NCBI GenBank assembly: GCA_013298715.1
Contig: JAAFIQ010000005.1
Coordinates: forward strand, 62,001 to 126,000
Length of the DNA stretch: 64,000 bases
DNA from: Bacteroidota bacterium
GTDB taxonomy: Bacteria; Bacteroidota; Bacteroidia; B-17B0; Aurantibacillaceae
Direction of reading: 5' to 3'
Notes under the pieces: generated by a model
What the model was told of the DNA's origin: nothing
What the model saw: only the letters and a program-made list of their open reading frames with translations
Database searches by the model: none
Shown: one piece after another, positions 1 through 64,000 of the stretch
Layout: every line of letters starts with the position of its first letter
Position numbering within the stretch: position 1 is the first letter of the stretch
Translations under genes and position numbers: made by a program

Positions 1-186
1 TAACCAAATACCTAATACACATATAACTTCTATCAGTCCGATTATAAAACCAAAACTATGCGAAATATGGAGTTCGTCTAATTGTTGGTAGAGTTGTGGA
101 AAACCTATTAGTTTTAATACACCTACTGCTGTCATTTGCAAACTCACTAAAACAAGTATGCCGTAAAAAATTCTTTTTTTTGTCAT
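1..186 (-). CDS. DoxX-like small membrane protein (partial, cut by window edge)
   Basis: An open frame begins at an ATG (complement of 184-186) and runs off the left edge, giving 62 visible residues. It starts MTKKRIFYGILVLVSLQ and has two hydrophobic stretches (about residues 6-30 and 47-62) joined by a short polar segment containing GFPQLYQQL. Layout and wording resemble the DoxX-like family of small four-helix membrane proteins; the exact function is unknown. It lies 75 nt downstream of the Crp/Fnr gene on the same strand, with a CRP-type palindrome in the gap, so the regulator may control it. The C-terminal half is not visible, so the family call is moderate. Confidence 0.55.
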   Translation of the reverse strand, partial: MTKKRIFYGILVLVSLQMTAVGVLKLIGFPQLYQQLDELHISHSFGFIIGLIEVICVLGIWL

Positions 187-239
187 GATTTCATTATTTT
201 AAATTCAAGACAAAATTGTGATATAATAATTGCGTTAAC

Positions 240-255
240 TGTGATTCAAATCACA
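240..255. promoter_or_regulatory. CRP-type palindromic operator
   Basis: TGTGATTCAAATCACA is a palindrome with two perfect 7-base arms and a 2-base centre, matching the classical CRP pattern TGTGA-N6-TCACA. It lies between the stop of the Crp/Fnr gene and the start of the DoxX-like gene, about 60 nt upstream of that ATG. A near -7 box (CAATTTTG on the minus strand) lies between it and the gene. A role as the neighbouring regulator's operator is inference. Confidence 0.5.
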
Positions 256-261
256 AAATTC

Positions 262-834
262 TTATGCCGCTATTTTGCTAGGAAGTCGGCTTACTGTTTC
301 TCTTGTTAAGCCTAAAAATTGAGAGAGATGCGTTACCGAAACCCTTTGAAGTAAATTTGGTCTATTTGTTAATAAGAATTCATATCGCTCTTGAGGTGTC
401 ATTGTTAATAGAATTTTCAAATGCTCTTTATGATAGGCTAAAATGTCGTGAGTTACCTGTCTTCCAATTTTTTCAAAAACAGGAAATTGAATACAAAGAT
501 TTTCAAGATCTGTATTTTTAAATGCAATTATCTCTGAATTTTCTAATGCCTTTATAGAGTAGTCGGAAGGGTTTTTATTTATATAACTTTCACAGTCGGA
601 AAGGAAAGTATTTTCGATATTAAATTGAATAATTTTTTCGTTGCCTTGTGTATCTATTGCATAAAGTTTGAATAGCCCTTTAACTACAAAAGCCGACGAA
701 TAACAAATTTGCCCTGCTTGTAAGAATAATTGTTTTTTTGCAATTGATTTTGATTTTAGAATTGTGGAAAAAGCCGTCCACTCTTGCCCTGTTAAGTCAG
801 CAGTTTTAGTAATATGTTGTCGAAATATTTCCAT
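262..834 (-). CDS. Crp/Fnr family transcriptional regulator
   Basis: A protein of 190 residues, the usual size for short Bacteroidota Crp/Fnr regulators. Residues about 20-115 form the cyclic-nucleotide-binding-like beta-roll (segments FLQAGQICYSSAFVVKGLFK and IIQFNIENTFLSDCESY). A long dimerisation helix follows, and a C-terminal helix-turn-helix near residues 165-185 (LSQFLGLTRETVSRL). No Fnr-type cysteine cluster is visible, so an oxygen-sensing iron-sulfur site is unlikely. The extreme C-terminus reads SRLPSKIAA, with a proline where relatives usually have a basic residue after the recognition helix. It is followed on the same strand by a CRP-type palindrome and a DoxX-like gene, suggesting local regulation. 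The effector is unknown. Confidence 0.85.
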   Translation of the reverse strand: MEIFRQHITKTADLTGQEWTAFSTILKSKSIAKKQLFLQAGQICYSSAFVVKGLFKLYAIDTQGNEKIIQFNIENTFLSDCESYINKNPSDYSIKALENSEIIAFKNTDLENLCIQFPVFEKIGRQVTHDILAYHKEHLKILLTMTPQERYEFLLTNRPNLLQRVSVTHLSQFLGLTRETVSRLPSKIAA

Positions 835-923
835 TTTGTTGACGTGTTATGAGATAACTTTAGATTTGCTACTAACTCATTATGTTTTAAATCTAATAAA
901 ATCCTTTTATCATATTTTTTTCT

Positions 924-960
924 GTTCGAAATCCTGTCCGCGGGCAGGTAGGTTAGAACA
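924..960. repeat. GC-rich palindromic intergenic element
   Basis: A 16-base GC-rich near-palindrome, CCTGTCCGCGGGCAGG (933-948), sits in otherwise AT-rich intergenic DNA and is bracketed by TGTTC (924-928) and GAACA (956-960), which can extend the hairpin. GC-rich CCTGCC/GGCAGG hairpins of this kind are recurrent intergenic repeats in many Bacteroidota chromosomes. Only one copy is in this window, so its repeat status is inferred. Confidence 0.4.
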
Positions 961-995
961 TTTTTGGAACAGTTCGTGAAAAATGTGATTCTCAC

Positions 996-1027
996 AAAAA
1001 AACCCAAACTTTTTTGTTTGGGTTTTT
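996..1027 (-). terminator. Rho-independent terminator after hpf
   Basis: Arms AAACCCAAAC (1000-1009) and GTTTGGGTTT (1016-1025) are perfect complements around a six-base loop. The minus-strand transcript ends in a U-run, from the A-run at 995-1002. It lies immediately past the hpf stop codon and would end the xerC-hpf transcript. Confidence 0.8.
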
Positions 1028-1031
1028 AAAT

Positions 1032-1331
1032 TTAATGTCCTGTTATCTTTTCTTTATATTTTTTTACCTGTGTTTTTAAGGCCTCGCAAGCTAAATCGGT
1101 TGCTTCTTCAAAGCTAGCACATTGTTTTTTCGCAAAAAATTCATGGCCTTTGCCCAGCATTTTTATCTCAACAATTTTATTTTCGTTATTACTATTTTTA
1201 TCTAACCTCAGTATTACATCGCTAGCGTGTATACCATCATAATAGGTGCCTAATTTATCCACCTTTTCGTTTATAAAGCTTATTAACTTTAAATCTGCGT
1301 CAAAATGCACGCTCTGAATGTTTGTGTTCAT
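1032..1331 (-). CDS. hpf: Ribosome hibernation-promoting factor, short HPF/RaiA type
   Basis: A protein of 99 residues from the ATG at 1331, chosen because a strong GGAGG lies 7 nt upstream; an ATG 36 nt further upstream would overlap xerC. The sequence MNTNIQSVHFDADLKLISFI with KVDKL and YYDGI, and the C-terminal helix (FEEATDLACEALKTQVKKYKEK), fits the short HPF/YfiA/RaiA family. These proteins bind the 30S decoding centre and stabilise inactive ribosomes in stationary phase. It follows xerC by 25 nt and is downstream of rpsU, the usual Bacteroidota order. A terminator lies right after it. Confidence 0.9.
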   Translation of the reverse strand: MNTNIQSVHFDADLKLISFINEKVDKLGTYYDGIHASDVILRLDKNSNNENKIVEIKMLGKGHEFFAKKQCASFEEATDLACEALKTQVKKYKEKITGH

Positions 1332-1338
1332 ACTTTTT

Positions 1339-1343
1339 CCTCC
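1339..1343 (-). promoter_or_regulatory. Shine-Dalgarno sequence of hpf
   Basis: GGAGG on the minus strand, 7 nt upstream of the hpf ATG, inside a purine-rich stretch. It fixes the start of hpf. It is notable because nearly every other gene here lacks a Shine-Dalgarno, as expected for Bacteroidota. Confidence 0.75.
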
Positions 1344-1356
1344 TTTTTTTAGTTGT

Positions 1357-2250
1357 TTACTCTCCACTACGTGGATGTGCTTGTTTGTAGCTTTTTTTTA
1401 ATTTATCAATAGTATTGTGCGTATAAACCTGCGTTGCCTGCAAGCTCGAATGACCTAATAATTCTTTCACAGCATTTATGTCTGCACCATTGTTTAATAA
1501 ATGGGTAGCAAATGTGTGGCGCAATGTATGCGGACTGTTTTTTGAATTTGAATTAACGTAGCTTAATAATTTTTTGATTAGAGCAGTAGCTGCCGACGGA
1601 CTAAGTGTTTTATTTTTAGGATTAATCAAAAAATAAGGGTTATCTAAGTTTAGTTCTTTTTTTACGAGAAAGTATGACTCAAGGTTACGTTTAAGTGGTA
1701 TATCAAACGGAATTATTCTTTCCTTATTTCGCTTCCCTAAAACTTTTAGTTGGGTGTTAAAAATGTCAAAATCATCGGTTTTTAAGCTCAGTAATTCCTC
1801 GCGCCTAAGGCCAGTTTGGTAGAGCAGGTCTAATACTACCTTATCTCTAATTCCTTCAAAATCATTATTAAATTTAATTTCATTAAAAAGTCTTTTTGTT
1901 TCAGATTCATCTAAAAATACGGGTAATTTCTTTTTGGTTTTTGGTCCTTGAACCCGTGTTGCAACATTTGCCGTTACTAATTCTTGTTTATGCAAATATT
2001 TGAAGTAAGATTTTAGGGCGCTTAATTTACGGTTCACCGATTTGGCTTCGTACTTTTTGTCCATTAAATGTGCCAAAAACCCACGAATGTGTTGGTGTGT
2101 AATTTCATTAAGATTATCAATTACGATTTCTTGGTTTAAAAACTCAAAAAATTGAGTTAAATCATTTTCATAACTAATTTTAGTATGCTTGCTAACCCTT
2201 TTTTGTTTAAAAAGGTAATTTAAAAAGTTTGAAAGCTCAGTTGTAAGCAT
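1357..2250 (-). CDS. xerC: Tyrosine recombinase XerC/XerD
   Basis: A 297-residue site-specific recombinase of normal Xer length. The N-terminal SAM-like DNA-binding domain is about residues 1-95. The catalytic domain carries the full set: Arg149 (GLRREE), Lys173, His241 and Arg244 (HTLRHTFATHLL), His267 (LLGHSS) and nucleophile Tyr276. Xer recombinases resolve chromosome dimers at dif sites during division. It lies between rpsU and hpf, a syntenic place for xer genes in Bacteroidota. The start codon abuts a terminator-like hairpin that follows rpsU, so its expression probably depends on read-through. The C versus D assignment is by synteny only. Confidence 0.9.
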   Translation of the reverse strand: MLTTELSNFLNYLFKQKRVSKHTKISYENDLTQFFEFLNQEIVIDNLNEITHQHIRGFLAHLMDKKYEAKSVNRKLSALKSYFKYLHKQELVTANVATRVQGPKTKKKLPVFLDESETKRLFNEIKFNNDFEGIRDKVVLDLLYQTGLRREELLSLKTDDFDIFNTQLKVLGKRNKERIIPFDIPLKRNLESYFLVKKELNLDNPYFLINPKNKTLSPSAATALIKKLLSYVNSNSKNSPHTLRHTFATHLLNNGADINAVKELLGHSSLQATQVYTHNTIDKLKKSYKQAHPRSGE

Positions 2251-2291
2251 AAAAAATCCTAACTCAAGTTTACATAACTTAAGTTAGGATT
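2251..2291 (-). terminator. Terminator/attenuator hairpin between rpsU and xerC
   Basis: On the minus strand a 16-bp stem (2276-2291 with 2255-2270, one G-U wobble, six or fewer loop bases) is followed by a U-run at 2256-2251. It lies 25 nt after the rpsU stop and ends exactly at the xerC start codon. Its form is that of an intrinsic terminator. Confidence 0.8.
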
Positions 2292-2315
2292 GCAAATTTT
2301 TAAAGATAAAAATTG

Positions 2316-2510
2316 TTATTCTATAGCGCCAATGGCTAATTTTTGCTTGTAAACAGCTTTAATAACTTGTTGGCGGCGATTAATTGACGGTTTAGTGAAT
2401 TTTTGACGCTCACGTAATTGTTTGATTACACCAGTTTTTTCAAACTTTTTTTTGTACTTTTTTAAGGCTTTTTCAATGTTATCGCCTTCTTTTATTTGAA
2501 CTATTAACAT
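2316..2510 (-). CDS. rpsU: Small ribosomal subunit protein bS21
   Basis: A 64-residue basic protein beginning MLIVQIKEGDNIEKALKKYK and containing FEKTGVIKQLRERQKF, a clear bS21. It sits on the 30S platform near the anti-Shine-Dalgarno end of 16S rRNA. In Bacteroidota bS21 is reported to help occlude the anti-Shine-Dalgarno sequence, and some rpsU mRNAs there carry a strong Shine-Dalgarno. Here no GGAGG-type motif precedes the ATG; the leader is about 30 nt and A/T-rich. It has its own promoter at 2543-2571 and is followed by a terminator hairpin. Confidence 0.95.
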   Translation of the reverse strand: MLIVQIKEGDNIEKALKKYKKKFEKTGVIKQLRERQKFTKPSINRRQQVIKAVYKQKLAIGAIE

Positions 2511-2542
2511 TTGTAGTTTATTAAGTTTTATAATTGAGGGGG

Positions 2543-2571
2543 CAAATATACTAAATTAATTATAATAACAA
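2543..2571 (-). promoter_or_regulatory. rpsU promoter (-7 and -33 boxes)
   Basis: On the minus strand TATATTTG (complement of 2543-2550) matches the Bacteroidota -7 box TAnnTTTG exactly. TTG at 2569-2571 is at suitable distance for the -33 element. Transcription would start some 25-30 nt before the rpsU ATG. Confidence 0.65.
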
Positions 2572-2600
2572 GTATTTTTTTAAAAGTATTTTAATTAACC

Positions 2601-2608
2601 TAAATTTG
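2601..2608 (+). promoter_or_regulatory. -7 box upstream of the nrnA-like gene
   Basis: TAAATTTG matches TAnnTTTG and ends 15 nt before the ATG at 2624. The expected transcript start (about 2615) lies after an in-frame TTG at 2606, which rules that TTG out and supports the ATG. Confidence 0.55.
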
Positions 2609-2623
2609 AACAAATTAAGTAAA

Positions 2624-3625
2624 ATGAGTAAAACACTGTTTAATAACCTTTCAAAACTAATAAAATCGAGCCAAAATAGCGTAATTGTTACTCATTTTAA
2701 TCCTGATGGCGATGCTATGGGAAGTAGTTTGGCCCTATACAATTTTTTATTGAAACTTAAAAAAAAGGTTACCGTTATTGTTCCTAACCCTTATCCTGAA
2801 TTTTTACATTGGTTGCCAGCAAATAATAAAGTGCTTGTTTTCTCTGAAAATGAAGCAAAGGCAACAAAGCTTTTAAACGCAGCAGATTGCATTTATACAT
2901 TAGACTTTAATAATTTTGGTAGATTAGAAAAATTGGGTGAGGTTTTAAAATCGCTTAAAAAAACCTTTGTATTAATTGATCATCACCAACAACCAGATAA
3001 CTATGCTAAATACAAATTGCACAATGTAAAGGCTTGCAGTACCTGCGAATTAATTTTTGATTTTATTGTTGGCGTTGGAGAAAAAAAACTTTTAGATAAA
3101 AAAATTGCGGCGTGTTTGTACACAGGAATAATGACAGATACCGGTTCTTTTAGATACCCAGGCGTTTCATCAAAAACTCATGTGATTTTGGCAGAGTTGT
3201 TAAAAACTGGCATTGTTCCTAGCCAAATACACAGCGCCATTTACGATACATACAGTGTTAGCCGATTAAAATTAGTTGGTTATTGCTTAAACGAAAAATT
3301 GAAATTAGTAGAAAATAATAAAGTAGCTTATTTTAATTTAAGTAATCAAGAATTACAACAATTTAATTACCAAAAAGGCGATACAGAAGGTTTAGTAAAT
3401 TATCCATTTTCAATCCAAGGTGTGTCTGTATGCGCCATGTTTACTGAAGCGCCAGAGGGTTTTGTAAAAATTAGTTTTAGAAGCAAAGGAAAAATTGATG
3501 TAAATAAATTTGCGCGTGCACATTTTAATGGTGGCGGACATATAAACGCAGCTGGTGGTAAGAGTAATGAAAGTTTACAAAACACTATTTTAAAATTTGA
3601 ATCGTTAGTTAAAAAATTAGTTTAA
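2624..3625 (+). CDS. DHH/DHHA1 phosphoesterase, NrnA-like
   Basis: A protein of 333 residues. Its N-terminal DHH domain carries metal-binding motifs HFNPDGDAMGSS (about residues 25-36) and LIDHHQQPD (about 117-125). The DHHA1 domain ends with the glycine-rich GGGHINAAGG. This is the architecture of bifunctional oligoribonuclease/pAp phosphatase NrnA, which degrades short RNA and 3'-phosphoadenosine 5'-phosphate. It is the first gene of a tight operon with a DUF6913-like protein and asnB. NrnA and related nanoRNase or c-di-nucleotide phosphodiesterase activities cannot be separated by sequence alone. Confidence 0.85.
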   Translation: MSKTLFNNLSKLIKSSQNSVIVTHFNPDGDAMGSSLALYNFLLKLKKKVTVIVPNPYPEFLHWLPANNKVLVFSENEAKATKLLNAADCIYTLDFNNFGRLEKLGEVLKSLKKTFVLIDHHQQPDNYAKYKLHNVKACSTCELIFDFIVGVGEKKLLDKKIAACLYTGIMTDTGSFRYPGVSSKTHVILAELLKTGIVPSQIHSAIYDTYSVSRLKLVGYCLNEKLKLVENNKVAYFNLSNQELQQFNYQKGDTEGLVNYPFSIQGVSVCAMFTEAPEGFVKISFRSKGKIDVNKFARAHFNGGGHINAAGGKSNESLQNTILKFESLVKKLV

Positions 3626-3632
3626 TTATTTT

Positions 3633-4127
3633 TTGGATTTTATTAGAAATATTTTACTTTCAAACACCGTTAAAAGCAATACCAATAAGCACGGCAAGCA
3701 GTTTTTAAATTGGGATAAAATTACAACCATTTACTTGTTAATTGATGAAACGAGTGTGGACAAAAATAAGTTAGATAATTTTTTTTCAAATTTAAATAAA
3801 CACATAGAGGTTGGTTACACAAATATTACCTCTAAATCAGCAACATTTTCAGATTGGCATTGCTTTACAAAAAACGAAACTAACTTTTTAAAATTACCAA
3901 ACAAAAACGCATTTATCCCAAAAACAGAATTTGATTTGCTAATAAACACGTGCAGTCATGAAAACCACTATGCTATTAGTATTTCTGCGGTTATAAATGC
4001 AAAACTAAAATGTAGTAGTTTTGATTATAATTCTATTTACAACCTAATAATAGATAAAAAGGAAGCAAGCTTACAAAGTTATTTACAAAACGTAGTAAAC
4101 TATTTAATAATGATAAAACCAAGATAA
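3633..4127 (+). CDS. DUF6913-like protein of unknown function
   Basis: A 164-residue protein, probably starting at TTG 3633, seven nt after the nrnA stop; no ATG exists near the N-terminus. Visible features are a basic N-terminus (NTNKHGKQFLNWDK), a central WHCFTKNETNFLKLPNK, and DLLINTCSHENHYAISISAVINAKLK, where a strand-helix unit looks conserved. No catalytic motif is recognised. I associate it with the Bacteroidota DUF6913 family, often found near nrnA, but from memory only. Its stop overlaps the asnB ATG (TAATG), implying translational coupling. Confidence 0.6.
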   Translation: MDFIRNILLSNTVKSNTNKHGKQFLNWDKITTIYLLIDETSVDKNKLDNFFSNLNKHIEVGYTNITSKSATFSDWHCFTKNETNFLKLPNKNAFIPKTEFDLLINTCSHENHYAISISAVINAKLKCSSFDYNSIYNLIIDKKEASLQSYLQNVVNYLIMIKPR

Positions 4128-6040
4128 TGTGCGGTATTGCAGGCATAATTAATAAACAAAAGAATGCACTTGGTGTAAATCAACTAATTCAATTATCTAA
4201 AACTATAGCGCACCGCGGCCCTGACGGCGAAGGATTTGTATTAATTGATGACGGTAAAGCAAAACCATTTTTAAGCGATGTTAACGAATTAAATACAAGT
4301 AAAGAATTACCATTTTTATCAAACGAAAAAATTAAATCACAAGAACAAAAAAGTTTTGATGTAGGCTTAGCACACCGAAGGCTGAGTATTATTGATTTAA
4401 GCGCCTTGGGGCATCAGCCCATGAGTACCAAAGAGGGTAAGTATTGGATAACCTTTAATGGTGAAATTTATAATTATTTAGAATTAAAAGAAGATCTTGT
4501 AAAAAAAGGATTTTCTTTTTTTAGTAATACAGATACTGAGGTTGTTTTAAATGCCTACAAACACTGGGGTAAAAATTGCCTAACAAAGTTTAATGGCATG
4601 TTTGCTTTTGTGATTATTGATTTGGAATTAAATATTGCTTTTGCTGCCAGAGATAGAATAGGGGTGAAGCCATTCTATTTTATCAATACCGATTCATATT
4701 TTGCATTTGCCAGCGAGCAAAAAGCCTTTGTAAAATCTGGATTAATAAAAGCTGATGTGAACAACGAAAATCTGCACACTTATTTTTTTAATAATGTAAT
4801 TGAAGGTGGCGCAACTAATTTTTTTGAAAACGTAACAGAATTATTTCCTGGCAAGTGTTTGTTGTATAATTTAACACATCATAAATTTAGTATTGAAACT
4901 TATTTTGAATGTAACGATTTATTATCAAAAAAAAATAAAGCGTTAAGTGATAACGCAATTATTAAAGAGAATAAAAGTTTGATTTCTGATGCCATAAAAT
5001 TACGTTTAAGAAGCGATGTAGAGGTTGGCACGTGCCTTAGCGGCGGAATTGATAGCAGCGTAATTGCTTGCCAAATGGCCAAATTGATTAAGCAGCCTAT
5101 CAACTGTTTCACAGCAGTTTTTCCAAATTCAGCTATTAACGAAGAGAATTTTGCCAATCAAGTAGCGCAACAAATAAAGGCAAATCATTATAAAGTTGAA
5201 CCAAATAAAACTGATTTTCTTTCAGAAATAAATGAGTTGGTTTATAGCCAAGATACGCCTATTTGGAGTACCAGCACGTATGCACAACACAAAGTTATGT
5301 GGTTAGCAAAACAACATAAAACAAAAGTTGTTTTAGATGGGCAAGGCGCTGATGAGGTGTTTGCAGGCTATCACCATCATTACTTTGCCTTGTGGAAAAA
5401 TCAACTAAAAAAAGGCATGCTATTTGGTACAATTAAATCTATACACCAAAGTAGAATTTCGATTAATAATCCTTTTAAATTTTTTGTAAGAGATTTTATT
5501 AAGGGGAAATATGTTACCAACAAATCGGTTTACTTAAAATTTTTTAAAGCCGATTTTGTAAATCAATTTGAAATAAATGTATTGCCACAATTTCCTTCGT
5601 TAAACAAACAGTTAATAGACGATATACAAACCACACGGTTAAAAACATTTTTGAAGTGCGAAGATAGATGCAGTATGTGGCATGGGGTTGAAAGCCGCAC
5701 ACCATTTAGCGATGACATAAATTTATTAGAGTTTAATTTTAGTTATAACGGTAATCGAAAGATAAAAGAAGGCGTAAGCAAATATTTTTTAAGAGAAGCA
5801 ATGAAAGGGTTGTTACCCGAAAGTATATACAAACGTTACGACAAACAAGGTTTTGAAACTCCTTTTATAGAGTGGATGAAGTATTTAAAACCCGAAATGC
5901 TACAAAGTATTAGTGAGGCAAAATTTGATTTTGTAAACTATACTAATTTACAAAGCATAAACCTCGATTCTGCCATTGAGTGTTCCTTATTTTTTAAATT
6001 ATATGTGTTTAGTATTTGGAAGAAAGTTTTTGAAAGTTAA
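4127..6040 (+). CDS. asnB: Asparagine synthetase (glutamine-hydrolysing)
   Basis: A 637-residue class II amidotransferase. It begins MCGIAGI, so Cys2 becomes the N-terminal nucleophile of the glutaminase domain (about residues 1-215, with AHRGPDGEG and FNGEIYNY). The synthetase domain carries the ATP-binding SGGIDSS loop near residue 305 and LDGQGADEVFAGY. It converts aspartate, glutamine and ATP to asparagine. Its start overlaps the preceding stop by one base. Paralogues in glycan loci can amidate sugars or peptides, but placement beside nrnA suggests the housekeeping enzyme. Confidence 0.9.
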   Translation: MCGIAGIINKQKNALGVNQLIQLSKTIAHRGPDGEGFVLIDDGKAKPFLSDVNELNTSKELPFLSNEKIKSQEQKSFDVGLAHRRLSIIDLSALGHQPMSTKEGKYWITFNGEIYNYLELKEDLVKKGFSFFSNTDTEVVLNAYKHWGKNCLTKFNGMFAFVIIDLELNIAFAARDRIGVKPFYFINTDSYFAFASEQKAFVKSGLIKADVNNENLHTYFFNNVIEGGATNFFENVTELFPGKCLLYNLTHHKFSIETYFECNDLLSKKNKALSDNAIIKENKSLISDAIKLRLRSDVEVGTCLSGGIDSSVIACQMAKLIKQPINCFTAVFPNSAINEENFANQVAQQIKANHYKVEPNKTDFLSEINELVYSQDTPIWSTSTYAQHKVMWLAKQHKTKVVLDGQGADEVFAGYHHHYFALWKNQLKKGMLFGTIKSIHQSRISINNPFKFFVRDFIKGKYVTNKSVYLKFFKADFVNQFEINVLPQFPSLNKQLIDDIQTTRLKTFLKCEDRCSMWHGVESRTPFSDDINLLEFNFSYNGNRKIKEGVSKYFLREAMKGLLPESIYKRYDKQGFETPFIEWMKYLKPEMLQSISEAKFDFVNYTNLQSINLDSAIECSLFFKLYVFSIWKKVFES

Positions 6041-6060
6041 TCAAACAAGTTTCTTAACAC

Positions 6061-6146
6061 ATTACAATATTAATTGAAGGTTATTTTTTTAGCAGACATA
6101 AATCAAGCATCTAATTTAATTTTTAAAATCAAATTAATATTGTAAT
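6061..6146. repeat. 15-bp perfect inverted repeat, 56-nt spacer
   Basis: ATTACAATATTAATT at 6061-6075 is exactly complementary to AATTAATATTGTAAT at 6132-6146. It lies in the asnB-SBBP intergenic gap. It could fold asnB's 3' end or act as a long-range operator before the secreted-protein gene at 6167. There is no GC-rich stem or adjacent U-run, so it is not a standard terminator. Confidence 0.55.
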
Positions 6147-6166
6147 TTGGTTTAAAATTTTAGCTT

Positions 6167-9100
6167 ATGAAGAATTGTTATTTACTACTTTTTCTATTCT
6201 CCTTCAAACTTCTATCGTCTCAAAACGAAACATCAAATTTATTTATCGAGAATAAAGGTCAGGTTAAGGCCTATGCTGATAGAAGTAAAGAAGTTTTTTT
6301 CGAATTAAAATCGAAGAATCTTTATTTATGGGTAACCAACAAAGGTTTGGTATTTAATTTGTTTGAATTCAAAAAAGAAAAAAATGGAAATTCTCAACGT
6401 AATTTAGATGGTGAAATTAGAACCGAACGTTCTATAAACTGGAATAGAACAGAGTTAACTTTAAAAGGAGCAGAAATCAATCTTAAAAATTGTGTCCTTA
6501 AAAAATCTAATCTACCAACAATAAATTTTTATCTTCCAAATTTATCAGCTACTGCAAATACATACAACGATTTGTATTTTAAAAATATTTATGATGGTAT
6601 TGATTGGCATATTTTTACTGAAGGTATTTCTTTTAAACAAGAGTTTATTGTTCATCCAGGTGCAGATTACAAGCAAATACAACTACTTTACCAAAACAAC
6701 AAAGGATTCAATATGAATAACTCCTCAATCACCTTTAAAACAGATTTTGGTAGTTATATGGAAAGTGGACTAAAATCATTGCAAGAAAATAAGGTTATTT
6801 CTACTAACTTTAATTCAATTTCGTCTTCGAAATTTAATGGAATTTATAATGAATTAGTTTCTTACGAAATACCAAAATACGACGCAACAAAAAAAATTAT
6901 CATCGATCCAATTTTATCCTGGTGTACCTTTTTTGGCGCCAGTGTTGATGAGGATTTACATTCTGTGTATGGCGATGCCACTAATACTTGGTTCGCAGGT
7001 CATTCTAATTCATTTAATTTTCCTACCTTAAATCCAGGCAGTGGTGCCTACTTTCAAGGAAGCCAAACCGGAAATGGCGATTCCTTTATTTTGAAATTTA
7101 ATACACAGCATAATTTAGTATGGGCAACTTACTTTGGAGGAACGCTTGGTGAAGAGTCTACTGCGATTCATAGTAATGGCACACATGTTTGGGTTACTGG
7201 TTATACCAACTCTACCGATTTACCCTTAATGAATCCTGGTGGTGGTGCCTATTACCAATCTACAATGGCAGGGGTTACTGATGCTTATATTTTAAAATTT
7301 ACAACTGGTGGTAGTTTAATTTGGAGCACCTACGTTGGTGGCACTTTAAACGAATATTTTAGCTCAATAGAAGAGAATGGAGGAAACATATTTGTTGGAG
7401 GGGTTAGTAAATCACCAAATTTTCCAACACTAAATGCTGGTACTTTTTTTCAAACACATACCTTTGATAATGATGGAATTGTTTTAAAATTCAACGCTTC
7501 AAACACCATGGTTTGGTCTACTTTTATTGGCGGTAGCGGCAATGATTTAATTTATAGTATTAGAACAAACTCTAATAGTGTTTTTATATGTGGAAATTCA
7601 AATTCAGCAAATTTTAATATTTTAAGTGCAGGTACATTCACTCAAAATACGCTTGGGGGTGGCTTTGATGGTTTTGTTTCAAAATTTAATTTGAATGGTA
7701 CTTTACAATGGAGTACATTATTTGGAGGAAATGCAAACGATAGATTTAATTCAATTTCTTTAACAGCAACAAGTTTATGGCTGTGTGGTACATCCGCTTC
7801 AACAAATATTCCATTAATGAATGCAGGCGGTGGCGCTTATTACCAGCCAACAAATGCATCGCTTAACGATGGCTTTGTAACAAAATTTTCGTTAAATGGT
7901 AATTTAAAACACAGTACGTATTATGGCGGAACAGGAAACGATTATCTAATGTCGTTAACCACAGATGGCGCTTCTTTATTTACAGGAGGGTATACATCCT
8001 CAAACACACTTACTTTAGTAAATCCTGGTGCTGGCGCATTTTACCAGCCAAACATAGGAGGCTTTAACGATGCAATGTTTCAAAAATTTGATACAAGCGG
8101 CGTACTAACTTGGGCTACTTATTTTGGTAATGTGTCAAATGACTACGTTGATGGGGTTTATTCTGATGGTAGTAAATTATTTGCTTGTGGCTACACCCAG
8201 AGTAATTTTTTACCTACAATTAATCCGGGTTCTGGTGCATATTTTCAATCTATTACAAGTGGCAGTAACGATGGCTATATTGCAGTTTTTAAAAATTGTA
8301 CAAACCCTTCATTAACAATTTCAACTGGTACCGTAATATGTGCTGGCGCAAATTTAATTTTAAACGCAAATAATGTACCTAATGCAAGTTACCAATGGTT
8401 TGGCCCAAATGGTTTTAATTCTACAATGCAAAGCCCAACCTTAAATGCCGTTTCTGCGAGCAATGCAGGTATTTACTCTTTAATTGTGCTTACAAACAAT
8501 GGCTGCAGTGGGTCAAATAATTTTAGCCTCTCCGTAAACCCAGCTCCATCGCCAACAATTTCTTACACTGGCGGTAGTTGTGTATCAGATGCTTTAAACT
8601 TTACAACCGGTTCTGCAACCAGTTATTTATGGCAAGGACCAAATTCGTTCTCCACTACTCAACAAAATCCAATTATAGCAAATACAAGTACACTTAATTC
8701 TGGTATTTACACGTTAACGGTATTAAATGCGCAGGGTTGTTCAAACTCAACAACAGCAAGTGTTACAATAAATCCTTTACCAAGTATAGCTGTTCCTTCA
8801 AGTTATAGTATTTGCTCTGGTACAAATTTAACCTTATCTGTATCTGGTGCTAATTCATATACATGGACTGGTCCAAATTCTTTTACCTCAACCGTTTCAA
8901 ACATCACATTAGCCAATGCAACCGCTCAAAATAGCGGAACTTATTTTGTAAGTGGGGCAAGTAGTTTGGGTTGTGTTAATACGGCTAGTCTTTCCGTTCT
9001 CGTATCAATTTGTACTGTAATTGAGGCGAATACTAGTGAATCAGAAATCTTTTTTTACACGAATGGAAACGAAGTTTTGATTACTAAAATTTACAACGAT

Positions 9101-9250
9101 TTTTTGTTTGAAGTGATTGATATGACAGGGAGAATCTTATTCACCACCAACAACGAAACGAGATTTGAATTAAATCTTGCCAAAGGTGTTTACTGCGCCA
9201 GATTAACCAGTGGCAATAAGGTAGCATCTAAAAAAATAAGAATAGATTAG
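6167..9250 (+). CDS. Secreted SBBP seven-blade propeller protein with T9SS type A tail
   Basis: A 1027-residue protein with a signal peptide (residues about 1-18, ending LLSSQ). Next is an N-terminal beta-rich domain (about 20-248) of the DUF7948 kind, with NLFIENKGQVKAY. Seven repeats of about 65 residues follow (about 249-710), each with a W-[SA]-T-[YF]-[FYV]-GG core and most ending in an NPGxGAYFQ-type turn; this is the SBBP beta-propeller repeat. Three Ig-like domains with paired cysteines (about 711-950, QWFGPNGF, LWQGPNSF, TWTGPNSF) precede a type IX sorting tail (about 955-1027, VIDMTGRILF and GVYCARL). It is likely cell-surface attached or secreted. Binding partner unknown. Confidence 0.85.
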   Translation: MKNCYLLLFLFSFKLLSSQNETSNLFIENKGQVKAYADRSKEVFFELKSKNLYLWVTNKGLVFNLFEFKKEKNGNSQRNLDGEIRTERSINWNRTELTLKGAEINLKNCVLKKSNLPTINFYLPNLSATANTYNDLYFKNIYDGIDWHIFTEGISFKQEFIVHPGADYKQIQLLYQNNKGFNMNNSSITFKTDFGSYMESGLKSLQENKVISTNFNSISSSKFNGIYNELVSYEIPKYDATKKIIIDPILSWCTFFGASVDEDLHSVYGDATNTWFAGHSNSFNFPTLNPGSGAYFQGSQTGNGDSFILKFNTQHNLVWATYFGGTLGEESTAIHSNGTHVWVTGYTNSTDLPLMNPGGGAYYQSTMAGVTDAYILKFTTGGSLIWSTYVGGTLNEYFSSIEENGGNIFVGGVSKSPNFPTLNAGTFFQTHTFDNDGIVLKFNASNTMVWSTFIGGSGNDLIYSIRTNSNSVFICGNSNSANFNILSAGTFTQNTLGGGFDGFVSKFNLNGTLQWSTLFGGNANDRFNSISLTATSLWLCGTSASTNIPLMNAGGGAYYQPTNASLNDGFVTKFSLNGNLKHSTYYGGTGNDYLMSLTTDGASLFTGGYTSSNTLTLVNPGAGAFYQPNIGGFNDAMFQKFDTSGVLTWATYFGNVSNDYVDGVYSDGSKLFACGYTQSNFLPTINPGSGAYFQSITSGSNDGYIAVFKNCTNPSLTISTGTVICAGANLILNANNVPNASYQWFGPNGFNSTMQSPTLNAVSASNAGIYSLIVLTNNGCSGSNNFSLSVNPAPSPTISYTGGSCVSDALNFTTGSATSYLWQGPNSFSTTQQNPIIANTSTLNSGIYTLTVLNAQGCSNSTTASVTINPLPSIAVPSSYSICSGTNLTLSVSGANSYTWTGPNSFTSTVSNITLANATAQNSGTYFVSGASSLGCVNTASLSVLVSICTVIEANTSESEIFFYTNGNEVLITKIYNDFLFEVIDMTGRILFTTNNETRFELNLAKGVYCARLTSGNKVASKKIRID

Positions 9251-9444
9251 TAAAATTAGAACTAATAATTAGCATTCCACGAGTGTGCATTGTTTTGAGA
9301 TGTTTGAAGCGAATTTACTAATTTAAACGTAAATTGTTCTATTCCGAAAATTATCAAAGCCAAGTAATCAACTAGTTTGTTTCTCGCATTTGTTTTAAAC
9401 GGGTGTGTGATTTTTTTCGCTCTCATTTATTGCTCATAAATTAA

Positions 9445-9478
9445 AAAAGCCGCCCTACACAAACAAGGGGCGGCTTTT
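9445..9478 (-). terminator. Strong terminator after the PhaE-like gene
   Basis: AAAAGCCGCCC (9445-9455) pairs perfectly with GGGCGGCTTTT (9468-9478). An A-run before the stem gives a U-run on the minus transcript. It lies 28 nt past the stop at 9507. The flanking T-run is short on the plus strand but could also stop plus-strand transcripts from 9250. Confidence 0.85.
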
Positions 9479-9506
9479 AGTTTACTTACTAACTAACTAT
9501 AAGTAA

Positions 9507-10871
9507 TTATTTTTTGCGTTTACTTTTTTCCTCTTCAAAAATTTCAACTGAAGCAGCGTTATTCATTGCTAATTTTGTTTGCAATTCTTTTACTTGTTTT
9601 TTTAAGTCGTAAATTGTTTTGTGCATTTCATCCACTTCACTTTTAAACACCAATGGGTAGTTTGTAAACATCCCTTCAAATTGTTTTTCAAAGTGTGTTT
9701 TAACATCCATACTTAAATTTAAAGCTTCGCCTTTTACTTTGCTAAATTCATCGCTTCCAAACAATTCAGTAAATAATTGTTCGTTAACCTTTACCCATTC
9801 ATTATACATTTCTTGCGAGTTTGGTAATTGTGAGTAGGTGCTAGGGTTGCTGTATTTTTCAGAATAGTTTTTTGCAATTTGCTCAATACTTTTTTGTGTT
9901 GTAGTTTGAAGGTGCATTTGCATTTCGGCTTGTTTAAAGCTATACTCAGCCATTTTATCCATTAATGCAATTGTTGCTTCAATGTTTTCTTTTTCTTTTC
10001 CTGGTGTTACTAGTTTTAATAATGGTTCAAACGATTTACCAAAGGCGTTGTGCATTTTTTCGTACATCTCTTTTGATAAAGCTAAACCTTTATTATCAGC
10101 AAACATGTTCGGAAATTCAGAAGCCATATTTTTTACTTGCTCAAAATATTCTTTACTTAAACCATGTTGGTTAGCAAAAAAGTTTTGCAATTGTTTCATT
10201 CCGTTATCATACACTTCTTTTACTGACGCGCCATTAAACATGTTACCAAATAATTGTTTGGTTAAGTTGTTGTATGAATCTGGTGTAAAATAATTTTTAA
10301 AAGATTCAAAATTAAATTGACCTTTTTGCATCGCCTCAGCCATTGGAGCAAAAAATTCTTGCATTTTTACATACATTTGGTTGCCTTGCATGTAATTTGC
10401 AAACATATCTTTATTAAAGGTAGTACCCATATTTTTACTCATGTTATCATAAGTATGGTTTAAGGTATTCATCCAATTGTTGTAAATGTTTGTATATGCT
10501 GTATTCATTTGGTTAAAGCCCGCCATGTATTCTTGAGCAGGTTTACCAAAGTTTTGATAACTATTGTAAATGCTTTGACTAAAATCAGTCATTTGTTTTG
10601 CTTGAGAAGCTTGTTGATTAAACCAATTTTTGAAAAATTCAGCTGGATTATTAGATTCCATGTTGTTAAACAAAGGATTGCTATTTTTTTGCATGTTGTT
10701 TAAAATTTGCATTTGTTTATCATAAAAATCTTTGTAGATGTTTTGGCTTTCGTGCGCAACTGTGCCGTTATTAAAAACAGTTTGCATTTTTTTTGCTGAG
10801 TCCATCCAATTGTTCATAAATTGAGTTTGGGCATCTACCAAATTGTCAATTAACGGATTTGTTGTTGTCAT
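9507..10871 (-). CDS. Phasin/PhaE-like coiled-coil protein
   Basis: A 454-residue, helix-rich protein with no signal peptide or membrane segment. It is dominated by Asn, Gln, Met and Phe; motifs such as QFMNNWMDSAKKM and FFKNWFNQQ recur. A C-terminal heptad segment (about residues 415-445, EVDEMHKTIYDLKKQVKELQ) should form a coiled coil, and the end is very basic (EEEKSKRKK). This layout resembles PhaE, the non-catalytic subunit of class III polyhydroxyalkanoate synthase, and other phasins. No phaC or other PHA gene is nearby, so a PHA role is inferred. A promoter with an inverted repeat and a 90-nt leader lies upstream, and a strong terminator downstream. Confidence 0.5.
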   Translation of the reverse strand: MTTTNPLIDNLVDAQTQFMNNWMDSAKKMQTVFNNGTVAHESQNIYKDFYDKQMQILNNMQKNSNPLFNNMESNNPAEFFKNWFNQQASQAKQMTDFSQSIYNSYQNFGKPAQEYMAGFNQMNTAYTNIYNNWMNTLNHTYDNMSKNMGTTFNKDMFANYMQGNQMYVKMQEFFAPMAEAMQKGQFNFESFKNYFTPDSYNNLTKQLFGNMFNGASVKEVYDNGMKQLQNFFANQHGLSKEYFEQVKNMASEFPNMFADNKGLALSKEMYEKMHNAFGKSFEPLLKLVTPGKEKENIEATIALMDKMAEYSFKQAEMQMHLQTTTQKSIEQIAKNYSEKYSNPSTYSQLPNSQEMYNEWVKVNEQLFTELFGSDEFSKVKGEALNLSMDVKTHFEKQFEGMFTNYPLVFKSEVDEMHKTIYDLKKQVKELQTKLAMNNAASVEIFEEEKSKRKK

Positions 10872-10960
10872 GTTATTATAATTTTAATTGTTTGTTAATC
10901 AAATGTTTACTTGCAACTATCTGAAAACCAAATTTTTACAAGTGTTTTTTAAATCTGGTG

Positions 10961-11006
10961 CAAATATACGTAATTAATCGACTGTAAAACGAACTTTGTC
11001 GATTAA
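10961..11006 (-). promoter_or_regulatory. Promoter of the PhaE-like gene with upstream inverted repeat
   Basis: TATATTTG on the minus strand (complement of 10961-10968) matches the -7 box. Just upstream, TTAATCGAC (10974-10982) and GTCGATTAA (10998-11006) form a perfect 9-bp inverted repeat with a 15-base spacer spanning the -33 region. It looks like a dimeric regulator's operator. The leader to the ATG is about 90 nt. Confidence 0.55.
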
Positions 11007-11131
11007 ATTAATGTTAAATGTGAAAAAAGTAAGCAAAATGGTTTTAGAAATTAGGTTTTGCAAGTATAATTTCACGCACGTAGGAAATTATAGCAAATAC
11101 AAATATTAGTTAGTTCAATCTATTATCAAGT

Positions 11132-11220
11132 CGCTTCGAGTAGCTTTTGCTCCAAGGTTTCCCCGCAAAAGCGCATCGAGAAGCAACAAGATAGGCTTCT
11201 CCAGCCCCTTCTCGATACTA
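11132..11220. repeat. MITE-like hairpin repeat
   Basis: GCTTTTGC (11143-11150) and GCAAAAGC (11165-11172) are perfect complements, flanked by CTTCGAG and TCGAGAAG (11134-11140 and 11176-11183). A further CTTCTCGATAC follows at 11209. The GC content is higher than the surroundings. TCTCGATAC/TTCGAG-rich hairpins are common dispersed repeats in Bacteroidota, but no second copy lies in this window. Confidence 0.4.
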
Positions 11221-11344
11221 TTTTTTTAAGAGGCTGCTTAAGCAAAAATCAGTGCCAAAAAAAATTTGATTGAAGTAACATTGGTATTTGTTAAATGTAT
11301 TTGGTATTAACCCTCACATCTCTTTTCAATTGGCATATTTGCTT

Positions 11345-11360
11345 TTTTGAGTGAACCCTA
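11345..11360. repeat. 16-base intergenic repeat, copy 1
   Basis: TTTTGAGTGAACCCTA occurs here and identically at 21121-21136. A diverged copy, TCGACTGAACCCTA, lies about 50 nt to the right (11403-11416). All copies sit past the 3' ends of minus-strand genes (pckA and purN). Confidence 0.5.
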
Positions 11361-11424
11361 TTTATAACAAAATTTAAATGTAAATTGATTTATCGAAAAG
11401 GTCGACTGAACCCTAACTAACAAA

Positions 11425-11452
11425 AAAATCCACCTTTTTTGTGGTGGATTTT
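11425..11452 (-). terminator. pckA terminator
   Basis: AAAATCCACC (11425-11434) pairs perfectly with GGTGGATTTT (11443-11452), 22 nt past the pckA stop. The A-run at 11422-11428 gives the U-run on the minus transcript. Confidence 0.85.
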
Positions 11453-11474
11453 AATAAAAAAATTACAGCAAATA

Positions 11475-13088
11475 TTAAGCAGTAACTTGCACTTTTGGCG
11501 CTGCTGCTAATATTTCTTCGTTTGCTGCACTTGCATACTGCTCAAAGTTTTTAAGAAACTGCCCTGCTAAGTTTTGTGCTTTGGCTTTAAATGCCTCTTT
11601 ATCTTTCCAAGCATTTTGTGGTTCCAATATTTCTGTTGGCACATCTTTTACTGCTCTCGGAAATTGAAGTCCAAAATAAGGTGTAACACCAAACTCACCT
11701 TTTTCTAATTCGCCACTTAAAGCAGCTGTAATTAAAGCACGTGTATAACTCAATTTGATGCGGCTACCAACCCCGTAGCTTCCACCAACCCAACCAGTGT
11801 TTAGTAACCAAACGTTTACTTTGTGTTTTTTTAATTTTTCGCCAAGTAACTCTGCATATTTTGTTGGGTGCAATGGTAAAAATGCTTTTCCAAAACAAGC
11901 ACTAAATGTAGTAGTTGGCTCTGTAATTCCCATTTCTGTTCCTGCTACTTTAGCTGTGTAACCACTAATAAAATGATACATGGCTTGACCAGTGGTTAAT
12001 TTACTTATTGGAGGCAATACACCAAAGGCATCACATGTTAAAAAGAAAATATTTTTTGGAATATCACCAACGGCTGGTGTTACAGCATTTTCAATATAAT
12101 TTGCAGGGTAACTTACACGTGTATTTTCTGTTTTAGATATGTTTGAATAATCAACGGTTGTTGTGCCATCGTAATATTCAATGTTTTCTAGTAACGATCC
12201 AAACTTAATCGCATTAAAAATTTGAGGTTCTTTTTCTTGAGTTAAATCAACACACTTGGCGTAGCAACCACCTTCAAAATTAAATACGCCGTTATCACTC
12301 CAACCGTGTTCATCATCGCCAATTAATTTACGATTTGGGTCAGCGCTTAGTGTTGTTTTACCTGTACCCGATAACCCAAAGAAAATAGCAGTATCACCAT
12401 CTTTACCAATGTTAGCAGAGCAATGCATTGACAATACTTTTTTCTCGTGAGGTAAAATATAATTTAAAACAGCAAAAATTGATTTTTTAATTTCGCCAGT
12501 ATAGCCAGTACCACCAATTAAAATTAATTTTTTTGTAAAATTAATAATTGCAAAATTATGTTGACGCGTACCATCAATGGTAGGATCTGCCTTAAAGCCA
12601 GGAGCGTTAATAATTGTCCAATCGTGTTTAAAAGTTCTAATTTCTTCTAAAGTTGGACGTAAAAACAAATTGTAAGCAAATAAATTATGAGATGGGTATT
12701 CGTTTACAACCCTAATGTTTATTCTATAAGTCGGATCAGCAGCTGCATAAGCATCTCTAACCCAAACTTCTTTTCCGCTGAGGTAAGCGCGCATGCGGTT
12801 ATAGAGCAGTTCAAACTTATCTGCTTCAAAGCGGTTGTTTACATCACCCCACCAAACGCTATCTTTTGTGTTTTCGTCGTAAACAACAAATTTGTCTTTA
12901 GGCGAACGTCCAGTAAATTCCCCAGTGTCAATTGCCAAAGCGCCAGTATCAGTTAAATTACCTTGATTTAACATAACGCAATCTTCTACCAACTCACTTG
13001 GGTATAAGTTCCAATAAGCCATATCAACGTTGGCTAGTCCTAAATCAGCAATCGAAGCGTTATCAGCTTTTAATCCAATTTCATTCAT
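11475..13088 (-). CDS. pckA: Phosphoenolpyruvate carboxykinase (ATP)
   Basis: A 537-residue enzyme of standard length. It catalyses oxaloacetate + ATP to phosphoenolpyruvate + CO2, the gateway to gluconeogenesis. Visible motifs are the substrate-binding TGRSPKDKF (near residue 60), the kinase-1a P-loop GLSGTGKTTLS (about residues 240-250), the metal-binding GDDEHGW and the GGTGYTGEIKK segment. The ATG at 13088 is chosen over an in-frame TTG 30 nt upstream because a -7 box at 13116-13123 overlaps that TTG. It is monocistronic, with its own promoter and terminator. Confidence 0.96.
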   Translation of the reverse strand: MNEIGLKADNASIADLGLANVDMAYWNLYPSELVEDCVMLNQGNLTDTGALAIDTGEFTGRSPKDKFVVYDENTKDSVWWGDVNNRFEADKFELLYNRMRAYLSGKEVWVRDAYAAADPTYRINIRVVNEYPSHNLFAYNLFLRPTLEEIRTFKHDWTIINAPGFKADPTIDGTRQHNFAIINFTKKLILIGGTGYTGEIKKSIFAVLNYILPHEKKVLSMHCSANIGKDGDTAIFFGLSGTGKTTLSADPNRKLIGDDEHGWSDNGVFNFEGGCYAKCVDLTQEKEPQIFNAIKFGSLLENIEYYDGTTTVDYSNISKTENTRVSYPANYIENAVTPAVGDIPKNIFFLTCDAFGVLPPISKLTTGQAMYHFISGYTAKVAGTEMGITEPTTTFSACFGKAFLPLHPTKYAELLGEKLKKHKVNVWLLNTGWVGGSYGVGSRIKLSYTRALITAALSGELEKGEFGVTPYFGLQFPRAVKDVPTEILEPQNAWKDKEAFKAKAQNLAGQFLKNFEQYASAANEEILAAAPKVQVTA

Positions 13089-13115
13089 TTTATAAAACGT
13101 GTTTAGTTTAGGGTG

Positions 13116-13123
13116 CAAAAGTA
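13116..13123 (-). promoter_or_regulatory. pckA -7 box
   Basis: TACTTTTG on the minus strand matches TAnnTTTG. The predicted transcript start falls about 20 nt before the pckA ATG at 13088. Confidence 0.55.
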
Positions 13124-13184
13124 ATAAAAAAAATGGGCATTAAAAACACGTTTTTTAACAATACTTTTATGCGTTGTTTAAATC

Positions 13185-13547
13185 CTAATTAGTTGATACT
13201 GAAACTAATTGGCCAGCTGCGGCAATTCCTTTTAATGATTTTACTAAAGTTTCATTATCAGTTCGAGAAAGATTACTTGCATCAATACACATTTTAGTTT
13301 CGCCTTCACGTCCTTTCCGCTCCTCAGTGTATTTAATTTTTTGAGTATCTAATAATTGTTTAATGTTTTCGTAAGCTTTACCATCAATTCCGCCGCCTGA
13401 ACTCCCAAAACTAACCGATGTTGGACAAGTCATGGTAGTACTAGCAGTTTTAGCAGTATTAGTTGAACCACTTGTTTGTTTTTTTGATTTACAGGCAAAG
13501 GTTAAACTTAATAACGCTGTTATAAGTGAAAGTTTAATTGTTTTCAT
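13185..13547 (-). CDS. Small lipoprotein of unknown function
   Basis: A 120-residue protein with a type II signal peptide: MKTIKLSLITALLSLTFAC, with a lipobox ending in Cys19. A Ser/Thr/Lys linker follows. The mature domain (about residues 38-120) contains CPTSVSFGSSGGGIDGKAYENIKQLL and a second cysteine (MCIDAS), which may pair with Cys40. No family is recognised. Its start lies inside the end of the DUF423 gene (14-nt overlap in another frame), so it is co-transcribed as the last gene of the PorP operon. Likely anchored in the envelope. Confidence 0.7.
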   Translation of the reverse strand: MKTIKLSLITALLSLTFACKSKKQTSGSTNTAKTASTTMTCPTSVSFGSSGGGIDGKAYENIKQLLDTQKIKYTEERKGREGETKMCIDASNLSRTDNETLVKSLKGIAAAGQLVSVSTN

Positions 13548-13965
13548 TGGTGTTTATATTGTTTTGACGAAGGTAAGCAAATCCTAAACACAGCCAGCCA
13601 CCTACAAAAAATAATGCACCAATAGGCGTAATTGGGCCTAGAAAAATTAAAAAATCTAGGTGTAATAAATTTCGTGTTGTAAGAAGATAGAGCGAACCAC
13701 TAAAGAGTAATATCCCAATAAAAAATAAACGGTAAGCGGTTTTTAATAATTTATTAACCAACGGTTTCTCTAAATTAATAATTAAAAACATAGCCAATAG
13801 ATGATAAATTTGATAACGCACCGCGCTATCAAATCCATTTAATTGATCTGCCGTAATTAAGCCTGATTGTAATTTGTTTTTTAAGCCATGGGCACCAAAA
13901 GCTCCTAAAATTACTGCCAACGCCCCTAAAATTGAAAGTGTAACTAGTTGTTTTGGGAGTTTCAT
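13534..13965 (-). CDS. DUF423 family membrane protein
   Basis: A 143-residue protein with four hydrophobic segments. The diagnostic N-terminal motif is LGALAVILGAFGAHGLKNKL, followed by DSAVRYQIYHLLAM, typical of DUF423 (E. coli YgdD, eukaryotic TMEM256). The function is not established. It lies 4 nt after PorP/SprF and overlaps the downstream lipoprotein gene, so it belongs to the same transcript. Confidence 0.85.
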   Translation of the reverse strand: MKLPKQLVTLSILGALAVILGAFGAHGLKNKLQSGLITADQLNGFDSAVRYQIYHLLAMFLIINLEKPLVNKLLKTAYRLFFIGILLFSGSLYLLTTRNLLHLDFLIFLGPITPIGALFFVGGWLCLGFAYLRQNNINTNENN

Positions 13966-13969
13966 GTTT

Positions 13970-15031
13970 TTAGTAAGAAGCTTTTGTATCCGTTCTTCCT
14001 AGGTTTTTGCCATATCCGGGGCTAACGTTATAACGCAACATCACTTCTATTCCTCCCATTCTGCGGGATGCCGGAGTTAAAGCAGACACGTTTACGTCGT
14101 AGGATAAACCAAAGGCATATTTATCGTATAAAAATAATGCACAAGGAATAACTGCATCTTTATATCTGTATTGAAATCCAGCCGCTAGGGCCATAGGTTT
14201 TTTAAGACCTGTATACGTTGATTGGTCTTGTAAAATAAATTTGAATAATGCGCCTGCGGTTATTTCAGAGTTAGTTGCTTGACGCATATAAAGGACGTTA
14301 CCCATAATTGCGTTTTTGCTGTTAGGAATATTTATATCCGCATTCATATGAAAATTTAAGCGTGTGCTTAATTTTTCAGAATTAATAATGAATGAATTTC
14401 TTGGCAAACCAAAATGCTGCATACAAAATCCAGCATTAAATTTATTACCATCGCGGGCACTAATAAATTTTTCACTTGCTGCATAACTATAATTTAAACC
14501 TATTACACCATCGTAACCAGTAATAGCACTTCTAGGATTAACCGCCTCACCCGAAGATAATTCTGGGTTATAAGCTAATTGACTTTCGTCCCACTGGTTT
14601 TCCCAACGTAAAGCATTAATATCAATAGTTCTGTATATAAATCCAGTTTGAAATCCTGCGCTTAACTTTGATGTTTTATCTAATTTAATACCTACACACA
14701 TTCCTAAATTCGGGTTGAGCATACGCATCTTAGCATCTCCGGCTTGATCTCTAAAAATATTAAAGATGGATGTAAAACTATATTTTCTCAATTTCTTTCC
14801 GATTGATTGTTCAAATGAAAAACCAATTGTTTGATAACTTTTGGCTACACTTCCCCATTGACTTTTAAAAGTAGCCATAGCTCTTGTATTATAAATAGTT
14901 CCGGCCAACGCAGGATTAATACTACTTTGTATTTCAGCGTATTGAGAGAAATGAATATCTTGAGCTAGTGCGCCACCACAAAGTAACACAAAACCAATTA
15001 GACTTTTAATTTTATTCGTATTTGTCTTCAT
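13970..15031 (-). CDS. Type IX secretion PorP/SprF family outer-membrane protein
   Basis: A 353-residue protein with a signal peptide (to about residue 23, cut near GGALAQDIHF). The conserved start QDIHFSQYAEIQSSINPALAG is the hallmark of PorP/SprF proteins, and the rest is beta-rich, as for an outer-membrane barrel. Family members are partnered with large T9SS type B cargo proteins and help place them at the surface. Here it follows the CHU_C adhesin-like gene by 8 nt on the same strand. This pairing strongly implies the upstream 1203-residue protein is its client. Confidence 0.92.
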   Translation of the reverse strand: MKTNTNKIKSLIGFVLLCGGALAQDIHFSQYAEIQSSINPALAGTIYNTRAMATFKSQWGSVAKSYQTIGFSFEQSIGKKLRKYSFTSIFNIFRDQAGDAKMRMLNPNLGMCVGIKLDKTSKLSAGFQTGFIYRTIDINALRWENQWDESQLAYNPELSSGEAVNPRSAITGYDGVIGLNYSYAASEKFISARDGNKFNAGFCMQHFGLPRNSFIINSEKLSTRLNFHMNADINIPNSKNAIMGNVLYMRQATNSEITAGALFKFILQDQSTYTGLKKPMALAAGFQYRYKDAVIPCALFLYDKYAFGLSYDVNVSALTPASRRMGGIEVMLRYNVSPGYGKNLGRTDTKASY

Positions 15032-15039
15032 AAATGTTT

Positions 15040-18000
15040 TTACCTTATAAGTGATATATTACCTTTGGCACTAAATGTTTTTCCATCATACGTTTTTCCT
15101 TCAAGTCGGTAAACAAAAACGGCTGTATTCAATAACTCTCCTTTATAAGTTCCGTCCCAGCCTCTTTCAAAATCACGGCTTTCAAAAACTTTTTCTCCCC
15201 ATCTATTAAAAATCATAAAAGTCATATCACTTAAGCATTTTCCTTTTACGTTCAATATATCATTCATGCCATCGCCATTAGGTGAGAAAGCATTAGGTAC
15301 AAACATTTCTCCGCAATCATCAGATACGTGAATGAATAAAGTATCAGAACCATCACAGTAACCAGTTCCATAAATTGTAGAATAAGCATTCCAACCTCTA
15401 ACAATAATGCGCGTAGGCTGGGTAATTTTGGTTACCGTAATGCTTGATTGATTAACTGGAGGCGGTAAAAAATAATTATTAGCACTCCACTCATAAAACT
15501 TAGCCCCAGAAGCAGTAAATGTTTTAGTGGCACCAAACGGTAAAGTGTCATAGCTTCTGTACCCACCTGGAGGCACAATAATAACATTCGGCCTATCTAC
15601 CACTGTTAAATAATTAGCCAAACCTCTAACTAAACAACTTCCACCACTAGCGATAGGGTAGGGGTTACAAACTCTTAGTACCACATTATAACCTGCTTGT
15701 CCAGGAGGAGGAGGTAAATTGTAACAAATGGTAGGATTTTTTAAATTACTCGTTGCAGGATTTCCACCAGGGAATGTCCAGGTGTAAGTTTGTGGCCCAC
15801 CAGCCAAAGTATCGGTGTAATTATCAAAAGAAATACAATCTCCCGTACATAAAGTATCCTTTGGAAGAGATGTACTAAATGAAATTGCCGAAACTGACCT
15901 ACAATCAACCGCTGTTATAGCAATAGTTTCTGTTTCTTTACAGCCTGGTACGCCGTTGTAACCAGTTAAAACTGTATAAATTTGAATAGAAGGCAAACGT
16001 TTTGGTGCGCTTACAATAATTTGATGTTGCGGCGGAAAGCCAGAACCTACGCCAGGATTTGGTGTTAATATTGGATTAGGCCCAGTGTAAGGTGGTACCC
16101 ACGTAAACGTTGGATTAACACCCAAGGGTAAACCATTATTAAGATTGGTGGCCGTTAAAGTGAGATTGACATCGGGCGCCCCTGGGGAATTACCTACGAA
16201 ACAGACCGTTGATGTTGCTAAGCCATTAATTGTTGGATGTGCAACAGAAATAAGCGGCCTTGGCAGCACCGTTACGGTAATTAATCTTGGTAACGAAATA
16301 CAACCTCGAGAATCTCCAACTTCAACTGTATAAGTAACAGGAGTTACGGTATTAGAAGGATACATTGTTACGCACTTTAATAGTGGATTTATGATACTTG
16401 GCGGAGGAGCATTAGCAGGCTCAGTCCAGCTGTAAGTATGAGCACTCGCAGGTCCGGCAGCCAAAGTGCCAACGTTTGTTATACATAAACCTAAAGAATC
16501 TCCTAAACACATTATTGGTTTTGGTGGCGTTACACCAATAGTAAATTGAGGTATTACTGTAACACATATTACTGCAGAACCAGAACAAACAGCAGAATTA
16601 CCAGTAACAGTAAAGCAAGTTGGTGTGGGCGGACGAATAATAATTTGTGCCCCCAACGAATTACTCATTACGGAAGGATTCCAAGGTGCCCAAACGTATT
16701 GCGAAGCACCGCTTACATTTAAGGTATCTGGTGAGGAGAACTGCGGATTGTTACTTATTATACAAACAGTTGGGTTTGTTTGCGAAACTTGAATATTTAA
16801 AGGAGAAAGTGTAAAAATAGTTATTACTGAAAACCCATTACAACTAGAACCATTTGTTCCGTTTATAGTATAAGTTCCTGGTCCAACAGAGATGGAAGGT
16901 TGTAAAATTGGTGCACCAATTCCTGTGCCTGTCCATGTGTAGCTATTTGCACCTAGTGCGCTTATGGTAGAATTAAACCCAGCGCATACAGAAAGGGCAG
17001 TTGCACTTACAATCATAGGTGGTTGCGTGCCAATATTAACAGTAATGCTTGCTGTTGGAGAAACGCATCCGCTCGACTCACCGATTACTGTGTAAGTGGT
17101 ATTTACAGTTGGCGAGGCAATTACATTGGCTCCAGAAGTTGTATTCAAAGTTGCTCCAGGTCCCCACGTATAATTTGTGGCGCCTAAAGCAGATAAGTTA
17201 GCCGTTTGCCCAACACACACGCTGGACACGTTAGATGCTACAACTAATGGCGGAAGACCAGCACTCATTGCCACGCTTACAGTTACCGAACCAGAACAAG
17301 CACCACTGGTGGCAAATAATGTGTAAGTTGTTGCTACTGTTGGGGAAACACTTGGATTTTGTATATTACTTATGGTGTTGCTAGGTGGCGCCACCCAAGT
17401 GTAACTATTAGCAGCCGTTGCGTTTAATGTAACAGGACTCCCCGGACAGACGGCAGTTGGCGTGGCTGTTGCCCCAGGGACATAAGCACCAATGTTAACG
17501 TTCACCTGCGCAGTTGAAGAACACCCGGCTAAAGATACCGAAACCCCATACACACTATTTACAGCGGGAGAGACCGTTTGTGTTTGTGATGTGCCCAATA
17601 GAGCTGGTACAGGTGAAACTTGAGCCCATTGATAGGAAGCACCAGGATTAAGCGCATCTAAAGTTGCTACACCACCCACACAAATTGTTTGGTTAGGAAT
17701 AGATACTGTAGGAGTTGCATTAACGGTAACACTTTGAGTAGCTGTGTATGTTGGCACCAATCCAACAAAACCTACAACAATAACATTATAGACACCAGGT
17801 GCAGAATAGTTTATGGTTGCGGTTGTACCAGTTGGTGTTGTACCAGAAATAACAGCTGTACCAGGAACTGTTGTCCATGTAAATGCTGTGGTTCCGGGTG
17901 TTGTACCTGTAAGTGTGGCTGGTATATTTTGATTAGAACAAACTGTTGGAGAGGTGGTAACAGATAAGTTGGCCGCTACCGCAAGTTGGATATCATCAAC

Positions 18001-18651
18001 GGCTATAGAAGGATCTGAACCTGTTGGATCACTACTTTGCCAACGAAAACCAATTTTAACATTTGGATTATTATTTGCTGAAGCTGGTAACGCAGCACTA
18101 AAATTAGTCCATGTTCCTTGACCACCACCACAGATAATAACTGGTGCAGGAATACCAAGGACTGACCAAGTACCTCCGTTGTTAGCAGAATAAACAACTT
18201 CTGCAAAATCTACACCTGGAACGCCATCGACAATATATTTTAAATTCAATGTTATCCCCGTTTGTCCAGTGCAATTAATAGTAGGAGATTCTGCACGTTT
18301 ATTAGTATTGAAATTTGCTGCGCCTGCTAAATAGGCTGCGCCTGGATCAACAAATAAAGGAGCTAAATTAGCCCCAACATGAAGGGTTCTATTTGTTCCA
18401 CAACCTGTACCACAAGTACCAACTGCATTTCCATTTTCGGCAGCACTTACAAACCATTCGTTAGCATTTACACCATTACCTGGGCCAGTAGCTAAGCTTG
18501 TAATTGTCCATAAACCATTGGTAGGAGTGAACACCGCGGCATTTGCTAACTGCCCGGCATCACACCCAGTTCCAAATCCTTCTTGCCAAAACACTTGAGC
18601 ATTGGTGTGAATAAATATAAATAAACTAACTAATGTAAATAGTCGCTTCAT
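15040..18651 (-). CDS. Large surface protein with T9SS type B (CHU_C) sorting domain
   Basis: A 1203-residue secreted protein with signal peptide MKRLFTLVSLFIFIHTNAQ. The N-terminal part (about 20-225) is a jelly-roll-like domain ending DPSIAVDDIQL. Then come about ten Ig/PKD-like repeats of roughly 80-90 residues, most with a buried YxW or YTW and a cysteine near the start (NPTVCxxS-type). The C-terminal 90 residues (from CGEMFVPNAFSPNGDGMNDI to GNISLIR) are the gliding-motility-associated CHU_C domain, with FNRWGEKVFES and GWDGTYKGE. It is likely exported by type IX secretion and anchored by the adjacent PorP/SprF protein as an adhesin. The ligand is unknown. Confidence 0.9.
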   Translation of the reverse strand: MKRLFTLVSLFIFIHTNAQVFWQEGFGTGCDAGQLANAAVFTPTNGLWTITSLATGPGNGVNANEWFVSAAENGNAVGTCGTGCGTNRTLHVGANLAPLFVDPGAAYLAGAANFNTNKRAESPTINCTGQTGITLNLKYIVDGVPGVDFAEVVYSANNGGTWSVLGIPAPVIICGGGQGTWTNFSAALPASANNNPNVKIGFRWQSSDPTGSDPSIAVDDIQLAVAANLSVTTSPTVCSNQNIPATLTGTTPGTTAFTWTTVPGTAVISGTTPTGTTATINYSAPGVYNVIVVGFVGLVPTYTATQSVTVNATPTVSIPNQTICVGGVATLDALNPGASYQWAQVSPVPALLGTSQTQTVSPAVNSVYGVSVSLAGCSSTAQVNVNIGAYVPGATATPTAVCPGSPVTLNATAANSYTWVAPPSNTISNIQNPSVSPTVATTYTLFATSGACSGSVTVSVAMSAGLPPLVVASNVSSVCVGQTANLSALGATNYTWGPGATLNTTSGANVIASPTVNTTYTVIGESSGCVSPTASITVNIGTQPPMIVSATALSVCAGFNSTISALGANSYTWTGTGIGAPILQPSISVGPGTYTINGTNGSSCNGFSVITIFTLSPLNIQVSQTNPTVCIISNNPQFSSPDTLNVSGASQYVWAPWNPSVMSNSLGAQIIIRPPTPTCFTVTGNSAVCSGSAVICVTVIPQFTIGVTPPKPIMCLGDSLGLCITNVGTLAAGPASAHTYSWTEPANAPPPSIINPLLKCVTMYPSNTVTPVTYTVEVGDSRGCISLPRLITVTVLPRPLISVAHPTINGLATSTVCFVGNSPGAPDVNLTLTATNLNNGLPLGVNPTFTWVPPYTGPNPILTPNPGVGSGFPPQHQIIVSAPKRLPSIQIYTVLTGYNGVPGCKETETIAITAVDCRSVSAISFSTSLPKDTLCTGDCISFDNYTDTLAGGPQTYTWTFPGGNPATSNLKNPTICYNLPPPPGQAGYNVVLRVCNPYPIASGGSCLVRGLANYLTVVDRPNVIIVPPGGYRSYDTLPFGATKTFTASGAKFYEWSANNYFLPPPVNQSSITVTKITQPTRIIVRGWNAYSTIYGTGYCDGSDTLFIHVSDDCGEMFVPNAFSPNGDGMNDILNVKGKCLSDMTFMIFNRWGEKVFESRDFERGWDGTYKGELLNTAVFVYRLEGKTYDGKTFSAKGNISLIR

Positions 18652-18885
18652 ACAGGTAAAATTAATTTAGCTAAGTTAAGCAATATTTTTAAATTAAAGG
18701 TATTTTTCAATCGTTAAAACATAGTTTTCCAACATTTAACTGCTAACAAGTTAATTGGTTACACATTTTATTTGAATATTGTATCACAAAAATCGTAAAC
18801 AAGTTTTTCAAAACAAATTAACATTTTGGCATTAAGCAAAAAATTATGAGCAATTTTACGCTTTAGAGAATCTTAATCTAAAATT

Positions 18886-19989
18886 ATGTTATTAAAATAC
18901 AAAGCAAAACCAAAAGCCATTTTATTATTAGAAGACGGAACAGTATTTGAAGGAAAAGCTGCTGGTAAAATTGGAACTACTACTGGTGAAATATGCTTTA
19001 ATACTGGTATGACGGGCTACCAAGAAATTTTTACAGACCCAAGTTACTACGGACAAATTATTGTGATGAATAATACACATGTTGGCAACTACGGTATTGA
19101 AGAAAGCGAAGTTGAAAGTGGCACTGTAAAAATTGCAGGCATGGTGTGCAAAAGTTTTAACGAAGGTTACTCGCGCCCACGTGCGCAAAAAAGTTTGCAA
19201 GTTTATTTTGAAGAAAATAATATTGTAAGTATTAGTAGTGTTGATACACGTGCCATTGTGCGTCATATAAGAGATAAAGGTGCTATGAATTGCATTATCT
19301 CTTCTGATAATTTAAACATAGATGATTTAAAAGCACAATTAGCAAAGGTGCCAAGCATGGCTGGACTAGAGTTAAGCAGTAAAGTTGCCACTAAAGAAAC
19401 CTACTACTTTGGAAACTTATCAAGTAAACATAAAGTTGCCGTAATTGATTTTGGCGTTAAACAGAATATATTACGTTCTTTGGCTCAACGCGATTGTTAC
19501 TTAAAAGTATTTCCTATGAATAGCAAATTAAGCGATGTTTTGGCATTTAACCCAAATGGAATTATGCTAAGCAATGGCCCTGGCGACCCGGGTGCTATGC
19601 CAAACGAAACCGAGCTTGTAAAACAATTAGTAGCTAGTGGTAAACCTCTTTTTGGAATTTGTTTAGGGCATCAACTCTTAGCGCAATCGCAAGGAATTAA
19701 AACTTATAAAATGCATGCTGGGCATAGAGGTATAAATCATCCGGTTAAAAATTTGGTTACAGGTAAAAGTGAAATCACGTCGCAAAATCATGGATTTACA
19801 GTAAGTGCCGAAGATATTGCCAATAATAGTAACATTGAAATAACACATTTAAACTTAAATGACAATACCATTGAAGGTATTAGATTAAAAAACAAAAAAG
19901 TTTTTTCAGTGCAGTATCACCCAGAAGCTTGTCCTGGGCCACATGATTCGCGCTATTTATTTGATGATTTTGTAAACAGTTTAAATTAA
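18886..19989 (+). CDS. carA: Carbamoyl-phosphate synthase small subunit
   Basis: A 367-residue glutamine amidotransferase subunit. The N-terminal CPSase domain has LEDGTVFEGKAAG and the conserved TGMTGYQEIFTDPSY. The class I glutaminase domain has the nucleophile in GICLGHQLL (Cys near residue 259) and the HPE triad in YHPEACPGPHD (near residue 345). It supplies ammonia to CarB for pyrimidine and arginine synthesis; carB is not in this window. Its stop overlaps the next start (TAATG). Confidence 0.95.
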   Translation: MLLKYKAKPKAILLLEDGTVFEGKAAGKIGTTTGEICFNTGMTGYQEIFTDPSYYGQIIVMNNTHVGNYGIEESEVESGTVKIAGMVCKSFNEGYSRPRAQKSLQVYFEENNIVSISSVDTRAIVRHIRDKGAMNCIISSDNLNIDDLKAQLAKVPSMAGLELSSKVATKETYYFGNLSSKHKVAVIDFGVKQNILRSLAQRDCYLKVFPMNSKLSDVLAFNPNGIMLSNGPGDPGAMPNETELVKQLVASGKPLFGICLGHQLLAQSQGIKTYKMHAGHRGINHPVKNLVTGKSEITSQNHGFTVSAEDIANNSNIEITHLNLNDNTIEGIRLKNKKVFSVQYHPEACPGPHDSRYLFDDFVNSLN

Positions 19990-20558
19990 TGAAACGTTTT
20001 TTAAGTTACTTTTTACAAGGATTAATTTTATTTATCCCTGTAATAATTACGTTAATAGTTCTATTAAAATTGTTTAATGTTTTTTCTGATTTGTTTTCAT
20101 TTTTTGGATTAAGTGATAGTATTGCGGTAAATACAATTTTAGGTTTGTTGCTCACCTTTGCCTTTATAACGGTATTGGGAGTGTTAGCATCCTCTTATGT
20201 ATTTAAAAACTTTTTTAGTTTTATTGAAGATAAGTTAGAACACGCACCATTTATAAGACATATTTATTCGCCAATAAAAGATTTCACCAATGCTTTTATG
20301 GGCAATAAAAAGAAGTTTAATAAAGCAGTTTTAGTGTGTACAAACCCAGCTGCGAATATTGAAGAAATTGGATTTATAACGCAAGAAGATTTAACCGAAT
20401 TAAAAATAAAAGATAAAGTAGCAGTTTATTTACCATTGAGTTATTCTTTATCTGGCAAACTTATAATTGTGCCCAGAGAGCAAGTAAAACCAATAGATGC
20501 AGACTCTGGCGATGTTATGAAATTTGTTGTAAGTGGGGGCGTGAGTGATGTGGATTGA
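19989..20558 (+). CDS. DUF502 family membrane protein
   Basis: A 189-residue protein with two N-terminal membrane helices (about residues 5-30 and 48-75, GLILFIPVIITLIVLLKLF and LLLTFAFITVLGVLAS). A soluble domain follows with HAPFIRHIYSPIKDFTNAF and VYLPLSYSLSGKLIIVPRE, the typical DUF502 segments. The function is unknown in bacteria. It is translationally coupled to carA (overlapping TAATG), though a functional link is not evident. It converges with the following minus-strand gene. Confidence 0.85.
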   Translation: MKRFLSYFLQGLILFIPVIITLIVLLKLFNVFSDLFSFFGLSDSIAVNTILGLLLTFAFITVLGVLASSYVFKNFFSFIEDKLEHAPFIRHIYSPIKDFTNAFMGNKKKFNKAVLVCTNPAANIEEIGFITQEDLTELKIKDKVAVYLPLSYSLSGKLIIVPREQVKPIDADSGDVMKFVVSGGVSDVD

Positions 20559-20570
20559 GAAACATCAAAC

Positions 20571-21023
20571 TCAACCTAAATTTTCTATTGTATAATTCAA
20601 ATTATTCAACTTAACAGTTTCTCCTACTTTTTTATTCAACAACAGTTTTGCAAGTGGCGATTGGAGTGAGATTGTAAATATAGTTTCTTGGTACACACTA
20701 ATTTTTCCTAAACCTAAGCCAATAAACAAAAGGCCATTGTTGGTTAAGATTAAACTTCCATTACTAACTTTTATGTGCGTTTTAGTTACATCAATTTTAG
20801 TTAACTCATTTATTTGTGCATTGATTAATTTTATTTGATGACCTAGTTTTTCTTGTTCTAATTGCATCATGGCTTTTGCTGTTTCGTGCTTATCGCCTGC
20901 AGTGCTTTTGGTTTCGTTATTTGCGGCTTCGTTTACTATACTTAAAGCATTATTTAATTCTTCAAGTTTTTGTTGTAGAATTCTTTCGCAAGCAATAACT
21001 ATTTGTTTTTTACTTAATACCAA
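20571..21023 (-). CDS. GreA/GreB C-terminal-domain-like protein
   Basis: About 150 residues. The N-terminal half is helical and coiled-coil-like, with NEAANNETKSTAGDKHETAKAMMQLEQ, matching a Bacteroidota family sometimes mislabelled 3-oxoacyl-ACP synthase. The C-terminal half (about 85-150) resembles the FKBP-like GreA/GreB C domain (ISLQSPLAKLLLNKKVGETVKL). GreA-type factors bind RNA polymerase's secondary channel, but the acidic tip cannot be assigned here. An ATG at 21038 is upstream, but a -7 box (21028-21035) lies inside its first codons. I therefore prefer the TTG at 21023; the true start remains uncertain. Confidence 0.7.
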   Translation of the reverse strand: MVLSKKQIVIACERILQQKLEELNNALSIVNEAANNETKSTAGDKHETAKAMMQLEQEKLGHQIKLINAQINELTKIDVTKTHIKVSNGSLILTNNGLLFIGLGLGKISVYQETIFTISLQSPLAKLLLNKKVGETVKLNNLNYTIENLG

Positions 21024-21027
21024 AACA

Positions 21028-21035
21028 CAAAGGTA
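21028..21035 (-). promoter_or_regulatory. -7 box of the GreA/B-like gene
   Basis: TACCTTTG on the minus strand matches TAnnTTTG exactly, but overlaps codons 2-4 of the longest open frame. This argues that the in-frame ATG at 21038 is not transcribed from this promoter. Confidence 0.45.
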
Positions 21036-21120
21036 CATTTTACCTTGCCATGATTTACACCTTTTTCTAATACTTTTGTTGTGTGAAAATTCCGATGTTC
21101 AAAATTAAAATTTTTATACA

Positions 21121-21136
21121 TTTTGAGTGAACCCTA
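21121..21136. repeat. 16-base intergenic repeat, copy 2
   Basis: TTTTGAGTGAACCCTA, identical to 11345-11360, in the 214-nt gap between purN and the GreA/B-like gene. Nothing else in the gap is recognisable apart from A/T-rich short inverted repeats around 21155-21206. Confidence 0.5.
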
Positions 21137-21252
21137 AATAAAAAATAGCTTCGCATGGTTGTAATTCCTAATAATTACGATTGGTCTAATTCGATTAATT
21201 ACAAATAGTAGAAACCAAATAGCTAAGAATTAAATTCGATATTATTTTTTAA

Positions 21253-21816
21253 CTACAAAAACAGCTCTACCGCTTTTGGCAAATACATAAACTCTAAGGA
21301 TTGAATTTTTTTGGTAAGGGATTCAATGGTATCGTTTTTTTCAACCACACATTTTTCTTGAATTAAAATTTTTCCTTTATCGTATTCTTCGTTTACTAAA
21401 TGAATGGTTATTCCGCTTTCTGTTTCTTTATTTTCTATAACGGCTTTGTGCACGTGTTTTCCGAACATACCTTTTCCGCCATATTTTGGTAATAAGGATG
21501 GATGTATATTAATTATTTTTTCAGGAAATGCTTTTATTAACTCTTCAGGAATTTTTAATAGAAATCCAGCAAGTATTATTAAATCTGTATTTTCTACTTT
21601 TAAAAATTCTATTATTTGGTTGGTGTATTGTTCTAAGGCTGTTTTGCTAATTAGTTGAACATTTTTTTTATACGCTTCAGCCTTTGTAACCACTGCTGCA
21701 TCAGGGTTATTGGTAACAACTAATTTAATTTTTATGCGTGTATCGTTTGCAAAATAGTTAAATAAGTTTTCGGCGTTAGAGCCATTGCCACTTGCAAAAA
21801 TTACTGCATTCACCAT
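21253..21816 (-). CDS. purN: Phosphoribosylglycinamide formyltransferase
   Basis: A 187-residue enzyme transferring a formyl group from 10-formyltetrahydrofolate to GAR in purine synthesis. It starts with the phosphate-binding FASGNGSNAENLF, and carries NIHPSLLPKYGGKGMFG with the catalytic Asn-His and EEYDKGKIL with the catalytic Asp. It is slightly shorter than E. coli PurN. Its start overlaps the dnaJ stop (TAATG), making it the last gene of grpE-dnaJ-purN. Confidence 0.93.
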   Translation of the reverse strand: MVNAVIFASGNGSNAENLFNYFANDTRIKIKLVVTNNPDAAVVTKAEAYKKNVQLISKTALEQYTNQIIEFLKVENTDLIILAGFLLKIPEELIKAFPEKIINIHPSLLPKYGGKGMFGKHVHKAVIENKETESGITIHLVNEEYDKGKILIQEKCVVEKNDTIESLTKKIQSLEFMYLPKAVELFL

Positions 21817-22958
21817 TAATCAAAGTATTCTTTCATGCGATCAAAAAATCCTCTTTCCTTTTTACTCGGGTTGGGTTCAAAATTTTTTGATTCTCTAAAT
21901 TTTTCAATAATTTTTTTCTCTTCGCTACTTAAATTGGTAGGAGTAAATACATTTATTTCAACCAACAAATCGCCTCTGCCATAAGAGTTCACATCTGGCA
22001 ATCCTTTTCCTTTAAGACGCAACACTTTTCCGCTTTGTGTACCTGCATCAATTTTTATTTTTGCTTTACCTTCAACGGTTGGTACCTCAACGTTAGCTCC
22101 CAATGCAGCATCTGGGAAACTGATGTTTAAACCATAAATTAAATGACTTCCTTCGCGTTTTAGTTCTGGGTGCTCTTCTTCTTCAATTGCAATCAACAAA
22201 TCACCATTTATACCGCCTCTTGGCGCGGCATTGCCTTTTCCACTCATGCTTAGCTGCATGCCCTCTGCTACACCCGCAGGTATGTTTATTGAAATGATTT
22301 CTTCCTCTCTTACAATCCCATCACCATGACAAGTGCCACATTTTTCTTTTACAACTCTTCCTTCGCCACCGCAAGAATTACAAGTGGTTTGGGTTTGCAT
22401 GGCTCCTAAAATAGTTTGTTGTACGCGTGTTTGAACGCCTGTGCCGTTGCAGGGTTTACAGGTATCATATTGTCCGTTTTTTGAACCTGAGCCATTACAT
22501 GTTTTGCAATTCACATGTTTGTTTACTTTAATTTTTTTCTCAACACCATTGGCAATATCTTGTAAATTTAATTTTACTTTTACACGCAAATTTGTGCCAC
22601 GCATTACACGTCTTCCGCCGCGTTGACCGCCTCCACCGCCAAAACCAAAAGCACCACCAAAAATATCACCAAATTGGCTAAAAATGTCATCCATGTTCAT
22701 GCCACCACCAAATCCGCCTGCACCACCTGCACCACCAACTCCAGCATGGCCAAATTGATTATAGCGTTGGCGTTTTTCTGCATTACTAAGAACTTCGTAG
22801 GCTTCGGCAGCTTCTTTAAATTTTTCTTCAGCTGCTTTGTCCCCTGGGTTTTTATCTGGGTGATATTTTATTGCCATTTTGCGATATGCTTTTTTAATTT
22901 CATCATCGCTCGCATTTTTTTGAATTTCTAAAATATCGTAATAATCTCTTTTTGCCAT
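21816..22958 (-). CDS. dnaJ: Chaperone protein DnaJ
   Basis: A 380-residue full-length type I J-protein. It has a J domain (residues 1-70) with the HPD motif (YHPDKNPGD), a Gly/Phe-rich linker (about 73-115), four CxxCxGxG zinc repeats ([32 protein letters not shown], about 150-225) and C-terminal substrate-binding domains. It stimulates DnaK ATPase and delivers clients. It follows grpE by 14 nt; dnaK is elsewhere. No CIRCE-type element is visible upstream. Confidence 0.96.
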
Positions 22959-22972
22959 TTTACTTTTTGTTT

Positions 22973-23545
22973 TTATTGCGCAATAACAACCTTTGCTACA
23001 CGAATTATTTTTTCGCCAAGTTTGTATCCTTTTTCAACCTCATCAATTACTTTGTTCTTTTGCGATTCATCCGTTGCAGGTATGTGCGTAATTGCTTCCA
23101 TAATATCTGCATCAAAGGTTTGTCCAATTGTATCAAATGACGTAAGGCCTTTTTGCGAAGTACTACTTTTTAGTTTATTGTAAATAAGTTGTATTCCTTC
23201 TTTTATTGGTGTAGCATCTTCTACTTTTTCGTTGGCTTTTATTGCACGTTCAAAATCATCAATTATTGGTAAAATTGCTTTAAACACATCTTCACCCGCC
23301 GATCGTATTAAATCACTTTTTTCTTTAATGGTGCGTTTGCGGTAATTATCAAATTCTGAATAAAGACGTAAATATTTATCGTTTAACTCCGCAATTTTGG
23401 CTTCATAACTTTCGGGAGTTGTGTTAGTTGTGCTGTCTGAACTTTCGGCAGATTTTTCAGCAGTATCGGCACTATTGTCAGCAGTGGTTTGCTCATTTAC
23501 CTCATTTTCAGAGGTTTGATTTTCGGTATTCTCTTTGTTTTCCAT
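22973..23545 (-). CDS. grpE: Nucleotide exchange factor GrpE
   Basis: 190 residues from the ATG at 23545 ([10 protein letters not shown]). An acidic, low-complexity N-terminus (about 1-45) is followed by the long dimerisation helix ([26 protein letters not shown]) and the beta-wing domain ending [18 protein letters not shown]. It releases ADP from DnaK. An upstream in-frame start adds 13 hydrophobic residues and is unlikely. It is the first gene of grpE-dnaJ-purN. Confidence 0.93.
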
Positions 23546-23659
23546 GATTAGAGCGCAATTTACATAGTTAATTACATATAACAATCAATTTTTTTGCCAA
23601 GAAGGTATTGTTTGAAAAATTGTCAGTTTTTTGAGCGAAAGTAAAAGGCGTTAATTAAT

Positions 23660-24433
23660 CTAATTCAAACGTTTAATCACCCTAAGCATGTGCGAATATT
23701 TTTTGGTTGTAGAATTAAAAATACCGTAATGGTCAAATTTATCAATCCTAACACAACCACTAGCATGAATAATTTGCTCGTTGTTTATCAAAATTCCTAC
23801 GTGTACTATTTTTCCTTCTTCGTTATCAAAAAAGGCTAAATCGCCAGCTTCAGCTTCTTCAACAAAATTTAGTGGGCTACCTAATTCTACTTGCTGGCTT
23901 GCATCGCGTGGTAATTTATGACCATTTAATTTATAAACCAACTGGGTAAATCCGCTACAATCTACACCAAACGGCGTTTTCCCCCCCCAAAGGTATGGAG
24001 CGTTAATAAATTGTTTGGCTGTTTTTAAAATGCTTGCTGACCCTTTTTTTTCAGTTGGTTTTATTTTGTCGCCATCAAACTCAAATTTATTGCTTTCAAA
24101 AACTAGCTTATTATCGTTTAAAAATGGTAGCTCACACCCTATGGTTATTGGAAAATTAATGTTATCACTACTAATACTGGCAAATAAATCACTATTTAAA
24201 AAGTTGGTGTTTTTTTGTAGTTGTTTATAATTAGCCTCACTAATTTTTGAGTGTTGCTTTTGATTTATCCAACATTCATAAGCATCATAACTTATTTTTA
24301 TTTTAAGCCAACCTTCTTTTATTTCAAGCAATTCGTAACTATCGCCAAATAGCAATTGTGTTACCATTTCGCTGGTGTTTAAAGGCTCCTTTCTGCAAGG
24401 CACTACACTAAGTAAACAAATTCCGTATTGCAT
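23660..24433 (-). CDS. C40 peptidase (NlpC/P60) with SH3-like N-domain
   Basis: 257 residues from the ATG at 24433 (MQYGICLLSVVPCRKEP). I chose this over the longer frame reaching 24529 because that one collides with the fur start and relatives begin at this motif. The N-terminal bacterial SH3-like domain (about 1-75) includes GDSYELLEIKEGWLKI. The C-terminal NlpC/P60 domain has the catalytic Cys in VDCSGFTQLVYKL and His in IVHVGILI. Such enzymes cut the gamma-D-Glu-diamino acid bond in murein peptides. No clear signal peptide is present, so it may act on recycled muropeptides in the cytoplasm. It is divergent from fur. Confidence 0.85.
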   Translation of the reverse strand: MQYGICLLSVVPCRKEPLNTSEMVTQLLFGDSYELLEIKEGWLKIKISYDAYECWINQKQHSKISEANYKQLQKNTNFLNSDLFASISSDNINFPITIGCELPFLNDNKLVFESNKFEFDGDKIKPTEKKGSASILKTAKQFINAPYLWGGKTPFGVDCSGFTQLVYKLNGHKLPRDASQQVELGSPLNFVEEAEAGDLAFFDNEEGKIVHVGILINNEQIIHASGCVRIDKFDHYGIFNSTTKKYSHMLRVIKRLN

Positions 24434-24528
24434 TAAAAATTTTGTTAAAACTAATTTTTTTGAGGCAGATAAAAAATAAAATATTTGCTTCTTGCTAACA
24501 TTTATTTGTGTAATTTTATCCTTACACA

Positions 24529-25005
24529 ATGAATCAGGATACTAAAGACGCAGTAAATAAAATTTTAACCGACTATTTGGAAGCGCATAAACACCGAAAA
24601 ACTTCTGAGCGTTTTGCAATTTTAAATGAAATATATTCACATGATGGCCATTTCGATATTGAACAGTTGTACCTAATGATGAAAAATAAAAAGTACAGGG
24701 TTAGTAGGGCTACACTTTACAATAATATTGAGATTTTGTTGGATGCAGGATTGGTAATCAAACATCAGTTTGGCAAAAACATGGCGCAATTTGAAAAGGC
24801 CTATAAATACAAACAGCACGATCATTTAATTTGTACCGATTGTGAAAAAGTTTTTGAGTTTTGCGACCCAAGAATTATGCAAATACAGCGCAGTGCTGAG
24901 GATATGTTAGATTTTAAAGTAATGCACCATTCGCTTAATTTTTTTGCAAAATGCAATAAAGTAAGAAACGGCGGAACATGCGAACATTATAAAAAAACAA
25001 TTTAA
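24529..25005 (+). CDS. Fur family metalloregulator
   Basis: A 158-residue protein with an N-terminal winged helix (about 1-90, containing ERFAILNEIYSHDGHFDIEQLY and SRATLYNNIEILLDAGL) and a C-terminal dimerisation domain. CTDC (near residue 103) and CNKVRNGGTC near the end give two cysteine pairs, a possible structural zinc site. YKQHDHLIC and MHHSLNF supply the usual histidine ligands. It is probably Fur itself or a Zur/PerR-like relative; metal choice cannot be read from sequence. It opens a tight operon with STAS, DUF72 and M48 genes. Confidence 0.88.
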   Translation: MNQDTKDAVNKILTDYLEAHKHRKTSERFAILNEIYSHDGHFDIEQLYLMMKNKKYRVSRATLYNNIEILLDAGLVIKHQFGKNMAQFEKAYKYKQHDHLICTDCEKVFEFCDPRIMQIQRSAEDMLDFKVMHHSLNFFAKCNKVRNGGTCEHYKKTI

Positions 25006-25009
25006 TTTT

Positions 25010-25360
25010 ATGGTTTTTGAATACACAATACAAAAAAGCACCAATCATGCTATAATAAAGCTAGAAGGAGAATTAATAGAAAAAAATCAAGCCACAGATT
25101 TGCTTATAGCTGTGGAGGAGCTTAAAAACGCAAACATTAATAAACTTGCAATTAATCTTCTAGGGTTGAAATACATGAATAGTAGTGGTTTAAACACACT
25201 AATTCAGCTATTAACCAAAGCAAGAGTAGGAGGAGGAGAAGCCGTATTGTACAACATGAATAAAAAGATTAACGATTTACTCGTAATAACAAAATTACAC
25301 ACCTTGTTTAAAGTTGCCTCTACCGAAGATGAAGCTTTAAAACTTTTAGGAGTAGCTTAA
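25010..25360 (+). CDS. STAS domain protein (anti-sigma factor antagonist type)
   Basis: A 116-residue single-domain STAS protein, four nt after fur. Conserved parts are AIIKLEGELIEKNQ and LNLLGLKYMNSSGLNTLI-like text around residues 60-75, where the phosphorylatable Ser of SpoIIAA/RsbV proteins sits (NSSG). Partner-switching antagonists bind anti-sigma kinases. No RsbW-type kinase is nearby; a TPR-SpoIIE phosphatase at 42.7-44.9 kb is a candidate relative of such a pathway only by inference. Confidence 0.82.
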   Translation: MVFEYTIQKSTNHAIIKLEGELIEKNQATDLLIAVEELKNANINKLAINLLGLKYMNSSGLNTLIQLLTKARVGGGEAVLYNMNKKINDLLVITKLHTLFKVASTEDEALKLLGVA

Positions 25361-25372
25361 GCTTTATTTCAA

Positions 25373-26290
25373 TTGGATTTTGGCAGAACAAATAATTTAT
25401 CAGCCATTGATTTTAGACTTCCACCAACGCATACAAGTGTAAAAAAAGTGCTTGGAGGGAGCAATCACGCCAGGTGTAAGGTATACGTTGGCGGTGTTTT
25501 GTGGAATGATATTAGCTTTTTAGGAAACATTTATCCACAAAATGCTAAACCAAAAGATTATGCTAAATTTTATACCCAACAATTTAATTGTATTGAACTA
25601 AATAGCACACATTACCGCTTACCTGCAATAGAAACCATTGAGAAATGGACTTATCAAGCACGGGCTGATTTTAAGTTTTGCCCTAAAATTATTAAAGATG
25701 TTAGCCATGCCCCAAACCTGGCAAACATAAAGCCATTTATGGATGAGTTTTTGAGCAATACACGAAAATTTGATACCAAACTAGGCTTGTATTTACTGCA
25801 ATTTCCACCTGCATTATGGCTAAAACGCAAACAAGAGTTAATTGATTTTTTAGCAAATTATAATGGTGTACCATTAGCAATAGAGCTAAGGCACGAAGAT
25901 TGGTTTTTGAAACAAAATGTGACACAACTGAATGCGCTCTGTAATTTTTTTTATAAAAGTAATTTTTCGTTTGTGTTAACTGACACCCCTTTGCGCCGCG
26001 ATTTACTGCACATGCGCCTTACCAATAAAAAAACTATGGTGCGTTTTTTAGCACATGATTTACATGAAACAGATTTTGAGCGAATAACTGAATGGTTAGC
26101 TGTAATTAAAGCTTGGATGGATGAAGGTTTAGAAGAAATTTATTTTTTTATTCACTCGCCAAACCATATTTATATGCCTGAATTGGTTAGTTTTTTCATT
26201 AAAGAATTAAAAAACAAAACAGGAATTAATTTATTAGTGCCAAAGTTGTTTGATAGTAATAACGAAAAGGAAAAAAATTTATTTTCGTAG
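25373..26290 (+). CDS. DUF72 family protein
   Basis: A 305-residue TIM-barrel-like DUF72 protein. It begins at TTG 25373, since no earlier ATG lies in frame and the conserved KVYVGGVLWND starts near residue 36. Other family motifs are YAKFYTQQFNCIELNSTHYRLP, FKFCPKIIKDVSH, LLQFPPALW and AIELRHEDWF. Family members resemble YecE; the reaction is unknown. It lies 12 nt after the STAS gene and 1 nt before the M48 gene. Confidence 0.85.
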   Translation: MDFGRTNNLSAIDFRLPPTHTSVKKVLGGSNHARCKVYVGGVLWNDISFLGNIYPQNAKPKDYAKFYTQQFNCIELNSTHYRLPAIETIEKWTYQARADFKFCPKIIKDVSHAPNLANIKPFMDEFLSNTRKFDTKLGLYLLQFPPALWLKRKQELIDFLANYNGVPLAIELRHEDWFLKQNVTQLNALCNFFYKSNFSFVLTDTPLRRDLLHMRLTNKKTMVRFLAHDLHETDFERITEWLAVIKAWMDEGLEEIYFFIHSPNHIYMPELVSFFIKELKNKTGINLLVPKLFDSNNEKEKNLFS

Positions 26291-26291
26291 A

Positions 26292-28307
26292 ATGTTTATT
26301 ATGCGCCTTATTTTTAATCTATTTTTTCTTAATTGTTTGGTGGCAATTTGTTATTCGCAATCTGTTTATAAATACCCCGAGAAATTTGATAATTATTATA
26401 ATTTTTATCCTGAAAAGGCTAAGGAGATTCTTTTAAAAGACGCTACTGATAAGAATAGAAACGCAATAGAATGGCATCTTATTTCGAGTGTTTATGAAGA
26501 GCAATTTGAGTTTGACAATAATTCTGTTTACACCAACTGGACAGAGTATGAAGTTTATTTAAACAAAATTTTAAAAAAAGTGGTACCAGAATTTGCTGAG
26601 GATAAAAAAGTTGAAATTTTTATCTCATCAGATGTTTCAAACAATGGTTCGTCTGCCATATTCGGGCACATATTTCTTAATGTTGGTTTATTTGAGTCTA
26701 TAAAAGATGAGGCCACACTGGCGGCGATAATAGCGCACGAGGCAGGACATTATAAATTGAAACATCAAATAAATAAGGATAGGTACCGTGAATTAATGTT
26801 CCGAAATAAAAACCTAGATGGCTCAATGCTCGATGGGTATTTAAAAAGCTCTCAACGTATGGAAATACAAGCAGATAGTTTTGCCTATACAAAAATTAAA
26901 GAATTAGGTTTGAACACTCAAAACTTAATAGATTATTTTCAAGACAACTCAGCAGTTTATCAGGTTTATAGATATGATATTTTGTATAAGTATATTATAA
27001 AAGCTTCTAAATTATCTAACGAGAATTTAGACGCAGTAAGGCAAAAAAATTATACCCCGTATGCATCTCATCCTTCTGATTACCAAAGAATACTGGCGCT
27101 TAAACAAACACAAGGAAACTGCTTAAACTGTACCAAAAAGTTTTTTGTGGATTCGGCACTTTTTGTGAAAATGAAAAAATCTATGCTCGACGAAAAAAGA
27201 AAAAAACTTTTTGAGACAAATCGATACGACCAATGCTTGCGTTCTACATTCAAAGAATACTTAATTCATCCAAAGAATTTAAAAAATTTGTATTATATAA
27301 TTGAATGTATTAGAAGAACACTTTTTGTTAACCCAAAACTTAAGCAAGAAGGATTTTTAACACAGTATATACAAGATTCAGAATTAAACGACTATCAAAA
27401 AAGTATACTACATAAACCTGATTATATTTTTTACAGTTTTGAAGAATACGAAACTTTAAAAAATCATGTTTTCTTTACAGGTAAAGAAAAACCATTTAAC
27501 TCTTATGAAGAAGCATTTCATTTTTTTGTAGAGGAAGCACTTAAATTAAACATGAACGAAGCAAATTTTAGTAAAGCACTTTTTTATCATAGGAGCCAGC
27601 AATTTGATAGCTGTAATGCGGCACTAAAAAATTATTTAAAAGTTGAAAATGTTCTTTATAAGGATTTTGCTCAGAATTTACTTGTTTCTCCAAAGAAAAT
27701 TGTTTCTAGCAACAAAACATTAATTATTTATAATTGTTCGGATTATACTCCTTACATGATTGACTATTATGGACAAGAGAGTTATCAATCAAATTATCAT
27801 CAAACAAAAGCGAGAATAAAAGAAAATCAAACTATATCCAATATTTTAATAAGAGATACATTTAGTAACAAAATCATATTTATAAATGAACTATATGGCA
27901 ACAAACCTAAATTGTTATACGAAAATCAAAAAATTATTTCGGCATTAAATTATTTATATGAAGAGGATGACTTTGAGGTTTGTAGGAAAATTAAACTGAG
28001 TAAAAATTACATGAATGAAATGGAAGATATTAGTGCACTTTACAAAAAAAATTTACTGCTTTTTGCCCCAGAGTTTTATAATTATTTTAAAGAGTTAGGA
28101 ATAGGTAAGCTTTTTTATATAAATGTATTTAATGCATACAAATACGCCTTGAATGATAAAGAAATGACCAATAATTACAATGGTTATTATCTGGATTTTA
28201 ATAAACAACGCCCTTATTTTAAAAAGGCGGTTAGGCAAGGAAATTTTCGTTATCAAAAAACTTCTGAAATATGTAAGGAATTGAATGCCTTTCTTTACGA
28301 GGAATAA
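26292..28307 (+). CDS. Secreted M48 family metalloprotease
   Basis: About 670 residues with a signal peptide (MRLIFNLFFLNCLVAICYSQ). The start is ATG 26292, or ATG 26301, which begins the signal peptide directly. The zincin motif HEAGH lies near residue 148 and the third ligand in MEIQADSFAY, typical of M48 peptidases (BepA/Oma1-like periplasmic proteases). The C-terminal 400 residues match no domain I recognise and contain repeated aromatic and charged helices, perhaps degenerate TPRs (ALFYHRSQQFDSCNAAL). It may take part in envelope protein quality control. Last gene of the fur operon. Confidence 0.8.
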   Translation: MFIMRLIFNLFFLNCLVAICYSQSVYKYPEKFDNYYNFYPEKAKEILLKDATDKNRNAIEWHLISSVYEEQFEFDNNSVYTNWTEYEVYLNKILKKVVPEFAEDKKVEIFISSDVSNNGSSAIFGHIFLNVGLFESIKDEATLAAIIAHEAGHYKLKHQINKDRYRELMFRNKNLDGSMLDGYLKSSQRMEIQADSFAYTKIKELGLNTQNLIDYFQDNSAVYQVYRYDILYKYIIKASKLSNENLDAVRQKNYTPYASHPSDYQRILALKQTQGNCLNCTKKFFVDSALFVKMKKSMLDEKRKKLFETNRYDQCLRSTFKEYLIHPKNLKNLYYIIECIRRTLFVNPKLKQEGFLTQYIQDSELNDYQKSILHKPDYIFYSFEEYETLKNHVFFTGKEKPFNSYEEAFHFFVEEALKLNMNEANFSKALFYHRSQQFDSCNAALKNYLKVENVLYKDFAQNLLVSPKKIVSSNKTLIIYNCSDYTPYMIDYYGQESYQSNYHQTKARIKENQTISNILIRDTFSNKIIFINELYGNKPKLLYENQKIISALNYLYEEDDFEVCRKIKLSKNYMNEMEDISALYKKNLLLFAPEFYNYFKELGIGKLFYINVFNAYKYALNDKEMTNNYNGYYLDFNKQRPYFKKAVRQGNFRYQKTSEICKELNAFLYEE

Positions 28308-28363
28308 TAAATTTTTATTTTAAAAAGTTATTAAAACACCCCACTTTTAGCTCTTTTTTGTGA

Positions 28364-28371
28364 TACATTTG
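28364..28371 (+). promoter_or_regulatory. purA -7 box
   Basis: TACATTTG matches TAnnTTTG, 19 nt before the purA ATG at 28391. A T-rich TTTTAG lies about 20 nt further upstream in the -33 position. Confidence 0.6.
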
Positions 28372-28390
28372 CCCATTATTTTTAATTGAT

Positions 28391-29662
28391 ATGAGCAAAG
28401 CAGATGTACTTTTGGGCTTACAATGGGGCGACGAAGGAAAAGGGAAAATTGTGGATGTGTTAACCCCCAACTACGATATAATTGCACGTTTTCAAGGTGG
28501 ACCTAATGCAGGACACACTTTAGAATTTAATGGAATTAAACACGTATTGCACACCATTCCAAGTGGGATATTTCATCCTACAGCAATTAATATTGTTGGT
28601 AATGGTGTTGTAATAGACCCTGTAATTTTTAAAAAAGAAATTGATGCACTTAAAAACTTAGGTGTTGATGTAAACGCGAAATTAATTATTAGCAAACGTG
28701 CACATTTAATATTACCAACACACCGCCTTATTGATGCTGCAAGCGAAGCAGCCAAAGGAAAAAATAAAATTGGTTCTACATTAAAAGGTATTGGCCCCAC
28801 CTATATGGATAAAACCGGGCGTAACGGTTTGCGCATCGGTGATATTGAAACCAATGAATTTAAAGATAAGTACAAAGCTCTTGTTGAAAAACACAAACAA
28901 TTACTTTCGTTTTATAACTACAATTATAACTTGGCTGAACTAGAGCCTACATGGTTTGAAGCGATTGAAAGTTTAAAACAATTACAATTTGTTGAAACAG
29001 AACATTACCTTAATAATGCAATGATTCAAGGCAAACGCGTGTTGGCAGAAGGTGCTCAAGGCAGTTTGTTAGATATTGATTTTGGTTCTTACCCATTTGT
29101 AACGAGCAGCAATACCATTTGTGCAGGAGCTTGCAATGGTTTAGGCATAGCGCCAAATAAAATTGGAAATGTTATAGGGATTTTTAAAGCATACTGTACA
29201 CGTGTTGGTAGTGGCCCTTTTCCTACAGAATTAGAAAACGAAACAGGAGAGAAAATTCGTCAGATTGGGCGTGAGTTTGGAAGTACAACTGGTAGAGCTC
29301 GACGCACGGGTTGGCTAGATATACCAGCATTAAGATATGCCATTATGGTAAATGGTGTTACTGAATTAATGATGATGAAAGCTGATGTGTTAAGTGGCTT
29401 TGAAGAAATTGAAGTGTGCACACACTATAATTACAACGGACAAGTGATTGATTACTTGCCATACAATATTGACCCTAATTATTTAAAACCTATTACAACA
29501 AACTTAAAAGGTTGGAACAAAGATTTAACCCAAATTGATAGCAAAGAAAAACTTCCAGCAGAATTAATGGATTACGTGAGATATATTGAAAATGCTGTAA
29601 GCACGCCAATTACAATTGTTTCAGTGGGACCAGATAGAAGCCAAACGATTAAAATGAAATAG
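28391..29662 (+). CDS. purA: Adenylosuccinate synthetase
   Basis: A 423-residue enzyme making adenylosuccinate from IMP, aspartate and GTP. The N-terminal loop GLQWGDEGKGKIVD holds the catalytic Asp, and GGPNAGHT the catalytic His. KGIGPTYMDKTGRNGLR and TTGRARRTGWLD (IMP and aspartate binding) are intact. Length is normal. It has its own promoter after the fur operon and converges with pssA. Confidence 0.97.
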   Translation: MSKADVLLGLQWGDEGKGKIVDVLTPNYDIIARFQGGPNAGHTLEFNGIKHVLHTIPSGIFHPTAINIVGNGVVIDPVIFKKEIDALKNLGVDVNAKLIISKRAHLILPTHRLIDAASEAAKGKNKIGSTLKGIGPTYMDKTGRNGLRIGDIETNEFKDKYKALVEKHKQLLSFYNYNYNLAELEPTWFEAIESLKQLQFVETEHYLNNAMIQGKRVLAEGAQGSLLDIDFGSYPFVTSSNTICAGACNGLGIAPNKIGNVIGIFKAYCTRVGSGPFPTELENETGEKIRQIGREFGSTTGRARRTGWLDIPALRYAIMVNGVTELMMMKADVLSGFEEIEVCTHYNYNGQVIDYLPYNIDPNYLKPITTNLKGWNKDLTQIDSKEKLPAELMDYVRYIENAVSTPITIVSVGPDRSQTIKMK

Positions 29663-29710
29663 GTTGAATTTGTTTGAGTCTTTGCTGAATAGGATCCGAT
29701 TGATTTCTAG

Positions 29711-30496
29711 TTAGTTTGATTCAACCTTCTGCTTCAACAACAGATTATTTACTAGCGAAAATAGTACATAGCTTATAATTATTAGTGGTATTGCAAGTAG
29801 CTTTAATAAGATAATTAGAAGTAAAGAAAATCCTAAAAAAATAAAGCGTACTTCGTTTCCTTTAAATTTGAAATGTTTAAATTTTAAAGCAAACAAAGGT
29901 AGTTCGGCAACTAATAAAAAAGATTGGAAAAAGCATAATCCAATTAAAAAGTTAGGATTTGCAATAAATTGAGTGAGATTACCTTTGGTGTACAAATCAA
30001 AAGGCCAATTTAAAATTAAAGGAATTGAGCAAATCAAGATTGCGTTTGCTGGTGTTGGCAATCCTATAAAACTCTCAGATTGCCGTGTGTCGTTATTAAA
30101 TTTTGCTAATCGTATTGCCGAAAAAATAGGAATAACAAGTGCGAAGTAACTTATTAAACTAAATGTAGTAACCGAACCAAAAGAATAAGTATCGGCGCCA
30201 CTTAACTTCGCTAAATTTAGTATATATGAGAAATTTATTAAATGCAACATCATCATTCCTGGCACAACACCAAATGTTACTAAATCTGCCAAGCTGTCTA
30301 AATCTTTTCCAATAGGTGAACTTACCTTTAGAAGACGCGCAGCAAATCCATCAAAAAAATCTAACACAGCGGCAATGCCTACTAAATAAGCTGCCCAAAC
30401 TAAGTCGCCTTCAAAAATTTTAATAATAGCCAAGCAGCCGCACAATAAGTTACCGCAGGTTATAGCATTAGGAATATTTTTTTTTACGAAACTCAA
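29711..30496 (-). CDS. pssA: CDP-diacylglycerol-serine O-phosphatidyltransferase
   Basis: A 261-residue membrane enzyme with about seven hydrophobic helices. The CDP-alcohol phosphotransferase signature is present: DFFDGFAARLLKVSSPIGKDLDSLAD (about residues 42-67). It makes phosphatidylserine, the precursor of phosphatidylethanolamine. Two nt separate it from the aldo/keto reductase gene upstream; it ends the minus-strand operon 36.9-29.7 kb. Serine as acceptor is inferred from family resemblance. Confidence 0.88.
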   Translation of the reverse strand: MSFVKKNIPNAITCGNLLCGCLAIIKIFEGDLVWAAYLVGIAAVLDFFDGFAARLLKVSSPIGKDLDSLADLVTFGVVPGMMMLHLINFSYILNLAKLSGADTYSFGSVTTFSLISYFALVIPIFSAIRLAKFNNDTRQSESFIGLPTPANAILICSIPLILNWPFDLYTKGNLTQFIANPNFLIGLCFFQSFLLVAELPLFALKFKHFKFKGNEVRFIFLGFSLLLIILLKLLAIPLIIISYVLFSLVNNLLLKQKVESN

Positions 30497-30498
30497 TT

Positions 30499-31485
30499 TT
30501 AAAATAGTGGCTGAATGGGCTGATTTTGCAAAATGCCTTCTATTTTTTCCATTACTTCTTGGGTTAATAAAGGCAACACATCTAAGCTTGTTAATGTTTC
30601 TTTTAATTGTTCAGGTTTGCTTGCGCCTAAAATAGCGGTGCTTACGTTTTTATTTTTTAAACACCAAGCAATAGCCAGTTTTGGAAGTGTGGTTCCTAAT
30701 TCTTTTGCAACTACATCTAATAATTTTGTTTTTGCAATTCTTGTTTCGTCTCCTAAGGTTCGTTCTTTCAACCAATCCATACCTTCTATGTGTAGGCGTG
30801 TGTCGGTTGGCATTTCAGTATTGTATTTACCACTTAGCAAGCCGCTGCCTAAAGGACTCCAAATTGTTGTGCCTAAACCAAAATCTCTAAATAGCAATAA
30901 ATAATCTTTTTCTAATTTGGTGCGCTCAAACATGTTGTATTGCGGCTGTTCCATGGTTGGCCCAATTAATCGGTTTCTTTCGGCAAATACAAATGCTTGC
31001 ATAATTTCATCGTTGCTCCACTCGCTTGTTCCCCAATATAAAATTTTTCCTTGTTGTATTAAGGTGTTCATTGCCCAAACAGTTTCTTCAATGGGCGCAT
31101 TTTTATCTGGTCGGTGACAAAAAAATAAATCAATATAATCCACTTGTAATCGCTTTAATGCAGCGTGGCAGCCTTCTACAATATGTTTGCGCGATAAACC
31201 TGTTTGATTCGGTTTTCCTTCTTCATATCCAAAAAAAACTTTACTACTTAAAATATAACTACTTCTTGCCCAATTTTTTTTCTTTAAAATTTCTCCCATA
31301 ACGGTCTCCGACTTTCCGCGTGCATAAATCTCGGCATTGTCAAAAAAATTTACGCCCGCGTCGTAAGCTATTGTCATCAAGGCATCAGCGGTGCCATCTT
31401 GAATTTGTTTTCCAAAGGTAATCCAACTTCCAAAACTTAAAGCGCTTACTTGTAATCCGCTTTTACCTAGTCTTCTGTATTCCAT
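30499..31485 (-). CDS. Aldo/keto reductase, Kv-beta-like subfamily
   Basis: A 328-residue NADPH-dependent oxidoreductase. It starts MEYRRLGKSGLQVSALSFGSW. The catalytic tetrad is visible: Asp and Tyr in NFFDNAEIYARGKSE, Lys in SSKVFFG, His in IDLFFCHRPD. Text such as NMFERTKLEKDYLLLFRDFGLGTTIWSPLGSG and AILGASKPEQLKE fits the potassium-channel beta-subunit-like AKR group (E. coli YghZ relatives). The natural substrate is unknown. It is three nt after pdxA. Confidence 0.9.
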   Translation of the reverse strand: MEYRRLGKSGLQVSALSFGSWITFGKQIQDGTADALMTIAYDAGVNFFDNAEIYARGKSETVMGEILKKKNWARSSYILSSKVFFGYEEGKPNQTGLSRKHIVEGCHAALKRLQVDYIDLFFCHRPDKNAPIEETVWAMNTLIQQGKILYWGTSEWSNDEIMQAFVFAERNRLIGPTMEQPQYNMFERTKLEKDYLLLFRDFGLGTTIWSPLGSGLLSGKYNTEMPTDTRLHIEGMDWLKERTLGDETRIAKTKLLDVVAKELGTTLPKLAIAWCLKNKNVSTAILGASKPEQLKETLTSLDVLPLLTQEVMEKIEGILQNQPIQPLF

Positions 31486-31488
31486 ATT

Positions 31489-32541
31489 CTATCTTTCTTT
31501 TTTAATGTTGCTAAATTCTAAAGGATTTTCTGTTATTTCAGCATACAATTTTCTGTTTTTGTAAACGTCAATTGCTGTATAAATGGCTTGCTTAAAGGAT
31601 TGTTCGTTTGCTTTGTTTTTTCCTGCTATATCGTAGGCTGTGCCGTGGTCTGGGCTTGTGCGCACTGCATTTAAACCTGATGTGAAATTTACGCCTTCGC
31701 TAAATGCTAAAGTTTTAAACGGAATTAAACCTTGGTCGTGGTACATTGCTAAAATGCCGTCAAATTGTTTGTAGGTGACATTTCCAAAAAAGCCATCTGC
31801 TGGATATGGGCCATATACCAAACCACTCAAATTACTGCTTTGAATGGCAGGGGTAATAATAGTAATATCTTCATTACCAATTGTGCCGTTATCACTTGCG
31901 TGAGGATTTAAACCAAGTACTGCAATTTTAGGTTTTCTAATTCCAAAATCTTTTTGCAAAGATTGATGGAGTTGTAATATTTTTTTCGCAACTAACTCGC
32001 TCGTAATTTTTTGAGCTACCTCTTTTACTGGGATATGACCTGTTGCAACTGCAATTCTTAAACTATCGCTGCAAAGCAGCATAAGAGGGTCGCCGCCAAG
32101 TTTTGCACCTAAGTACTCAGTGTGACCAACAAAATTGAATTGTTCGCTTTGCATGTTGCGTTTGTTTATTGGCGCAGTAACTAAAGCATGGATGTTGTTT
32201 TGTTGTAAGGCCTGTGTTGCTTTATCTAAAGAGATGTAGGCATACTTTCCGCCAATATCGCTAGCTTTTCCAGGTTCAATTAAAATCTCTTCTTCATAAC
32301 ACATAAAAACATTTACTTTTTTATGATTGATTTGATTAAAATCTCTTGCAGGATGGTAATTAAAATCTTCGAGGTTAAGCATTTTCTTATAGAACGCAAT
32401 TGTTTTTGCTGAAGAAAAAAGCACGGGTGTGCAAATTTCTATAATGCCTGGTTCAGCAAGGGTTTTCAACGCTACTTCTAGCCCAATTCCATTTACGTCG
32501 CCTTGTGATATTCCAATTATTAATTTATTTTCAGGGTTCAT
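31489..32541 (-). CDS. pdxA: 4-hydroxythreonine-4-phosphate dehydrogenase
   Basis: A 350-residue metal-dependent NAD enzyme of the DXP-dependent vitamin B6 pathway. Motifs are GISQGDVNGIGLEV at the N-terminus, TAPINKRNM, GHTEYLGAKL, LNPHASDNGTIG, and MYHDQGLIPFKTLAF with the metal His. It ends SPDHGTAYDIAGK. PdxA makes the precursor combined with DXP by PdxJ; pdxJ is not in this window. It is four nt after the amidohydrolase-like gene. Confidence 0.95.
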   Translation of the reverse strand: MNPENKLIIGISQGDVNGIGLEVALKTLAEPGIIEICTPVLFSSAKTIAFYKKMLNLEDFNYHPARDFNQINHKKVNVFMCYEEEILIEPGKASDIGGKYAYISLDKATQALQQNNIHALVTAPINKRNMQSEQFNFVGHTEYLGAKLGGDPLMLLCSDSLRIAVATGHIPVKEVAQKITSELVAKKILQLHQSLQKDFGIRKPKIAVLGLNPHASDNGTIGNEDITIITPAIQSSNLSGLVYGPYPADGFFGNVTYKQFDGILAMYHDQGLIPFKTLAFSEGVNFTSGLNAVRTSPDHGTAYDIAGKNKANEQSFKQAIYTAIDVYKNRKLYAEITENPLEFSNIKKER

Positions 32542-32545
32542 ATAA

Positions 32546-33832
32546 TTATTTTATTCCGTATTTATTTTTATATTTCAAGTACAATTCAGTTTGTTTGTTA
32601 GTGAGGTTTACTTGCTTTCCATTAATATAGGCTAACACAATGTTATTTGTTCTAATATCTAACACATCACCTTCGCTCACAATTAATGATGCTAGTTTGC
32701 CTTCTTCTAAAGTACCAACTAATTTTTCAATCCCAATAATTTTCGCAACATTACTGGTTATTGCTGCTAAGGCTTCCTCTTTGCTTAAGCCATAACCAAC
32801 CGCTACACCGGCATTAAATGGTAAATTACGACTTTGCATTGCTTCCATTTCGCCTTGTAACTGCAAACAGAATAAAATACTATCTTTTTGCAAAAGGTAA
32901 GGTGTTTTGTAAACTTGATCAACATCATCGTCAATTCTTTCAGGTAAATCATTTACACGATTAAACATTACAGGAATTTTTTCTGATTTTATGGTTTTAA
33001 TTACCTTGTAAGCATCTTTGGCACCAACCAAAACAAATTTTTTAATATTGTATTTTCTTTTAAATACAATAGCGTTTAAAATATCTTTGGCTTTATCAGC
33101 ATGAACATACAAATTGGCTTTATTTTCAAGTACACCACGCATGGCTTCAAAGCGTATGTTTTTTTCAATAGGTTTTTCTTCTTTGCAATATGCAATAGCG
33201 TCATCAAAAAATTTGTATAAGTAATTCAAATCATCACTAAATTTTTTATTTACTGAGGTACTCATTTCGCCATCATCGCTCCATTTTGTCTCAATTGTTT
33301 GAGGAAAGTTGATATGTATGCCTTCATCTGCAAGTAACACTGCATCTTCCCAATTCCAGCCTTCAAGCGCCATAATGCTTGATGAACCTGAAATTAAACC
33401 ACCGCGAGGTGTAGCTTGTGTGTACAAAATGCCATTGGTTTTAATAGTTGGCACAATTTGATTATCGGTATTATATGCAATTAAACTTCTTATATGCGGA
33501 TTAATGTTTCCAATTTCTGCATAATCTAACGTTGCTTTTACTTGCTCTGCATCGTGCAAGCCTAATACATTATTGGCGTTTATAAAACCAGGATAAACAT
33601 GTTTGCCTTCTAAATAAATTACTGTGTCAAAGGAACTAGGATTCAATTTTATTCCTGTGGCGTTTTGCACACTTTCAATTTTATTTTTTAAAATCGTAAT
33701 TAGTGAGTTGTCTATTATTGTAGTATTCCCAATATGCGCCACACCGCCGTATAATGCTATATGCGTGTATGTTTTTTGAGCTTTAGAGTAAATGCTCAAA
33801 AATAAAATGAATATATAAATCAGTTTTTTCAT
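32546..33832 (-). CDS. Secreted amidohydrolase-like protein lacking the HxH metal motif
   Basis: A 428-residue protein with a signal peptide (MKKLIYIFILFLSIYSKAQ). The fold segments of imidazolonepropionase-like amidohydrolases are present: the N-terminal beta-sandwich ends in YLEGKHVYPGFI, and the C-terminal GYGLSKEEALAAITSNVAKIIGIEKLVGTLEEGKLASL is intact. However, the metal-binding HxH after PGFI is replaced by NANN, and no strong alternative His ligands are visible. It is probably catalytically dead or works differently. It lies 19 nt after the 1022-residue amidohydrolase, and both may form a complex in the periplasm. Confidence 0.8.
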   Translation of the reverse strand: MKKLIYIFILFLSIYSKAQKTYTHIALYGGVAHIGNTTIIDNSLITILKNKIESVQNATGIKLNPSSFDTVIYLEGKHVYPGFINANNVLGLHDAEQVKATLDYAEIGNINPHIRSLIAYNTDNQIVPTIKTNGILYTQATPRGGLISGSSSIMALEGWNWEDAVLLADEGIHINFPQTIETKWSDDGEMSTSVNKKFSDDLNYLYKFFDDAIAYCKEEKPIEKNIRFEAMRGVLENKANLYVHADKAKDILNAIVFKRKYNIKKFVLVGAKDAYKVIKTIKSEKIPVMFNRVNDLPERIDDDVDQVYKTPYLLQKDSILFCLQLQGEMEAMQSRNLPFNAGVAVGYGLSKEEALAAITSNVAKIIGIEKLVGTLEEGKLASLIVSEGDVLDIRTNNIVLAYINGKQVNLTNKQTELYLKYKNKYGIK

Positions 33833-33851
33833 TTGTTAAATCTCCTTATTA

Positions 33852-36800
33852 TTATCTTAAACATCCTTCTACTTCCTGAACACCCTCTATTGTATTGCAA
33901 TGATAGAGGCGTTGGTGCTTGCCTTGATGTTTTTGTGTTTTGCCACCTTTTTGTTTTTCGAGCAATAGTTTGGCAATTATTCTTGCACGCTCGTTTTTAA
34001 CTTCTTCTCTCAGCTTTAAATCTTCATCTCTATCAAAATAAATATTTCCATCAATAATTGTTTTTTCTGCTTTTGCATAAACACTTAGCGGATTGTCGCT
34101 CCAAACTACTAAGTCAGCCACTTTACCAACTTCTATGCTTCCAACTTTATTATCTATATGCAGCATTTTAGCGGGATTTAAAGTAACCAGTTTTAAAGCT
34201 TCAGTTTCGGTTAGATTACCATATTTTACTGCCTTAGCAGCTTCTTGATTTAAACGACGCGCCATTTCTGCATCATCACTATTCATAGAAGTATTAACAC
34301 CCATTTTAGTAAGTAATGCTGCATTTTGCGGAATTGCCTCCATTACCTCGTTTTTGTAAGCCCACCAATCTGAAAATGTACTGGCGCTAACTCCGTGTGC
34401 CTTCATTTTATCCGCCACTTTATAGCCTTCTAAAATGTGTGTAAAGGTGTTTACTTTAAATCCAAAAGTATCAGCAATGTGCATCAACATGTTTATTTCA
34501 CTTTGCACATAACTGTGGCAACTAATAAATCGTTTTTTATTTATTATTTCTGCTAGTGCTTCTAACTCTAGATTTTTACGAGGTGCAATTTTATTTTTAT
34601 CTTTTGATAAAGAAAATTCTTTCATTGCATTGTCGTATTCTTTAGCTCTGGTGAAATAGTCATTAAATAATTGTTCAACACCCATACGAGTTACAGGGAA
34701 ACGTGCATTATCATGTGAAGTACTTCTTTTTACATTTTCGCCTAAAGCAAATTTTATAAATCCGTCTGCATTTTCATACTTCATTTCTTCTGCATTACAG
34801 CCCCAACGTAGTTTAATAATTGCGCTTTGCCCACCAATTGGGTTAGCTGAGCCGTGCAACAATTGTGCGCTTGTAACCCCACCTGAAAGTTGACGGTAAA
34901 TATTTATATCTTCAGGATTAATAACATCTCCCATTCTTACTTCCGCGCTACTAGATTTGGTCCATTCGTTTACACCCCAAGTAAGGGCAATATGGCTGTG
35001 TTCATCAATAATGCCTGGTGTTAAGTGTTTTCCTTTTGCATCAATTACTTTTGCAAACGCGAGTGCTGTGGCATCAATATTTGGCGCTATTCTAACAATT
35101 TTTCCTTCTACAACATATACATCTGTTTCTTTTAAAATGCTATCGCCTTTGTTTGTCCAAACTGTGGCGTTTTTAATCAATAGGGCTTTGTATCTGTTTT
35201 TAAATTTGCTAATAACATCTTTCACAATTCCATCAGAGTTTGTTAGCGCCTCGCCATAGGCAGTAAATGGATAAGTTACTTGGCCTAGTTTTAAATCTTG
35301 TTTTTTAGCAATTGGTTTTACTTTCTTAGTTGTGTCAACCATGTTTTGATAAACCAATTCAAAATCGGTCCATTTACCATCCGCCATTTGCATGCTGCCT
35401 GTAAATTTCTTTTTATTAGCATCGTAGGTTCCGTTGGCTCTCGCTATGTTTATTGTATCGTATTTGAACGAAAATTGTAGAGCGTTATAATTAAATTGAT
35501 ACGACACATTTTTTTTCGCTGTATCAATCAAAACTTGAGCCAATGGTTTTATTGCATTGTCAAAAAATTTAAAGTTGTAGGTTTTATTGTCTGCTAGTAG
35601 TTTGTAATTTCCTCTAATATCTAATGGGTTCAAATCGTTGTTAATCATAGCTTCACCATTAACCCAATGTTGTAAAATTTCTGCTTCTTCATCAAAAATA
35701 GATTTATTACTAATAAAAAAGTTTGCAAAATAATTTGGTTTTAATGCGCCAACTTTATCATAAGCATTTACAAATAGTGCTGGGTTAGCCGTTAATGCTT
35801 TTAGAGCCATTTTTTCTGTTAACCCGTATTCTACTGCTTTTCTTAAATTTTTGATGAAGGCTGATTTGTCTTTTAAATCTGAAAGCGTAAAACAAAAGGG
35901 AATATTATTTTTTTCGAGTACTGATGGATTGCTTGGCGCAAGTTCCCAATGTTTTAGTTCGCTTAACGAAATTGATTCTGCATCGTAAACGTCTTCCACA
36001 TCATACGCTTCAGGAAAATAAAGAGGTACAATAAATTTTAACCCTGTGCTGCTAATGTCTTGTATACGTTGGTATTCGCTGCCGTTGCCTTTTAAGATAT
36101 ATTTTACATTAAATTCTTTTCCAATTTTGGCCGCGCGCATGGAATTAAATTTATCATTACTTTCAAATATACTTGGCAGGTTTTGTAATCTATTAAAAGC
36201 ATCTAAACTGATGTTATATTCTGTTTTGTTGGCACTTGTTTTATACCATTGTGCGTCGTAATATGTTTGCCTTACCAAAGCAATTGCCCCAGTTAAAGAG
36301 CCTGGATAATCTTGCGTTGAGGTGCCTTTATTAAACGAATAAAATCCCGCAGCCTTATCAATAATAACACTTTGATTTTCTTTTTGATTTGCGTTTAGAT
36401 TTAGTAGCACCCCCGAGCCACGCACAATCCCATCTTTGCTATGAGATACTACTGAACCAAAACCTAATTTAATTAACTCATTGGCTTTATCTTTGTTATG
36501 TATAAAGTGTTTATGTGCTTCTACATCTGCTTTAATTGCTTGATTCCAACCATAAGCGCCTTTAACATTGCTCTCTAACTGAACACTTGTTTTTGGAGCA
36601 GGCACTTTATTTTCAATAACTATACCGTAATCGCTGTAAATATCTATAAACGAAGGATAAATATATTTTCCTTTAGCATTAATTTGTACAGCTTGTTTTG
36701 GAATTGAAACAGAAGTACCACACTGCAGAACTTTTCCGTCTTTTATTAGTAAGGTTGCATTGTTTAAGGTAGTTTCATAATCTACAAAAATTGTGGCATT

Positions 36801-36920
36801 TACAAAGGCATAAGTGGTGTGTACATTAAAGGGTGCACCATTTGTTTGAAAAGTTGTTTGACTGTTATAAAAATTATAAAATAACAATAAGGCTAACAAC
36901 CATTTAATTTTAGTTTTCAT
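33852..36920 (-). CDS. Secreted double amidohydrolase (inactive N-half, active C-half)
   Basis: A 1022-residue secreted protein with a signal peptide (to about residue 20). The N-half (about 25-440) has the amidohydrolase frame, but the HxH position reads YPSFIDIYSDYG. The C-half (about 580-990) has TPGIIDEHSHIALTWG (HxH), ISCHSYVQSEINM, FTHILEGYKVA and TSMNSDDAEMARR, the complete ligand set. The C-terminus (residues 990-1022) is basic and ends with two cysteines (YHCNTIE and GCLR). Substrate unknown; relatives cleave peptides or cyclic amides. It heads the operon that continues with its paralogue and pdxA. Confidence 0.85.
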   Translation of the reverse strand: MKTKIKWLLALLLFYNFYNSQTTFQTNGAPFNVHTTYAFVNATIFVDYETTLNNATLLIKDGKVLQCGTSVSIPKQAVQINAKGKYIYPSFIDIYSDYGIVIENKVPAPKTSVQLESNVKGAYGWNQAIKADVEAHKHFIHNKDKANELIKLGFGSVVSHSKDGIVRGSGVLLNLNANQKENQSVIIDKAAGFYSFNKGTSTQDYPGSLTGAIALVRQTYYDAQWYKTSANKTEYNISLDAFNRLQNLPSIFESNDKFNSMRAAKIGKEFNVKYILKGNGSEYQRIQDISSTGLKFIVPLYFPEAYDVEDVYDAESISLSELKHWELAPSNPSVLEKNNIPFCFTLSDLKDKSAFIKNLRKAVEYGLTEKMALKALTANPALFVNAYDKVGALKPNYFANFFISNKSIFDEEAEILQHWVNGEAMINNDLNPLDIRGNYKLLADNKTYNFKFFDNAIKPLAQVLIDTAKKNVSYQFNYNALQFSFKYDTINIARANGTYDANKKKFTGSMQMADGKWTDFELVYQNMVDTTKKVKPIAKKQDLKLGQVTYPFTAYGEALTNSDGIVKDVISKFKNRYKALLIKNATVWTNKGDSILKETDVYVVEGKIVRIAPNIDATALAFAKVIDAKGKHLTPGIIDEHSHIALTWGVNEWTKSSSAEVRMGDVINPEDINIYRQLSGGVTSAQLLHGSANPIGGQSAIIKLRWGCNAEEMKYENADGFIKFALGENVKRSTSHDNARFPVTRMGVEQLFNDYFTRAKEYDNAMKEFSLSKDKNKIAPRKNLELEALAEIINKKRFISCHSYVQSEINMLMHIADTFGFKVNTFTHILEGYKVADKMKAHGVSASTFSDWWAYKNEVMEAIPQNAALLTKMGVNTSMNSDDAEMARRLNQEAAKAVKYGNLTETEALKLVTLNPAKMLHIDNKVGSIEVGKVADLVVWSDNPLSVYAKAEKTIIDGNIYFDRDEDLKLREEVKNERARIIAKLLLEKQKGGKTQKHQGKHQRLYHCNTIEGVQEVEGCLR

Positions 36921-37017
36921 TACTGGTAAAGATAAATAGAATGTGCAAAAAAGCTAAATTTATTTTTATAGACAAAATACTATTTATTTATTAATTTTAC
37001 TCAAAATTAAACCAATT

Positions 37018-37641
37018 ATGCACAAAGGATTTTTACATACACACTACCTAGTTGTTACCTTGTTTTTATTACTTTATGTTATTAAAACTGTTTTGTTATT
37101 GAGCAACAAAATCGATTTGCTAACCACTTTTACAAAAAAGACAAAAGTTTTTGAAATGATTGTAAGCGCTTTATTCTTGCTTACAGGTGGTTATTTAGTT
37201 ACACAATTACCTTTTGGTAGTAAATACGATTATTTGTTTTGGATAAAAATAGGAATGGTTATAGCCTCTATACCTATTGCTATTATTGGGTTTAGAAAAC
37301 AAAATAAAATGTTAGCTGCATTAAGTTTATTATTAATTACAGCAAGTTTTGGTTTGGCAGAAGTGTATCATAAAAAGAAAGGAATTTCGGCAAATGCAAG
37401 TGGCGATATAGCCAGCAACGATGGCAAAGGTTTGTATGAAGCAAAATGTGTTCTTTGCCATGGTGGCGATGGTAAATTGGGTATGGCTGGAGCCAAAGAC
37501 CTTTCAGCAACTGTTATGGATGTTGCAGGAATTAAAGAAATAATTTTACAAGGAAAAGGTAGCATGCCTGCGGCTGGCGTTACGGATGAACAAGCTCAAA
37601 GTATTGCAGAATATGTAAATGCCAGCATTAAAGGGCATTAA
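37018..37641 (+). CDS. SirB-like membrane protein fused to cytochrome c
   Basis: 207 residues. Residues 1-118 hold four membrane helices with HKGFLHTHYLVVTLFLLLYV and LPFGSKYDYLFWIKIGMV, resembling the SirB2 family. Residues about 135-207 are a cytochrome c domain with haem motif CVLCHGGDGK (CxxCH near residue 144) and a distal Met in GSMPAAGVTDEQAQSIAEYV. So it is a membrane-anchored single-haem cytochrome, probably facing the periplasm. It is followed closely by hflX, GNAT and a dihaem cytochrome gene. Electron partner unknown. Confidence 0.82.
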   Translation: MHKGFLHTHYLVVTLFLLLYVIKTVLLLSNKIDLLTTFTKKTKVFEMIVSALFLLTGGYLVTQLPFGSKYDYLFWIKIGMVIASIPIAIIGFRKQNKMLAALSLLLITASFGLAEVYHKKKGISANASGDIASNDGKGLYEAKCVLCHGGDGKLGMAGAKDLSATVMDVAGIKEIILQGKGSMPAAGVTDEQAQSIAEYVNASIKGH

Positions 37642-37647
37642 TTTATA

Positions 37648-38847
37648 ATGAAACCAGAACCAAAATCTACTGCTATTCCTGTTCATACCTGCGTTTTAGT
37701 TGGTGTATTAAACAAATTGCAGGATGAAGTAATAGCCAAAGATTATTTGGATGAACTGGCTTTTTTATCAGAAACTTATGGATTAGAAACACGAAAGGTT
37801 TTTACCCAAAAGCTTGAAAAACCTGACAAAGCCACTTTTATTGGAAAAGGAAAACTTGAGGAGATTAAAAATTTTGTAACAGAAAATTTAACTAACGTTG
37901 TAATTTTTGATGACGAGCTTTCACCATCGCAGCAACGGAATTTGGAAAAGGCCTTAGGTAAAAAAATACTTGATAGAACAACGTTGATTTTGGAAATATT
38001 TGAGCAACGTGCTCAAACAGCGCATGCAAAAACGCAAGTGCAATTAGCGCAGTATCAATATATGTTGCCTCGCCTTACAGGTATGTGGACACATTTAGAA
38101 AGGCAACGTGGAGGTACAGGGACACGTGGTGGAGCAGGGGAGAAAGAAATTGAAACCGATAGAAGGATTGTTCGCGATAAAATTTCATTACTTAAAGAGC
38201 GCTTAAAAGAAATTGATAAGCAAATGGCTACCCAACGTAAAAACCGAGGTGAGTTGGTACGTGTGGCTTTGGTTGGTTATACTAATGTTGGCAAAAGTAC
38301 CATTATGAATTTGCTAAGTAAAAGTGCTGTGTTTGCTGAAAACAAATTATTTGCAACCCTTGATACAACTGTAAGAAAAGTTACAATTGATAATCTGTTT
38401 TTTTTGTTGAGTGATACAGTTGGTTTTATCAGAAAATTACCAACGCAATTAGTAGAAAGTTTTAAATCCACCCTGGATGAAGTGCGGGAGGCCGATGTAT
38501 TGGTTCATGTAGTTGATATTTCTCATAAAAATTTTGAGGAACACATTAATGTTGTTAAGCAAACCTTGCAAGATATTGGAGCGGCTGACAAACCAACCAT
38601 TTTGGTATTTAATAAAATAGATGCTTTTAAATATGTACCGAAAGATGAAGATGATTTAACACCAACCTTACGCGAAAATTTATCATTAGCAGATATTAAA
38701 AAAACCTGGATGAAAAATTTAAACGACACGTGTATATTTGTGAGTGCGCAAAACAAAGATAATTTAGAAGAGTTTAAATCAACGTTGTATAGTTTGGTTA
38801 AAGAAATTCATATAAAACGTTATCCTTATCATAATTTGCTTTACTAA
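37648..38847 (+). CDS. hflX: GTPase HflX
   Basis: A 399-residue GTPase that binds 50S or 70S ribosomes and rescues stalled ones. The N-terminal domain (about 1-170) has KATFIGKGKLEEI, a glycine-rich GGTGTRGGAGEKEIETDRR, and a coiled-coil helix. The G domain has G1 GYTNVGKST (about 209-217), G3 DTVGFI and G4 NKID. It is slightly shorter than E. coli HflX at the C-terminus, as common in Bacteroidota. It lies 6 nt after the SirB-cytochrome gene and overlaps the next start. Confidence 0.95.
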   Translation: MKPEPKSTAIPVHTCVLVGVLNKLQDEVIAKDYLDELAFLSETYGLETRKVFTQKLEKPDKATFIGKGKLEEIKNFVTENLTNVVIFDDELSPSQQRNLEKALGKKILDRTTLILEIFEQRAQTAHAKTQVQLAQYQYMLPRLTGMWTHLERQRGGTGTRGGAGEKEIETDRRIVRDKISLLKERLKEIDKQMATQRKNRGELVRVALVGYTNVGKSTIMNLLSKSAVFAENKLFATLDTTVRKVTIDNLFFLLSDTVGFIRKLPTQLVESFKSTLDEVREADVLVHVVDISHKNFEEHINVVKQTLQDIGAADKPTILVFNKIDAFKYVPKDEDDLTPTLRENLSLADIKKTWMKNLNDTCIFVSAQNKDNLEEFKSTLYSLVKEIHIKRYPYHNLLY

Positions 38848-39341
38848 TGAATGTTGAGTTTATAATTGCTGAACAGAATGATTTAACTCAAATAGTGAGT
38901 ACTTATAACTCTACAATTGCAGGAAGGCTTGTAACTGCTGATTTGCAGCCTGTGTCAGTAGAAAGCAAATTAGAGTGGTTTAATGCACATAATACAAGTA
39001 CACGTCCGTTATGGAAAGTTTTAATTGATGGTAATTATTGTGGATGGATGAGTTTTAATAATTTTTACGGAAGACCAGCTTATAGTGGTTGTGTAGAAGT
39101 AAGTATTTATTTAGAAGAAAGCGCTAGAGGAAACGGACTTGGTAAAATATGTTTGCAAAAAGCAATCTCCTATTCAAAAGAGCAAAATATTCATTCGTTA
39201 CTTGGTTTTATTTTTGGTCATAACGAACCAAGTTTAAATTTATTTTATAAGTTTGGTTTTACTAAGTGGGCGCATTTCCCTGAGGTTGCAAATATGGATG
39301 GTGTTATGCGTGATTTAATAATATTAGGTTTAAAAGTGTGA
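38847..39341 (+). CDS. GNAT family N-acetyltransferase
   Basis: A 164-residue single-domain acyl-CoA N-acyltransferase. It resembles the phosphinothricin acetyltransferase-like group (YncA/MnaT): IAEQNDLTQIVSTYNSTI at the N-terminus, VEVSIYLEESARGNGLGKI (acetyl-CoA loop R-G-x-G-L/A) near residue 92, and GHNEPSLNLFYKFGF. Substrate unknown, perhaps an amino-acid amine. Its ATG overlaps the hflX stop (TAATG) and its stop overlaps the next ATG (TGATG), so the three genes are coupled. Confidence 0.88.
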   Translation: MNVEFIIAEQNDLTQIVSTYNSTIAGRLVTADLQPVSVESKLEWFNAHNTSTRPLWKVLIDGNYCGWMSFNNFYGRPAYSGCVEVSIYLEESARGNGLGKICLQKAISYSKEQNIHSLLGFIFGHNEPSLNLFYKFGFTKWAHFPEVANMDGVMRDLIILGLKV

Positions 39342-40351
39342 TGAAGAAAATTATAGTTATACTATCAAGCATTTTTGCAATTTGTATTTTTAATTATTGC
39401 AAACAAGAACTAACTGTTAAACCTGAAGTTGTTGAGAAAAAAGATAGTACTAGTGTGATTGAAGAAAAGGTTTGGGAAGCACCTGATACCAATACAATTC
39501 CAAACGATGAATTTGGTTCACTTATAAAATACGGAAGAGATTTGATTAATAATACTGCTTATTATTTGGGCCCAGATGGTAAGGTTGGCAAAAACCTTGG
39601 CAACAAAATGAATTGCACTAATTGCCATTTGCAGGCTGGTACTGTTCCTTACGGATTTAATTATTTTAGCACACACGCTAATTACCCGCAATACCGTGGC
39701 AGAGAAGATGCAGTATTAGCATTAGCAGATAGAGTAAACAATTGTATTGAGAGACCTCATAATGGAAAGCCGTTAAAATTAGATAGTAAAGAGATGCTTG
39801 CAATAACTTCATATATAAAGTGGCTAGGCTCGGGTGTTAAAACTAATGGAAGAGTAAAAGGTGATAAGGGTTTTGAGATTCAATTATTGGACAGAGCTGC
39901 CGACCCAGAAAAAGGAAAATATGTTTACGTTGCCGAATGCCAAACTTGCCATGGGGAGAATGGGGAAGGTAAAATGCGAAGTGATAACATAACTTATGAA
40001 AATCCTCCGCTTTGGGGAAAATTAAGTTACCAAAAAGGGAGCAGTTTGCATAGGGTTCATAAACTAGCTGCGTTTATATACACCAATATGCCACATAAAA
40101 AGTCTTCGTATTTAAAACCTTATTTAAGTGTTGAAGATGCATTCGACGTAGCTGCTTTTATCAACGATGATCGCATTCATGAACGTCCTTCAAGCAAAAG
40201 ATTAAAAAATTATCCAAATGCTAAAAGCAAACCTATAGATTATGGTCTAGGACCTTTTATTGATAATTTCTCTGAAGAAGAGCATAAATTTGGACCATGG
40301 AAACCAATTATTGAGTTTAGAAAAAAGAATGGTTTGCCAAGTAATTTTTAA
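39341..40351 (+). CDS. TsdA-like dihaem cytochrome c lipoprotein
   Basis: A 336-residue protein with a lipoprotein signal (MKKIIVILSSIFAICIFNYC). It contains two haem motifs: CTNCH (about residue 92) and CQTCH (about 200). The text PNDEFGSLIKYGRDLINNTA, GREDAVLALADRVNNCIERP and HKLAAFIYTNMP matches the thiosulfate dehydrogenase TsdA family. TsdA interconverts thiosulfate and tetrathionate, but many relatives have other roles. It is probably tethered in the periplasm near the SirB-cytochrome c product of the same operon, a possible electron partner. Confidence 0.8.
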   Translation: MKKIIVILSSIFAICIFNYCKQELTVKPEVVEKKDSTSVIEEKVWEAPDTNTIPNDEFGSLIKYGRDLINNTAYYLGPDGKVGKNLGNKMNCTNCHLQAGTVPYGFNYFSTHANYPQYRGREDAVLALADRVNNCIERPHNGKPLKLDSKEMLAITSYIKWLGSGVKTNGRVKGDKGFEIQLLDRAADPEKGKYVYVAECQTCHGENGEGKMRSDNITYENPPLWGKLSYQKGSSLHRVHKLAAFIYTNMPHKKSSYLKPYLSVEDAFDVAAFINDDRIHERPSSKRLKNYPNAKSKPIDYGLGPFIDNFSEEEHKFGPWKPIIEFRKKNGLPSNF

Positions 40352-40385
40352 ATATCTACTTTTTGTTATATAAAAAAAATAGAAT

Positions 40386-41504
40386 TTATTTCTGAGCCGT
40401 TTTATAGAAATAAAGTGCCACAAACGAAAACACAATGTTTGGTATCCACACAGCTAATATGGGTGGTGCAAAACCTGTGGTAGCAATTGTATTAAAAATA
40501 TACATTAGCATTATATAAATACAACTTAAGAATAAACCTAAAGCAATTTGCAAACCTACGCCACCACGCACTTTGCGTGATGATACACACACAGCAATTA
40601 TTGTAAGCACAAAGGTTGCAAATGGAAATGAGGTACGCTTGATTTGTTCAACCTCAAAAAATTCAATTAAATTACTGCCCTTTAAACGTTCTTTAATAAT
40701 GTAATCTTGTAACTCAAAGTAGGTCATTGTTTCAATTTTACTTTCATAACGCCACATATCCGTTGGGTAAAACGGAAGTTGTAATTTCTTTTCAGGATAA
40801 AAATGTATCAATTGCTTATAAATTGGTTTTTGGCCTTTTAATGTATCCAATCGATCTTGAACAATAATTTTTCTCTCATTTACATTTGTAAGTATCCATA
40901 GGCCAGCGATACTATCCCAACGCATGCTCTCGGCAGTTAAAAAATAAGTTTGTTTGTTATTTACTACATCCTCTATGCTAACTTTGTAGGCAGTATTCAT
41001 TCTATTATCATAGTTCGACATATATAGCAAACGTGCAGGACCAATTTTTTTATGAATGTTTTGTTCTTCACTACTATAATTGTTATTAATCCATTTGTCT
41101 TCAAAGGCAATTTTAGTTTTAAAAGCGCGAGGTAAAATAAAATGGTTTAATGTTAAAGAAGAGAATCCTATAATAAATGCACCAATTAAGTAAGGTCGCA
41201 TTAATCGTTTAAAGCTTGTACCACTGCTAAGTATGGCAATAAATTCGCTTTGATGCGCCATTTTACTTGTGAAAAAAATTACTGCAATAAATGTAAATAA
41301 TGGGCTAAATAAATTACCGTAGTAAGGAATAAACATAAGGTAGTAATCAAACACTATTTCATTTATCGGAATGTTTTTTTGAGTAAAGGTTGTTATCTTA
41401 TCTTTAATGTCAAACACAATAAATATTAAGAGTATAAGCGTAATTGAAAACACAAAAGTTTTTAAAAACTTTCCTAAAATATATCTATCTAATTTTTTAA
41501 GCAA
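40386..41504 (-). CDS. lptG: LptF/LptG family permease (YjgP/YjgQ)
   Basis: A 372-residue membrane protein with about six helices: one near residues 12-35, three between about 55 and 120 and the rest after 300. A periplasmic beta-jellyroll lies between (about 130-295, with YMSNYDNRMNTAYKV). The start MLKKLDRYILGKFLKTFVFSITLI is typical. LptF and LptG form the LPS-extracting ABC transporter with LptB. It follows tgt by 4 nt, a common Bacteroidota pairing. Which of F or G it is cannot be fixed from sequence, so the symbol is tentative. Confidence 0.85.
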   Translation of the reverse strand: MLKKLDRYILGKFLKTFVFSITLILLIFIVFDIKDKITTFTQKNIPINEIVFDYYLMFIPYYGNLFSPLFTFIAVIFFTSKMAHQSEFIAILSSGTSFKRLMRPYLIGAFIIGFSSLTLNHFILPRAFKTKIAFEDKWINNNYSSEEQNIHKKIGPARLLYMSNYDNRMNTAYKVSIEDVVNNKQTYFLTAESMRWDSIAGLWILTNVNERKIIVQDRLDTLKGQKPIYKQLIHFYPEKKLQLPFYPTDMWRYESKIETMTYFELQDYIIKERLKGSNLIEFFEVEQIKRTSFPFATFVLTIIAVCVSSRKVRGGVGLQIALGLFLSCIYIMLMYIFNTIATTGFAPPILAVWIPNIVFSFVALYFYKTAQK

Positions 41505-41508
41505 CTAA

Positions 41509-42639
41509 TTATAACCTTTGCGCAAGTTGAACAACCATTTTGTTTTTCCAAGTTAAAAACGTTCCGTTTTTTATTTTTTCTCTAGCCATTGTTACAAGCC
41601 ACAAATAAAAACCTAAATTATGGATGCTTGCAATTTGAGCACCCAACAATTCATTACATGAGAATAAATGACGCAGGTAAGCCTTACAATAAGCGCTATC
41701 GGCAAAGGTGGTTCCGTTTTCGTCTAACGGAGAAAAATCATTTTTCCATTTTTCGTTTTTAATGTTAATTATACCTTTGGATGTAAATAAAAGTCCATGC
41801 CTCGCATTACGTGTAGGCATCACGCAATCAAACATATCAACACCTAATGCTATGCTTTCTAAAATGTTTACAGGTGTTCCTACGCCCATCAAGTAACGGG
41901 GCTTATCTTTAGGTAAAATATCTGTTACAACTTCAGTCATCGCATACATTTCTTCAGCGGGTTCGCCTACACTTAATCCACCAATGGCATTACCAAAACA
42001 ATTTTTTTCAGCAATATATTCCGCACTTTTAATTCTCAAGTCTTTGTATACACTGCCTTGCACGATTGGGAATAAGGTTTGGTTGTAGTCATACTTAGGT
42101 TCTGTTTCGTTAAATCGTTTCACGCATCTATCTAACCACCTATGTGTTAAATTTAGACTATTAGCGGCATATTTGTATTCGCAAGGGTAAGGTGTGCATT
42201 CATCAAATGCCATCATAATATCTGCACCAATGGTGCGCTCAATATCCATAACACTTTCGGGGCTAAAAAAGTGCTTACTTCCATCAATGTGACTTTTAAA
42301 AGTAGCACCTTCTTCACTTAATTTTCGTTGATTAGAGAGTGAAAAAATTTGATAACCACCACTATCTGTTAGTATTGGCTTATCCCAGCCATTAAATTTA
42401 TGCAAGCCCCCCGTTTTCTCAAGTGTATCAATACCTGGGCGCAAGTATAAATGGTAGGTGTTACCCAATATAATTTCTGCTTTTATATCATCTTTAAGCT
42501 CTCGTTGATGAACCCCTTTAACCGCACCAGCTGTGCCTACTGGCATAAAAATGGGGGTGTTAATTACCCCGTGGTCAGTATGCAATTCTCCTACTCTGGC
42601 TTTTGATGCACTATCGGTATGTGTTAAATTAAATTTCAA
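41509..42639 (-). CDS. tgt: tRNA-guanine transglycosylase
   Basis: About 376 residues. It replaces guanine 34 by preQ1 in queuosine tRNAs. The substrate pocket SGGYQIFSL (nucleophile Asp in TDSGGYQ), MAFDECTPYP and GGLSVGEPAEEMYAM are intact. The C-terminal zinc site CxCxxC is not visible: the segment reads TTFADSAYCKAYLRHLF before SIHNLGFY, so only the His and one Cys remain. Relatives begin MKF-L-H, matching the TTG at 42639; an ATG at 42657 is also in frame but overlaps a -7-like box. It is divergent from the TPR-SpoIIE gene and precedes lptG. Confidence 0.93.
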   Translation of the reverse strand: MKFNLTHTDSASKARVGELHTDHGVINTPIFMPVGTAGAVKGVHQRELKDDIKAEIILGNTYHLYLRPGIDTLEKTGGLHKFNGWDKPILTDSGGYQIFSLSNQRKLSEEGATFKSHIDGSKHFFSPESVMDIERTIGADIMMAFDECTPYPCEYKYAANSLNLTHRWLDRCVKRFNETEPKYDYNQTLFPIVQGSVYKDLRIKSAEYIAEKNCFGNAIGGLSVGEPAEEMYAMTEVVTDILPKDKPRYLMGVGTPVNILESIALGVDMFDCVMPTRNARHGLLFTSKGIINIKNEKWKNDFSPLDENGTTFADSAYCKAYLRHLFSCNELLGAQIASIHNLGFYLWLVTMAREKIKNGTFLTWKNKMVVQLAQRL

Positions 42640-42699
42640 AACGTGTAAATTTAGCATATTTAAAGCTCTTAAAAATGCTTTTAAGGTAATTTACAAAAT

Positions 42700-42718
42700 A
42701 AATATACTAGTATATTTG
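42700..42718. promoter_or_regulatory. Divergent promoter with 18-bp palindrome
   Basis: AAATATACTAGTATATTT (42700-42717) is an exact 18-base palindrome. Its right half forms the plus-strand -7 box TATATTTG (42711-42718). The expected transcript start precedes the TTG at 42737, supporting that start. The palindrome lies in the tgt/TPR-SpoIIE divergent gap and could be an operator. Confidence 0.55.
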
Positions 42719-42736
42719 TTTACAGAGATTAATTTT

Positions 42737-44872
42737 TTGAAACATTCTTTAAGGATAATTTTTTGCGTATTTTTCTTATTAATTAATTTAATAAGTGTAT
42801 GTGCTTTTAACAAAGTCGACTCCATAAAGAAGGAAATTAAAATTGCATCACCTCAAAAGAAAATTTATTTATCAATTGATTTGTTTAATGAGTACTTGGC
42901 GCAGCAACGCTTAGATGATGCGTTTATTTTAATTAACAAATTAATTGCTTCTACAAAAAACAACGATTCTCTTAATTTATATACTCAGGTAAAAAAAGCA
43001 CGATTATTATTCCTACAGGCTAATTTCACTGAAGGAAAAAAATTTCTGGAAAAGCTTTTCTTGAATAAACATATCAATTCTTTTCAGGGCATAAAGGCCG
43101 ATGCGCTAGGGAGTCTAGGAATGCATATTGGAAGGCTGGGAGATTTTAAACAAGCAATTGTATTGCATAATGAAGCTATTAAAATTTATCAAGAACAAAA
43201 TAATTTAAAAGGCCTTTCAAGATCATTAAATCATATTGCTGGTATTTATTACGATCAATCTGATTTTAATGAGGCAATTGTATATTTTAAGAAAGCACTA
43301 GCCATTAGTGTTCAATCTGGAGATTTATTTTTTAAAGGAAATATGCTTAATAATATAGGTTCAGCTTATGAGAATATGAGGGATTATAAAATGGCGTTAA
43401 ACTATTATCAAGAGTCGTTGGTGCTAAATTTAAGTTTAAATAATAAAAAGGATTTGTTATATAATTATTCCAATCTCTCTTCAATCAACCAAAGTTTAAA
43501 CAATTTAGAGAAAGCCATAGCTTTTTCTGATAAAGCAATGGATTTATTGAAAGAAAGTAAAGATACATATACAAGAGCAGCAATGTTGCAAGATAGAGGA
43601 GCCTTACTTATTAAATTAAAAGATTACAAAGCTGCAATTGAATGTTTAAACGAAGCAATTGCTCTAGCAAAAAAAACAAACTCTCCACTCATACTTCACC
43701 GATGTTATAATATAATTGGTAGTGCTTACGAAAAAATTGGTGATTACAAAAATTCTACATTTTACTACAAAGCATATTTAGAAACTAGAGATTCTATAAT
43801 TAGCGAGTCTGCCTTAAAAAATGTAACAAAAGAGAATTTGACTTATGTTTTTAATTCAGAAAAATTTAAAGATTCTCTTATAAATATTCAAAAACAAAAG
43901 GGGTTAGAGCAAGAGGCGTTAAAACAAAAGGAGAGTAAAATACGTCAACAAATTGTTTCAACTATTTCAATTTGTTTTTTATGTATTGCATTTGTACTTC
44001 TATTTATTATTAGAAGACAGTATAAAAAATCCAAAGAAGTTAACGCTCTTGTTTCGCTTCAAAATACTACCATACAAGAACAAAAGGATTTGGTTGAAGA
44101 AAAGAATAAAGAAATAGTAGATAGTATTAATTATGCTATGCGTATTCAAAACGCAATTTTACCTTCACACAACTTATTAAAAAGTTATTTTAATGATTAT
44201 TTTTTAATTTATAAACCTAAAGATATTGTTGCTGGAGATTTTTATTGGGCAGAACAAAAGAATAATATTACCTACTTAGCAGTAGCTGATTGCACAGGAC
44301 ACGGCGTTCCTGGAGCTATTGTTAGCGTTATCTGCTCAAATGCACTACAACGAGCTTTGTTTGATTTTAATTTAATTTTACCTAATGAAATCTTGGATAA
44401 AACAAGAGAATTGGTTACTGAAACGTTTGATAAAAGTCATGAAATTATAAATGATGGAATGGATATTTCATTAATGAGTATTGAGCAAAATGAAAACGGA
44501 ACAATCGTTAATTGGAGTGGTGCAAATACACCGCTTTGGTATTTTAGCAATGGAGTTTTTAATGTTATTAAAGCAACTAAGCAAACCATTGGTAATACTG
44601 AATCCCCAAAACCATATATTAATAACGAGTTAATTTTAAAAAAAGGAGATACTTTATTTTTGTTTACTGACGGCTATTATGATCAATTCGGTGGAGAGCA
44701 TAATACTTTTAAAGGAAAAAAATTCAAATCAAAAAATTTAAAAAATTTGCTTGTTTCAATTAATACAACAAGTTTGTCAGAGCAAAAGAAAACCCTTGAA
44801 AAAATGCACAAGGAATGGAAAGGTAGTTTGGAGCAAGTGGATGATATTACAATATTTGCTTTACGGGTATAA
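42737..44872 (+). CDS. TPR-SpoIIE (PP2C) phosphatase sensor
   Basis: 711 residues from the TTG at 42737, chosen because a promoter box lies upstream and a signal peptide starts here (LKHSLRIIFCVFFLLINLISVCA). TPR repeats fill about residues 30-380 (pattern around LGMHIGRLGDFKQAI and NNIGSAYENMRDYKMAL). One membrane helix follows near 405 (STISICFLCIAFVLLFII). A coiled-coil linker leads to a SpoIIE-type PP2C phosphatase (about 490-711, GDFYWAEQ, AVADCTGHGVPGAIVS, LFTDGYYDQFGG). It is likely an inner-membrane sensor dephosphorylating STAS-type partners. A longer upstream frame overlapping tgt is unlikely. Confidence 0.85.
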   Translation: MKHSLRIIFCVFFLLINLISVCAFNKVDSIKKEIKIASPQKKIYLSIDLFNEYLAQQRLDDAFILINKLIASTKNNDSLNLYTQVKKARLLFLQANFTEGKKFLEKLFLNKHINSFQGIKADALGSLGMHIGRLGDFKQAIVLHNEAIKIYQEQNNLKGLSRSLNHIAGIYYDQSDFNEAIVYFKKALAISVQSGDLFFKGNMLNNIGSAYENMRDYKMALNYYQESLVLNLSLNNKKDLLYNYSNLSSINQSLNNLEKAIAFSDKAMDLLKESKDTYTRAAMLQDRGALLIKLKDYKAAIECLNEAIALAKKTNSPLILHRCYNIIGSAYEKIGDYKNSTFYYKAYLETRDSIISESALKNVTKENLTYVFNSEKFKDSLINIQKQKGLEQEALKQKESKIRQQIVSTISICFLCIAFVLLFIIRRQYKKSKEVNALVSLQNTTIQEQKDLVEEKNKEIVDSINYAMRIQNAILPSHNLLKSYFNDYFLIYKPKDIVAGDFYWAEQKNNITYLAVADCTGHGVPGAIVSVICSNALQRALFDFNLILPNEILDKTRELVTETFDKSHEIINDGMDISLMSIEQNENGTIVNWSGANTPLWYFSNGVFNVIKATKQTIGNTESPKPYINNELILKKGDTLFLFTDGYYDQFGGEHNTFKGKKFKSKNLKNLLVSINTTSLSEQKKTLEKMHKEWKGSLEQVDDITIFALRV

Positions 44873-44992
44873 ATTCTAGTTCATATTTAAAAAATCAACG
44901 TTAATAATTTTCAACAGGTTTTACATCTAATATTATTAACTTCGAGCTAATTATTAAACCATGTAATTTTCTAAAAAAATTACACTACAAAT

Positions 44993-47431
44993 ATGCATTT
45001 TTTAGACGAACTAAACCCAGTACAAAAGGCTGCTGCCAAAGCAACTGAAGGACCAGTAATGATTATAGCAGGAGCAGGCTCAGGTAAAACACGTGTGCTT
45101 ACTTATCGTATAGCTCACTTGATGGAGAAAAACGTAGATGCGTTTAATATTCTTTCTTTAACATTTACAAACAAAGCCGCACGCGAAATGAAAAATCGTA
45201 TTGCTAAAATTGTTGGAGAAAAAGAAGCAAAAAATTTATGGATGGGTACTTTCCACAGTGTGTTTGCAAAAATATTGCGTATTGAAGCTGAGAAAATTGG
45301 CTACCCAAACAACTTCACCATTTACGATACCGATGATAGTAAAAGCGTAATAAAAGAAATTTTAAAACAAATGAACTTAGATGATAAAGTATATAAACCA
45401 TCTTTAGTTTTAAATAGAATTAGCGACGCAAAAAATAAACTCATAACAGCACAACAATACCTAAATAACCCAATTACGCAGCAAGAAGATTTCAGCAGCC
45501 GAAAACCTATGTTAGGTAAGGTGTTTGAAGCCTATCAAAAAAGAAATTTTAAAGCGGGCGCAATGGATTTTGACGATTTGCTCTTTCAAACAAATATTTT
45601 GCTGCGCGATTTTCCAGATGTGCTTTATAAATACCAAAATAAGTTTCGTTACATTTTAGTAGATGAGTATCAAGATACAAACTTCTCACAATACGTTATA
45701 ATAAAACAACTTGCCGCACGCTTTCAAAACATTTGCGTGGTGGGCGATGATGCCCAAAGTATCTATGCTTTTCGTGGTGCCAACATTCAAAACATATTAA
45801 ATTTCGAAAAAGATTACCCAGATTTAGAAACTTATAAATTAGAACAAAATTACCGCAGCACAAAAATGATAGTAAATGCTGCAAACGAAATAATTGCCAA
45901 TAACAAAGATCAGTTTAAGAAATTGGTATTTACAGAAAACGAACCAGGCAATAAAATAAAAGTAGTACAAGCCAATTCAGATAGTGAAGAAGGAAAAAAA
46001 GTTGCAGATATGGTATTTAGTACCCGTATGTATCAGCAAGCAAAAAATTCTGATTTTGCAATTCTGTACCGTACTAACTCTCAATCGCGCTCGTTTGAAG
46101 AAGCTTTTAGAAGATTAAATATTCCTTACAAAATTTATGGAGGCGTTAGTTTTTATCAACGTAAAGAAATTAAAGACGCTTTATGTTATTACCGACTAAC
46201 TATTAATAATAACGATGATGAAAGTTTAAAACGCATTATAAATTACCCTGCTAGAGGTATTGGCAATAGCACAATGGATAAAATTACTGTGGCCGCAGCC
46301 GAACAAGATGTAAGTCTTTGGACAGTATTAAGTAACCTAAAAGATTTTAATAGTACACTTGGAATTAATGCTGGCATAGCTAACAAAATAAATGATTTTG
46401 TAATGCAAATAAAATCTTATACTCTTATGGTGCCTTACAAAGATGCTTATGAGTTAGCCAACTATATTGTAGTAAATACAGGAATTGTAAGAGAATTATA
46501 CAACGATAAAACACCCGAAGGAGTAAGCAGATACGAAAATATTCAAGAGTTATTAAATGGTATAAAAGATTTTGTTGAAACGGAGAGAACGCCACAAGAA
46601 GAAGAAGTTAACGATACTGTTAAGGATTTTTTAGAGAAAGATGAGGGTAATTTATTTGCTGCTGATACCGACAAAAAGTTAAAAACTTTGGATGAATTTA
46701 TGCAAGAAATTACCTTGCTTACTGATGTGGATAAAGAAACTGAAGATGAAAAAAATACGGACAAAGTAAGCATGATGACAGTGCATGCCAGTAAAGGCCT
46801 TGAGTTCAAATACGTTCATATTGTTGGTTTAGAGGAAAATTTATTCCCTTCGCAACTCAGTGTAAATGATAGGAGTGATTTAGAAGAAGAACGTCGTTTG
46901 TTTTATGTTGCTGTAACCAGAGCAGAAAAGCAAGCCACGTTAAGTTACGCAACTATGCGTTATCGTTTTGGGAATGTTACTTACTGTGAACCAAGCAGAT
47001 TTATAAGTGAAATAAATGATGAGTTTTTAGAATACGCAGATTTACCACAAAACAATATTGCTTTGAAAGATAGTATGTTTGAAAAAATGCGTGGCGAATA
47101 TTCTGGATTCTCGAATAACAGAACGGGTTTTAATAATCAATCAACAAATAATTCAAAAGCAACAAGTAACTCAACAATAAATTTTAATCCTACGGCAAAA
47201 AAATTAGTGAGTTTAAACGCACGATTAGCAAGTAAACCATCTATTTCAACAGTTAATATAGAACTTAACAAAAATTTAAAATTGCAAGATGATGTGATGC
47301 ATGAAAAATTTGGAAAGGGTACGGTTATTGGTTTAGAAGGCGTTTGGCCAGAGACCAAAGCAACGATTAATTTTGCAGATGGCACCACAAGAAGTTTGCT
47401 ACTTAAGTTTGCTAGGTTTATGAGTGCTTAA
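44993..47431 (+). CDS. pcrA: UvrD/PcrA-type DNA helicase
   Basis: An 812-residue superfamily 1A helicase. Motif I GAGSGKTR (about residue 26), motif Ia TFTNKAAREMK, motif II LVDEYQDTN, motif III GDDAQSIYAFRGA, QNYRST, the TVHASKGLEF motif and VAVTRAE are all present. PcrA/UvrD unwinds DNA in repair and replication restart. The C-terminal 60 residues are divergent, with a KGTVIGLEG fold near the end as in PcrA/UvrD tails. A small hairpin (GTAATTT/AAATTAC, about 44964-44984) lies before the start. Confidence 0.93.
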   Translation: MHFLDELNPVQKAAAKATEGPVMIIAGAGSGKTRVLTYRIAHLMEKNVDAFNILSLTFTNKAAREMKNRIAKIVGEKEAKNLWMGTFHSVFAKILRIEAEKIGYPNNFTIYDTDDSKSVIKEILKQMNLDDKVYKPSLVLNRISDAKNKLITAQQYLNNPITQQEDFSSRKPMLGKVFEAYQKRNFKAGAMDFDDLLFQTNILLRDFPDVLYKYQNKFRYILVDEYQDTNFSQYVIIKQLAARFQNICVVGDDAQSIYAFRGANIQNILNFEKDYPDLETYKLEQNYRSTKMIVNAANEIIANNKDQFKKLVFTENEPGNKIKVVQANSDSEEGKKVADMVFSTRMYQQAKNSDFAILYRTNSQSRSFEEAFRRLNIPYKIYGGVSFYQRKEIKDALCYYRLTINNNDDESLKRIINYPARGIGNSTMDKITVAAAEQDVSLWTVLSNLKDFNSTLGINAGIANKINDFVMQIKSYTLMVPYKDAYELANYIVVNTGIVRELYNDKTPEGVSRYENIQELLNGIKDFVETERTPQEEEVNDTVKDFLEKDEGNLFAADTDKKLKTLDEFMQEITLLTDVDKETEDEKNTDKVSMMTVHASKGLEFKYVHIVGLEENLFPSQLSVNDRSDLEEERRLFYVAVTRAEKQATLSYATMRYRFGNVTYCEPSRFISEINDEFLEYADLPQNNIALKDSMFEKMRGEYSGFSNNRTGFNNQSTNNSKATSNSTINFNPTAKKLVSLNARLASKPSISTVNIELNKNLKLQDDVMHEKFGKGTVIGLEGVWPETKATINFADGTTRSLLLKFARFMSA

Positions 47432-47463
47432 TTTTTATTGTACATTTAATTAAAATTTAAGTT

Positions 47464-48501
47464 ATGAAGAAACTACTATTACTATTTACCTTATTATATT
47501 TCACTTTAAACGCTCAAATACCAAACGGTTACTACAACTCTGTGCAAGGTCAAACAGGTAATAATTTAAAACTTGCATTATATAATATTATAAAAAATCA
47601 CAACTCACTTTTATATAGTTCGCTTTGGGGAATTTTTCCTAAAACCGATGCCAGGCCAAATGGTAAGGTTTTTGACATTTATAGTTACAAACCAATAGGC
47701 GCTCAACCTTATGAGTACACTTTCAGCGCTAACCAATGTGGCAATTATAATGGCGAAGGCGATTGTTATAACCGCGAGCACACGTGGCCTCAAAGCTGGT
47801 TCAACTCTAATTCAACAGCAAGTTCTGATTTGTTTCACGTTTATCCAACAGATGGACATGTAAACAATGTACGGGCAAATTTTCCTTATGGTAAAGTTGG
47901 CAATGCAAGCACAACAACACAAAACGGCAGTAAATTAGGAAATTGTATATCTCCTGGCTATTCTCAAACCGTTTTTGAACCTATTGACGAATTTAAAGGC
48001 GATTTGGCACGTACCTATTTTTATATGACCACACGTTATTACAGCGAGGATGGTGCATGGGGACAATCAGATGCTACAAATGGGGCAACAATTTTGCCGT
48101 GGCAGTTAAATGTCTTGTTACAGTGGAATCAACAAGACCCTGTAAGTAGTAAAGAAATTGCTCGTAACGATTCTATTTTTAAAATACAATTCAATCGAAA
48201 TCCATATATTGATAATCCGCAATGGGTAACTAATGTGTTTGGGTCACCAGCCAGTATTACAGAAAATCTATTACAACAAAGTATAAAAATTTTTCCAAAT
48301 CCGGCAAGTGAATTTTTAACGATTTCAATTCCAAATTTTAAGGCAGATTTTGTTTTGATGAATGTTTTGGGTGAAGTTGTATTTAAAGAAAGTTTTTCAG
48401 ACCAATTAACTATAACAACTAAAACCTTTACAAGAGGAATCTATTTTATTAAATTAGATTCAGAAAACGAAACGGCTATCCAAAAAATAATTCTCAATTA
48501 A
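47464..48501 (+). CDS. Secreted endonuclease I family nuclease with T9SS tail
   Basis: A 345-residue secreted protein with a signal peptide (MKKLLLLFTLLYFTLNAQ). It carries the endonuclease I (EndA/Vvn, NucM-type) signature DCYNREHTWPQSWF near residue 100, with the catalytic His, and the downstream DLFHVYPTDGHVNN and YFYMTTRYYS. The C-terminal 70 residues (from IKIFPNPASEFLTI to AIQKIILN) form a type A T9SS sorting domain. It probably degrades extracellular DNA or RNA for phosphate and nucleotides. It follows pcrA by 32 nt, likely an independent unit. Confidence 0.92.
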   Translation: MKKLLLLFTLLYFTLNAQIPNGYYNSVQGQTGNNLKLALYNIIKNHNSLLYSSLWGIFPKTDARPNGKVFDIYSYKPIGAQPYEYTFSANQCGNYNGEGDCYNREHTWPQSWFNSNSTASSDLFHVYPTDGHVNNVRANFPYGKVGNASTTTQNGSKLGNCISPGYSQTVFEPIDEFKGDLARTYFYMTTRYYSEDGAWGQSDATNGATILPWQLNVLLQWNQQDPVSSKEIARNDSIFKIQFNRNPYIDNPQWVTNVFGSPASITENLLQQSIKIFPNPASEFLTISIPNFKADFVLMNVLGEVVFKESFSDQLTITTKTFTRGIYFIKLDSENETAIQKIILN

Positions 48502-48565
48502 TTTACTCAGTCTAATCTTTTTATAGGTGTTAATTGTTTTAACATTTTTTCAGTAAATTAGCAAG

Positions 48566-48988
48566 ATGAATAAAGTTTTATACGAAGATCTTATATTAGG
48601 TGCACGTATTACCTATTTTGAAGAAAAAAACCTTGTTTTGGTTGATAGTTGGGGCGACCATTCAGATGAGGTTGCGTATAAAATTTATTTTGAAACCTTT
48701 TTAAAAACATATCATTTTGATAAACATGCCAATTTATTAATAGATACTACAAAGCTAAATAAATCTTCTAGTTCAAATAGAGCATGGTTCAGCACAAGCG
48801 TTGCGCCTCGTTTTTTTAAAGGCTTCGAAAATCCTGAAAAAATTAAAGTTGGAATTGTAATTCCTAAAGGTATTTTTGAAAAGCTAGCCATTGAAATTTT
48901 GATAAAAGCAGCGGTTGCTCTGGGTCAAAAAGTACAATTAAAAAGTTTTAATGATGTTGGTGAGGCAGAAAAATATGTAACCTCCTAA
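48566..48988 (+). CDS. Small protein with STAS/SpoIIAA-like fold, unknown
   Basis: A 140-residue soluble protein. I do not recognise a named family. The alternation of strands and helices resembles a STAS or SpoIIAA-like fold: NLVLVDSWGDHSDEVAYKIYFETFL, then HANLLIDTTKLNKSSSSNRAWFSTSV, then KIKVGIVIPKGIFEKLAIEILIK. There is no signal peptide or catalytic motif. Similar small Bacteroidota proteins exist near signalling genes, and the serine-rich loop is a possible modification site by inference only. It sits alone between endonuclease I and MarC. Confidence 0.55.
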   Translation: MNKVLYEDLILGARITYFEEKNLVLVDSWGDHSDEVAYKIYFETFLKTYHFDKHANLLIDTTKLNKSSSSNRAWFSTSVAPRFFKGFENPEKIKVGIVIPKGIFEKLAIEILIKAAVALGQKVQLKSFNDVGEAEKYVTS

Positions 48989-49047
48989 CTCCAAAAATTC
49001 AATTACAAATACAATTCTTTTTTTGAACCGTATGTTTAGGATTAAGG

Positions 49048-49626
49048 TTAAAAATGTGCAATCGAACTTCTAAATAATTTTATAGCAAGTGCCAATAAAA
49101 TAATTCCAAATACTTTTTTTAAAATTGCTATACCACCAATTCCTAAAAAATTTTCTACACGGTGGATATTTTTTAAAACCAAATAAACTATTAAAACATT
49201 AATGCAAATAGCAATAATAATGGATATAATATTATACTCGGCTCGGATTGTAAGCAACGTGGTTAATGTGCCAGTTCCTGCAATTAGCGGAAAGGCTAGC
49301 GGAACAACCGATGCCGTGGCAGGCAAAACATCTTTACTAATTTGAATTCCTAAAATCATTTCAAATGCAACAATGCAAATTAAAATACTTCCGGCTACTG
49401 CAAAATCATTAACTGTTATTCCAATGATATTTAATATACTTTGACCAACAAACAAAAAAACCAACATTATTCCAAACGAAACCCAACTTGCTTTTGCCGC
49501 ATTAATCTCACCCGTTTTTTGTTTTAAATTTATTATTACTGGTATACTTCCTATTACATCAATCACGGCAAACAATACCATTGTAACTTTTAATATTTCA
49601 ATAATGTTAAATTGCAAATCCATCAT
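49048..49626 (-). CDS. MarC family integral membrane protein
   Basis: A 192-residue protein with six membrane helices. It has the conserved VLFAVIDVIGSIPVIINL at the start, and SVVPLAFPLIAGTGTLTTLL (about 105-125), the family's AxP-LxxGPGxI-like motif. MarC proteins were named for multiple-antibiotic resistance, but the function is unsettled. ATG 49626 or the next ATG (49623) can start it. It is monocistronic and divergent from the AAA+ gene. Confidence 0.9.
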   Translation of the reverse strand: MMDLQFNIIEILKVTMVLFAVIDVIGSIPVIINLKQKTGEINAAKASWVSFGIMLVFLFVGQSILNIIGITVNDFAVAGSILICIVAFEMILGIQISKDVLPATASVVPLAFPLIAGTGTLTTLLTIRAEYNIISIIIAICINVLIVYLVLKNIHRVENFLGIGGIAILKKVFGIILLALAIKLFRSSIAHF

Positions 49627-49721
49627 CCAAAATTAAGAGAATCCTTTCAGTCAAAAAAACTCGAATTATCTTACTTTTTAAATCATTTATTTCTATATTT
49701 ATTTTCACAATTTTTTTTGGT

Positions 49722-52334
49722 ATGGAGAAAAGATACAAATTTAAAAGCCTGCTAACATTTTCAAATAATGAATGGATGGCAAATAACCTTAAGCGCTACC
49801 GCATTGCCTTTGATAAAGATGAGTTAGATTATGTGCGTTGTGAATTAGCAATTTACAACAAGTTGTTTGATGAGGAGGATTGGACGGCTAAAGTAAATTT
49901 AATTTGTGTTAATACATTTGGCAATAAAGAAATTTGTAACAGAGCTTTGGATATACAAGTAAAAAAGGACGAAAACATTTTTTATTTGCGCGATGGCTGG
50001 GGAGTGGAAACCAAAGGTGGTTTTTGGACCAAAGGCACTTACAAATGGATTGCAAAAATTGATGGTGTTGATATTGGAGAACAAGTGTTTCATGTAAACG
50101 AGGTGGGATTGGTTACTAATCATACCAATCCTTATTTCGATATTGAGTGTATAAAATTATTTAATGGCGATGCGGATGGGTGGAAAGATAGAGACCGCAA
50201 GTATTTGAACACTTTTAGTAAAACCGAAACAAAATATGTTTGGGCAGAAATAAAATTTAAAAACCTTACTGAAAAAGAGTACAACTATGAATTTTATTTA
50301 AACTTTTACGACGATGCGGGCTTGCAAAAAGCCTCAATACAACAAACAGGTTTTGTAGGCGATAACAAAAAAGATTTTACATACACCTTTGAAAGAGCTT
50401 GGGGGAGCAACGCTGGAGGAATCTGGACAGATGATAAATATCTTTTAGAATTAGTTTTTAACGATGTATTGGTTGGCGCAGTTACATTTAATTGTGCTGA
50501 TACTGCCATTGAAGGAGATACTCCGTTACTAAAAACTATAGAACAAACTGTAAGTTCAGGTGGAAGCGTGGCAAATAAAGACACGCGATTAGATGAAATT
50601 GAAAATTTAAAAACACTTAACGAATTATTAGCAGAACTGGATGCGCTTATTGGATTGGATAATGTAAAAAAATCAATTCGAGAAAATATAACCTACTTAA
50701 ACTTTACAAAATTACGTAAAGAAAAAGGTTTTGAAGATTCGAATAAACTCTCTTTGCATAGCATATTTACTGGTAATCCGGGTACGGGTAAAACTACAAT
50801 TGTAAAAATGCTCGGCAAAATTTACAACAAAATGGGCTTGTTATCAAAAGGTCATGTTGTTGAGGTAGATAGAGTTGCATTGGTTGGTGAGTATATTGGG
50901 CAAACAGCTCCCAAAACAAAAAAAGCAATTGATAGTGCACGCGGTGGTATTTTATTTATTGATGAGGCTTATTCATTATCACGATCGGATGATGACAGCA
51001 AAGATTTTGGGAAAGAGGTAATCGAAATATTACTGAAAGAAATGAGTGATGGAGCAGGGGATATTGCTATTATAGGCGCTGGCTATCCAAAGCAAATAAA
51101 AAATTTTATAGAAAGTAATCCTGGATTAAAATCGCGCTTTACGCAATTTTTTCATTTTGATGATTATTTACCCGAAGAGCTTTATAAAATTGCAATGTAT
51201 GCAGCCGAGAAAAAACAAGTCGTATTCAACGCCGAAGCAGATTTCTTGTTAAAAGAACAATTAACTGAGGCATACAGAAAACGTGATGAAAATTTTGGCA
51301 ATGCCCGCTTCGTTAATGCAGTAATAGATGAAGTAAAACAAGAAATGGGATTGCGTTTAATGAAAAATGAGAAGCTTGCAGAATTGAGTGCTGAAGAGCT
51401 CTCAACAGTTATTTTAGAAGATATGCAGCAAGTATTTGTAGCTGAACAAAAGAAAAAATTAAAACTTAGCATTAACGAAAAACAACTTACCGAAGCCATT
51501 AACGAATTGAATGAATTAATTGGGATGGATAATGTGAAGCAAAGTATAATGGAGTTAGTAAAGTTAATTCGCTTTTATAACGAAACAGGCAAAGATGTTG
51601 TAAATAAATTTTCGCTGCATTCTGTATTCTCTGGTAATCCGGGTACTGGCAAAACTACAGTGGCACGTATAATTGCAAAAATATATAAAGCGTTAGGTGT
51701 TCTTGAACGAGGACATGTTGTTGAGGTAGATAGAGAAGGGCTACTTGCTGGTTATGTAGGGCAAACAGCAATAAAAACTGCCGATAAAATTGAAGAGGCC
51801 ATGGGTGGCATTTTGTTTATTGATGAAGCCTATGGGCTTGCTGGAGGCGGGCAAAATGATTTTGGGCAAGAGGCCATTCAGGTAATTTTAAAACGTATGG
51901 AAGATCAACGCGGTAAATTTGGCATTATAGCAGCAGGTTATCCAGATAACATGTATAAGTTTATAGAGAGTAATCCTGGGTTTAAATCACGTTTTGATAA
52001 AACATTTTTGTTCGATGATTATTCTCCGGAACAACTATATAGCATAACCTTGAATTTATTAAGTAAAGAAGGAATTAAACCAACTCAAGATGCCGAATTA
52101 CATTTAAAAACGTATTTGAATGAATTGTATGATAAGCGCGATAAATTTTTTGGTAATGCACGTACCGTTAGACAGATTGTAGGTGATATAGTAATGAAAC
52201 AAAATTTACGCTTGGCCTCAATACCATCAGACAAAAGAAAGCTAAGTGATTTAGGTGAATTAGTTTTGCTAGATGTTAAACATTTGGTTGTTGAGGGTGG
52301 AAGCGCAAGGGGTGGTGTTGGATTTAAGTTTTAG
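49722..52334 (+). CDS. Double CbxX/CfqX-type AAA+ ATPase with duplicated N-domains
   Basis: An 870-residue cytoplasmic protein. Residues about 3-128 and 137-262 are two divergent copies of one beta-rich domain; both share GW/AWG..GG.W, a WxKGTYK-type strand and YVRCELAIYN or YVWAEIKFKN. Two CbxX/CfqX (SpoVK-like) AAA+ modules follow. Walker A is GNPGTGKTT in both (about 351 and 638), Walker B FIDEAYSL and FIDEAYGL, with the helical lids GNARFVNAVIDE and GNARTVRQIVGD. Such ATPases remodel protein clients (Rubisco activase CbbX, EccA of type VII secretion). No client gene is adjacent; it is transcribed alone. Function unknown. Confidence 0.85.
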   Translation: MEKRYKFKSLLTFSNNEWMANNLKRYRIAFDKDELDYVRCELAIYNKLFDEEDWTAKVNLICVNTFGNKEICNRALDIQVKKDENIFYLRDGWGVETKGGFWTKGTYKWIAKIDGVDIGEQVFHVNEVGLVTNHTNPYFDIECIKLFNGDADGWKDRDRKYLNTFSKTETKYVWAEIKFKNLTEKEYNYEFYLNFYDDAGLQKASIQQTGFVGDNKKDFTYTFERAWGSNAGGIWTDDKYLLELVFNDVLVGAVTFNCADTAIEGDTPLLKTIEQTVSSGGSVANKDTRLDEIENLKTLNELLAELDALIGLDNVKKSIRENITYLNFTKLRKEKGFEDSNKLSLHSIFTGNPGTGKTTIVKMLGKIYNKMGLLSKGHVVEVDRVALVGEYIGQTAPKTKKAIDSARGGILFIDEAYSLSRSDDDSKDFGKEVIEILLKEMSDGAGDIAIIGAGYPKQIKNFIESNPGLKSRFTQFFHFDDYLPEELYKIAMYAAEKKQVVFNAEADFLLKEQLTEAYRKRDENFGNARFVNAVIDEVKQEMGLRLMKNEKLAELSAEELSTVILEDMQQVFVAEQKKKLKLSINEKQLTEAINELNELIGMDNVKQSIMELVKLIRFYNETGKDVVNKFSLHSVFSGNPGTGKTTVARIIAKIYKALGVLERGHVVEVDREGLLAGYVGQTAIKTADKIEEAMGGILFIDEAYGLAGGGQNDFGQEAIQVILKRMEDQRGKFGIIAAGYPDNMYKFIESNPGFKSRFDKTFLFDDYSPEQLYSITLNLLSKEGIKPTQDAELHLKTYLNELYDKRDKFFGNARTVRQIVGDIVMKQNLRLASIPSDKRKLSDLGELVLLDVKHLVVEGGSARGGVGFKF

Positions 52335-52681
52335 TTCGAGATGTTGAAGAACGATGAAGAATAGTTTAAAGTTATCGCTATTGAAGTAGTTCTTTTATTA
52401 ATAAAGACTTCGAAAAAATTTGATTTTCTATTTCAGATAAATTTTTATTGTCCAATTATTCAGCTCGAGTTTAACACGATTAATCAATCTTAATTGGTTT
52501 CATTACAAATCTAAAGAGTAAATGGGATCCAATTTGGTCACTGTTGAGATTACTTACAGGTATATTTTCTGTAAATCTGTGCAGATGCTTAATAACAAAC
52601 AATTCTATTTTGGATAATTGGTTTAAGGCTTATTAAAAAAAATAGTTTTATATTTGAGAGTAAAAGTAAATTATTAGGTTT
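52335..52681. other. 347-nt intergenic region without gene
   Basis: No coding frame or RNA gene is visible. The right end holds the promoter of the ACP operon (52649-52656). The rest is A/T-rich with stop codons in all frames; it marks the left border of the glycan locus. Confidence 0.5.
52649..52656 (+). promoter_or_regulatory. -7 box of the ACP-KASIII-GT2-GNAT operon
   Basis: TATATTTG matches TAnnTTTG, 25 nt before the ATG at 52682. Confidence 0.55.
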
Positions 52682-52915
52682 ATGACCAGTTCGTTAGAAA
52701 ATTTTGTGACATTAATTCGCCAACAATTTAGCGAGCATGAAGCTTTACTCATTAACGAAACAACAGATATAAAATCATTAAAAGAATGGTCTTCTTTACA
52801 AACCATGATTATTGTGAACGAAATTGATAAAAATTTCGGTGTAATTATTAGCTCTGATGATTTAAAAGCAGCAAATACGATAGCACAATTGTATCAATTA
52901 GTAAAAGAAAAGTAA
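52682..52915 (+). CDS. Acyl carrier protein
   Basis: A 77-residue four-helix carrier protein. The phosphopantetheine serine is Ser38 in EWSSLQTM, where the usual Asp-Ser-Leu has become Ser-Ser-Leu. The acidic helix II after it (IIVNEIDKNFGVIISSDDL) is conserved. It differs from housekeeping AcpP, which reads DSLD; this one is specialised. It is followed by KASIII after 5 nt, so it likely carries an acyl unit made or extended by that enzyme for use by the neighbouring GNAT or glycosyltransferase. Confidence 0.88.
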   Translation: MTSSLENFVTLIRQQFSEHEALLINETTDIKSLKEWSSLQTMIIVNEIDKNFGVIISSDDLKAANTIAQLYQLVKEK

Positions 52916-52920
52916 AATTA

Positions 52921-53925
52921 ATGGCCTATTTTACTATAAATGCAGTTCAGTTAAAGGGTATAGCTGCCGCTGTTCCAAAAAATGAAGTTTCAAATTTTGA
53001 TTTAAAGTGGCTTGAAGCAGGGGAGTTACAAAAACTAATTTCTACTATTGGTATTGAAAACCGTCGTGTTGCCGATAAAGCAACTTGCGCCTCCGATTTA
53101 TGTATTGCCGCCGCCGAAAAATTAATTAACGATTTGAATTGGAATAAATCAGATATTGAAGTTATTTTTTTTGTAACCCAAACGCCAGATTACTATTTAC
53201 CTGGAACAAGTTTACATGTACAAGCACGTTTAGGTGTATCAAAATCTTGTGTTTGTTTTGACATTAACCAAGGCTGTGCAGGTTATGTTTACGGACTTTC
53301 ATTAATTTCTAGTTTTATGTCGGCTAGTAAATTAAAAAAAGGTTTGTTGTTAGTAGGTGATACAATAACAAAATTAATTTCACCAAACGATAAAAGTTTA
53401 GTGCCCATTTTTTCGGATTGCGGAACTGCAACAGCGTTCAGTTATGATGAGAATGCTTCTGCTTTTCATTTTAATATAAGCAGCGAAGGACAAGATTACT
53501 CAGCCATTATTGTACCAGATGGAGGTGCAAGAAATCCTAATGGAATACATAAAAATTTAACTATGAAAGGTTTGGATGTGTTTAATTTTAGCATAAAAAA
53601 AGTTGTACCGAATGTTTCGGACTTATTAAATGCAGCGAGCTTAAAAACAGGAGCTATTGATTATTTTATATTTCATCAAGCTAATCAATTAATACTAGAA
53701 TCGATAAGTAAAAAATTAAATTTATCAGAAACAAAAGTCCCAAGTTCGCTTAAAAACTTTGGTAATACAAGTGGTGCAACCATTCCATTAACGATACTAA
53801 CGAATTTAAAAAATAAAATAAAAAATAAAACTCTTGTCTTATCAGGTTTTGGTGTTGGTTTGTCTTTAGCCTCCGCTATTGTGAAATGTGAAAATACCGT
53901 TTGTTCAGATTTAATTGAAGTATAA
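52921..53925 (+). CDS. 3-oxoacyl-ACP synthase III-like enzyme
   Basis: A 334-residue thiolase-fold enzyme with the full KASIII triad: Cys near residue 119 (DINQGCAGYVYGLS), His near 252 (FHQANQ) and Asn near 282 (NFGNTSGATIP). It condenses acyl-CoA with malonyl-ACP, or transfers acyl groups. It is not part of a fatty-acid operon: it lies between the ACP and a GtrB-like glycosyltransferase. Similar ACP and KASIII pairs occur in glycosylation islands, for example with the flagellin glycans of Pseudomonas aeruginosa. Confidence 0.88.
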   Translation: MAYFTINAVQLKGIAAAVPKNEVSNFDLKWLEAGELQKLISTIGIENRRVADKATCASDLCIAAAEKLINDLNWNKSDIEVIFFVTQTPDYYLPGTSLHVQARLGVSKSCVCFDINQGCAGYVYGLSLISSFMSASKLKKGLLLVGDTITKLISPNDKSLVPIFSDCGTATAFSYDENASAFHFNISSEGQDYSAIIVPDGGARNPNGIHKNLTMKGLDVFNFSIKKVVPNVSDLLNAASLKTGAIDYFIFHQANQLILESISKKLNLSETKVPSSLKNFGNTSGATIPLTILTNLKNKIKNKTLVLSGFGVGLSLASAIVKCENTVCSDLIEV

Positions 53926-53926
53926 T

Positions 53927-54835
53927 ATGTCAGTAACTTATTCTTTTGTGATACCTGTGTATAAAAGCGTTTCGAGCTTAGAACCGCTGTATTTAGGTAT
54001 TAAAGAATTAATGAATGCATACACCGCCACTTATGAAGTAATTTTTGTAGAAGACAATGGCTCGGAAGAAAGTTGGAAAAAATTATTAGAGTTAAAAAAA
54101 CAATTTCCAACTACCATTAGTTTAATTAAACTCACAAAAAATTTTGGACAAAACGGCGCCACGCTTTGTGGTATTGATGTGGCAATTGGCGATTCCATTA
54201 TTACATTAGACGATGATTTACAAATACATCCAAGCGAACTAAAAAAATTGATTGATTGTAAGTTAGAAACGAATGCGGATGTTATTTATGGAATTTATAA
54301 CGAAAAAACACAAGGGTATTTTCGAAACACAGGTTCAAAATTAATAAAAAATATTTTTAACAAAACAGAAGGTGGTTCAAATGTAGGGTCATCTACACGC
54401 TTAATTAGCGGGGCAATCGCGGGGTATTTAAGAAACCATTCACAAGATCATTTATTTATTAATCAGGTTATTTCTTGGTACACCTTTAATACAAAATTTA
54501 TTGATGTAGCTAGAAATCCTCGCTACGAAGGAAAATCAGGATATAGTTTTTTTCAACTATTGGGCATTGCTTTTAGATTATTGTTTTTATATACCAGTAT
54601 TCCTTTAAAATTAATGATAGTAGTGTGTATCATAAGTTCTATTGGTTCGTTGGCTTTGGCCAGCTATTATATATACCAGCATTATGCTTTAGGAAAGGGT
54701 TTGGGTTTTTTATCATTAATTGTTATTGCTATTTCCTTAATTCTTGCTAGTATAAGCATCATGGGAATTTATTTGAATCGTATTTATACTTCGCGCGTTA
54801 AAAAGCCGCATTACGCCATTAAACTAAAATTGTAA
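53927..54835 (+). CDS. Family 2 glycosyltransferase, GtrB/ArnC-like
   Basis: About 302 residues from the ATG at 53927, one nt after the KASIII stop. The GT-A domain has FVIPVYKSVSSLEPLY and the metal site ITLDDDLQ near residue 90. Two C-terminal membrane helices (about 225-290, LKLMIVVCIISSIGSLALAS and LSLIVIAISLILASISIMG) mark polyisoprenyl-phosphate glycosyltransferases (GtrB, ArnC, DPMS type). It probably loads a sugar on undecaprenyl phosphate at the inner membrane. It is next to a GNAT that may modify this sugar. Confidence 0.88.
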   Translation: MSVTYSFVIPVYKSVSSLEPLYLGIKELMNAYTATYEVIFVEDNGSEESWKKLLELKKQFPTTISLIKLTKNFGQNGATLCGIDVAIGDSIITLDDDLQIHPSELKKLIDCKLETNADVIYGIYNEKTQGYFRNTGSKLIKNIFNKTEGGSNVGSSTRLISGAIAGYLRNHSQDHLFINQVISWYTFNTKFIDVARNPRYEGKSGYSFFQLLGIAFRLLFLYTSIPLKLMIVVCIISSIGSLALASYYIYQHYALGKGLGFLSLIVIAISLILASISIMGIYLNRIYTSRVKKPHYAIKLKL

Positions 54836-55369
54836 ATGCAAATTAGTAAATATGGCATAGTGCTTCAACGTTTAGAAGAAAAGGATTTGGAAATGGTACG
54901 TCAATGGCGTAACTCCGACCCTATTCGACTAAACATGAAATATCAAGAAATTATTTCAAGCGAAATGCAATTAAAATGGTTTGCTAATTTGGATAAAAAA
55001 ACAAATTATTATTTCATCATTAAAACCGATGAACAACCAGTTGGTTTAGTTAATTTAAAAGAAATAGATTTTACACTACTTCAAGCTGAAGCAGGAATAT
55101 TTATTGGTGACGCAGAGCAGTTGAATACACTTACTCCCCTATTAGCAACCATTGCCATTATGGAATATGCTTTTGAAGAATTGAAATTAAAAACGTTAAG
55201 AGCACAAATTGCTTCAAACAATGTAAAAGCAATTTTATTTAATGAAAGTATTGGATATGAAAAAGCAACAACACAAGTTGATGAAGCGTTTCAGTACTAC
55301 TTTACAAGCGAAAATTTGTTTAAAGAAGTCACTAAAAATATTCGTTCTACTTTAGATAAAATGAAGTAA
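54836..55369 (+). CDS. GNAT family acetyl/acyltransferase of a glycan locus
   Basis: A 177-residue GNAT enzyme resembling amino-sugar N-acetyltransferases (PseH/WecD-like): YGIVLQRLEEKDLEMVRQWRNSDPIR, and AEAGIFIGDAEQLNTLTPLLATIAIMEYAFEELKLKTLRAQ with the acetyl-CoA loop region, then NVKAILFNESIGYEK. It directly abuts the GtrB-like gene. With an ACP and KASIII just upstream, its donor may be acyl-ACP rather than acetyl-CoA; this is inference. It overlaps the end of the next, convergent gene by 18 nt. Confidence 0.82.
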   Translation: MQISKYGIVLQRLEEKDLEMVRQWRNSDPIRLNMKYQEIISSEMQLKWFANLDKKTNYYFIIKTDEQPVGLVNLKEIDFTLLQAEAGIFIGDAEQLNTLTPLLATIAIMEYAFEELKLKTLRAQIASNNVKAILFNESIGYEKATTQVDEAFQYYFTSENLFKEVTKNIRSTLDKMK

Positions 55370-56206
55370 TTTTTTTAATCTTCTCCATTCAAGTATTGCC
55401 ACTAAACGTATTGGAATACAAGGATGTAAGCCCCATTTAATTATACGGAAAACCCATGGTAAATTTGAATATGGGAATTTTTTTATAGTCATTTCTGATT
55501 TTAATAGCGGTACCAATTTCCAAAACTGAGCTTGATTGTATTTAAAATATTCTTTTGATGCGCGTTTTTTAAAAATTTCTTCTCCAATGTGAAAGGTTAA
55601 AATTTCGTTATCAAATAGTCTAAAGTTTTTGCTTAATGCAAATAAGTTTTGCGAGAAAGAAATTTCAATAAATGGAACACCAATGCAAATCCCTTCTAAT
55701 TTTAATTTCGGAAAAATATTACGATGAAAAACAAAACAATCAAAACCCGGATGCGATTTTCCCTTATCTAAATAAATATCTTGTAAACTTGAATTATCAA
55801 GGTACTTGGACGATAATCGTCGGCGATTAATGATAAACGAATCGTATCCTTGATTTATAAATTCATTTACTTTCACATAAAAATCAGGATACAAACCAAT
55901 ATCAACATTTGTATAAATTAAATAGTTGGCGTTACTTTCGTTGTATAAACGTTCTAAAATATCTAACAAAAAAGGCAACTTAATTTTTTTTTCAAAATGT
56001 TGATAATCTAAAACCGATTTTTGCAAATGTTTAGTTTGCGTAAATTCTTTTGGAACTATTGTAGCATCTTCTTCATATTGCGCTGATAATAACTTCACAT
56101 CTACAATTCCGTCCGCCATTTTTCTTGCATACAACATACTTTCAAAAGTGATAGGTTGCGCGGCGTATAGGTCAGACGAGGTATCTGCTATAAATGGATT
56201 AATCAT
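55352..56206 (-). CDS. Predicted GT-A fold protein, unknown acceptor
   Basis: About 284 residues from the ATG at 56206 (MINPFIADTSSDLYAAQPIT). No exact family is recognised. NYLIYTNVDIGLYPDFYVKVNEF holds an Asp-containing motif (NVDIGL) in the position of a glycosyltransferase DxD, followed by KGKSHPGFDCFVFHR and PFIEISFSQNLFAL. It probably has a GT-A-like fold and glycosylates the surface polymer made by its neighbours. It is transcribed opposite to the ACP operon and divergent from the next GT2. Confidence 0.55.
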   Translation of the reverse strand: MINPFIADTSSDLYAAQPITFESMLYARKMADGIVDVKLLSAQYEEDATIVPKEFTQTKHLQKSVLDYQHFEKKIKLPFLLDILERLYNESNANYLIYTNVDIGLYPDFYVKVNEFINQGYDSFIINRRRLSSKYLDNSSLQDIYLDKGKSHPGFDCFVFHRNIFPKLKLEGICIGVPFIEISFSQNLFALSKNFRLFDNEILTFHIGEEIFKKRASKEYFKYNQAQFWKLVPLLKSEMTIKKFPYSNLPWVFRIIKWGLHPCIPIRLVAILEWRRLKKLLHFI

Positions 56207-56278
56207 ATGTGCAATGGAATTCAATTAATGTTTGAAGATATAAAATTTATAGGAAATCGTTTCTTTCAAGTTTATTGT

Positions 56279-56286
56279 TATTTTTG
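56279..56286 (+). promoter_or_regulatory. -7 box of the GT2 gene
   Basis: TATTTTTG matches TAnnTTTG. Transcription should start near 56293, after the first in-frame TTG (56275), so TTG 56302 is the likely start. Confidence 0.5.
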
Positions 56287-56301
56287 CTTAAGTACAAAGT
56301 T

Positions 56302-57231
56302 TTGCAGCAGTTCCCAAAAATATCTATCGTTACCGTTAATTACAATGGCGCAAGGTTTTTAGAAGAAACGATTCTTTCTGTTTTAAATCAAAACTATCCT
56401 AATTTAGAGTATATCATTATTGATGGTGGCAGCACAGATAATAGCATTAATATTATTAAAAAATACGAAAGCAAATTAGCGTATTGGGTAAGCGAAAAAG
56501 ATGAAGGTCAGTATTACGCAGTACAAAAGGGTTTTGAAAAGAGTACTGGTGAAATAATGGCTTGGATAAACTCCGATGATTTATATGTGCCAAATGCTTT
56601 TTTTGGTGTTGCACAAATTTTCAATGAGTTTCCAAATGTAAAATGGTTAATGGGGATTCCTCGTGAATACAACGAACAAGGTGTTATGATGAGCCGTATT
56701 ACTTTGCCTTGGGGACGTTGGTCGAAACACCGTTATTATACTTACGATTTTCAATTTATTCAACAAGAATCTAGTTTTTGGAAACGGGAAGTTTGGGAAG
56801 CAACAGGAAGTAAATTAAATTTAGAGTACAAATATGCTGGCGATATGGAATTGTGGGCACGTTTTTTTCGTCATGCAACATTACATACAACCACAGCCAC
56901 CTTTGCAGGGTTTCGCTACAATAGCCAAAACCAACGCTCTATCGAATTTAGACAAGCGTATTTAGAAGAATGCGTGAAGGCAATAAAAACAGAGTTAAAA
57001 CAATTCAATGTTTTTAGGCGAATTGGGTATTTCTTTTTGAGAATAGTGGGATTATTATTTGGCGCATTTTTCTTTTATGATATCCCTGTCTTCAATATTA
57101 TTTATCCTTTATTATTTGGTATACCTAAGCCTATTCATTATAATTTTAAAACTAAGAAATTTATAAGGGAAAATTTAATGGTTAAATTACCTCCATTATT
57201 TTTTTGGAACAAACAGATACATAAAAATTAG
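56302..57231 (+). CDS. Family 2 glycosyltransferase, WcaE-like
   Basis: About 309 residues from the TTG at 56302, chosen from the -7 box at 56279-56286. The GT-A start is KISIVTVNYNGARFLEETI, with IIDGGSTDNS and the metal site AWINSDDLYVPNAFF. The C-terminal part has a membrane-associated segment (IVGLLFGAFFFYDIPVFNII). WcaE-type enzymes add sugars to exopolysaccharide or O-antigen repeats. It converges with the Wzt gene, ending 1 nt before its stop. Confidence 0.85.
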   Translation: MQQFPKISIVTVNYNGARFLEETILSVLNQNYPNLEYIIIDGGSTDNSINIIKKYESKLAYWVSEKDEGQYYAVQKGFEKSTGEIMAWINSDDLYVPNAFFGVAQIFNEFPNVKWLMGIPREYNEQGVMMSRITLPWGRWSKHRYYTYDFQFIQQESSFWKREVWEATGSKLNLEYKYAGDMELWARFFRHATLHTTTATFAGFRYNSQNQRSIEFRQAYLEECVKAIKTELKQFNVFRRIGYFFLRIVGLLFGAFFFYDIPVFNIIYPLLFGIPKPIHYNFKTKKFIRENLMVKLPPLFFWNKQIHKN

Positions 57232-57232
57232 A

Positions 57233-58366
57233 TTACAGCTTTTCAATTTTCCATTGGCAATCCGTTTGTATTGAAACTAGCTCGGTAATTTTGTGCCAAG
57301 GCAAAGCCTCAGTAACTCCCGGATTAGTTATTTCAAAGAATAAAGCATTTTCCAAATCTATTACGCTATTGGTAGTATTGACTAAAAAAATATCCAAATA
57401 GTAATTTCCTGTATTAAGTAATTCTACAGGTAGATCACAAGCCGCGGTATAGGTGCCTGCTTGTTGCGAATGACTTTTGTAACGGTATAACTCGCTATCT
57501 GTAATTAACTTTGAAAAATTATTTTTTAGAACGAACACTACATAAATATTGGAGTTACCATTATTTTTATATTTAACAGTCAACCTAACTGGTTCATTTT
57601 TTGTTACTGTTGTTTTATCAAGACTCACATCTAATAATTCACAAGATTCTGTTTTAATAGGTAACTTACTTTTTGAATCAAACGCTTTATTAACGTTTAC
57701 TAAATAATTTTCAATGGCAGATTTAGAATTGCCTACAAATGCTATTTGCCCTTGCTTTAAAATCACGCATCTATCGCAAATAGTAGCTACGGCATTAATA
57801 TCATGTGATACGAGAATACATGTTTTACCAACTTTAATGAGCTCCTGAATGTATGTCATTGATTTTTGACGAAACTCAGCATCACCTACATTAATCACTT
57901 CATCCAGTAATAAAATATCAAAATCGATATGTAACAATATAGAGAGCGCTAGACGCAGGTACATACCATTTGAATAAGTTTTCACCGGTTCATTAATAAA
58001 CTCTTTAATTCCGCTGAACTCAATAATATCGTTATAAATTGCATCAATTTGTTTTTTTGTTAAACCATGAATGGCAGCATTAAAATACACGTTCTCCTTG
58101 CCGCTAAGGTCCGAATGGAAACCGCTTCCTACTTCCAGAATGGATAAAATTTTTCCGTTTACTTCAATGGTACCTTCGCTTGGAGGTACTACCTCTGATA
58201 ATATCTTCAGTAAACTACTTTTACCTGCACCATTTTCACCAATAATACCAAGCACTTCACCCTTTTGTATTTCAAAATTAATGTTGTTTAAAGCAAAGAA
58301 TGTTTCTTTGTTTACTTTGTAACACTTCGTTAAATTATTTATGGATATGGCGATGTTTTCTTTCAA
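57233..58366 (-). CDS. Wzt-type polysaccharide ABC transporter ATPase
   Basis: A 377-residue protein beginning at TTG 58366. The ATPase domain (about 1-235) has Walker A GENGAGKSSLL, signature YSNGMYLRL typical of Wzt/TagH exporters, and Walker B DILLLDEVINVGD. The C-domain (about 245-377) is a beta-sandwich like the Wzt cargo domain that reads the polymer's chain terminus. No Wzm permease is visible in this window. It starts 1 nt after the stop of the PhyH-methyltransferase gene, so the two are co-expressed, hinting that that enzyme makes the recognised cap. Confidence 0.88.
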   Translation of the reverse strand: MKENIAISINNLTKCYKVNKETFFALNNINFEIQKGEVLGIIGENGAGKSSLLKILSEVVPPSEGTIEVNGKILSILEVGSGFHSDLSGKENVYFNAAIHGLTKKQIDAIYNDIIEFSGIKEFINEPVKTYSNGMYLRLALSILLHIDFDILLLDEVINVGDAEFRQKSMTYIQELIKVGKTCILVSHDINAVATICDRCVILKQGQIAFVGNSKSAIENYLVNVNKAFDSKSKLPIKTESCELLDVSLDKTTVTKNEPVRLTVKYKNNGNSNIYVVFVLKNNFSKLITDSELYRYKSHSQQAGTYTAACDLPVELLNTGNYYLDIFLVNTTNSVIDLENALFFEITNPGVTEALPWHKITELVSIQTDCQWKIEKL

Positions 58367-58367
58367 T

Positions 58368-60182
58368 TTATAAATCTTTTTCTTTCCAGTTTTGGGTTTG
58401 TAAAAAATACATGTTTTGTAAAAAGTAGCGACTCGTTCCTTTGTTGCTATCGTAACCGGGTTTTATTAAGGTTAACTCAAAAAAGTCAACAGGAAAAACG
58501 TATTCCCGTAAATTCTCAATTTTATTAATACCTGTTAGTTCCTGAAAGTCGTTGGAGATTGTCAGGTTTTCAAATTCTTCTAAGGGTATGTCAATTGTTT
58601 TTAAAGCGGAGAGTATAAACCCCTTTTTACGAACGTAATCTAAAACGACGTTCAAATCTGGTACATTGTAATGATAGGCGCTATTTATATTTTGTATTTC
58701 TTTCTCAATACCTAAAGCCATGTTTTTGTGCGCGGCTTTTTTTATAAACAAATCTTTTATGTAAATGCTACCGCCTGGTTTTAGTACTTTCCACGCTGAG
58801 TCTAGCACCAATTCGTGGCTATGCGCATGACCAAAGGACTCTAAAAAGTAAATAACATCAAATGTGTTTTCGGTGTAATACTTTTCTAGTGTGTGGAAGT
58901 TACCTTCTCGCACATTTACTTTGCTGTTATTTTTTGCTATGGCTTCTTTTGCAAGATTTACTTGTACACTGGAAATACTTATGGCTTCTATGGTGCAGCC
59001 AACTTTATCTGAAAAATAAATAGCGGGGCCACAAACGCCGCATCCTGCGTCTAATACTTTCATAGTTGCCTTTAGGCCCATGGTTTGAATTTGATAATCG
59101 AGGAGGGTGCTAACATCTTTGGTACGAAAGGCTTGTATCACATTTCCATAAACTTTTAAAAAATTATGTGTTTGCGCGTTGTAAAATTGTGCGACATCCT
59201 TTTTTATTGGTGAGCTATTTGTTTGACTTTCCTTAATAGGTTCGGGTGATGTTTTTGCATTTAAGCGGTACTTCAATTCTGCCAAAATATTTTTTACGGT
59301 GTATTTCTCAAAAAAGGTTCGTTGGTCTTCAGGCATTATTTGCTGGGTGTTTGAGGGCGCGCTTAAAAATAGCGTTTTAAATTCATTGAATGTGAGTTCG
59401 TTTTGCTGCCCGGAAAGTATTGATTTTAAAGGAAACTCAACAAAATCGGTTAATGTGTTTTTAGAGAGAAAATAATTTTCATCACAGGCATATAACTTTA
59501 TAATTCCATTATCGCTGCCATAAATCTGTAGTTCGGTATTTGCTTTAACTATACCAACTACAATACCCAATCTGTCTTTAGTGGTTTTATTTGGAGGAGA
59601 GCCGTGTAGTAATGCGTGATCGTAAAGGAGAGCATAGCCGGCCTTCATGCGAAGTGGTGTTAAGTAGCTCCAAAGTTCTTGTTCAATACCTTTAAACATG
59701 GATGGTATTTGAGGCCCCCTGTAGTTGAGGATTTTTGCATGGCTTTTAGGAAGTACAAAAAGAGCGCCATTATCTTCGTTAACATCAATTAATGGTATCC
59801 ATAAATTATAAGAACGCTGTTTTGTTTCGTCCACTAAATTCCAATCCTGATGGGCTTGCAAAATACCTTTTCCATTACCAGGTTTAACTACGTATGCGCC
59901 GCCAAGTAGCTTAAAATCCACTAACTTATTTTTTAAGATCGGTTCTATGACTTTAATTATAAATGCACTTGTTTGTTTTCTGAATGCAATATCTTGCGAA
60001 TGCGTAGTTGCATAAAAATGATTGGGTTTATCTTTTTGAAAACTCTCGTAATAGTTTATTAAACCAATAATGTCGTTATCTTCCAAACAAGGAAAGATGC
60101 TAAATCCTTCTTTTGCGAGTTGTTCATCTAGCTTTTCATCAAGCAATTTGGGTGTATATTTAAAATCTATTTTATCAACCAT
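58368..60182 (-). CDS. PhyH-type dioxygenase fused to SAM methyltransferase
   Basis: A 604-residue two-domain protein. Residues about 15-285 are a phytanoyl-CoA dioxygenase (PhyH) domain with the Fe(II) facial triad His111-x-Asp113 (QAHQDWN) and His193 (LLHGSPPN). A conserved linker FFEKYTVKNILAELKYRL follows (about 295-315). The C-terminal class I methyltransferase (about 340-604) has motif I KVLDAGCGVCGPAIYF. Together they could hydroxylate and methylate a sugar or lipid. It is directly upstream of wzt in the same operon. A paralogous PhyH domain, with the same linker but no methyltransferase, is at 62821. Confidence 0.88.
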   Translation of the reverse strand: MVDKIDFKYTPKLLDEKLDEQLAKEGFSIFPCLEDNDIIGLINYYESFQKDKPNHFYATTHSQDIAFRKQTSAFIIKVIEPILKNKLVDFKLLGGAYVVKPGNGKGILQAHQDWNLVDETKQRSYNLWIPLIDVNEDNGALFVLPKSHAKILNYRGPQIPSMFKGIEQELWSYLTPLRMKAGYALLYDHALLHGSPPNKTTKDRLGIVVGIVKANTELQIYGSDNGIIKLYACDENYFLSKNTLTDFVEFPLKSILSGQQNELTFNEFKTLFLSAPSNTQQIMPEDQRTFFEKYTVKNILAELKYRLNAKTSPEPIKESQTNSSPIKKDVAQFYNAQTHNFLKVYGNVIQAFRTKDVSTLLDYQIQTMGLKATMKVLDAGCGVCGPAIYFSDKVGCTIEAISISSVQVNLAKEAIAKNNSKVNVREGNFHTLEKYYTENTFDVIYFLESFGHAHSHELVLDSAWKVLKPGGSIYIKDLFIKKAAHKNMALGIEKEIQNINSAYHYNVPDLNVVLDYVRKKGFILSALKTIDIPLEEFENLTISNDFQELTGINKIENLREYVFPVDFFELTLIKPGYDSNKGTSRYFLQNMYFLQTQNWKEKDL

Positions 60183-60204
60183 GGCGTAAATTTGCTTTTA
60201 AAAC

Positions 60205-60315
60205 TTATTCATCTTGTTGATTCAAAAAGTCAAGCACTACAAAGCCGTTATTGTTCAATTGTGTTTGCAACTGTTCATCTTTAAATACGAGATCTTTATG
60301 GGAGAGGTTTAGCAT
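60205..60315 (-). pseudogene. N-terminal stub of a third PhyH gene
   Basis: A 36-codon frame ATG to TAA. It reads LVFKDEQLQTQLNNNGFVVLDFL in register with the start of the neighbouring PhyH proteins (LDEKLDEQLAKEGFSIFPCL and LDTEIQAKFDSDGFVKIPLL). It stops where those proteins continue with the fold. It sits between the restriction endonuclease and the PhyH-methyltransferase. It is either a decayed remnant or a tiny leader peptide; the match to PhyH N-termini favours a remnant. Confidence 0.6.
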
Positions 60316-60331
60316 GTTGGAATTTTTTGTA

Positions 60332-61312
60332 CTAATATGCGCCTAGAAACTTATTTCCATTGAAATGTACTAAATAGTCAGGATTATCTGAAATCCATAC
60401 TTCTGTCTCCCAAGCAACATCTAACATCCATTTTCTAAAGTCAGGTCGAGTGAGAAAACCGGTTATAAATATTAATTCGGCTTTGCAGTCTTTGAGCATT
60501 TTCTTTAACTCCAAAACCCTTGTTTCACTCATTGGGCCAGAACTATGAACGGCTTCAATTAGATACATCCAATTATTCTTTTTACTGTAGGGAACTATGT
60601 CTGGAAGTTCGTCATGTGATAGCTCAAAAAAATTCAACTTTTTAAGTTCTTCCTGTTCTATATGTAAAGTTTTGTTTGATGTATCGCCAACGTATAGTAC
60701 AATGCAATCACTACCAAAACGAGGTCGAAATTCTTCAATAAGTGCTTTTTGTAGAACATTGTGTTCGCCAAGCGAAAGTTCAATTGATTTGCCATTTGGA
60801 AGTTTTACTGGAATTTTTTCAAGTTCTCTTTTCCTTGAAAGAATTTCGGAGAGTGATGGTTTGTTTTTATTGAATGCCTTTAGATTCTTTGTCCAGTAAG
60901 ATGTTTTGTATGAAATGATAAGTTGTTTAAAGCTAGGGTGTAAAGCATAGCCCCTAGTGGGGTCATTTGTTGCTGAACCTTTTTTCACTCCACTATTTAC
61001 AACAACATCAGCAAGTACAAGAAGTTTTAAATCCTTTCTTCTTATATCGTCATAAGAACCGGGTGAGATTTTCTCTTCAAAGTTTTTATTAACAAAGTTT
61101 ATTATATCGCGAGATTTAAGATTCGTATTTTCTTTTGCTTCGTTCCAATCCCTTTTAACACCTGCAACGGCAAGAAAGCAAACAGCCATCCTTTCTAAGC
61201 CTCTTTCTGTCTTAGACATTGGAATTCCCACACTTTCTAATATATCAAGAGCCTCATTTATAATTTTTTGAACTCCTTTTGATTTAGTATTTTTTGGTAT
61301 ATAATTCTTCAT
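60332..61312 (-). CDS. BsuBI/PstI family type II restriction endonuclease
   Basis: A 326-residue protein. The N-terminal helical domain (about 1-160) resembles the BsuBI/PstI N-domain. The C-terminal domain matches the family: PRFGSDCIVLYVGDTSNKTLH, LPDIVPY (catalytic Asp region) and YLIEAVHSSGPMSETR, with the EAVxSxGP motif. Classical members cut CTGCAG and pair with an N6-adenine methyltransferase. Here the partner, one nt upstream, is a C5-cytosine methyltransferase, so the target may differ. The pair is co-transcribed, methyltransferase first. Confidence 0.88.
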   Translation of the reverse strand: MKNYIPKNTKSKGVQKIINEALDILESVGIPMSKTERGLERMAVCFLAVAGVKRDWNEAKENTNLKSRDIINFVNKNFEEKISPGSYDDIRRKDLKLLVLADVVVNSGVKKGSATNDPTRGYALHPSFKQLIISYKTSYWTKNLKAFNKNKPSLSEILSRKRELEKIPVKLPNGKSIELSLGEHNVLQKALIEEFRPRFGSDCIVLYVGDTSNKTLHIEQEELKKLNFFELSHDELPDIVPYSKKNNWMYLIEAVHSSGPMSETRVLELKKMLKDCKAELIFITGFLTRPDFRKWMLDVAWETEVWISDNPDYLVHFNGNKFLGAY

Positions 61313-61313
61313 A

Positions 61314-62333
61314 TTAAAAAAGTGTCAGTATTTGATTTGGTTGTATATTATTTTCAATAATTTCTTCTGCCGAATAATGTTCTTTCAATTGAAGACATTC
61401 TTTTAAAGCCAATGCCAATTGATACGCTAAAAGTGGCGGTACTGCATTTCCAATTTGATTAAATCTTCGCGTTTCATTACCATTAAATTCATACCAATCG
61501 GGAAAGCTTTGCAATCTAGCTGCTTCTCTTTGCAACAGTCTTCTGCGTTTTCCATCCTTTAATTTGACACGTTGCATATCACCCGTAGCACCCGCAAGAT
61601 TTCGACAGGTTAATGTTCTAGCAGGTTTGTTAGCATATAAGTCCCTAGGATTAATGCATGAAGACGCTTTTTCGTATTTGGCAACATAGGTGTCCATTGA
61701 AGGAGTGAAAAATTTACTTTCTGGTGGAGTGGTAAACATTAAGTCACCTATAGCTTCTCCAACGGTTACTTTATAGGAATTTGGTTTTGGAAAGTTAAAT
61801 TTTGAGCGATGCCCAAAAACAAAAAGTCGTTCTCTGTTTTGCGGCACACCGAAGTTTACAGCGTTTAATAATCTGAAGTCAATAATATAACCTAACTTTC
61901 GAAGTTCTGTTAATATCAAATCGAAGTACCATTTATTTGTATATAGAAGTCCCCGAACATTCTCGAACATAAAAATCTTCGGCTGTAATTTCCTAACGGC
62001 ATCAATAAAAACTGGAAAACCATCTCTCGCATCTTCTATTCCTTTTTGATGTCCACCTACACTGAAAGGTTGACAAGGAGGCCCGCCAATTAAAATATCT
62101 GCTTTAGGATATTCAAAGTCAATGTCAAGTTTTATAGGGAAACACTCTCCAACAAGGTTTTTGTTATACGTTTCTGAGGCGGCTTTGTCCATTTCATAGC
62201 CAATTGTTTTGTAGCCCGCAGCCTCAAAGCCTAATGATAATCCACCACAACCCGCAAATAAATCAATAACAACTTCGTTTTCTGCTATTCTAGGTTTGAG
62301 CGTTTCGTTTATATATTCGATATAATTTATCAT
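61314..62333 (-). CDS. dcm: DNA C5-cytosine methyltransferase
   Basis: About 339 residues from the ATG at 62333; a longer frame from a TTG at 62360 is less likely. Motif I VIDLFAGCGGLSLGFE, motif IV with the catalytic Cys GGPPCQPFSVGG, motif VI FENVRGLL, motif VIII QNRERLFVFG, and motif X GNAVPP are all present. The short target-recognition region around SSCINPRDLYANKPARTLTCR is unique. It protects host DNA against the adjacent endonuclease. The recognised sequence is unknown. Confidence 0.93.
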   Translation of the reverse strand: MINYIEYINETLKPRIAENEVVIDLFAGCGGLSLGFEAAGYKTIGYEMDKAASETYNKNLVGECFPIKLDIDFEYPKADILIGGPPCQPFSVGGHQKGIEDARDGFPVFIDAVRKLQPKIFMFENVRGLLYTNKWYFDLILTELRKLGYIIDFRLLNAVNFGVPQNRERLFVFGHRSKFNFPKPNSYKVTVGEAIGDLMFTTPPESKFFTPSMDTYVAKYEKASSCINPRDLYANKPARTLTCRNLAGATGDMQRVKLKDGKRRRLLQREAARLQSFPDWYEFNGNETRRFNQIGNAVPPLLAYQLALALKECLQLKEHYSAEEIIENNIQPNQILTLF

Positions 62334-62441
62334 TTCTTTTATATAGGTTAAAGATAACAAAAACAGCCTTGGAATTGTAGTGAATTTTCAACATCAAAGC
62401 ATGTAAAAATCGCTCGTTTTGATAATTTGTAAAAATTTTAT

Positions 62442-62474
62442 TTTCAGTCGGCTACAAACTGTAGTCGACTGAAA
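62442..62474. repeat. 15-bp inverted repeat upstream of dcm
   Basis: TTTCAGTCGGCTACA (62442-62456) and TGTAGTCGACTGAAA (62460-62474) form a 15-bp stem with one mismatch (wobble in RNA) and a 3-base loop. It lies about 110 nt upstream of the dcm start, at the border between the R-M pair and the Bro-N stub. It could be a terminator, an R-M control element or a trace of insertion. Its right arm shares GTCGACTGAA with 11402-11411. Confidence 0.55.
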
Positions 62475-62547
62475 CCTTCATGTTTTGTATTGTTTTTTGG
62501 TACACTTTAATATTTCCTATGATAATTACTGAAGATTAAAATGATAG

Positions 62548-62787
62548 TTACATTCGCATTTTACCATTTGGGGCAAGCATTTTCAAACCGTGACAGTTCG
62601 TCACGGTTTCATTTCCTTCTTCTTTTAAGCGTTGTTTTAATTTTCGCCAATAGGCATTGGCATCAAGGCTTTGAGTGAGAATGGAAACAACATCAACAAT
62701 AGAGATATACCACTTTTCCTGTTCTTCATCCCAAAGTGTTCTTACTTTTTTGTCTTCAAATAATTGTACGGCATTTTGTTGCTTCAT
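62548..62787 (-). pseudogene. Truncated Bro-N (phage antirepressor-like) gene
   Basis: A 79-codon frame. It matches the start of Bro-N domain proteins: VRTLWDEEQEKWYISIVDVVSILTQS, then YWRKLKQRLKEEGNETVTNCHGLKMLAPNGKMR. Full relatives are far longer and continue after GKMR; here it ends GKMRM-stop. No frame continues the match in the following bases. It is therefore a stub, probably cut when the R-M pair or its flank was rearranged. Bro-N proteins are common in chromosomes and not proof of a prophage. Confidence 0.7.
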
Positions 62788-62820
62788 TTCAGTACTTTTA
62801 TGTATTGTGAAGGTAATTCA

Positions 62821-64000
62821 TTATTTTTTCTCTAGTCTATATTTTATTTCTTTAATTATATTGGGTACAGAATATTTCTCGAAAAAACTTCTTGTATCAA
62901 CCCATTCTTTTTGCTCAACTGAAGTAATCGCTTCAATTTGTTTTTTTTCTTCTACACCCGAGGAATTATTAAATTCATCGTTTGTTTTTATTGGCGTTCC
63001 ATCTATATTGTAATTATAGAGTGTAGCCAATTCTTTCATTAACGCTTCGTTAAACTTTGCAGGTGTTTTGGTTGCTATTAAACTTGTAATTTCGGCTTTG
63101 GTGTAATTAGGATTATTTTTCTTATAAGTCGCAATTACTTCTAAACCTTGCGGTTCTTGATTATTTGTGTATAACTGCGATAACTTTTTATTATTAAATT
63201 TTTTAAAAAACGTTTCATCTACTTTGTACACATTTACTTTTCCATTCGTATTTGGTAATTCGTAATGGTGAAGTAATTGCGCATCTTTTTGTGTAATACC
63301 TATTCCAACCCCTATTCGTGTGGTACCTGAAATATTTGGCGGCGAGGCATGAACCGTTCTGTTATTAAAAATTAATGCTTCGCCAGCTTTCATATCTATC
63401 ACTTCTACATAAGGAAATACATCAAACAAATGATTGGATAAGACCGATTTTGATTGAGGAGATGGTGACATACGCGGCTCATTAAACACTTTATGACTTC
63501 CTCTGATAACACTTAATGCGCCGTTATTTTTATTGACATCCATTATTGGAATCCAAACTGTGGCTGAGCAAAATTTTGTTTCATCAACAAAAGTCCAGTC
63601 CTGGTGCGGCGGTACAATGTTTTGCAAGCCGGCTTCCTTAATGACATAACTTGCCGTGAAGGGCTTATAATTGGTTAAGATGGGATTTAATTTAGGAACC
63701 AATACACCAAACAGTTTTTCAAATACACCCTTAATATAATCTTCATTATCATTATCCAAACTCACGTGAAACCCGTATTCACCAATATGGTCGTGCTTTT
63801 GAGCGAGGTAGTAGTTCTTTAAATCTTCTACTTCGTTTGCGTTCAGTAATGGAATTTTTACAAAACCATCGCTATCAAATTTTGCTTGAATTTCTGTATC
63901 TAAAAACAAAGGCGCAATTGTTTCTTTTTCATCAAAACGTTTTGCTTTTAATCCTTTTAAAAAATCTTTATACGAATAATTTTGTTCTACATAATGCAGA
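62821..64000 (-). CDS. PhyH family dioxygenase (partial, 5' end beyond window)
   Basis: The reading frame is open to the right edge, giving 392 visible codons; the start is outside. The last part upstream of the domain reads YKDFLKGLKAKRFDEKETIAP. The PhyH domain follows from LDTEIQAKFDSDGFVKI, with His-x-Asp in VPPHQDWTF and the distal His in NRTVHASPPN. The C-terminus FFEKYSVPNIIKEIKYRLEKK matches the linker of the PhyH-methyltransferase at 58368, but ends there, without a methyltransferase. It is likely an iron/2-oxoglutarate oxygenase of the glycan locus. An additional N-terminal domain may lie beyond the window. Confidence 0.82.
   Translation of the reverse strand, partial: LHYVEQNYSYKDFLKGLKAKRFDEKETIAPLFLDTEIQAKFDSDGFVKIPLLNANEVEDLKNYYLAQKHDHIGEYGFHVSLDNDNEDYIKGVFEKLFGVLVPKLNPILTNYKPFTASYVIKEAGLQNIVPPHQDWTFVDETKFCSATVWIPIMDVNKNNGALSVIRGSHKVFNEPRMSPSPQSKSVLSNHLFDVFPYVEVIDMKAGEALIFNNRTVHASPPNISGTTRIGVGIGITQKDAQLLHHYELPNTNGKVNVYKVDETFFKKFNNKKLSQLYTNNQEPQGLEVIATYKKNNPNYTKAEITSLIATKTPAKFNEALMKELATLYNYNIDGTPIKTNDEFNNSSGVEEKKQIEAITSVEQKEWVDTRSFFEKYSVPNIIKEIKYRLEKK

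Follow-up and report, generated by a model that had tools for sequence, protein, structure and literature searches.

A PhyH-methyltransferase fusion beside wzt as a candidate unit of an export-linked oxygenase cassette in Bacteroidota

To be exported by an ABC transporter, a surface glycan must often carry a chemical mark; methyl, (methyl)phosphate and added Kdo have been named as such marks. In described systems the C-terminal domain of Wzt reads a methyl or methylphosphate cap, and the terminators bear a coiled-coil ruler (PMC11231755, PMC3482155, PMC9445017). WbdD of E. coli O9a/O8 and the K. pneumoniae O7 terminator tie a methyltransferase (MT) to an ABC exporter with a Wzt C-terminal domain; these enzymes carry MT and kinase together with the coiled coil, and the O8 WbdD is an MT alone, without kinase (PMC3482155, PMC11231755). 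The locus presented here likewise joins an MT to such an exporter, whereas the MT is accompanied by PhyH domains, mostly on separate polypeptides in the relatives, and no ruler was seen. A PhyH-like protein, XAC3597, is encoded together with wzm and wzt in an LPS cluster of Xanthomonas citri and is among the biofilm-defective insertion mutants; this locus shares its PhyH-like gene and wzm/wzt with ours, but the accessible part of the report describes neither an MT fusion nor a row of oxygenases there (PMC3130047). XAC3597 was the one exception when we looked for a PhyH row or a PhyH-MT in a wzm/wzt locus among the best-matching papers of the open-access literature searched, and that literature yielded no description of the present cassette.

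In this study we analysed a window of 64,000 nucleotides, meaning the whole stretch of DNA (G000:C42:62001-126000 in our genome set; its locus is L005). A preliminary description had reported a PhyH-MT fusion with intact iron triad and SAM motif I, separated by 1 nt from the Wzt ATPase gene that follows it, and ORF coordinates, Pfam and alignments all agree with this (Table 1). On balance we think it probable that the PhyH-MT is a unit of an export-linked cassette, in which tethered cytosolic PhyHs and the MT would modify a lipid-linked glycan before its export by Wzm/Wzt. Both halves of the fusion score well above their Pfam cut-offs, with 68.8 bits for PhyH (PF05721, cut-off 22) and 52.4 bits for Methyltransf_11 (cut-off 21.2). 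The iron and 2OG residues of P5 (H111, D113, H193, R204) are invariant in 10/10 aligned orthologues, as is the SAM motif I LDAGCGV of the MT, and the HxD...H iron triad and 2OG Arg of P2 are invariant in an alignment of 11 rows. A kinase domain of the WbdD O9a/O7 type was not among the window's Pfam and NCBIfam matches. The structural model of the fusion has a mean pLDDT of 61.5, with residues 274-331 below 50; in structure comparison TleD, phosphoethanolamine MTs, MitM, AtmM and RebM were matched by the MT half, and the VIA matches cover mostly this half (model 327-577) and hardly the PhyH fold.

Table 1. Features of the operon around the PhyH-MT fusion (window positions)
Feature	Position	Strand	Basis or remark
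wzt, 377 aa: ATPase of the ABC type whose C-terminal domain is a beta-sandwich (cargo/CBD-type)	57233-58366	minus	TTG start; Pfam, model, profile
PhyH-methyltransferase (MT) fusion, orthogroup P5 + MT, 604 aa	58368-60182	minus	ORF with ATG start; Pfam
Class I SAM methyltransferase domain (aa 326-604)	58371-59207	minus	solved relatives RebM, AtmM, MitM, TleD, phosphoethanolamine MTs
Linker helix motif FEKYTVKNILAELKYRL (aa 291-307)	59262-59312	minus	same motif terminates many other cassette PhyHs
PhyH domain P5 (aa 1-250), H111/D113/H193/R204 intact	59433-60182	minus	Pfam and alignment
36-codon remnant of PhyH gene P3	60205-60315	minus	tblastn
BsuBI/PstI-type restriction endonuclease, inserted in operon	60332-61312	minus	Pfam
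C5-cytosine DNA methyltransferase of inserted R-M pair	61314-62360	minus	Pfam/NCBIfam
Truncated 79-aa ORF, by eye like BRO-N ORF of L046	62548-62787	minus	
Double PhyH gene (P1+P2), leaving window	62821-64000	minus	Pfam and flanking DNA; ends with FEKYSVPNIIKEIKYRLEKK

The double PhyH gene encodes 659 aa at full length (L005:6821-8800, to about window position 64800), with HxN in P1 and HxD in P2. Upstream of it and in the same direction, outside the window, lies wzm (L005:8811-9629), whose product matches galactan Wzm and KpsM models, all under their cut-offs. The preliminary description had missed these two genes because they extend or lie beyond the window, and it had also missed the P3 remnant. 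The remnant is 62-71% identical over ~35 residues to the P3 proteins of four loci (tblastn E 4e-9 to 8e-12, target 2.8 kb). P3 and P4 are present in relatives and absent in the window, where the remnant and the PstI-type R-M system are found in their place. Since the remnant of P3 stands directly before the PhyH-MT together with the insert, P3 must at one time have been present in the operon, in part at least, before the interruption. P3 and P4 are also absent in L040, but there without such an insert. As both are missing in the window's genome, its relatives probably make a more complex product. An ORF of the BRO-N type occupies the same operon place in L046, and it is this L046 copy to which the Pfam Bro-N match belongs. 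Neighbouring genes encode glycosyltransferases, an epimerase, a UDP-sugar dehydrogenase and a carbamoyltransferase. Three of the genome's four PhyH matches fall in the window's operon, and no PhyH was seen at the three further Wzt loci of the genome.

The window is one variant of a conserved cassette that consists of wzm, 3 to 7 PhyH domains, an MT and wzt. Of 60 related genomes, seven including the window's own contain a match to the fusion, and a wider contig search gave five loci, of which L035 and L037 were taken as G022:C399 and G166:C6 and each counted once. Thirteen loci carry a close MT, at least 54% identical to that of the window (L005, L034, L036-L041, L043, L044, L067-L069); L044 and L067 are near copies, both within this number. 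The range of 3 to 7 PhyH domains holds from wzm to the MT in the 11 loci showing both genes, and a whole stretch contains up to 12 (L068). PhyH and MT are fused in four of the close loci (L005, L034, L039, L040) and separate in the other nine, and the fusion was therefore rejected as the key feature. For the same reason, and with 3 to 7 PhyH domains instead of one, the suggestion that a single polypeptide performs hydroxylation and methylation describes something the cassette does not require. On a tree of 21 MTs the fusion label needs three changes and the starred branches force one, so that a single origin of the fusion is compatible with the tree.

The coupling to the exporter, by comparison with the suggested single polypeptide, was borne out in the relatives: wzt lies within the cassette in nine of the 13 close loci, as the gene next to the MT in five, with one gene between in three and with two in one. 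In three of the remaining loci (L034, L044, L067) the contig ends first, and in L043 no wzt follows the MT. Eight loci carry a more distant MT (L070-L077); four of them have wzt in the stretch and four have none, L070 being covered by no more than 6 kb. In five of these eight the MT has a UbiA-like gene as its immediate neighbour, and in two more such a gene lies elsewhere in the stretch; a representative protein scored below the Pfam cut-off. Three genomes (G184, G125, G157) have a PhyH row without MT, with wzm present in two of them and the MT on another contig; hence the enzymes need not act together.

Among 40 control loci of the class with Wzt_C, a PhyH occurs in two, at a distance of up to 7 kb, and the cassette MT in none. 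These were 40 of the 77 Wzt_C places listed, mostly the top ones, and because the cassette Wzts were absent from that Pfam search the control favoured Wzts of another C-domain type. We therefore added the 20 loci ranked highest by a profile of cassette Wzts, outside known cassettes and the first control set; one has a PhyH and none the cassette MT. Eight of the 60 control loci are shorter than 10 kb. Of 395 class genomes, 15 possess an A1-family MT, the window's genome being one of them. P1 matches at E 1e-40 or better were found in 14 of 295 class genomes, ten of them beyond 1e-100, and all ten also have the A1-family MT. In a draw across the phylum, in which the genomes shown were of the same class and other classes hardly covered, the MT (1/395) and P1 (1/296) were each found only in the window's own genome.

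As to the chemistry, the MT profile has its best match in RebM (5.8e-17), followed by MitM and, in fourth place, AtmM ('D-glucose O-methyltransferase'), and a search with the single sequence gives a phosphoethanolamine N-MT first. Among PDB entries the PhyH profiles match MysH (P2, P5) and PHYHD1 (P1) best; SnoK, SnoN and, weakly, EvdO2 are reached as well. RebM, AtmM, SnoK, SnoN and EvdO2 act on sugar units. Hence sugar-type chemistry is suggested by the nearest MT profile matches, by SnoK, SnoN and EvdO2 and by the glycan genes nearby, while MysH and PHYHD1 at the top of the PhyH profiles and the phosphoethanolamine N-MT of the single-sequence search would point away from it. EvdO2/AviO1/HygX and SnoK/SnoN are likewise PhyH-type Fe/2OG enzymes remodelling sugar units, but the similarity is distant and they belong to secondary metabolism and are not linked to export. 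Enzymes of the AviO1/EvdO/HygX group take part in orthoester formation (PMC8234114). A fusion of MT and oxidase, EvdMO1, has been described from the everninomicin oligosaccharide pathway (cited in PMC10338323), and the fusion type of MT and oxygenase therefore has a precedent. EvdMO1, which we take to be PDB 6ec3, combines the same two activities, but in reversed order (judged by a weak match) and in an antibiotic pathway, and it is not an orthologue: its sole match covers its C-terminal end (428-460 of 471, E 0.0023), and it is absent from the best 60 matches of the MT profile.

Several features suggest that the enzymes could be held at the membrane. A tail motif of the approximate form F(F/W)xxYTPxNIxxEIKxRL, a pattern written after examples had been seen, is present in 28 of 94 PhyH ORFs (28 loci). 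It lies at most 12 residues from the end in 25 of them, and in the three others, which are the fusions of L005, L039 and L040, it lies in the linker; the L034 fusion has a variant. The motif is absent from 312 other ORFs of the same loci, from 502 ORFs of 40 control loci and from 257 ORFs of 20 further control loci. In many of the other cassette PhyHs the C-terminus is a short amphipathic tail of basic character. The median helical hydrophobic moment of the tails, which are helices predicted from sequence, is 0.51 for cassette PhyHs (n=58) vs 0.24 for other PhyHs (n=16; p 9e-7), with 0.41 for non-PhyH ORFs of the cassettes (n=99), and 7 of the 58 cassette tails score below 0.37. A transmembrane helix (hydropathy 2.2-3.1) is predicted at the start of five of the nine split close MTs (L036, L037, L038, L041, L043); the split MTs of L044 and L067-L069 begin with a short, mostly basic segment, and most distant MTs have no predicted transmembrane helix. 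Because the PhyH helix motif sits in the linker of the fusion and several split MTs carry a predicted transmembrane helix, the PhyH partner may replace the membrane anchor of the MT. In the mechanism that we favour, the enzymes would be cytosolic and held at the inner membrane, the PhyHs by C-terminal amphipathic helices, several split MTs by an N-terminal transmembrane helix and the fusion by the PhyH helix motif as anchor. The PhyHs might then oxidise sugar residues or acyl substituents of a lipid-linked glycan that the MT would O-methylate, and Wzm/Wzt would export the modified glycan.

The preliminary description had instead proposed that hydroxylation and methylation make a terminal mark recognised by Wzt. 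Its statement that Wzt keeps a C-terminal domain holds. The nucleotide-binding domain (NBD) scores 76.4 bits for ABC_tran (cut-off 25) and Wzt_C reaches 25.4 bits, under its cut-off of 30.4, yet Foldseek, VIA and a profile of five cassette Wzts support the domain. The best seven Foldseek matches of the model are chains of full-length A. aeolicus WzmWzt (top match 8dku_A, E 1.1e-30, 378 columns). The VIA alignment spans model residues 6-355 with 335 of them aligned (Z 27.5, rmsd 9.9), a score that rests mostly on the NBD, as NBD-only chains tie within 1 Z. The five-Wzt profile reaches the A. aeolicus carbohydrate-binding domain (CBD; 25-359 on 26-372). With NBD, CBD-type domain and a wzm partner the protein has the make-up of Wzm/Wzt O-antigen exporters, and its likeness to A. 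aeolicus WzmWzt (8dku, 7k2t) runs along the whole Wzt. If indeed the PhyH-MT hydroxylated and methylated the non-reducing end, stopped elongation and left a mark for the Wzt C-domain, its place beside wzt would be explained, as would the profile closeness of the MT to sugar O-MTs. A 3-O-methyl cap is what the A. aeolicus CBD recognises (PMC9445017), and caps consisting of methyl or methylphosphate are an established finding (PMC3482155, PMC11231755). However, the five Wzts compared lack counterparts of the A. aeolicus pocket residues His350, His355 and Trp362, in an alignment that was read by eye and is weak in the C-domain (its printed residue numbering is the paper's +1). The hinge Tyr233 is not conserved in the window either, where Leu222 occupies the column in the profile alignment, and Tyr is found in 2/5 relatives. 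The C-domain is also the most variable part, with a mean identity of 27.0% over nine loci vs 65.6% for the MT, and its correlation is stronger with the Wzt NBD (r 0.83) than with the MT (0.43), so that co-variation with the MT is weak. The longest helix of the fusion model has 23 residues and none is ruler-like, judged from a model whose linker has pLDDT below 50. Several PhyHs per locus and the distant MTs without wzt in the stretch speak against a terminal cap as well. Thus the linkage to wzt stood, the reading of the mark by Wzt did not gain from pocket or co-variation, and we regard the terminal cap as an unlikely one among several possibilities; such a cap might differ from the known ones.

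It has also to be considered that the PhyHs and the MT modify a lipid or lipid carrier (polyprenyl or acyl chain) and that the exporter moves a glycolipid. The predicted tethers would fit such substrates, as would the UbiA-type gene, which is present in the window's locus as well as directly beside five distant MTs, and the KASIII and GNAT genes conserved nearby; a literature search for a viosamine-type KASIII/acyl/MT pathway yielded nothing usable. The founding PhyH acts on acyl-CoA. However, several of the nearest solved MT and PhyH relatives work on glycosides and Wzt has a CBD-type domain, which makes a lipid substrate quite improbable. Very unlikely, in our view, is a soluble activated sugar made for glycosyltransferases, with the position beside wzt a matter of operon convenience: the distant MTs of L070-L072 and L075, which lie in sugar loci whose stretch shows no wzt, and the three genomes with the MT apart from the PhyH row would agree with it, but MT anchors and PhyH tail helices would be needless for a soluble substrate, and P1 follows wzm in most loci.

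This P1 domain, the PhyH proximal to wzm, has HxN in place of the iron-binding HxD in 16/16 copies (13 among the 94 PhyH domains of 19 loci, and three further copies). The other 81 PhyH domains have HxD in 80 cases, and one is truncated there. P1 directly follows wzm on the same strand in 14/16 loci, the exceptions being L048 and L191. Its mean pairwise identity (65.4%, nine loci) is close to that of the MT and lies above that of P5 (51.2%, eight loci), which speaks against decay. It is a speculative and rather remote idea that the oxygenase row forms an export-coupled assembly line of membrane-tethered PhyHs and MT on a lipid-linked surface glycan, which would yield an oxidatively remodelled (e.g. 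cyclised or orthoester-like) methylated sugar unit, with the HxN domain as a non-hydroxylating adaptor that docks the row to the transporter. If the export-linked modification that we favour were true, an oxygenase row and MT in a wzm-wzt operon would add oxidation to the known export marks, and Bacteroidota might carry oxidised surface sugars of a new class. Direct tests are feasible both for the conserved wzm-proximal HxN domain and for the idea that a fusion partner has apparently taken over from a transmembrane anchor. HxN was also noted in two more distant PhyHs (L192, L194).

The wzm-proximal PhyH domain (P1) carries HxN in place of HxD in all 16 loci, namely the window's own locus (L005) and 15 others. 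The set of genes at 52921-57231 of the window, whose 290-aa protein gave no Pfam match, adjoins the cassette again, complete or in part, in several genomes. In L037 the larger of two ORFs lying between P5, the PhyH orthogroup fused to the methyltransferase (MT) in the window, and MT showed a weak, below-cut-off match to Cu2_monooxygen. The order MT, radical SAM protein, wzt is found in L038 and L039, and in L034 the contig ends within or just past the radical SAM protein.

Two other genomes (L196, L172) have PhyH genes close to Wzt genes, outside known cassettes.

Features with their coordinates
Feature	Locus	Position
P1 PhyH domain, HxN	L005	8051-8800
KASIII, GT2, GNAT (PseH-like), 290-aa protein, second GT2	window	52921-57231
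482-aa and 189-aa ORFs between P5 and MT	L037	5845-7859
Radical SAM protein after MT	L039	13774-15117
Radical SAM protein after MT	L038	7748-9100
Radical SAM protein after MT	L034	3023-3433
Further row of five PhyH genes, far side of wzt	L068	1473-6292
Further row of six PhyH genes, far side of wzt	L045	717-6273
PhyH gene near Wzt gene	L196	9506-10387
PhyH gene near Wzt gene	L172	8780-9712
BRO-N-type ORF, truncated	window	62548-62787
BRO-N-type ORF	L046	733-1050

Within the window operon (60332-62360) a C5-cytosine DNA methyltransferase is the partner of a BsuBI/PstI-type endonuclease; PstI and BsuBI themselves are partnered by adenine methyltransferases. A BRO-N-type ORF, matched to Pfam Bro-N in L046 and likened to that copy by eye in the window, where it is truncated, occupies the identical operon position in these two genomes, which suggests an insertion hotspot within the cassette.
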